This document shows, one piece after another, positions 1 through 32,909 of a DNA stretch of 32,909 bases; within the stretch, counting starts at the first letter, position 1, and the number at the start of each line of letters is the position of its first letter. A program made the translations under genes and the position numbers. Below the pieces are notes generated by a model that saw only the letters and a program-made list of their open reading frames with translations, made no database searches and was not told where the DNA came from. Origin of the DNA: Puniceicoccaceae bacterium (GTDB taxonomy: Bacteria > Verrucomicrobiota > Verrucomicrobiia > Opitutales > Coraliomargaritaceae); NCBI GenBank assembly GCA_017854655.1, contig JAFMHF010000019.1:1-32909 (forward strand). Reading direction: 5' to 3'.

Positions 1-3
1 AGA

Positions 4-77
<74 letters not shown>

Positions 78-225
78 ATCTCAAATCGATTCGGGGAAAA
101 AGAAGCAGGAAGCACACAAGATCAAGTGAATTCTGCCAACAACGCTCACTTTATCGATTTGCATTGTCTGTGCTCGATATTTTCCGAATCTGTAATGTAA
201 TGTCATTTTTCTCCTGAATCGAACC

Positions 226-501
226 ATGCCCTCATCCGATCGAAAACGCTCCAGCGAGTCCTCCAGTTCAGCACGCAGTCATTCGAGCAAGTTCATTCCG
301 AACATGGCTCAGCTGCAGCAGGCGATCGAAGACCTACCCGACCCAGAGTCCTGGTCAGAAAAAACCTACGCCTGCACCATTTTAGTCGAAAAGAAGCAGA
401 AGCTGCTCGAGTTTACCCGCAAACGTATCAACCGCGGCGAGGAAAGCCCCTACCGCTGGGTCTATCAGGGCCGGGTGCTGATTCGTAAACGCGATAGCTA
501 G
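226..501 (+). CDS. Small basic protein of unknown function
   Basis: This is a 91-residue ORF that I cannot assign to a family. The first 25 residues are rich in Ser, Arg and Lys and look disordered. Residues 27-91 look like a compact folded domain with a helical start (MAQLQQAIEDLPDPESW) and a basic end. An internal Met at residue 27 is an alternative start that would remove the Ser-rich tail. No good Shine-Dalgarno sequence precedes either start. The gene stands alone between tRNA-Cys and the convergent rpsA. The minus-strand ORF that overlaps it lacks any recognisable fold. A real but uncharacterised gene is the best reading. Confidence 0.6.
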   Translation: MPSSDRKRSSESSSSARSHSSKFIPNMAQLQQAIEDLPDPESWSEKTYACTILVEKKQKLLEFTRKRINRGEESPYRWVYQGRVLIRKRDS

Positions 502-519
502 GACTTTCAGCATTGGGAG

Positions 520-539
520 GGGTGACCTCCGTGTCACCC
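520..539. other. Hairpin downstream of the small unknown gene
   Basis: GGGTGAC and GTCACCC form a perfect 7-bp stem around a 6-nt loop, starting 18 bp after the stop of the small gene. No T-tract follows on the plus strand, so it is at best a weak or factor-assisted terminator. Confidence 0.35.
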
Positions 540-668
540 GCATTATCTTCTGCGTGCTAAGAGATAGACGTGCAAGGTCAAACACGGACCACGCGGAGGC
601 GGTCCCTTCCAAAGAGCTCGAATGTGCCAAGCTCTACTTCACGGCATCGCCTCTGCTAGCCACACTTA

Positions 669-687
669 AAGCGCCAAGATGGCGCTT
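669..687. repeat. Palindromic intergenic repeat, family A copy 1
   Basis: AAGCGCCA and TGGCGCTT form a perfect 8-bp inverted repeat around AGA, followed by CTAC. A diverged relative with the same AAGC...GATGGC...CTTCT skeleton lies after folA near 6448. It sits between two converging genes and has no T-tract, so it is more likely a small dispersed palindromic repeat than a terminator. Confidence 0.5.
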
Positions 688-738
688 CTACTGTCATCGC
701 CGATGTCGCATGGCCCATACGACGCGACCCTCTAAACC

Positions 739-770
739 AAAAAAAGCCTCCAGCGTGAGCTGGAGGCTTT
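739..770 (-). terminator. Rho-independent terminator of rpsA
   Basis: On the minus strand, AAGCCTCCAGC pairs with GCTGGAGGCTT around a 4-nt loop and is followed by a run of T. It starts about 25 bp after the rpsA stop codon. The stem is GC-rich and perfect. Confidence 0.9.
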
Positions 771-794
771 TGAAAGTTTGGATTCTCAGATCGC

Positions 795-2453
<1,659 letters not shown>

Positions 2454-2715
2454 ATGTATATATGGTTACTGCGCGCCGGAGCGGCAGTGTGGTTGAGATT
2501 AGTATTATTGTATTTCCTCCCAAGGCAGAGTGCCTAGCAGCGATCGAGATCGCCGTGAGAGGAACGCGAGAAACTAGGTCGAGCCTCCTCTCCTGCAAGC
2601 CTAAAATGCTGATATTCAGATGACTTCCAGCAGATTTATTAGCGAAAAATTATGAATTCAGCGCTTTTACAGATTCAGACTTTGAATTTTCGCTTTTTCT
2701 TGGCACAACAAGGCC

Positions 2716-3039
2716 ATGCTCAACGACGAACTTAGCCCGGCAGAAGACCACTCCAGCGACGAAGAAAAGCTCGAAAAATACTCCGGCAACGTCGACTGGA
2801 GCTACCTAAAACCTCACTATGAGTCTGATTCGATGATTTACGTCGACCCCGCGCTCGACCTCAAAACAGCGGGCCTCGCCTTCGCCAACGACGACCAAGC
2901 ACAGGTCAAAGCGTGGCTCAAATCAGGCGATCTCGTGCAACCCTGCGAGCTTCACACCGAGCATTGGCAGAAAAACAACGCCCACTTCAACGCCATGATC
3001 GTGCGCCCCTTCGTCCTCGCTCAGCCGATCAGCGAGTAA
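2716..3039 (+). CDS. DUF2288 family protein
   Basis: This 107-residue protein matches the DUF2288 pattern as I know it: VDWSYLKPH, then IYVDPALDLKTAGLAFA, then a short helix with VKAWLKSGDL, and a C-terminal AMIVRPFVLAQP. The family is small, cytoplasmic and of unknown function. The first 20 residues are acidic and probably disordered. The stop codon is 9 bp before the dinB start, so the two genes are probably co-transcribed. No Shine-Dalgarno sequence is evident. Confidence 0.85.
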   Translation: MLNDELSPAEDHSSDEEKLEKYSGNVDWSYLKPHYESDSMIYVDPALDLKTAGLAFANDDQAQVKAWLKSGDLVQPCELHTEHWQKNNAHFNAMIVRPFVLAQPISE

Positions 3040-3048
3040 GCACGCGCC

Positions 3049-4098
<1,050 letters not shown>

Positions 4099-4177
4099 CA
4101 CACCGAAATGTGGCGTGCGAGTTTACTCGCGCCACTGGCTAGATAGCGCAACGATCCAGCGCCAGCGTGGACGCCAT

Positions 4178-4207
4178 AAAAAAGCCGCGATACACACACT
4201 CGCGGCT
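4178..4207 (-). terminator. Rho-independent terminator, minus orientation
   Basis: On the minus strand AGCCGCGA pairs with TCGCGGCT around a 9-nt loop and is followed by six T. On the plus strand, where it could serve dinB, there is an A-tract before the stem but only GGTATG after it. It is therefore stronger for minus-strand transcripts. It lies just beyond the 3' end of candidate small RNA A and could back it up, or it could act in both directions. Confidence 0.7.
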
Positions 4208-4220
4208 GGTATGTAGACAC

Positions 4221-4327
4221 AAAAATGGCGCACCTCCTACCCCTAAGAAGTGCGCCAACCATTGTCTACTTTATACCTACTGCAAGCAGCAGGATTTTTT
4301 ATTACCCCAAACTCCCTTGCGGGAGAA
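4221..4327 (-). ncRNA. Candidate small RNA A (tandem pair)
   Basis: Read on the minus strand, the unit begins with a hairpin (CTCCC, loop GCAA, GGGAG). It continues with TTTGGGGTAATAA, then a second small hairpin (CCTGCTG/CAGTAGG, one mismatch). It ends with a perfect 8-bp stem TGGCGCAC/GTGCGCCA whose 16-nt loop contains TTAGGGGTA, followed by five T. The last part has the form of an intrinsic terminator. Unit B upstream on the same strand repeats the layout. The 5' end is a guess because no convincing promoter is visible. It could instead be a repeated DNA element. The family is not one I recognise. Confidence 0.45.
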
Positions 4328-4423
4328 AATTGTTGATGCCGCAAATAAAGATACAAAAATCAGTACTCTGCAAGCTTTATTTTTTAAATATGAAGAAAAG
4401 TTTTAAAGAACGCACTCGGCCAG

Positions 4424-4512
4424 AAAAATGGCGCGAGGAATACCCCTAAACCCCGCGCCACACTGCTTTTCTGCTTTGTCTTATTACCCCAAACTCCCAT
4501 ACATAGGAGAAA
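4424..4512 (-). ncRNA. Candidate small RNA B (tandem pair)
   Basis: This is the second copy of the unit. On the minus strand a weaker 5' hairpin (CTCC...GGAG) is followed by the same 18-nt block as unit A, GGGAGTTTGGGGTAATAA. It ends in a 7-bp stem TGGCGCG/CGCGCCA whose loop again holds TTAGGGGTA, followed by five T. The terminator stem differs from unit A by changes on both arms that keep pairing, while the loop is conserved. The middle section has diverged. On the plus strand the 5' hairpin supplies AGGAG eight bases before an ATG at 4518, so a short plus-strand ORF is an alternative explanation. Confidence 0.45.
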
Positions 4513-4656
4513 GATTTATGTACACAGTTATAACAGGTCTCGTGCCAAGTTCCGTTGATGTATCCATTTTTTTCATAAAAATAAAAGTCTACTCAAATTA
4601 CTCATTTTTGATGGCTCTGTGCTGTAGATTGAGAACACTCTATCTGGCTGCTAACC

Positions 4657-5019
4657 ATGAATTTTTCTAAAAAAACCGAAGATATTATCGCTGACTTTCG
4701 CGGACTGCCGCGCACGACAACGTATTCTTCGAAGCGCCCACCGGTGCAACTGGATAACCTACTGGTCATCCTCAAAGAAAAATATCAACTGGAACAACCC
4801 AGTGCCGAGCGTACCATGGTCGAGCATTGGGGCGAAATTTTTGGCAACCTAGCTAGCCGCTGCAACCCGGTGCGCATCAAAAATGGCCGCACCCTGATCG
4901 TTTCGGTGACGAACCAAACCCTACGCTCCGAACTACAGTTTCGTAAACACACGGTCCTAAAGAAAATTCAATCGTTGCCTAACTGTAAAGGTGTCAGCGA
5001 AATTGTGATCCGTGGCTAG
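4657..5019 (+). CDS. DUF721 family protein (DciA-like helicase loader candidate)
   Basis: This 120-residue protein carries the DUF721 core at about residues 50-118: HWGEIFGNLASRCNPVRIKNG, then TLIVSVTNQTLRSEL and a C-terminal VSEIVIRG strand. DciA is the DUF721 protein that loads or recruits the replicative helicase DnaB in bacteria lacking DnaC/DnaI. Assignment to DciA rather than to the broader family is inference. It lies 71 bp upstream of thyA on the same strand and may share its transcript, which would suit a DNA-synthesis role. Confidence 0.8.
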   Translation: MNFSKKTEDIIADFRGLPRTTTYSSKRPPVQLDNLLVILKEKYQLEQPSAERTMVEHWGEIFGNLASRCNPVRIKNGRTLIVSVTNQTLRSELQFRKHTVLKKIQSLPNCKGVSEIVIRG

Positions 5020-5090
5020 CGCCCGATTTACCTTAGACCTTAATTGACACCGCCCCTCGACCAGCAAATCCTAGTACCTACCTTACCTGT

Positions 5091-5885
5091 ATGAAAAATT
5101 ATTTGGATCTTCTACGCACTGTTGTTGAAACAGGCACTTATCGCGACGACCGCACCGGCACTGGCACTTACTCGATCTTCGGCGCGCAAGCCCGCTTCTC
5201 GCTGGAGCCAGATTTTCCACTGCTCACTACCAAGAAGCTGCACCTGCGCTCCATCATCCATGAGCTGCTCTGGTTCCTGAAAGGTGACACTAATATCAAA
5301 TACCTGAAGGATAACAATGTGCGCATCTGGGACGAATGGGCTGACGAAAACGGTGACCTCGGTCGCGTTTACGGCGCACAATGGACCGATTGGCGCGCCA
5401 GTGACGGCAGTAGTACCAATCAAATCGAAACAGTCATTCACTCGCTCAAAAACAATCCCGACAGTCGCCGCCACATGGTCTGCGCATGGAACCCGGGCGA
5501 AATCAAACATATGGCTCTCCCCCCCTGCCACGCACTATTTCAATTCTACGTAGCCAATGGCGAGCTGAGTTGCCAACTTTATCAGCGCAGTGCCGACATC
5601 TTCCTCGGCGTGCCGTTCAACATTGCCTCCTATGCACTGCTCACTCAGATGATCGCGCAAGTCTGCGGCCTGAAAGCGAAGGAATTCGTCCACACCTTCG
5701 GCGATCTGCACCTCTATGCCAATCACGTCGAGCAAGCGAAGCTACAACTCTCACGCGAACCGCGCCCGCTGCCACAGATGAAGCTCAACCCGGATGTAAT
5801 GGCCATTGACGGCTTCAGCATCGACGATTTCGAACTGGTCAACTACGACCCGCACCCAAGCATCAAGGCACCGATCGCGGTCTAA
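5091..5885 (+). CDS. thyA: Thymidylate synthase
   Basis: This 264-residue protein has exactly the E. coli ThyA length. The N-terminal RDDRTGTGT phosphate-binding loop, the [10 protein letters not shown] segment and the nucleophile C146 in [12 protein letters not shown] are all in place. The C terminus ends in IKAPIAV, matching the conserved tail. The enzyme methylates dUMP to dTMP with methylene-tetrahydrofolate, releasing dihydrofolate. folA follows 56 bp downstream, so product and recycling enzyme are encoded together. Confidence 0.98.
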
Positions 5886-5941
5886 CGACCGCAGTTGGGC
5901 AGTTACCAGTTGATAACCGAAAACAGAAAAACCGGAAACCA

Positions 5942-6415
5942 ATGAACCCTTCGAAGAAGTTTAAAGCGATCGCCGCGATGGCGGAAAACCGCATTATTGG
6001 CAATCAGGGCGACATCCCTTGGCACCTGCCGGACGATTTCAAATGGTTTAAAAAGACGACGATGGATCAGATCTTGGTCATGGGTCGCAAAACCTACGAG
6101 TCGATTGGCCGACCACTACCAGGCCGCGAAACATTTGTGCTCAGCCGCACGCCGCGCGAAATCGCCGGCGTACACAGCTTCACCAACCTCGGAATGCTGG
6201 ACCATCTCGACACCGACAAAACTATTTGGATCGCAGGCGGTGGCGAAATCTACAAGCAAATGCTGCCGCGTTGCAGCGAACTCTATTTGACCCGCGTGCA
6301 CCGTCAGGTTGAAGGCGATGCATTCTTCCCTGAATTCGAAGACCGCTTCGAACTCGCCGAAACCGTGCTGGAAAATGCCGATTTCACTATCGAGCGTTGG
6401 GTGCAAAAGGCGTAA
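5942..6415 (+). CDS. folA: Dihydrofolate reductase
   Basis: This 157-residue protein has the usual bacterial DHFR length. It shows IAAMAENRIIGNQGDIPWHLP at the N terminus, the catalytic acid D32 in the DDFKWF segment, the NADPH-binding VMGRKTYESIGRPLPGR, and IAGGGEIYKQMLP. It reduces dihydrofolate to tetrahydrofolate using NADPH, regenerating the cofactor that ThyA oxidises. The ATG is preceded by only a weak purine stretch (CCGGAAACC). A terminator-like hairpin follows at 6474-6509. Confidence 0.97.
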   Translation: MNPSKKFKAIAAMAENRIIGNQGDIPWHLPDDFKWFKKTTMDQILVMGRKTYESIGRPLPGRETFVLSRTPREIAGVHSFTNLGMLDHLDTDKTIWIAGGGEIYKQMLPRCSELYLTRVHRQVEGDAFFPEFEDRFELAETVLENADFTIERWVQKA

Positions 6416-6447
6416 TCCCATTTCTACAAATATTGCGCAAGCAATCC

Positions 6448-6470
6448 AAGCGGCACGATGGCACTTCTGC
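6448..6470. repeat. Palindromic intergenic repeat, family A copy 2
   Basis: AAGCGGCACGATGGCACTTC resembles copy 1 at 669-687 (AAGCGCCAAGATGGCGCTTC), with a less perfect palindrome. It lies just before the folA terminator. Confidence 0.4.
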
Positions 6471-6473
6471 TTT

Positions 6474-6509
6474 AAAAAAGGCCCCTTCGCTGATGCGAAG
6501 AGGCCCTTT
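6474..6509. terminator. Bidirectional terminator between folA and the DUF805 gene
   Basis: GGCC-C-CTTCGC pairs with GCGAAG-A-GGCC (one mismatch) around TGAT. It has six A before the stem and TTTC after it. The A-tract makes it strong for the minus-strand DUF805 gene that converges from the right, and it can also end the folA transcript. Confidence 0.75.
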
Positions 6510-6529
6510 CAAAAACAACGATCGCGGCC

Positions 6530-6865
6530 TCAAACTTGCTTCGACGGAGCCACGCAAGTGTAGAGCAAGAAGACTGCATTCACACCTGGAAGGAGCATCA
6601 ACAGCGTCAGATACGCGCCCTTACCCATGTCACGTAGGCGCTTGAGCATCTGCATTAGGCCAATCATGATACAAATCAATGACGTCACAATGGCGAAAAA
6701 CACCCCTAAAGTGCCGAAATGCCCGTGCATGAAATAATCGGGATGTGTGAAATAATAATCCGCCGCATAACTGATACCAGTTGCGATCGCAACCAGCAGG
6801 ACGAGGCTAAGGATAAAAGTGAAGCGACCAATGGTGCCTTCGGAACTTAGGAAACTGTTATTCAT
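6530..6865 (-). CDS. DUF805 family membrane protein
   Basis: The ORF track gives 148 residues, but the first 37 are atypical. I place the start at the internal ATG (MNNSFLSSEGTIGRFTF), giving 111 residues, the normal size for DUF805. The family signature is visible: IGRFTF near the start, and near the end MLKRLRDMGKGAYLTLLMLLP. Three hydrophobic segments lie at about residues 14-34, 47-68 and 80-105. Function is unknown for the family. The stop is about 20 bp from the terminator shared with folA. Confidence 0.8.
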   Translation of the reverse strand: MNNSFLSSEGTIGRFTFILSLVLLVAIATGISYAADYYFTHPDYFMHGHFGTLGVFFAIVTSLICIMIGLMQMLKRLRDMGKGAYLTLLMLLPGVNAVFLLYTCVAPSKQV

Positions 6866-7258
6866 AATAGTTGTGAAAGTAATATGAGCGGATACTTTAA
6901 AATGCAGGCCAAAGCGCAACAAAAACCTGCCATCATTTTTCCCAATTCGAAAAATACTGCTCGAACTCCTCACCACTACTGCCGATCAAGCCGCACACAA
7001 CTTTGCCAACATCTTGAACTTTACTCAGTATCTGTTCCGCACTCTTTCTAAGATTCTACGATCTTACACACCAGTATGTTCTCTCAGCCGTAAACCCCAC
7101 GCCTCCTGCGCTTTTCGTCGACTATTTCCCGATGACGTTGCTGACACGTTCAATCGCAAGACATTACCGTCCTCGGTAATATTCTACTGCACTCCAAAAT
7201 AATGCCCCACCGCGCTATCTGTGGTCGCTCCGCTGCTCAGCACCTAGCGGATCAAGAA
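6866..7258. other. Intergenic gap, nothing clearly functional
   Basis: This 393-bp stretch between two minus-strand genes holds no credible gene. The 62-residue plus ORF in it lacks features. A short hairpin (ATTACCG/CGGTAAT with loop TCCT) at 7163-7180 is the only structure I see. It lies about 80 bp beyond the protease stop and has no T-tract. The right part of the gap up to the DUF805 start should hold that gene's promoter. Confidence 0.6.
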
Positions 7259-8500
7259 CTAATCTAAACGGGAATCGGCAAAACTAATAAAGTTCTTAGC
7301 CGCCTGATCACGCAAATCCTCCGCCACTAAAAAGCGTCGCTTATAAAAATCGATTTCCAGCGCCTCCCCGGTGCCCACTCGATCCGTCTGCAATTCCGAC
7401 AATATACTCGTGACGAAATGCTTGAGCATCCGCTGATTATTCGACGAATTCATGCCACGATGCCATTGAAAGTCGCGTTCGAAATATTCAAATAAATGGC
7501 CCAGCGAATCGTGACTACTGTAGCTGGTCATCAGCTCATCTTCATACTGCAACATATATCCAATCTGGCTCATCGCTCTAGTACGATCCTCGTAGCGGTG
7601 GTACGCTTCTGCCTGGCGATAGAGGTCTACTAAGGCGACCCGCGCCCATTCGATTTCACCATCTAGGCGATAGCCAAAGCGGCGAACATCAGCTGCTTCC
7701 GAATCTTCGGTCCACTTGGTCTTCGTACTAAAATCTTTAAGGTGTGAAGCAATCGCGATGACCCTGCCCAATTCATCGTGCACGATCGGACTACCGCTGT
7801 TACCCGGCACAAACTTAGCGGACACTTCGAGCTCATTCGGGCCGACGCCCCGAATCTTGCCTTTCAACCGCCCCGCCACGCGTGCGCCATCCGAATTGCC
7901 CATCACTGTCACCGCTTGACCGATGCCGACCTCATCAAAACTCAACGACTGTGACATTGGCAGCGTCGGCCCATTCCACTCAATCGGTACAATCGCAATA
8001 TCACGTCGCCGACTAACATAGCCATCAGAGGGCAACGTAATTTCGACTCCGTCCACCGTTTGAATGAATGCACTCCGCGCTGCGCCCAATACATGGATAT
8101 TAGTAATTAGAAAAGTGCGACCTCGGATCTTGGCAATAAATCCCGAGCCCTCAGATTGCTCAGATGAAATCACCACTAGCGCAGCCGAAGAAATCTCGAC
8201 TTCGACAGCTGCTGGCACTGCCTCGTTACGCTTTGCCAATTCCACTTCTGCTGCAACCAACTCGCGCTTCAAACGAATAATACGAGCCTCGAGCGATTCT
8301 GCGAAGGCGTTGGATTGATTCAGCTCTTGCTGCATTTGCAGCATAAGCTCCTGCCGCGCTCGTTTTGCTCGTTCCAAAGGCGATTCATTGGTATCAGGGG
8401 CATGCTCGACAAAGCCCTGCCCGAGCCCAGAAGCAAAGCTCAACAGTAGCAGCGCGCAGAGCTGCCATGGTCGACAACGGAGAAATTGAGGGGTAGCCAT
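7259..8500 (-). CDS. Exported trypsin-like serine protease with N-terminal coiled coil
   Basis: This is a 413-residue protein. A signal peptide or anchor (LCALLLLSFASGLGQG) lies at residues 13-30. A charged helical, probably coiled-coil region spans residues 40-92. A trypsin-fold domain runs from about 103 to 255 with an intact triad: H136 in LITNIHVLG, D167 in RRRDIAIVPI, and S235 in PGNSGSPIV. No PDZ domain follows; the last 150 residues are helical and unassigned. The protein should act outside the cytoplasmic membrane. It is the last gene of a minus-strand run that starts with the SCO1-like gene, 77 bp after its neighbour. The substrate is unknown. Confidence 0.82.
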   Translation of the reverse strand: MATPQFLRCRPWQLCALLLLSFASGLGQGFVEHAPDTNESPLERAKRARQELMLQMQQELNQSNAFAESLEARIIRLKRELVAAEVELAKRNEAVPAAVEVEISSAALVVISSEQSEGSGFIAKIRGRTFLITNIHVLGAARSAFIQTVDGVEITLPSDGYVSRRRDIAIVPIEWNGPTLPMSQSLSFDEVGIGQAVTVMGNSDGARVAGRLKGKIRGVGPNELEVSAKFVPGNSGSPIVHDELGRVIAIASHLKDFSTKTKWTEDSEAADVRRFGYRLDGEIEWARVALVDLYRQAEAYHRYEDRTRAMSQIGYMLQYEDELMTSYSSHDSLGHLFEYFERDFQWHRGMNSSNNQRMLKHFVTSILSELQTDRVGTGEALEIDFYKRRFLVAEDLRDQAAKNFISFADSRLD

Positions 8501-8577
8501 TGAGCATCAAAATGCGCGACTCGCCGCGGGCTTCAAGTCGATTTATTGACACGCCAGACAATCGAAACCACCAAGCC

Positions 8578-9507
8578 CTACTCGACTTCCAAATCAAAAT
8601 GACCGAACACCTCGCGTCCAGACACCTGAACTTGAGCGAAGACACGATACCAGCCAGGGTTCGGCACATTGAACAAAAAGGCGAGCTCTGGTGACTCTAG
8701 CGATCGGGCGGAAACCACACTACCGATTGGATGCATATGAGCAAAGCCTTTGCCCGCAGCGTCGAAGGCGACCATGTGTCCCTGTGCGCCCATAACATCT
8801 TGCAGCTCAACAATACTGCCATCGGCCGCAGTTACGTCTAATTCGAAACGATAGTCGACCCCGGTGCGCATGCGTTCCGCAGGCATATCGCCCAGACTAA
8901 ATCGTAAGCCATCGACGATGCTCTCAATCTGACGCTCAAACTTCATAGTCGAAGCAACGCCGCTCACTTCAATTGTACCCGTTGCAATAATTTGCCGACG
9001 TGTGCGCAGTGGCACGATCTCAACAAAGACTTGATACGTGCCCGCGCGATTCGGCGTAAATTCAAAAGTATACTGCCCATTCAATCCAACCGCCTGCGGA
9101 TGCACGTGGTGATAGTCCTGCAACGAAGGGTCAACCACCATCACATGCATCTTCTTCGTATGTGTCAGGGCCAACTCATGCGGTGCGATCGACATGCCTC
9201 CTGAAGTCAACAGCTCGAGTGTCACCTCCTGAGCCACACCCACAACAGCCTCATCGTCCAAGGAAATATTCATTTCAACTGGATATTTGAGCCGTGTCAG
9301 ATCAAGGAAACCAGCATGATTGGTGGCGCAGAATTCAACCGAACCATCCGCATTGACCACCTCCTCGTAATGCAAGAAACCGCACTGCGCATCTGGCAGG
9401 GCACGCAACACAAAGTACGCGGCGACAAAGACAAGTGTCAGAACGAACACACTGAGGAGTGGCCCTCGATTAACTTGATTACCCTTAACTAGTTGCTCAG
9501 CACACAT
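8578..9507 (-). CDS. Membrane-anchored protein with two His-rich beta domains
   Basis: I use the ATG at 9507 (309 residues). The ORF can also begin at a TTG at 9543 that directly abuts the previous stop. One membrane segment lies at residues 18-36, with the rest outside. Two similar beta-rich halves follow. Each has a His cluster: MHVMVVDP...HHVHP near 119-137, and GHMVAFD...AHMHP near 244-260. Each half then continues into an Ig-like tail (RAGTYQVFVE; NPGWYRVFAQ). This HxHP pattern occurs in exported proteins encoded beside copper and cytochrome-oxidase assembly genes, and the upstream neighbour here is SCO1-like. A metal-related role is inference. Confidence 0.6.
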   Translation of the reverse strand: MCAEQLVKGNQVNRGPLLSVFVLTLVFVAAYFVLRALPDAQCGFLHYEEVVNADGSVEFCATNHAGFLDLTRLKYPVEMNISLDDEAVVGVAQEVTLELLTSGGMSIAPHELALTHTKKMHVMVVDPSLQDYHHVHPQAVGLNGQYTFEFTPNRAGTYQVFVEIVPLRTRRQIIATGTIEVSGVASTMKFERQIESIVDGLRFSLGDMPAERMRTGVDYRFELDVTAADGSIVELQDVMGAQGHMVAFDAAGKGFAHMHPIGSVVSARSLESPELAFLFNVPNPGWYRVFAQVQVSGREVFGHFDLEVE

Positions 9508-9543
9508 ATTTAACGACCGTAAAAAATTAAACCCTAAAACCAA

Positions 9544-10395
9544 CTACAATGCTCGCGCCTCCTGCAGAAACTCTTTCGTCGACCACTTCGAGCCTTCCTT
9601 GCGAAAAGCCACGCGTCCATTGGCATCGACTAGCAATGTCGCCATGGTGTGGTTGATGGTGCCGTCCTCCTCCATGGTAGTTATCCCGAATTGACGCAGC
9701 AAATCATCGACCAATTCCTGGGTGCCAGTGAGTAGATGGAAATTTCTATTCTCCAACCCATAGCCCGTTGCATATTGGCGAAGGATGCCCGGCGAATCGA
9801 ACTCAGGGTCAAAAGTGATAGTCACAAAGTGCAACTGCTCTAGGCCCGCCTCGCGGGAAAGCTCCTGCAAGTCCGACATGCGAATGGTCGATGCGGGGCA
9901 CATCGTCGCCACTTGGCAACGGGTAAAAATAAAGTTCAAAACGAAGGCCTTGCCACGCATAGCAGCGATTTGCAAAAAGTCGCCATGCTGATCGATCATT
10001 GCAAAATTCGGGATATAGTCGCCCTCACGCACAGATTTACGCCGGCTCATGGTTGCAGTTGCAGCGTGCAACTGCTTGTTGACGTCGACCATCGCTTTCG
10101 CGCCAATGCCATCGACAGGGAAAATACGCTCCAAATGCCATGCCTGACTGTAATTGACCGCCTCAGCACGAATCATACGACCTAGATAGCCGATCTCCAG
10201 GTCGCCAGCACCGATACGAAACTCAATCGTTTGCCCGACTGGCAAATCTGCATTCACGGACTCGTTGAGCTCCACTCGCAACGAGCGCGCCTCTGGCAAT
10301 ACTTCCAGCACACGGCCCGCCACTGAGAAAGACTCGGCAAGAAGCGAACTAAACGCAAGCAGCTGTAACAAAATGCTATAAAAAATACGACGCAT
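9544..10395 (-). CDS. SCO1/SenC family thioredoxin-fold protein (copper chaperone type)
   Basis: This is a 283-residue protein. A signal peptide lies at about 1-20 (FYSILLQLLAFSSLLA). A beta-rich N-terminal part spans 22-92, possibly CusF-like. From about 122 there is a SCO domain: DYIPNFAMIDQHG, then FIFTRCQVATMCP, VTITFDPEFDSP, and the conserved H249 in NHTMATLLVDANGRV. SCO proteins deliver Cu to the CuA site of cytochrome c oxidase or act as thiol-disulfide reductants. The two cysteines, C160 and C166, are separated by five residues rather than the usual three, keeping the final CP. It lies 58 bp after ftsZ and directly before the His-rich gene. Confidence 0.85.
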   Translation of the reverse strand: MRRIFYSILLQLLAFSSLLAESFSVAGRVLEVLPEARSLRVELNESVNADLPVGQTIEFRIGAGDLEIGYLGRMIRAEAVNYSQAWHLERIFPVDGIGAKAMVDVNKQLHAATATMSRRKSVREGDYIPNFAMIDQHGDFLQIAAMRGKAFVLNFIFTRCQVATMCPASTIRMSDLQELSREAGLEQLHFVTITFDPEFDSPGILRQYATGYGLENRNFHLLTGTQELVDDLLRQFGITTMEEDGTINHTMATLLVDANGRVAFRKEGSKWSTKEFLQEARAL

Positions 10396-10453
10396 CCGAG
10401 CAACTTGCCACGAATCAACCGCGTATCAAGTTCGGAAGAGCGGTATATGCTCT

Positions 10454-11737
10454 TTAAACCTTGAGTTTGATCTTAATACCGCGGCGTAGATAAGTCGGCA
10501 CATCGAGGTCTTCGTCTTTATAATCGTTGCGATCGGTCTTTTCGAAATAACCGCGCTGAGCATCGACTTCATTGAAAGTAAATTCATTTTGATCCTCATT
10601 TACCGATTTTTTCTTGCCCTTAAGTTTGGACACATGCACTGGCTGCAACAACGGCAGTTCGTTTTGAGCGATCTCGGAATGAAGACCGAGCCCTTGCATG
10701 GTTTCTGATGGCGACGGTGCATCAGCAACTTTGGCTTTTTTCACTGGCGCGTCCTTACGCTCCATCTCTGCCTTGCCTAACACGCAAATCTCAAGACTCT
10801 CTGTGCGTGACTCATCCAGGACTGCGCCAAAGACGATATCCTCACGCGAACCAAAACGCTTGGAAACTTGGGACACAATCTCGTTCACCCGCGTAATCGG
10901 TAAATCCGCGCCGCCGATCACGTTGACTAAAATACGATCCAACTGTGCAGGGCGATCTCCGAGGTGCAGTAATGGGCAGAGTATCAGATCATCCAACGCG
11001 TCTTTTACATAGTCCCCGCCACTGGCGACACCGGTGCCAAAAATTGTCTTGCCGCCCTGCGACTGAAATACGGAGCGCAGTGAACCGAGATCTAGATTAA
11101 TCACACCAGTGCTTAACAGCATCGCGCAGAGCGAATTCACCCCACGTCCGATCCAACGATCCGTAATCGCAAATGCATTGAGCACGCTGGTGTCTTCTTC
11201 GCCTTCCTGTAGAAGCACATCATTAGGCAACGGGATCAAACCGTGCACCAATTTCCGTAGCTCACCAACGCCCTCTTCAGCAATACGCTGACGGCGAGGG
11301 CCTTCGAAGCTGAAGGGCAAAGTCACAAAAGCCAGCACTAGTGCACCTGTCTTGCCAGCGACTTCGGCCACAATCGATGCAGCGGCACTGCCAGTGCCGC
11401 CACCAAATCCTACTACCAGGATGATCATGTCCACATCGCCAATCAAAGCAGCAATCGCACCGCGATCCGATTCGGCGGCCGCTTTACCAATATCGACTTC
11501 GCCGCCAGCACCCAGCCCACGAGTTACCGAGCGCCCGATCATTAATTTTTCAGTAATTGGAGAATTATCAAGCGCCTGCGCATCGGTATTGATCGCTGCA
11601 AGGCTCACCGCGTCAAAGTCGCCCAATTGCAGCGCTCCGACCGCGTTTGTACCTGCACCACCAATACCGATGATCTTAATCTTCAGATCGGTGCGGGGCG
11701 CCTCATCGCTCAATAAACTGTCGGGTTCTGTGTTCAA
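10454..11737 (-). CDS. ftsZ: Cell division GTPase FtsZ (variant T7 loop)
   Basis: This 427-residue tubulin homologue forms the division ring. GTP-binding elements are present: [10 protein letters not shown] at 24-33, the tubulin signature GGGTGS at 112-117, and NTDAQAL near 50. The C-terminal core follows, then a variable linker, and the terminal peptide DVPTYLRRG that binds FtsA or other partners. Two positions are unusual. The signature reads GGGTGSA rather than GGGTG(T/S)G. The T7 synergy loop reads NLDLGS (214-219) where E. coli has NVDFAD, so the second catalytic aspartate (D212 in E. coli) is Ser219. The gene is last in the cluster, 14 bp after ftsA. Confidence 0.96.
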
Positions 11738-11751
11738 TAAACTACGAGTGA

Positions 11752-12963
11752 TTAAATATTTAAAATACTACCGAGTCGGTTCCATATCCCGGCTGGTTTT
11801 GCGCTTTGCTGCGCATCCTCCTGTCCTGTCAGTGCATAGTGCAACAGTCCGAGCGCTGTGCTATACTCTGGGACGCGCAGTTCGGGAGAAACATCCTGTG
11901 GCCCTTCAGACTGACGAGCCTCCATCCCTAAACTACGACGGGCTGCCTCATCAATGCCATCAAGGCGCGAGCTGCCACCTGTCAAAATAATACCCGAGGC
12001 AATATCTGCAGGTACTAGCAGGTCTGCCTCGACGAGTTGATCCTTAATAATATCAAAGATTTCCGAAATGCGCGCTTCAATGATTTTAGTGATCGCCGCC
12101 AACGGATACTCGCGGTCGCCAATTGTCATATCTCCATACAGCCAGACCTTCTGTTCACGGTCTCCACTCTTATAATAGGCGCGGCCGTTCTTTAATTTAG
12201 ACTCTTCAGCACTTTTACGTCCCACACGCAGCCCAATGCTCAAATCATTCGTAACGTGATCGCCTCCGACTGGCACGACGCCAGTCAACACAATGTAGCC
12301 CTTGCGATAGAGCACGAAATCAGTGGTACCTCCACCGATATCGACCACTAGCGCACCATTATCCTTCTCTGATTCTTCCAGCAGCACCGCGCCGGAAGCG
12401 ATACTTGAAATGATCATATCTCTCACGTCCAGATCGATACCACGAATCACGCGTAAACTGTCGCTCACGATCTGGCTGTCTCCGTGCACCGACCAATAGC
12501 CGACCTGCAAACGTTCGCCCTCTTTCGAGAGTGGATTCTCCACAGGTTGCCCATCGATTGAGAAAGGATTCTGAATATGGTGAATGTAAGTCCGTTCATC
12601 CGTCAGTTTACGACGCTTCGCGTCTTCTGTTGCCTGCTCAATATCGGCCGGACGAACAATCGAATCCGACGAACCGACATTAGTGGTACCGACATTAAAA
12701 TTGCCCCGCAGGTGACTCCCTGTCTGAGCAAGATAGACCTCATCGACACGGGTCTTGGCATTCTGTTCCGCGGTCATGATAGCCGCATGCACACAATCGC
12801 TCGCAGCTTTCAGATCTGTAATGACCCCTTTTTTTACACCCTTCGAGAAACAAGAGCTATGGCCGATGATGTTCAAGCCCGAGTCGCCTACGATTTCGCC
12901 GAGAAGAACCGTCACCTTAGACGTCCCAATTTCGACTGCACCGACCACTCTGGATTGACTCAT
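11752..12963 (-). CDS. ftsA: Cell division protein FtsA
   Basis: This 403-residue protein is an actin-fold ATPase that tethers FtsZ to the membrane. The phosphate-1 motif [17 protein letters not shown] is at the N terminus, the phosphate-2 motif [15 protein letters not shown] is near residue 207, and the adenosine motif [12 protein letters not shown] is near 333. The subdomain 1C insert is present. The C terminus ends in [12 protein letters not shown], an amphipathic helix of the kind used for membrane binding. It lies 24 bp after ftsQ and 14 bp before ftsZ, the usual order. Confidence 0.96.
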
Positions 12964-12987
12964 AGTTTGTAAGATAGATTTGCTGAA

Positions 12988-13923
12988 TTAAAATGTGCCG
13001 ACGCGACCACTGCTAAACTGCACCGCAGCGGAACCACGTAAAGAAAGATCGATCCGTTCGATCGATGGATTGCCCTGTTTTCTAACATACTCGAAAATAT
13101 AGGTCAAACGGTCCAATTGACGCCCGTAGTCTGCAGAGCTGCCAAAGATGATTCGAGGCACGATCGTCGAGCGCACTTCGATTACTTGCCCAGGGATATC
13201 CAAAGCGCCAGAATAGTGCTGCAGCGACACCACCTGCCAAGTGCTAAAGAGTTTTGGCTCAGTGCTGCGAACCAGCTCCAAGAGCTCGGCGACCGACTCG
13301 ATCCCACGCATCGGAAAAAAACTGCCATCGACATGTCGATACGGCTGTACAAACGGTAAGTTTTTCAACCTCGTCTTCGAATAACCAATCCCATCATAGA
13401 CCACACCATCGCGGGCAACTAAACGTAGATGTCGCTTCCCATCGGATCCTGCGATCGCTAAGCGAAGTGCCGGCACACGTTCTTTCACCCGAATCCGTAA
13501 ATCACTCGGAAATACACGCTCGACCGAGGCTGATTTCACTTGAACATCAGCTTCCACGCTTTTTTTCAGCGCATGAATATCCGCCTCCATCATCGACATC
13601 CCAGGGCGTAGTTTAATCGTCTGACTCAACCAATTATCTGGCAACACCCCATCGGTATCAAAAATAATACGTTCGATCGGCTTCGAAGTCGGCGCCATCG
13701 GAATTGCCTGTTGACGATTTTTGAATGTCCATCCCACCCAAGCCAGTCCGCCAAGCACCACTAGCAGCAACACGAAACCAGCAAGAAATTTAAACCACCG
13801 CGATTGCCGACGCTTTCGCGCCTGCGGTGAATTCACTCTGGAACGGCGCGGCCCAGCCAGCTCTCGCCAACTCTGTTTACCCGCAGCGGAGGTACCGCCT
13901 TTTTGTTTACCACTCCCAATCAT
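12988..13923 (-). CDS. ftsQ: Cell division protein FtsQ/DivIB
   Basis: This is a 311-residue bitopic membrane protein. A basic cytoplasmic tail of about 43 residues precedes one membrane helix (FKFLAGFVLLLVVLGGLAWV, about 45-66). A POTRA domain follows at about 83-155, with VERVFPSDLRIRVKERVPA as its typical end, and then a beta domain. FtsQ links early and late divisome proteins in the periplasm. Its ATG overlaps the TGA of ddl as ATGA, so translation is probably coupled. Position between ddl and ftsA fits the assignment, since the sequence itself is weakly conserved. Confidence 0.9.
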   Translation of the reverse strand: MIGSGKQKGGTSAAGKQSWRELAGPRRSRVNSPQARKRRQSRWFKFLAGFVLLLVVLGGLAWVGWTFKNRQQAIPMAPTSKPIERIIFDTDGVLPDNWLSQTIKLRPGMSMMEADIHALKKSVEADVQVKSASVERVFPSDLRIRVKERVPALRLAIAGSDGKRHLRLVARDGVVYDGIGYSKTRLKNLPFVQPYRHVDGSFFPMRGIESVAELLELVRSTEPKLFSTWQVVSLQHYSGALDIPGQVIEVRSTIVPRIIFGSSADYGRQLDRLTYIFEYVRKQGNPSIERIDLSLRGSAAVQFSSGRVGTF

Positions 13924-14850
13924 TCCACAAATCTCTTTATTTCACGCGCAGCGAACCGCTCGATCGCAGGGGCCACCAGCGCACGTGCTAATGACTCAAA
14001 ATCGAAGCCCATACAAGATGCACTTTTCGGCAATAAACTCGTCGCGGTCAATCCTGGTAAAGTATTGATTTCTAAAAAATATAATTGCGCGCCGTCCAAC
14101 AGAAAGTCAATCCGCGCAAAATCGCGGCAGCCACAGGCATCAAACAGTGCCTCCGCTTGTGCCTTGATACGTGCTTCCAGCTCAGGATCTAACTCAGCGG
14201 GATAGCGATACTCGGTCGAACCAGCCGTATATTTAGCGGTATAATCATATACCCCACTCGCACTCACGATCTCGACCACACCCATCGCTGCGCCGTTCAG
14301 CACGCCGACCGTCAACTCGCGACCGTGTATACGCTGCTCAATCAACCAATTGCCACTGTGGATTTGAGACAGCGTCACGCCGAGCGCCGAGCGATGCTCA
14401 GTGAAATACAGCCCCACACTGCTGCCCTGATCGGTTGGCTTAATCACCAGCGAAGTGCCGAGCGTCTCAATAACTGCATCTGCCCGCGGCGCATTCGTAC
14501 CGTCAAAAACCATCGCCTCGGGCACGTCGATGCCTAAATCCCTCGCTATCGTCTTGGTCAAATCCTTGGCCATGCACAACTTGCTCGCGACCGAGTCGCT
14601 GCCACAGCATTCGATGCCTGCAGCTTCCAGCAGCGCCTGCAAACGCCCATCTTCACCAAACGCACCGTGCAATGCAGGAAACACAATCGAGCGCTGTGGA
14701 TTGATCGAATCCGGCAGTGCCTCGGCATCGAGACGCAACATCTCAACCTCAAAATTAACCGCCAAAGCCTTGCCGATCGATTCACCACTGACAAGTGAGA
14801 CCTCTCGCTCAGAGCCAACGCCGCCATACAATACAATGATCGATTCTGGA

Positions 14851-14858
<8 letters not shown>
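13920..14858 (-). CDS. ddl: D-alanine--D-alanine ligase
   Basis: This 312-residue ATP-grasp enzyme joins two D-alanines for the peptidoglycan stem peptide. The N-terminal IVLYGGVGSEREVSLVSG, the ATP-grasp LVIKPTDQGSSVGL, the FARIDFLLDG segment and the metal site EINTLPGLTATSLLPK are all present. It starts with GTG inside the last codons of murC-murB, an 8-bp overlap, with AAGAAGGG about 7 bases upstream as ribosome site. Its stop overlaps the ftsQ start by ATGA. In Chlamydia ddl is fused to murC; here it is separate but next to it. Confidence 0.96.
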
Positions 14859-17165
<2,307 letters not shown>

Positions 17166-17169
<4 letters not shown>

Positions 17170-18293
17170 ATCGCAGGCTCCAGTTTATCAGCTGCTGCTA
17201 AAGCCCGCGCGTTACACAATGCTTCGATATCAGACGCAATACGTTCACTTGAATCAAAACGATCCAAACGTTCGAGGTTGGATTTAAACTTCCCAAGCAC
17301 CCAGTCGTTGAATATGAGCCCTTCAACTTCAGCTAACAATTGGCTCAACTCATCCTGTGCTAAAACCAGACCCGCTCCATGACGCTCGTGCATCACTGCA
17401 TTCGCCTGCTGATGATCATCCGCAGCAAAAGGATACGGGATCAAAATCGACGGCGCACGACAACGAACTATCTCCGCGATCGAACCAGCACCTGCACGCG
17501 AAATCACTAGATCCGCAGCCGAAATCACATCGCCCATCTGATCTGAAAATGGCACAAAAGTCGCCGATACCTGCTCGCTTTTAGAACTGATCGTTTGAAG
17601 CGACCCCGCAGAGTTTTTGCCGTGCCCAGTCACGCAATAGACCGATATTCCTTGTTTCGCCAAGGCCTCAAAATGGTCAATGACCCATTCATTCAGGGCG
17701 GTCGCACCCTGACTTCCGCCGATCAAGACCAGCAGCTTATGCCTCACCGTAATGCCTAAAAGCTCCCAAGCCTCTACCTTCGAACGATGCTTCACATCGC
17801 CGCGAACCGGATAACCAAGATAACGAACTCGCCTGGAGGGCACCCCTTTCAAACGCACACCATCTGGTAAATACACACGCGTTGCGAGGTGCTTCAACAA
17901 ACGCACCGCCTTACCCGGACGACAGTTGGCCTCATGTACGGCAACTGGCACCCCTGCAAAACGAGCAGCTAAGCCTAAGCCCACCGAAAGAAACCCACCA
18001 AACAGCAACACCAAATCGGGCTTTTCCTTACGTACCAGCTTATGCGAAAAAAGACAGCCGGACAGCAGGCTCCAACACGAAGTGATCCACTTTGTCACTC
18101 CACCCGAAAATGCCCGACCAGGGGTCTTATGGAAATTCAGGTGTGCATACTTTTCAATTAAGGCCGAATCCACCTGCTTCTGACTAATCAACAAAGTGCA
18201 GTGGTGGCCACGCGATTGTAACACCTCGGCGATCGCAATCCCTGGAGCCAGATGCCCACCAGTGCCACCACAGGCAATCAGTACGCGGCTCAT
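17166..18293 (-). CDS. murG: MurG: UDP-GlcNAc transferase making lipid II
   Basis: I start at ATG 18293 (MSRVLIACGG, 375 residues), because it overlaps the ftsW TGA as ATGA like other junctions here and begins just before the fold. The ORF track start adds six residues inside ftsW. The GT-B fold shows GGTGGHLAPGIAIAEVL at 9-25, HEAN near residue 118, GGSQGATALNEWV near the middle, and the UDP-GlcNAc loop SRAGAGSIAEI. MurG adds GlcNAc to lipid I on the inner face of the cytoplasmic membrane. Confidence 0.96.
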
Positions 18294-19432
18294 AGCTGAC
18301 GCTGTCTCCACAAAGCAGGTAGCTCCCAGGAGCGGAAGCCGTTTAAAATAATTCCAGTCAACACAAACATGAAAACCAGATTTGAGCCACCATACGAAAT
18401 AAACGGCAAAGACATCCCCTTAGTCGGAAGGCATCCCGTAACCACTCCAATATTAATTAATGCCTGAAGCGTCACAAATAGCAACGCCCCCATAATCAAC
18501 AAATATTGATACAGGTCCGGCGCACGCTTTAGCTGCAACACGCCGACAAAAAATAAAGTCATAAAAAGAACCACCACTCCGAGGGTAAATACGAGGCCGA
18601 GTTCTTCACCCACGATGGCAAAAATAAAGTCTGTGTGGGCTTCAGGTAAAAATGACATCTGCTGGCGCCCCGCACCGAGCCCCACGCCTTGCACACCGCC
18701 TGCGCCAAAGGCGAGAATGCCCTGCCACAACTGATAAGAGCTATCACTGCGATTGCCTTCAACGTCGAGAAAAGAAGTGATGCGGCGCAAGCGCACGGGA
18801 TCGTGATACACTGCCACAGAAAACAAAGTCAGGGCCGCAAGCGCGGTCGGAATTAAAAACTTCAAGCGCAGCCCCGCGAGGTAAAGCATAATGCCACCGA
18901 CTGCACCGCAAAGAAAGGCAGTGCCGTAATCAGGTTCTATAATGATTAAACCACAAATCACCGCGAGCATACCACAAGGTATGATGAAGCCACGCAGCGC
19001 ATCATCCAAATTGCGCCGATTCGCCGCGAGATAATGCGCCATCATAAACAGCAAGCCCAACTTACCGATCTCCGACACCTGCAAACGCATCGGCCCGCAA
19101 TCGATCCAACGCTGCGCCCCATTAACCGTCACACCGATACCGGGAATCAGCACCAACACTAATAACAGCACCGCGCCCCCTGCTAAAACATATGCATAGT
19201 CCCGCAATGCCGTTAAATTGACAACCATCGCAAAGCCCCCGGCCAGCGTCGCAATCACTAGCCAAATAAGCTGCTTACGCAGCAACACCGTCGGGTCAGA
19301 ATGCATCGCTTGCGAAGCGCTAAAGAGCACCACCAGACCAAGGAAAGTGAGCGAAATAACAATCAGTGCGATGAACACCCCTGCTGGCGGAATACTCCAA
19401 AAGGAATTTCGCAAGGCAGTCCGCGCGCACAT
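18290..19432 (-). CDS. ftsW: FtsW, SEDS-family septal peptidoglycan glycosyltransferase
   Basis: This 380-residue polytopic protein has about ten hydrophobic segments. SEDS signatures are clear: NGAQRWID, RLQVSEIGKL, IEPDYGTA, and the extracytoplasmic loop EAHTDFIFAIVGEELG with the essential aspartate D268. The C-terminal GMSLPFISYGGSNL is the family hallmark. FtsW polymerises lipid II at the septum together with a class B PBP (FtsI), whose gene is not in this window. Its stop overlaps the murG start. RodA is the alternative SEDS protein, but the cluster position favours FtsW. Confidence 0.95.
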   Translation of the reverse strand: MCARTALRNSFWSIPPAGVFIALIVISLTFLGLVVLFSASQAMHSDPTVLLRKQLIWLVIATLAGGFAMVVNLTALRDYAYVLAGGAVLLLVLVLIPGIGVTVNGAQRWIDCGPMRLQVSEIGKLGLLFMMAHYLAANRRNLDDALRGFIIPCGMLAVICGLIIIEPDYGTAFLCGAVGGIMLYLAGLRLKFLIPTALAALTLFSVAVYHDPVRLRRITSFLDVEGNRSDSSYQLWQGILAFGAGGVQGVGLGAGRQQMSFLPEAHTDFIFAIVGEELGLVFTLGVVVLFMTLFFVGVLQLKRAPDLYQYLLIMGALLFVTLQALINIGVVTGCLPTKGMSLPFISYGGSNLVFMFVLTGIILNGFRSWELPALWRQRQL

Positions 19433-19471
19433 TCTATACTGATATCAAGCTAAAACGATTGAATCGAAGGA

Positions 19472-20599
19472 TTACTCAGCATTCTCACGAACAACTGGAA
19501 TAACTGGAATCTCTACGGCATTTTCGAATAAGGCATCAGTATTGATGTCAACGATATCCTCTTCAACTAAAGGATCCGCATCAACTACACGGATCTCGAT
19601 CGGCCCGTCACTGCTAGCAACCACTGCAGGTTCTTCAGCAGCGACAGTAGCAGGCTTTGTCACGATATTCGGCGCACTATCGGTAGAGCTGACTTTAAGT
19701 TTCTGCCCAATCTGCATCTTACGCGGATCGGTGATGCCGTTAATTGCAAGCAACTCAGATGCAGTCATACCATATTGACGCGCTATCGTTGCAGGATATT
19801 CGCCCGCCTTCACAATGTGCGTGCCGTCAGCGCTGATGGCACTGGCTTCGACCGCTGCGACAGGAGCTGGAGCCGTCACAGTCGAGCTGCCGCTGCTAGT
19901 ACCAGCAACTGGAATCATTAACTTTTCGCCAACGCGAATCAGATCTGAAGTCTTGTTGTTGGCTGCTTTAAGGGCTCGTACTGAAGTATTATACTTCACT
20001 GCGATTTTAGACAAATTATCGCCGCCCTTCACCGTGTAAGTTTCGGTGGCCATGTTATAATCAGACGGCTGGTATGCATCCGCCGCCACTGTAGTCACAG
20101 TGGCAGTGCCACCTTCAACCGGAATTTGAATTTGCTGACCGATCTTAAGCACTGAATTCTTATTCAGATCATTTGCAGCATACAACTCATTGAGCGAAAC
20201 ATTATAGCGCTTGGAAATCGCCCAGAGGCTATCGCCTTTCTTGACTGTATAGGCTTGAAACGAGGGGCCCGCCACATCGACTGTCTCGGCAACGATTGGT
20301 TCAAGTTGCGGCGTCACCTCTTCAAATTCAGCAAACTCAGCGTCAGGGCGATTTGGCGCATAACGGCTATCTTCACTCGCATCAATTCCAGCGTTAAATG
20401 CAGGATCGAGCAGATCGTCTCCTGAAGTTGCAGGAATCAAGCTCTCAGGTAACTGCTGCTCTACCAAACCAGTGGTTCGATTCTGTTGATACATTTGTGT
20501 CGGCGGTTGCGTGGTTCCACAGCCCGGCTGGACGATAAGAACGGCAATAACACCGAGATGAAGACAGAGGACAAACCCGAAGACTTTTGAAATTTTCAT
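19472..20599 (-). CDS. Exported protein with three LysM domains, in the dcw cluster
   Basis: This is a 375-residue protein. A hydrophobic segment at residues 6-23 is followed by a Cys at 27; the context VQPGC is a poor lipobox, so a membrane anchor is as likely as a lipoprotein. An acidic Pro-rich spacer leads to LysM domains at about 117-160 (YTVKKGDSLWAISKRY), 187-230 (YTVKGGDNLSKIAVKY) and 261-304 (HIVKAGEYPATIARQY), joined by Ala/Ser/Thr/Val linkers. The third is the most diverged. LysM binds the GlcNAc-containing glycan of peptidoglycan. There is no recognisable catalytic domain, and the last 70 residues are acidic. It lies between murD (35 bp) and ftsW (39 bp), suggesting a role at the septum. 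Confidence 0.88.
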   Translation of the reverse strand: MKISKVFGFVLCLHLGVIAVLIVQPGCGTTQPPTQMYQQNRTTGLVEQQLPESLIPATSGDDLLDPAFNAGIDASEDSRYAPNRPDAEFAEFEEVTPQLEPIVAETVDVAGPSFQAYTVKKGDSLWAISKRYNVSLNELYAANDLNKNSVLKIGQQIQIPVEGGTATVTTVAADAYQPSDYNMATETYTVKGGDNLSKIAVKYNTSVRALKAANNKTSDLIRVGEKLMIPVAGTSSGSSTVTAPAPVAAVEASAISADGTHIVKAGEYPATIARQYGMTASELLAINGITDPRKMQIGQKLKVSSTDSAPNIVTKPATVAAEEPAVVASSDGPIEIRVVDADPLVEEDIVDINTDALFENAVEIPVIPVVRENAE

Positions 20600-20634
20600 A
20601 ATACTATAAGCTACGATTACAAGTAATAGACAGA

Positions 20635-21936
20635 CTAATTGAGGCGATTGGCATCCTTCAAACTAAAAACAGTCGAAATGAAGGTTTTTCCGCGAGCGGC
20701 GTAGCCCGAGAACTGATCGAAGCTGGCAAAACCAGGACTCAGTAAAACAGCCGATGGGGAATTGGCTAATGCTGCACGCGTCGCCGCCGCCACGGCTTCG
20801 ACTAAATCAGCGTGAATTTCGACCCTGGAATCGACCGATCTGAGGCTCGCAGCAAGTGACTCCGCCACTTCACCATATAGAAACACCGCTTCGACTTTGG
20901 GCGCAATTGACCGCGCGAATGCATCGAGATCGCCGCCTTTGCCACAGCCACCGCCAATCCAATAGACTGGTTCATCTAAGCCATCGATCGCCGCCAAAGC
21001 GGCATGGAAGTTGGTTGCCTTAGAGTCGTTCCAAAAAGTCACCCCGCCCCAGCAATCGACAGGGCTCAAGCGGTGCGCGGCTAACTGAAAGGCATTCGCA
21101 CTATCGATCAACGACTCGATGGATTGATCGAGGGCTTGCCAGAGCGCCACCGCTAGAGAAAAATTGGTGCTCTGGGGCGAAATGCGAAAAGGCGAATCTG
21201 GCGCCAGTCGATCAATTAAGCCCGAATCCTTATCCACCACAATCGAAGCTGAAATACCAGAAACCTTAGGATTAAACGCAAGGACATCCACCCCCAGTAC
21301 CGACGGCGCAGCTGGACGCAAACAGCACAAGAGCTGGGCTTTAGCTGCAAAATACTCAGCCATCGACTCGTAGCGATCTAGATGATCTTCGGCAAAATTG
21401 CTCCAGATCAGGCCATCCAGTTGTAGCCCATCCGGCAATTCAGCTTGAAACGAGCTGATCTCACACACCGCTGTCGCTTTGTCATGGTTGGCATCGCCAA
21501 GTACGTAGTCACTTAATGGCGTGCCAATATTCCCCGCCTCAACTGCGGTCTGCCCTGCCGTGCTAAACGCATTGCACAGCAACGACGTAATCGTGGTCTT
21601 ACCGTTTGTGCCAGTGACGCCGAGCAACCGACCACGCCAATGGATTGCCGCAAAGCCAAGCTCGCTATAGCAGGGCCGACCGGAGCGTTGCACCAAGATA
21701 CGCCATGGATGCGTAATCGCAAATCCAGGACTAAAGACAAACGCATCAAACCCACTCAGCGAGGCCGCGCTGAAATCCGCGGTATCGCCGCGTCCGTTTT
21801 CATCAAACAAGCAGAGCTCCAGCCCCAAGCTGAGCACTAGGCGCCGTGCAGCCTGCCCGCTGACGCCAGCCCCAAAAATGGCGATACGTTTATACGTGCC
21901 GATCGCTGCGCCTACAGATGTATGAAAAGTCTTCAA
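20635..21936 (-). CDS. murD: MurD: UDP-MurNAc-L-alanine--D-glutamate ligase
   Basis: This 433-residue Mur ligase has the N-terminal dinucleotide-like IAIFGAGVSGQAARR at 18-32, the ATP loop GVTGTNGKTT at 106-115, GNIGTPL, the EISSFQ signature typical of MurD, NFAEDHLDRY, and the C-terminal NDSKATN and IGGGCGKGGDLD. It adds D-Glu to UDP-MurNAc-L-Ala, following the MurC step. It is the first gene of the minus-strand cluster. murE, murF and mraY, which often precede it, are absent. Confidence 0.96.
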   Translation of the reverse strand: MKTFHTSVGAAIGTYKRIAIFGAGVSGQAARRLVLSLGLELCLFDENGRGDTADFSAASLSGFDAFVFSPGFAITHPWRILVQRSGRPCYSELGFAAIHWRGRLLGVTGTNGKTTITSLLCNAFSTAGQTAVEAGNIGTPLSDYVLGDANHDKATAVCEISSFQAELPDGLQLDGLIWSNFAEDHLDRYESMAEYFAAKAQLLCCLRPAAPSVLGVDVLAFNPKVSGISASIVVDKDSGLIDRLAPDSPFRISPQSTNFSLAVALWQALDQSIESLIDSANAFQLAAHRLSPVDCWGGVTFWNDSKATNFHAALAAIDGLDEPVYWIGGGCGKGGDLDAFARSIAPKVEAVFLYGEVAESLAASLRSVDSRVEIHADLVEAVAAATRAALANSPSAVLLSPGFASFDQFSGYAARGKTFISTVFSLKDANRLN

Positions 21937-22072
21937 ATTAGTTAAATTTCAATATTCGCATCTGGTTAGAATTAAATATGCCTACGGATAACTCGGTGAA
22001 ATAATACCCTGTAAGCTTGAAAAGCAAGAATGCTGCTATCTCTAACCGAGCTTTTCACCATTCACTCGACCA
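21937..22072. other. Upstream region of murD, start of the divergent gap
   Basis: This is the left part of the 434-bp gap between murD and the DUF445 gene. It is AT-rich next to murD and should contain the cluster promoter. The remainder of the gap is the decayed ORF at 22073-22236 plus about 130 bp in which I see nothing. Confidence 0.5.
22001..22027 (-). promoter_or_regulatory. Possible promoter for the murD-ftsZ cluster
   Basis: On the minus strand TTGCTT and TATTAT are spaced 15 bp apart, about 65 bp upstream of the murD ATG. The -10-like box matches TATAAT at five of six positions, but the spacing is short and the -35 match is moderate. This is a sequence-only guess. Confidence 0.3.
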
Positions 22073-22236
22073 ATGACTCACAAACTAATCAGCGTACTCA
22101 TCCTAGCCTCGCTCGCCTCAGTCAGTGTTAACGCTGATACCGTGACCACCTAAGACGGCCCGACTCTAATCCGCCCATTACGCTGATCGATAAAGTAAAA
22201 ACCCACATCGACACCATATGTACCAAGCTGATCTAA
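22073..22236 (+). pseudogene. Remnant of an exported-protein gene
   Basis: From the ATG at 22073 the reading is MTHKLISVLILASLASVSVNADTVTT, a clear signal peptide ending in NA-D, then TAA. Continuing in the same frame gives DGPTLI. After a one-base shift near 22172 it continues as PITLIDKVKTHIDTI and ends at a second TAA. Together this reads like the start of the exported proteins that carry an N-terminal D-G-S-x-L-x-G-x-I repeat, often near DUF481-type barrels. The rest of the gene is missing. The premature stop, frameshift and truncation point to decay. The family assignment is from memory of pattern only. Confidence 0.5.
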
Positions 22237-22370
22237 AGCTTAAAAATAGCGACGTAACAGACACATACTTGCAAAGTATTGTACCACTGTGCAGAATTTT
22301 TCATTAGTTGACAGCAGTGCCTAAAAATTAGCATAGACGCAGCAGTAGCTTTCCAAACCAGCACGCGATC

Positions 22371-22991
22371 ATGCCTCCTTACTTATTACTTATTCTGACT
22401 CCATTCATCACCGCCGCGATCGGCTGGTTTACGAATTGGGTCGCGATCAAGATGCTGTTCCACCCGCGTGTCCCCGTGCGTATTTTCTGCTGGAAATGGC
22501 AGGGATTGATCCCGCGCCGCCAGCTTCAGCTAGCCTGCGAATCCGCTGAAATCATTGAGCGCGATATTTTGCAGCAGCACATGATCCTCAATGAGATTAA
22601 AAAGATTAATCTTGAGCCTTATTTGGAGAAAACCGCGCACACTCTTGTCTGGGAGCGCATCGGCCCGCAATTGCGTGCGATCCCGCTACTAGGCAGTTTT
22701 GTAAACGACGGCATACTTGCGAGGTTCGAAGTCATCGCCTGTGCTGAGATCAAGAATGAGGCCGGTCCATTGATCGAAAAAGTTGCGACTCAATTCGAGG
22801 CGTCGGTCGACCTCAAACAAATGATCGAAGACAACATCGCAGCCTTCGACCTCGAGCGCCTAGAGGGCATTGTCAATGCAGTCGCCAAGCGTGAATTTCG
22901 CACAATTGAGGGTTTAGGCGCAGTGCTGGGCTTTGTGATTGGCTGCCTGCAGCTCGCATTGTTCTGGGCAACCGGAGCGATTGCATTGTGA
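22371..22991 (+). CDS. DUF445 family membrane protein
   Basis: This 206-residue protein opens with the family hallmark: a hydrophobic segment, then AAIGWFTNWVAIKMLFHPR and IPRRQLQLA. A long helical central region follows, and the protein ends with one C-terminal membrane helix (LGFVIGCLQLALFWATGAI, about 185-203). The layout of two membrane ends with a helical middle is usual for short DUF445 proteins. Function is unknown. The gene stands alone. Confidence 0.85.
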   Translation: MPPYLLLILTPFITAAIGWFTNWVAIKMLFHPRVPVRIFCWKWQGLIPRRQLQLACESAEIIERDILQQHMILNEIKKINLEPYLEKTAHTLVWERIGPQLRAIPLLGSFVNDGILARFEVIACAEIKNEAGPLIEKVATQFEASVDLKQMIEDNIAAFDLERLEGIVNAVAKREFRTIEGLGAVLGFVIGCLQLALFWATGAIAL

Positions 22992-23190
22992 TCGACAGAC
23001 CGCCTGACGCATCAGCGATAAGAGCAGTCGAACTTCCCTCGAGTTGCGCCAACAAAACAGAATGACTAAATAGTAGTTAGTTCAGAATCTAATTCGATGA
23101 ACATTCGCGAAAAAAGGTTGTCCAAGCTTACAACAGCTCACATCGTCTAAATAGAACTTCATCCACCTCACCCCAAACACATAGACTCAA

Positions 23191-23781
23191 ATGAAACGAT
23201 TCATTCTACTGGCACTGTCCCTCTGCATCGCAAATATTACTTTCGCCCAAGATTCTGCGGCACAGGTTGATAACATTAAGTTTAAAAACCTCAGCGACGA
23301 CTGGGTCGAGATGGAGGTTCAGATCAAGGCCAACCGCAACTTATCACCCGATGCCAAAAACGAGCGTTTCGTCGACAACATCAAGGTGCTGGGCTATTTC
23401 GCCTACGTGCGCGACCGCAAAGCCAGAACGTTTGACTTTTATAAAGCCGAAGTCGAAGTCATCTCCATCGAGCAAGGTAAGACAGAAAACGTCTATTTTT
23501 ATATGCCTGGAATCGTCGTCAAGCGCGACCGCCTACCCAAAGAACCGCCCTACTACTTCGTCGCTTTGGAAATCAACGGTCAAGTGCTCCCCATCGATAG
23601 CCGTGCGTACTCAAAAAGCACACTCAACGACGATACCATCCGCAGCATGAAGACCAAAGCAGATGCCGAGAGTGAGCCCAACGACTTCATCCTCAAGCCA
23701 AGCTATAACGCACCACTCGGTCTGATCGGCGCACGACCTTCCAAAATGGCGCCACTCATCAGGCGCGAACCGAAGGAGTAA
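23191..23781 (+). CDS. Exported protein of unknown function (possibly Amuc_1102-like)
   Basis: This 196-residue protein has a good signal peptide (MKRFILLALSLCIANITFA, cleavage near 19-20). The mature part looks beta-rich up to about residue 135, with the blocks WVEMEVQIKANRNL, VLGYFAYVRD and YYFVALEINGQVLPI, then a charged, probably flexible tail. The pattern vaguely recalls the pilus-associated Amuc_1102 family of Verrucomicrobiota, but I cannot confirm this and no pil genes are nearby. The start is the first ATG, with no clear Shine-Dalgarno sequence. Confidence 0.65.
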   Translation: MKRFILLALSLCIANITFAQDSAAQVDNIKFKNLSDDWVEMEVQIKANRNLSPDAKNERFVDNIKVLGYFAYVRDRKARTFDFYKAEVEVISIEQGKTENVYFYMPGIVVKRDRLPKEPPYYFVALEINGQVLPIDSRAYSKSTLNDDTIRSMKTKADAESEPNDFILKPSYNAPLGLIGARPSKMAPLIRREPKE

Positions 23782-23870
23782 TCGGCAGCAACAGACCCTG
23801 CCAAGCAGGCTCTAAATCAGCCCTCACACGACAAGGCGTAGTGCATTTTTCGCATGCGTGCTGCAAGATA

Positions 23871-23937
23871 GGAGCGTGGGCGACTCGCCCAAGTTTACAT
23901 CAACATCGGCTCAACGTGGGCGAGTCGCCCACACTCC
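23871..23937. repeat. REPIN-like inverted repeat, family B copy 1
   Basis: GGAGCGTGGGCGACTCGCCC on the left is matched on the right by the inverted partner TGGGCGAGTCGCCCACACTCC, 20 of 21 positions pairing, around a roughly 25-bp spacer. Each arm also contains its own palindrome (GGGCGA-n-TCGCCC). A second copy lies at 26873-26938. The two-arm layout resembles REPINs. Confidence 0.8.
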
Positions 23938-23950
23938 TTTAACCCATAAA

Positions 23951-24736
23951 TCACTCCACAGTCACGGCTACTTCGTCAGCACTCAGCCCCATATGCTGTT
24001 CGCAGAATTCGAGCATGTCTTCCTGTAGCGGTGCAGTAAATGAGATCGGTCCCTCGGGGAAGTTAAATACATAGCGATAACAATGCAGTGCCTGACGCTT
24101 GATCGGCAAAGCCGCTCCCAAACGATCCGTCCAACCATGCTCGATAAACTCGATATACAAGGTCTCATCGGGTCCGTAAATTTTATCGCCGACCACGCGC
24201 TTTTCTAAAAATTCCGCATGCACACGAATCTGGTGTTTGCGTCCCGTCTCAGGCTCAACGCGGCAGAGCGTATAGCCATTTTTTGAAATGAGCGGAATGA
24301 AGTCAGTCACAGCGGTTTGCGAAGTGCGGTCATAACTCACTTCCGATTTAACAATGACTGGCCCGCCTCTGCGCCGAGCAATCGGTTCATCCACATGGAT
24401 CGGCTGATCAAACTCACCTCCAAGAATCGCCAAATACTCTTTCTTCACGATGCGATTCTGAATCGCCATCTGAAATTTACGGGCCACCGATGGACGTTTG
24501 GCAAAGACGATCAATCCACTCGTTTCGCGATCCAAGCGCGCGACCAAGTGTAGCTTTTCCGCACCAGTATGCTCTCGAACCACTCCCACTAGGCTAGACA
24601 ACGGCCCATTCTTAGAAGGATGGCAAACCAACCAGCCCGGCTTATTGATAATCAGTAGATTCTCATCCTCCTGTAGTATCCATTCCGGAAAAACTGCCAG
24701 ATCGACCAGTGGAGCTTCTTCGCCGTATGGATTCAT
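23951..24736 (-). CDS. RluA-family pseudouridine synthase
   Basis: This 261-residue protein has no N-terminal S4 domain. The catalytic aspartate is D69 in HLVARLDRETSGLIVFAK, preceded by LLIINKPGWLVCHPS. The later family block GRKHQIRVHAEFL and the terminal PLQEDM segment are intact. Such enzymes isomerise uridine in rRNA or tRNA. Lack of S4 suggests an RluA or TruC-like subtype, but the target cannot be read from sequence. Its ATG overlaps the stop of the SDR gene (ATGA), so the two are probably translated together. Confidence 0.92.
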   Translation of the reverse strand: MNPYGEEAPLVDLAVFPEWILQEDENLLIINKPGWLVCHPSKNGPLSSLVGVVREHTGAEKLHLVARLDRETSGLIVFAKRPSVARKFQMAIQNRIVKKEYLAILGGEFDQPIHVDEPIARRRGGPVIVKSEVSYDRTSQTAVTDFIPLISKNGYTLCRVEPETGRKHQIRVHAEFLEKRVVGDKIYGPDETLYIEFIEHGWTDRLGAALPIKRQALHCYRYVFNFPEGPISFTAPLQEDMLEFCEQHMGLSADEVAVTVE

Positions 24737-25566
24737 TTCGAATCTCCTTTGTGTGCTTCTAAACGCATCTTGCGCAATATGGCAGCGCCGACTCGAGTCA
24801 CAACGATGATCGGAAATTTACTTCCAAAGAATGCGATTAATTTATTCTTCCAACCAGTCACCAGCAGCGACTTCCCTGCCGCTAGCGCCTGCAGTGTCAA
24901 ATCCGCCACTTGCTCAGATGTCATATCAGGAGTCAAACTTGTCCCTTGCTGCATCGGCGGAGTCTCAAAACCTGCAGATTTAAAGAAATTCGAGCGTGTC
25001 GGCCCAGGACACACCGCCAACGTCCGCACCTTTGTGCCTCGCAAATCCTCGCCCAATGCCAGCGTCCAATTCAACACAAACGCCTTGGTCGCGCCATAGG
25101 TCGCCAAATATGCGGTCGGCTGAAAGCCGGCCGTCGAGGCCACATTCACCACGCAACCACCGCGTTCCAGCATCTGCGGCAGCAACTGGGAAGTAAGATC
25201 CACCACCGCTCGAACATTCAGATCAATCATCTGCAACTGCTTCGCTCGATCCAAATCCTGCTGGCGACCGTAATCCCCAAAGCCACTATTATTAATCAGC
25301 AAGACCTCGCCCGCCTCCGCCTCCGCGATAATTATCTTTAATTGCGCAGCAGCAGCAGCGACTGCCTTTGAATCGCTTAAGTCCGTTGCAATATGAATGC
25401 CGTGTTGATCAAAAAAATCGCCCGGTTTTGAACGAGAAAGGTTGCATACCGTAGATGTCGGGGCTAAGTTTTTAATTGCTTTGATAATTGAGCAGCCAAT
25501 CCCCGACGAACCACCAGTAACAATGATTACGGACGTGTGTTTCAGATATTCAGTAGGTGTTGGCAT
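24733..25566 (-). CDS. Short-chain dehydrogenase/reductase (SDR)
   Basis: I use the ATG at 25566 (277 residues); the ORF track start is an upstream GTG adding eight residues. A classical SDR: the cofactor loop VTGGSSGIG, the NNSG motif (usually NNAG), and the catalytic Ser-Tyr-Lys in NVASTAG and YGATKAF. The stretch VCPGPTRSNFF matches the usual post-active-site loop. The C-terminal extension FPIIVVTRVGAAILRKMR recalls membrane-associated SDRs of the DltE/YqjQ kind. Cofactor and substrate are unknown. It is translationally coupled to the pseudouridine synthase gene and divergent from hpf. Confidence 0.9.
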   Translation of the reverse strand: MPTPTEYLKHTSVIIVTGGSSGIGCSIIKAIKNLAPTSTVCNLSRSKPGDFFDQHGIHIATDLSDSKAVAAAAAQLKIIIAEAEAGEVLLINNSGFGDYGRQQDLDRAKQLQMIDLNVRAVVDLTSQLLPQMLERGGCVVNVASTAGFQPTAYLATYGATKAFVLNWTLALGEDLRGTKVRTLAVCPGPTRSNFFKSAGFETPPMQQGTSLTPDMTSEQVADLTLQALAAGKSLLVTGWKNKLIAFFGSKFPIIVVTRVGAAILRKMRLEAHKGDSK

Positions 25567-25707
25567 ATTCAGGTTAATAGATGCCAACACGCTTGATCGT
25601 AGCGATCAAAATAGTGTTGGCTCTTTTTTTGCTCAGACTTGTCAAAGTGGCGGGGACAATCGTCTTCGTTAACTATGAACCCACAATAGAAAAGGAATAA
25701 ATAATAT

Positions 25708-26073
25708 ATGAAGCAACATGATGTCATCATCTCCGGGCTAAATATGGATCTCACCGATGCGATTCGAAATGTGGTCGAAGCAAAAATAGAAAAACTCTTC
25801 GAGCACGAAGATCATATTGTCCGCATGCGCGTAGAACTTGAATACGACGCCCATAAACGCACACACCAGAACGAATTTATCGCCAAAGGGCACCTCGAAG
25901 TGCGGGGCAACGATCATAATGCCCATGCCGAGACGGACGATCTGTATAAGTCAATCGACGAGATGGTCAACAAGCTCGACCGAATGCTCCGACGCCGCTC
26001 TCGCCTTCAGAAGGTCAAACGCAAGAATACACACCTCATCGATATTCCTTCCGAAATACCCAAGGCAGTCTAG
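25708..26073 (+). CDS. hpf: Ribosome hibernation promoting factor (HPF/YfiA)
   Basis: This 121-residue protein has the beta-alpha-beta-beta-beta-alpha fold pattern of the family: ISGLNMDLTDAIRNVVEAKIEKL, RMRVELEYDA, and HAETDDLYKSIDEMVNKLDRMLRR. It binds the 30S decoding region and silences ribosomes in stationary phase. It lacks the extra C-terminal dimerisation domain of long HPF but has a short 20-residue tail. AAGGA lies about 11 bases before the ATG, one of the better ribosome sites in this window. A strong terminator follows. Confidence 0.94.
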   Translation: MKQHDVIISGLNMDLTDAIRNVVEAKIEKLFEHEDHIVRMRVELEYDAHKRTHQNEFIAKGHLEVRGNDHNAHAETDDLYKSIDEMVNKLDRMLRRRSRLQKVKRKNTHLIDIPSEIPKAV

Positions 26074-26097
26074 CGCGACAACTTGCGGATTGATACC

Positions 26098-26135
26098 AGC
26101 CCGACTCTCTACCGAGAGTCGGGCTTGCTTTTTTT
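26098..26135 (+). terminator. Rho-independent terminator of hpf
   Basis: AGCCCGACTCTC pairs perfectly with GAGAGTCGGGCT around a 4-nt loop, followed by TGCTTTTTTT. It starts about 25 bp after the hpf stop. Confidence 0.93.
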
Positions 26136-26159
26136 ACGAACTTCACAAAGGTGCAGCCT

Positions 26160-26525
26160 ATGCCTGCTTACATCTACCAAATCCTTCACGTCACTGGAAT
26201 CATCATGCTCTTCATGGGCTACGGAGCCCTACTCGCTCGCAGCCTCGCTAACAGCGACAACGCAGCCGTTCGTAAACTCGGCTCAATTACCAGTGGCATC
26301 GGCCTGCTGCTTATCCTGATCGCGGGGTTTGCGATGATCTCCAAGCTCGGTCACAGCTTTACAGCACCTTGGCTGATCGCAAAGATGGTCATCTGGCTCG
26401 CATTAGGAGGCGTCATCGTCCTCATCAATCGCAAACCTGCACTCGCTAAACCTCTCTGGTGGAGCATCCTAGGACTCGGCATTTTAGCCGCTGTGATGGT
26501 GTATTACATGCGCTTCCAAGGATAG
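26160..26525 (+). CDS. Small four-helix membrane protein, unknown function
   Basis: I start at ATG 26160 (MPAYIYQILHVTG, 121 residues); the ORF track begins at a GTG three codons earlier, but AAGG at 26148-26151 is better spaced for the ATG. Four hydrophobic segments lie near residues 5-22, 42-60, 70-88 and 97-115. YQILHVTG near the start and the overall layout recall small SirB/CopD-like bundle proteins, but I cannot assign a family. It follows the hpf terminator, so it has its own promoter or relies on readthrough. Confidence 0.75.
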   Translation: MPAYIYQILHVTGIIMLFMGYGALLARSLANSDNAAVRKLGSITSGIGLLLILIAGFAMISKLGHSFTAPWLIAKMVIWLALGGVIVLINRKPALAKPLWWSILGLGILAAVMVYYMRFQG

Positions 26526-26614
26526 CGCGAAGCTAGTTCAAAAAAAGTTAATCTTTTGCAAAGTTCTGCTTGATCTCATCCACCCACTTTGTCTTTATCC
26601 CGGCTTCCCAATAA

Positions 26615-26691
<77 letters not shown>

Positions 26692-26696
26692 TTTAG

Positions 26697-26730
26697 AAAT
26701 CCCTAAAGCATAAAGCCTTAGGGATTTTTT
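26697..26730 (+). terminator. Rho-independent terminator of tRNA-Arg
   Basis: AAATCCCTAA pairs with TTAGGGATTT and is followed by more T, five bases after the CCA end. Confidence 0.9.
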
Positions 26731-27337
26731 GTGGCCATCTGGCATGAAAGGTTTAGCTGGGCAGAGGCGCTCGTCTCGAACGCCATGGCAGTGTTGCTTG
26801 CTCTGTCCGCATCAAAGTTTGGAGAACAGCCAAGCCACTAGCGCGTCTCACGTGAGATGGGACATTTAAAAAGGAGCGAGGGCGACTCGCCCTTGTTGTT
26901 GGATGTGTGACTAAACGTGGGCGAGTCGCCCACACTCCTTTCACCATTCAGCACAACGCTTGCTTTAACTAGCGGATCGACCAGCAACCCTCAGCCCTCA
27001 CTGATCATTCTCTTGGGCGACGGGATGAAAAACGAACCGTCACCGAAAAGAATTGCCGAGAAAAGATCATCACTTTCGAAGGGCCCAGCGTACGGGCTCT
27101 GGCATAACAATAAACTCAAGCAGCACAGCCACAAATGGCTGCGGCGGCCAAGGCGAAAAAAGCAGTCATCGCCTTAAATAAAAACAACCAACTTAGGCGG
27201 CCTATGTGAATTCAGTATTACCAAAAATACTACGACAGGCCGCGGCAGTACTGAGTCCTCCTGCTCCGTCTTGTTAGCAATCAGATCAACCATCCGCTGG
27301 AAATCTAATGATACCTAAAATAGCGACGGAATAACCC
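26731..27337. other. Repeat-rich intergenic gap
   Basis: About 600 bp without a credible gene. It contains a 12-bp palindrome TCTCACGTGAGA (26846-26857), REPIN-like copy 2 (26873-26938) and a two-unit remnant of the CT heptad (26990-27003). A roughly 200-bp stretch (27000-27210) has short open frames with protein-like composition (for example KAKKAVIALNKNNQ), but none is intact. The ORF-track entries here cross the repeats and are unlikely to be genes. Confidence 0.6.
26873..26938. repeat. REPIN-like inverted repeat, family B copy 2
   Basis: The left arm GGAGCGAGGGCGACTCGCCC and the right arm ACGTGGGCGAGTCGCCCACA...CTCC repeat the structure of copy 1 at 23871-23937. The right arm is identical between the copies over 24 bp. 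The spacer differs in sequence but not in length. In both copies the right arm is followed by TTT. Confidence 0.8.
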
Positions 27338-27586
27338 CTAAACCAAAAGCAACGCCTCCTTCTGCGCTCGGCTGAGCCGCTTAATTCGCCACTCCTCTTT
27401 CAACGCCTCCGAGCGTGTTCCGACCTCGCGCGTATGCACTAATTTCAACGGTGCACGGCCACGCACATATTTCGCCGCCTTCGGCCCTTGCGCTTGATGC
27501 TCCCCTAGGCGTCGCGCCACATCCGTCGCCACACCCGTGTAGAGCGTGCCGTCACCGCAACGTAAAATATAGAGACTCCATGCCAT
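27338..27586 (-). CDS. GIY-YIG domain protein (YhbQ/UPF0213-like)
   Basis: This 82-residue protein is a stand-alone GIY-YIG domain: LYILRCGDGTLYTGVATDVARRLGEHQ, then KYVRGRAPLKLVH and a C-terminal EEWRIKRLSRAQKEALL. Single-domain members are small putative nucleases, often annotated as UPF0213; their role in the cell is poorly defined. The gene lies 6 bp after the phosphatase stop on the same strand and is probably co-transcribed with it. Confidence 0.9.
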   Translation of the reverse strand: MAWSLYILRCGDGTLYTGVATDVARRLGEHQAQGPKAAKYVRGRAPLKLVHTREVGTRSEALKEEWRIKRLSRAQKEALLLV

Positions 27587-27592
27587 TCAAGC

Positions 27593-29428
27593 TCAGTCCT
27601 TCAACAAAGTATAGGAGTCCAGTATTTCCCCCTGACTACCCAGAGTCGTGACATGCAGAGCGCGCCCCTCGATATCGACCACCACAGAGGCGAGCACCGA
27701 AAGATTCTCGACCATGAAAGGAAGATGATCCGCTCGAAATGAACCTTTCTTACCCGAACTACCAGCAACCGTGTGGATCGTGCCACGCTTCTGATGCGCT
27801 CCTTGACGATAGCTGCCGTCACCTGCTGGGCGACCATCGCCTGCATCCACAGCATGAGCCACAGGATCATACGTATCACTGGTGCCATAATGGCCATGCA
27901 TCAGAATGGAACGCTCATAGGTATGACTATGACCGCCGAAGGTCAAATCAACACCATGCGCCTCAAGCAGGGGCAGGAAATTCTCGCGCATATCAAAATG
28001 CGGCTTTTCCTTATCAGAATTATGCGTGCCATGCGTATAGGGCGGGTGATGCCAGTAGGCGATCACCCAGTCGTAATCCTCATCACTCACCTGTGCCAGA
28101 TCAGCCTTGAGCCAATCATGCATCGGGCCCCCTTGGCTACGGTCACTCACTTGCGAGTCCAAGCAAATGAAGTGCGTCCGCCCGTAATCAAAACTGTAGT
28201 AGAGCTCGCTACCCGAAGGCGCACCGCCCGCCTCGCCCTGACTGGGCATATCAAAAATCGCGAGATAAGGGTCTGCCTGATTCTTCGTCAAAGGATTATC
28301 ATCTTGATTCGCCCAATACGTCTCATGATTACCCACCGCTGGCCACAGACAGGTCGAATGCAGTAATGGATTATAAATATTAAACACTGCATTTTGAAAC
28401 TGCTGATCCGTGCCATGACCATACGCGTTATCTCCGAGCATCAACCAAACATCCGTCTGCCGATCTGCGGTGAAATCGCGATACGCATTATAGACCGCAC
28501 GCGCATTATCATTCCCAGTGCCCGAATCACCGATAATCCAAATACGAGTCGATACCGCTTCATGCGCCGGAGGTAATGTCCGGAATTCATAAGTAGCATC
28601 TGTGCCAGCAATCTTATAATGGTAAGCGCCTTTTACCTGCAACCCACTTAAACGCACACTGTGCTCGGTCGTCGGCACGGGTTCTTGCATGAAAAAACGT
28701 TCCTCACTGCCTGGCATCCAGTAATCGACACGACCACATGTGGGATGATTGGTGCGCCAACGCACAGTGATCTCCTGCTGGGTGGTATTTTGCAGATAAG
28801 GCCCGCGCACAATACTATGCGTCGCGGCTGGCTGCGCCATGGGCTTCGAATCAAGTGCCTTCGAAACCGCCACGCTCGTATCGCCCGCCAGTAAATTCGC
28901 ATCCCACACGATGTCTGAACTATTTCGCCCCGCATTCACCAGCCTGATCGCCAATGTATTCACACCGTTACGCAGCGCAGTCGCCGGCAACTCAAAGGTC
29001 TCAAACTCCTTGGCCTCATGAGATCGCACCGCATTGCCCTCTAATGGGTGCGTGCGCGTCAACTCTGTTCCATTCAAATACACCACAAATGCATCGTCGT
29101 AACGAGCACGCAGAATCAAACTAGGAATCACAGTGCGATCTTTCACCGTAAATTGATGCCGCAAATAATAGTCGATCCTTCCCTTCTCTAGGTGGGGCTT
29201 ATTTAGATAGCGCTCTCCATAGCCCAACGGCGACTGTGCTGTCCCCCAGATTTCATCATTAAAGTCAGGCGTCTCCCACCCGGCGTCTGCCTCGCCATCG
29301 TCATCATACTTCCAATCACTATTGGGAGCAATCAGGCCAGTGGGCTGACGGCTTTCGTGCGCATAAGAACTGCAAAAAAAGCCACTCAAAGCGGCAACAA
29401 TAGTTATGGTTTTTAGATACTGCTTCAT
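27593..29428 (-). CDS. Exported purple-acid-phosphatase-like metallophosphoesterase
   Basis: I start at the internal ATG 29428 (MKQYLKTITIVAALSGFFCSS, a signal peptide), giving 611 residues. The ORF track start adds 30 unlikely residues. Residues 30-185 look like a jelly-roll carbohydrate-binding-type domain (DDAFVVYLNGTEL). Residues 205-285 are the Ig/FN3-like PAP N-terminal domain (RGPYLQNTTQQEITVRWRT). The dinuclear metal domain runs from 295 with D301 in GDSGTG, GDNAYGHG (D333), GNHE (N367), HHPP (460-463) and GGHSHTYER (H500, H502). It should hydrolyse phosphate esters outside the cytoplasm. Confidence 0.88.
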   Translation of the reverse strand: MKQYLKTITIVAALSGFFCSSYAHESRQPTGLIAPNSDWKYDDDGEADAGWETPDFNDEIWGTAQSPLGYGERYLNKPHLEKGRIDYYLRHQFTVKDRTVIPSLILRARYDDAFVVYLNGTELTRTHPLEGNAVRSHEAKEFETFELPATALRNGVNTLAIRLVNAGRNSSDIVWDANLLAGDTSVAVSKALDSKPMAQPAATHSIVRGPYLQNTTQQEITVRWRTNHPTCGRVDYWMPGSEERFFMQEPVPTTEHSVRLSGLQVKGAYHYKIAGTDATYEFRTLPPAHEAVSTRIWIIGDSGTGNDNARAVYNAYRDFTADRQTDVWLMLGDNAYGHGTDQQFQNAVFNIYNPLLHSTCLWPAVGNHETYWANQDDNPLTKNQADPYLAIFDMPSQGEAGGAPSGSELYYSFDYGRTHFICLDSQVSDRSQGGPMHDWLKADLAQVSDEDYDWVIAYWHHPPYTHGTHNSDKEKPHFDMRENFLPLLEAHGVDLTFGGHSHTYERSILMHGHYGTSDTYDPVAHAVDAGDGRPAGDGSYRQGAHQKRGTIHTVAGSSGKKGSFRADHLPFMVENLSVLASVVVDIEGRALHVTTLGSQGEILDSYTLLKD

Positions 29429-29559
29429 AAAATTAAATATATACAAAAACCCAATGGTATCGGGACCAACAGGGCTTGGCAAATCCATTCCCGAGCAAGC
29501 AGTGAAACAGCCCCTCATCAGCTTTCCCGACTAAAAGGCTACGCCTCACGCGATTCTTG

Positions 29560-29594
29560 CTCAGTCCTTAAGTCTCAGCTCTCAAGTCTCTTCT
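29560..29594 (+). repeat. CT-rich heptad array 1 (5 units), overlapping the ychJ end
   Basis: Five consecutive 7-mers: CTCAGTC, CTTAAGT, CTCAGCT, CTCAAGT, CTCTTCT. The last 13 bases lie inside the ychJ coding end and include its stop codon. The same heptads form the longer array 2. Confidence 0.8.
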
Positions 29595-29992
29595 ATCACG
29601 CCATCCACATAATACCAGTTGCCAGCGCTGCGACGAAAGCGCGACCGCTCGTGGTGGATCGCCTGCTCACCATCCTGTATATAACTCGCCTTAAATTCGA
29701 CCTTGCCGGTTTTGTCCTCCGCGCCGCCCTGCGAGGCGCTCATCACTTCCAAGCCGATCCACTGAATCGAGTCGGCAGTGGATTTATAATTCACCCACAA
29801 GTCCGTGGTCCGCACTGCAGCCAAAGTTGTACCCACTAAGTAATCGATCTGACCACGCACATAAGCGCAGTAGCGTGAACGCATTAAAGCCTCCGCCGTC
29901 GCAGCCTTCTCGCTACCAGCGTGAAACGGCTCACAACAATCGGCATAGTTCGCACCACTCCCACAGGCACACAACGTCTTCGTATCAGTCAT
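29582..29992 (-). CDS. ychJ: YchJ family protein (SEC-C motif, NTF2-like domain)
   Basis: I start at ATG 29992 (MTDTKTLCACGSG), giving 136 residues; the ORF track adds 19 atypical residues. The N-terminal SEC-C motif CACGSGANYADCCEPFH binds zinc. AEALMRSRYCAYVRG, which follows, is the YchJ signature, and the rest fits an NTF2-like domain (VEFKASYI, HERSRFRR, WYYVDGVI). A biochemical role is not established. Its last codons and stop are formed by a CT heptad repeat, so the C terminus may have been altered by repeat insertion. Confidence 0.9.
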   Translation of the reverse strand: MTDTKTLCACGSGANYADCCEPFHAGSEKAATAEALMRSRYCAYVRGQIDYLVGTTLAAVRTTDLWVNYKSTADSIQWIGLEVMSASQGGAEDKTGKVEFKASYIQDGEQAIHHERSRFRRSAGNWYYVDGVIEET

Positions 29993-30199
29993 GCACCGAA
30001 CCTTACCCAACCGAACCGAGATTGAAACCACTTTCGAGCGCGGCATCAATCAACTAAAAGGCGAAGCCAATCTGCACAAAGATCAACCGTAGCGCCAGTA
30101 CTCGTCGCAGGCCGAACCAATGCCATAACTCAGCCCCTATTTATTATAGCAGCGTCGCTACAACCCACACTTGCACTCCACCGCTTAACCCAAATGCTC
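29993..30199. other. Intergenic stretch upstream of ychJ
   Basis: About 200 bp between the ychJ start and the heptad array. No gene or strong structure is visible. It should contain the ychJ promoter (minus) and possibly that of the helicase (plus). Confidence 0.5.
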
Positions 30200-30317
30200 C
30201 TCAGCTCTCCTCCCTCAGTTACGAGTCTCAGCCCTCAAGTCTCAGCCCTCAAGTCTAAGCCATCAGCTCTCAAGTCTCCTCCCTCAGCTCTCAAGTCTCA
30301 GCCCTCCGCCCTCTTCT
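30200..30317 (+). repeat. CT-rich heptad array 2 (17 units), abutting the helicase start
   Basis: Read in steps of seven from 30200, units follow the consensus CTCA(A/G)(G/C)(T/C), for example CTCAGCC, CTCAAGT, CTCAGCT and CTCCTCC, with one 6-bp unit at 30221. CTCAAGT occurs four times and CTCAGCC three times. The array ends with CTCTTCT, as array 1 does, three bases before the helicase ATG. Confidence 0.9.
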
Positions 30318-30320
30318 CAA

Positions 30321-32861
30321 ATGGATTTTCCACTTAAGCCACTCACCTCCGTCACCGATCCCGATGCCCTCATGGAACACTTCCTTGAGTATGCACTGAC
30401 GAAAGGCATCGAACTCTACCCTGCACAAGAAGAAGCCATCCTCGAAGTCTTTTCGGGCAAGAACGTCATCCTCAACACTCCCACTGGTTCAGGTAAATCA
30501 CTGGTCGCCGCCGCACTCCATTTCCTCTCCGCCTCACAAGGTCGCCAATCGGTCTATACCTGTCCGATTAAGGCGCTGGTCAACGAAAAGTTCCTCTCGC
30601 TCTGCCGCGACTTCGGCCCCGAAAATGTCGGCATGATGACTGGCGACGCCTCCGTCAACCGCGGCGCACCCATCCTTTGCTGCACCGCCGAAATCCTTGC
30701 TAATATCGCGCTGCGCGATGGTGATCAGGCTAAAGTCCACGACGTCATCATGGACGAGTTCCACTACTATTCCGACCTCGAACGTGGCGGCGCGTGGCAA
30801 GCGCCCCTGCTCACACTGCCTCAGTCTCGCTTCCTGCTAATCTCGGCTACACTCGGCGAAACTCGCTTCTTCGAGCGTGAACTAGAGCGCGTCACTGGCA
30901 ACGAATCTGTCACCGTCTTCAGCACCGATCGCCCCGTACCGCTCGAATTCACTTACGCCGAGGACCCGCTGACCGAGACACTGGAAAAACTCCAAGCGGC
31001 CAACAAATTCCCCGTTTACATCGTCCACTTCACGCAACGCTCCGCATCCGAGACTGCACAAAGCATCCTCAGCCTCAACGTTTGCAGCAAAGACGAAAAA
31101 GCACTGATCACCAAAGAGCTTCAAGACGTCGCTTTCAGCAGCCCGTTTGGCAAGGAGATCAAAAAGCTGCTGCGTAGTGGCATCGGACTGCATCACGCCG
31201 GCTTACTGCCGAAGTACCGGGTGCTGATCGAGAAGCTCGCCCAGAAAGGCATGCTCAAAGTGATTTGCGGCACCGACACACTCGGCGTCGGCGTCAACGT
31301 GCCTATCCGCACCGTGCTCTTCACCCAGCTCTGCAAATATGGCGGCGTCAAAACCGGCATTCTAACCGCCCGCGACTTCCACCAAATCAGTGGCCGCGCA
31401 GGCCGCAAAGGGTTCGACGATCACGGCTATGTCGTCTGCATGGCACCCGAGCACGTCATCGAAAACAAGCGCCTCGAAGCCAAAGCTGCAGGCGATCCGA
31501 AAAAGAAAAAGAAACTGGTCAAGCGCAAGCCCCCAGAGCGCGGCTTTGTGCACTGGGACGAGCAAACCTTCACCCGCCTGCAAACTGCTCCCGCCGAGCC
31601 ACTCAAATCCAGCTTCAAAGTATCGCACGGTATGTTGCTCAACGTCCTCGGCCGCAAGGGCGACGGCTGCGCAGCCATGCGCGCGCTGATCGACGACTGC
31701 CACAACAACGACGGCTCCAAGAAGACCATGCGCAAGCAATCCTTCCAGCTGTTTCGCGCACTGGTCGACCGCAGCATTATCGAGATCCAACCTAAAGGCG
31801 CAGAGCAAAAGCTACGCATCAATGTCGACCTACAAGACGACTTTTCGCTCAACCAAACCCTCGCGCTTTACTGTATCGACACACTCGGACTACTCGACAC
31901 CACCGCTCCCGAATACGAACTCAAGCTGCTCAGTCTGGTCGAATCCATTCTCGAAAACCCCGACATCATTCTACGCAAACAAGTCGACAAATTGAAAGAC
32001 GTCAAAGTTGCCGAAATGAAAGCCGCTGGCGTCGAATACGACCAGCGCATGGAAGAGCTCGAAAAGATCGAACACCTCAAGCCCGAGGGCGAGTTCATCT
32101 ACGAGACCTTCAATAAATTTGCCGCCGAGCACCCTTGGGTAGGCTCTGAAAATATCAAGCCGAAGTCCATCGCTCGCGAAATGTTTGAGCGCTACAGTAG
32201 CTTCTCCGACTACATCAAGAGTTACGGCCTGATGCGCGCCGAAGGCCTACTGCTACGCCACCTCACCAACGTTTACCGCGTGCTGAACAACACCATCCCG
32301 CCCGCCTTTAAGACCGAAGCCGTCGCCGAAGTGATCACCTACATCGAGACGCTGCTGCGGATTACCGACTCCAGCCTGCTCGACGAATGGGAGACGCTCA
32401 AAGATCCCGACTACAAGCCCAATAGCGCCGAAGCGCAGCCCGCGCCGAAAGGCCCGAATGATATCACCCGCGATCGCGAAGCCTTCACCCGCTTGGTTCG
32501 CAACGAGGTGTTCCGCTTCATCCGCATGTTGGCCAATAAAGAATATCAAGAAATCGACGAAACCTTCGAGCTCGACCAGATGTACCCCGAAGCCAAGTGG
32601 AAATACACTGAGCTAGGCAAAACCATGGAAGCCTACTACCAGACGCATGAATGGATCCGCCTCGATCCCGAAGCCCGCAACAAAGCCAACACCAACATCA
32701 CCGAATCCGACGACCGCAACACTTGGACGATTGAGCAAACTCTAGTGGACCCCGATTCACACAACGACTTCCATATCGTATTCGAACTTTCGATACAGCA
32801 AGCCAAAGAAAACAGCGCAATCAAAATTGTGCCTACTCAGATCTGCTCAATAGCGGATTAA
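30321..32861 (+). CDS. Ski2-like superfamily 2 helicase, DUF3516 type
   Basis: This is an 846-residue protein. The N-terminal half holds two RecA-like domains. Visible motifs are the Q-like YPAQEEAI, Walker A TPTGSGKS (53-60), [10 protein letters not shown], motif II DEFH (145-148), SAT (175-177), [26 protein letters not shown] and motif [13 protein letters not shown] Lys-rich loop follows, then a helical C-terminal half that I take as the DUF3516 region seen in bacterial Ski2-like helicases. It probably unwinds RNA or DNA using ATP. Motif II is DEFH where Ski2/Mtr4 relatives usually have DEVH or DEAH. The start lies directly behind a heptad array, with no Shine-Dalgarno sequence. Confidence 0.9.
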
Positions 32862-32909
32862 CTAATAGTTCTGGCAAACAGATTGATAAAGTACAAAAAG
32901 AAAAAGCCT

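Follow-up and report, generated by a model that had tools for sequence, protein, structure and literature searches.

The gap between dinB and dciA and its two units

The intergenic gap between dinB (3049-4098, plus strand) and dciA (4657-5019, plus strand) holds two similar RNA units on the minus strand, which raises the question of whether these are small RNAs and, if so, how they might act. Both lie in what we call the window, the whole 32,909-nt stretch of Puniceicoccaceae DNA analyzed here. An earlier note on this DNA had proposed a duplicated minus-strand small-RNA pair, and comparative evidence (covariance models, covariation and negative Rfam searches) supports that proposal: judged by sequence comparison, the window carries two paralogous, terminator-ended putative small RNAs of ~90-110 nt, both on the minus strand.

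The core of unit A extends from its 5' hairpin to its U-tract (4221-4328, ~108 nt), and that of its sister, unit B, occupies 4424-4512 (~89 nt). Read 5' to 3', the two share a common order of parts: a short hairpin, UUUGGGGUAAU, an A-rich linker, a strong hairpin with the loop UUAGGGGUA, and UUUUU. A repeat search recovered the 18-nt block that had been described as identical in both units, GGGAGUUUGGGGUAAUAA, at 4299-4316 in A and 4481-4498 in B (minus strand, 100% identity), with no third occurrence in the host's own genome.

The CTCC/GGAG hairpins noted at the 5' ends are likewise present. That of unit A (CUCCC-GCAA-GGGAG, 4312-4325) folds, shows two-sided changes at all 5 of its pairs across the order and has a GNRA-type loop in most relatives; that of unit B (CUCC-UAUGUAUG-GGAG, 4494-4509) also folds. 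In unit A it is followed by the conserved single-stranded motif at 4301-4311, a candidate seed (S1) whose GGGGUAA occurs in 50 of 56 order-wide copies. The middle hairpin CCUGCUGCUUGCAGUAGG (4276-4293) is variable, being present in 19 of 24 alignment rows and missing from many genera. The unpaired segment AAAGUAGACAAUGG (4259-4272) is nearly invariant in the alignment of the host's family and less strict order-wide, where forms such as AAAGUAGAAAAU occur.

Both units end in GC hairpins followed by TTTTT, as had been claimed. The terminator of unit A, whose loop is a second candidate seed (S2), spans 4221-4257 with its U-tract and shows two-sided changes at 10 of 11 pairs; its hairpin (4226-4257) has a predicted stability of -23.8 kcal/mol (z -7.5 against shuffles). 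The corresponding hairpin of unit B (4429-4460; -22.1 kcal/mol, z -5.7 against shuffles) carries the loop UUUAGGGGUA and reaches 4424-4460 with its U-tract, as placed by folding and alignment. The terminal stems differ between the units yet pair in each, while the loop TTAGGGGTA is common to both, in agreement with the original reading. An additional hairpin just downstream of unit A (GCCGCGA/UCGCGGC-UUUUUU, 4178-4208, minus strand; -14.3 kcal/mol, z -2.6) may be a backup terminator ahead of the convergent dinB. This hairpin with its U6 is apparently retained, as a similar AGCCGCGA follows A in near relatives.

Distribution across the Opitutales

The pattern GGGAGTTTGGGGTAAT, with at most one mismatch, was found in 29 of the 44 genomes of the host's family, while its reversed control matched in none of the 44, a contrast well above what chance would give. 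On reading, every matched copy in the family but one proved to belong to a conserved element of full length. The exception, a match in genome G004 (locus L003), has none of the element's other parts around it and appears to be a chance hit; in that genome the covariance model detects other copies, which are full. Two extra copies in G004 are divergent (locus L136, 4001-4080 and 11747-11828), with completely different terminal stems, and one of them has a sigma-54-like TGGCATAATATATGC upstream.

The covariance-model search that had been suggested was carried out over related genomes with two models, R1, built from 24 A copies, and R2, built from 56 order-wide copies. In searches of the window, unit A scored 92.7 bits (E 1.8e-17) and unit B 79.8 bits (E 8.4e-15) against R2; R1 gave 128.5 bits for A and, built from A copies only, also detected B (52.2 bits). 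As each unit matches both models, at least two homologous RNAs are found in one genome. R1 matched in 39 of the 44 family genomes and in 130 of 273 Opitutales genomes, and R2 in 171 of the 273, representing 69 of 88 genera. In a phylum-wide sample of 388 genomes, 62 had a match, and all 62 belong to the Opitutales. Many of the Opitutales genomes listed without a match fall in a few lineages, several of which have genomes of ~1 Mb. Copy number ranges from 1 to 6 per genome, the maximum being reached in one family.

Named public records with the RNA family belong to Puniceicoccaceae, Coraliomargarita and other Opitutales; the other named records that we checked were mostly chance pattern matches (R2 E 0.006-0.16). 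Both small-RNA copies are also present at 1190-1510 of PBCW01000002.1, labelled Rhodospirillaceae bacterium SP3966. This contig is collinear with the Puniceicoccaceae genome G037 at ~90% protein identity, and is probably a misplaced Puniceicoccaceae contig in a Rhodospirillaceae MAG. We also considered a viral origin and rejected it: annotated phages had no match, and IMG/VR contigs with the 15-mer gave no model match better than E 0.25.

Selection on structure and on exposed motifs

When the A copies are aligned with MAFFT, the structure described above pairs in 99.8% of cells and shows 4 pairs changed on both sides; none of 500 shuffles attained its covariation score of 0.153. The 56 order-wide copies show two-sided changes in 17 of 19 pairs (163 cells) and a covariation score of 0.477, as compared with 0.161 for shuffles (0/500 reach the score); sliding the partners by one base reduces pairing from 98.6% to ~50%. 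The MAFFT test is the cleaner of the two, because the order-wide alignment was fitted to the covariance model.

Conservation falls on the exposed segments. Mean pairwise identity is 0.62-0.65 in the terminal stems, 0.987 in the terminator loop and 0.91 in the GGGGUAAC motif, and the single-stranded (UUU)GGGGUAA(C) located 3' of the 5' hairpin is nearly invariant, as is the terminator loop. The conservation of that loop within the family is not an artefact of how copies were selected, since the first pattern search selected for GGGGUAA and not for the loop.

Promoter-like elements of two types

Each unit has a clear terminator of its own and a putative promoter marked by conserved elements. Upstream of unit B lies a sigma-54-type -24/-12 element, TGGCACGAGACCTGT (4533-4547, minus strand), which fits the consensus TGG[CA]A-N7-TG[ACT]. 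This consensus, whose spacing is that of sigma-54 sites (-24 GG, -12 TG(C/T)), precedes 24 of the 27 B copies as compared with 1 of 46 A copies, counting as B one copy first classed as A; in the other 3 B copies the same position holds a near match to it. The TGGCACG reported at 4541-4547 was confirmed, and the comparison of copies strengthens the case for a sigma-54-like site. The description of its -12 half as poor needs refinement: yTGT/yTGC is kept across genera at the right distance. In most genera this half reads CTGT or TTGT, with T for the canonical C, and in some genomes (e.g., G024 and G040) it contains GC (TTGC, GTGC or CTGC). RpoN (PF04552) is encoded in all 19 relatives.

Unit A is preceded by CTTGCA (4369-4374, minus strand), probably a housekeeping -35-type promoter element. 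Of the 46 family A copies, 37 have CTTG[CA] at 41-50 nt ahead of their 5' hairpin, and CTTGC or TTGAC recurs at much the same distance in several other families; no full sigma-70 consensus came out of a simple scan. Unit B apparently depends on another sigma factor than A for its transcription. Some 25 of 44 family genomes keep the tandem of A and B, both units having the same orientation and B lying ~200 nt (up to ~740) upstream. Several genomes (loci L022, L027 and L028) have a conserved inverted repeat, ACTAA...TTAGT (ACTAACTATAAGTAAAATTAGT), between B and A, ~70-95 nt upstream of A; a regulator may bind there, or the repeat may belong to the end of B.

Base pairing or protein binding

The reading that we consider the most probable, with moderate confidence, is that the units are two trans-acting, base-pairing sibling small RNAs of a new Opitutales-wide family, A with a housekeeping-type and B with a sigma-54 promoter. 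According to this model, A would be transcribed from a housekeeping-type promoter with CTTGCA as its -35, and B by sigma-54 RNA polymerase together with some enhancer-binding activator; given two promoter types, the same regulatory RNA would be available under either of two conditions. Stable transcripts would result from the 5' hairpin together with the strong terminator. Both GGGGUA segments would then serve as seeds that pair with C-rich, UACCCC-type sites in target mRNAs or other RNAs, altering the translation or stability of the target without Hfq, ProQ or CsrA.

The last point reflects the protein content of the hosts. No match over the cut-off was obtained in 19 relatives for Hfq (PF17209), in a search whose controls were detected; ProQ (PF04352) was found in 0 of the 19, and CsrA (PF02599) in 0 of 13 genomes of the host's family and in 2 of the 19 relatives overall. 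The loops of the units are mostly GNRA-type and UUAGGGGUA, and do not present several GGA motifs in hairpin loops. We therefore regard the usual chaperone and sponge models as disfavoured, and rejected titration of CsrA, Hfq or ProQ, these proteins not being found in the relatives tested.

Searches for targets were made in G037 (nearly complete, 1.73 Mb) and in the partial genome G043. Complements of 7-9-mer seeds were not clearly commoner in 5' regions of G037 than those of shuffled seeds, and among 272 ortholog pairs between G037 and the partial G043, shared seed-complement sites were not above control. In the 5' regions of G037, UACCCC had the lowest count of its 30 permutations; we do not interpret this rarity, because the partial G043 does not show it. 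The best single candidate, a 10-nt match at -28 relative to a fucose-permease-like gene in G037, was rejected since none of the matches listed lies near the orthologue in G017, G015, G009 or G024. No enriched, conserved or supported target site emerged; pairing through both GGGGUA segments is the favoured reading, and one that we infer from the anatomy of the units.

These nulls leave real weight to the main rival, which we hold to be clearly less probable than base pairing: that the units are protein-binding RNAs, in which U(U/A)GGGGUA, displayed once single-stranded and once in a loop, docks an RNA-binding protein that would be titrated by the RNA or would guide it, as with CsrB/RsmZ or 6S RNA, the protein being another one. 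The core is indeed presented twice in nearly every copy, the identity of the loop exceeds what base-pairing seeds usually need, complementary sites are neither enriched nor conserved, and one family carries up to six copies. Against this, the same profile searches returned no CsrA in the family and no Hfq or ProQ in the relatives, the motif differs from the GGA-in-loop motif of CsrA, and no candidate protein was found. A bolder version, an order-specific RNA with its own RNA-binding protein for U(U/A)GGGGUA, forming a global post-transcriptional system without Hfq, ProQ or CsrA and made in constitutive and sigma-54-induced versions, seems to us rather doubtful.

Neighboring genes and the remaining alternatives

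In the host's family the units neighbor dciA, thyA, dinB and rpsA, in other families they neighbor unrelated genes, and across the order no neighbor gene is fixed. Since there is no constant neighbor, and since the units in the window run convergently into dinB, the RNAs would be trans-acting, if they act at all. A cis-acting leader or attenuator of a downstream gene is, in our estimate, very unlikely. In its favor, rpsA lies 150-490 nt downstream of unit A, in the same orientation, in five loci from several genera (L133, L134, L137, L138 and L143). This synteny is limited to parts of one family, and we rejected a leader of rpsA or of another gene: the element is convergent to dinB in the window, the neighbors in other families are unrelated, the distance to the next gene varies, and unit B has its own terminator and is followed by unit A, not by a gene. 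In the window, a DUF2288-dinB pair stands between unit A and rpsA.

Just as improbable is that the units are bidirectional terminators or a duplicated extragenic repeat with no regulatory RNA. Their intergenic position, terminator-like ends and 1-6 copies per genome would suit such elements, which nevertheless have no need of a conserved loop, a 5' hairpin or a conserved single-stranded motif, nor of an upstream promoter element that differs with the type of copy; moreover, the copies are few and are retained in most genera. A gene for a small protein, on whichever strand, can be practically dismissed. Although short ORFs on the plus strand overlap the units (4167-, 4428-4670), the distance between the two conserved motifs keeps no frame (random modulo 3, 21/18/17 copies by frame), and single-base indels separate invariant blocks in the alignment of A copies. 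Homologues keep covarying stems and fixed loops, not the plus-strand reading frame that the earlier note had named as refuting its proposal.

The base-pairing sibling model concerns an RNA family that is present in most Opitutales genera and strongly constrained, in host genomes without detected Hfq or ProQ (19 relatives) or CsrA (13 family genomes). Opitutales occur widely in the sea and in soils. The family is of interest because it is so broadly distributed in an order apparently devoid of classical RNA chaperones, and because its promoter control is putatively split; it makes the use of small RNAs in such bacteria a directly testable question, and from the sigma-54 sister one would expect a specific inducing condition.

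Comparison with known systems

The impression that the units belong to no known RNA family was borne out by Rfam 15, which gave only sub-threshold matches over the element in the window under default and relaxed settings, nothing reaching the gathering threshold, and no match over the element in 18 order-level loci. The best weak match, Trp_leader (RF00513; 26.6 bits, below its gathering score of 41 bits), shares the architecture of a hairpin plus terminator; here no trp gene lies downstream of the units. At one Opitutales locus (L111, 2828-2874, plus strand) the Acido-Lenti-1 RNA (RF01687) matches just above threshold. The open-access papers that we searched included none on small RNAs of Opitutales or Coraliomargarita. 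We consider the RNA family new because no Rfam family matches it and no description appears in those papers.

CsrB and RsmZ resemble the units in repeating a short G-rich motif in a loop, but their motif is ANGGA, as compared with GGGGUA in A and B, which carry only two per RNA. GlmY/GlmZ, Qrr and CrcZ are sigma-54-controlled small RNAs, with examples of homologous small RNAs under split promoter control. This division of control, including sigma-54, is akin to that proposed for A and B, although sequence, structure and genomic place differ and the -12 half of unit B is unusual.

Of the sibling small RNAs compared here, the enterobacterial ones work with Hfq, which was not found in the 19 relatives examined. 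It is an established pattern that siblings share their ends and diverge in the middle or in their promoters (PMC4211561): OmrA/OmrB, PrrF1/PrrF2 and AbcR1/AbcR2 are homologous pairs, several of them in tandem (PMC4211561), and NmsRA and NmsRB have been termed siblings (PMC5362039). All four pairs are unrelated in sequence to units A and B, whose candidate seeds, being G-rich, cannot pair with G-rich Shine-Dalgarno sequences as the anti-SD motifs of the NmsR RNAs do. OmrA and OmrB combine shared ends with divergent middles, as do A and B, and it is by such anatomy that the two units would join the loose class of sibling small RNAs.
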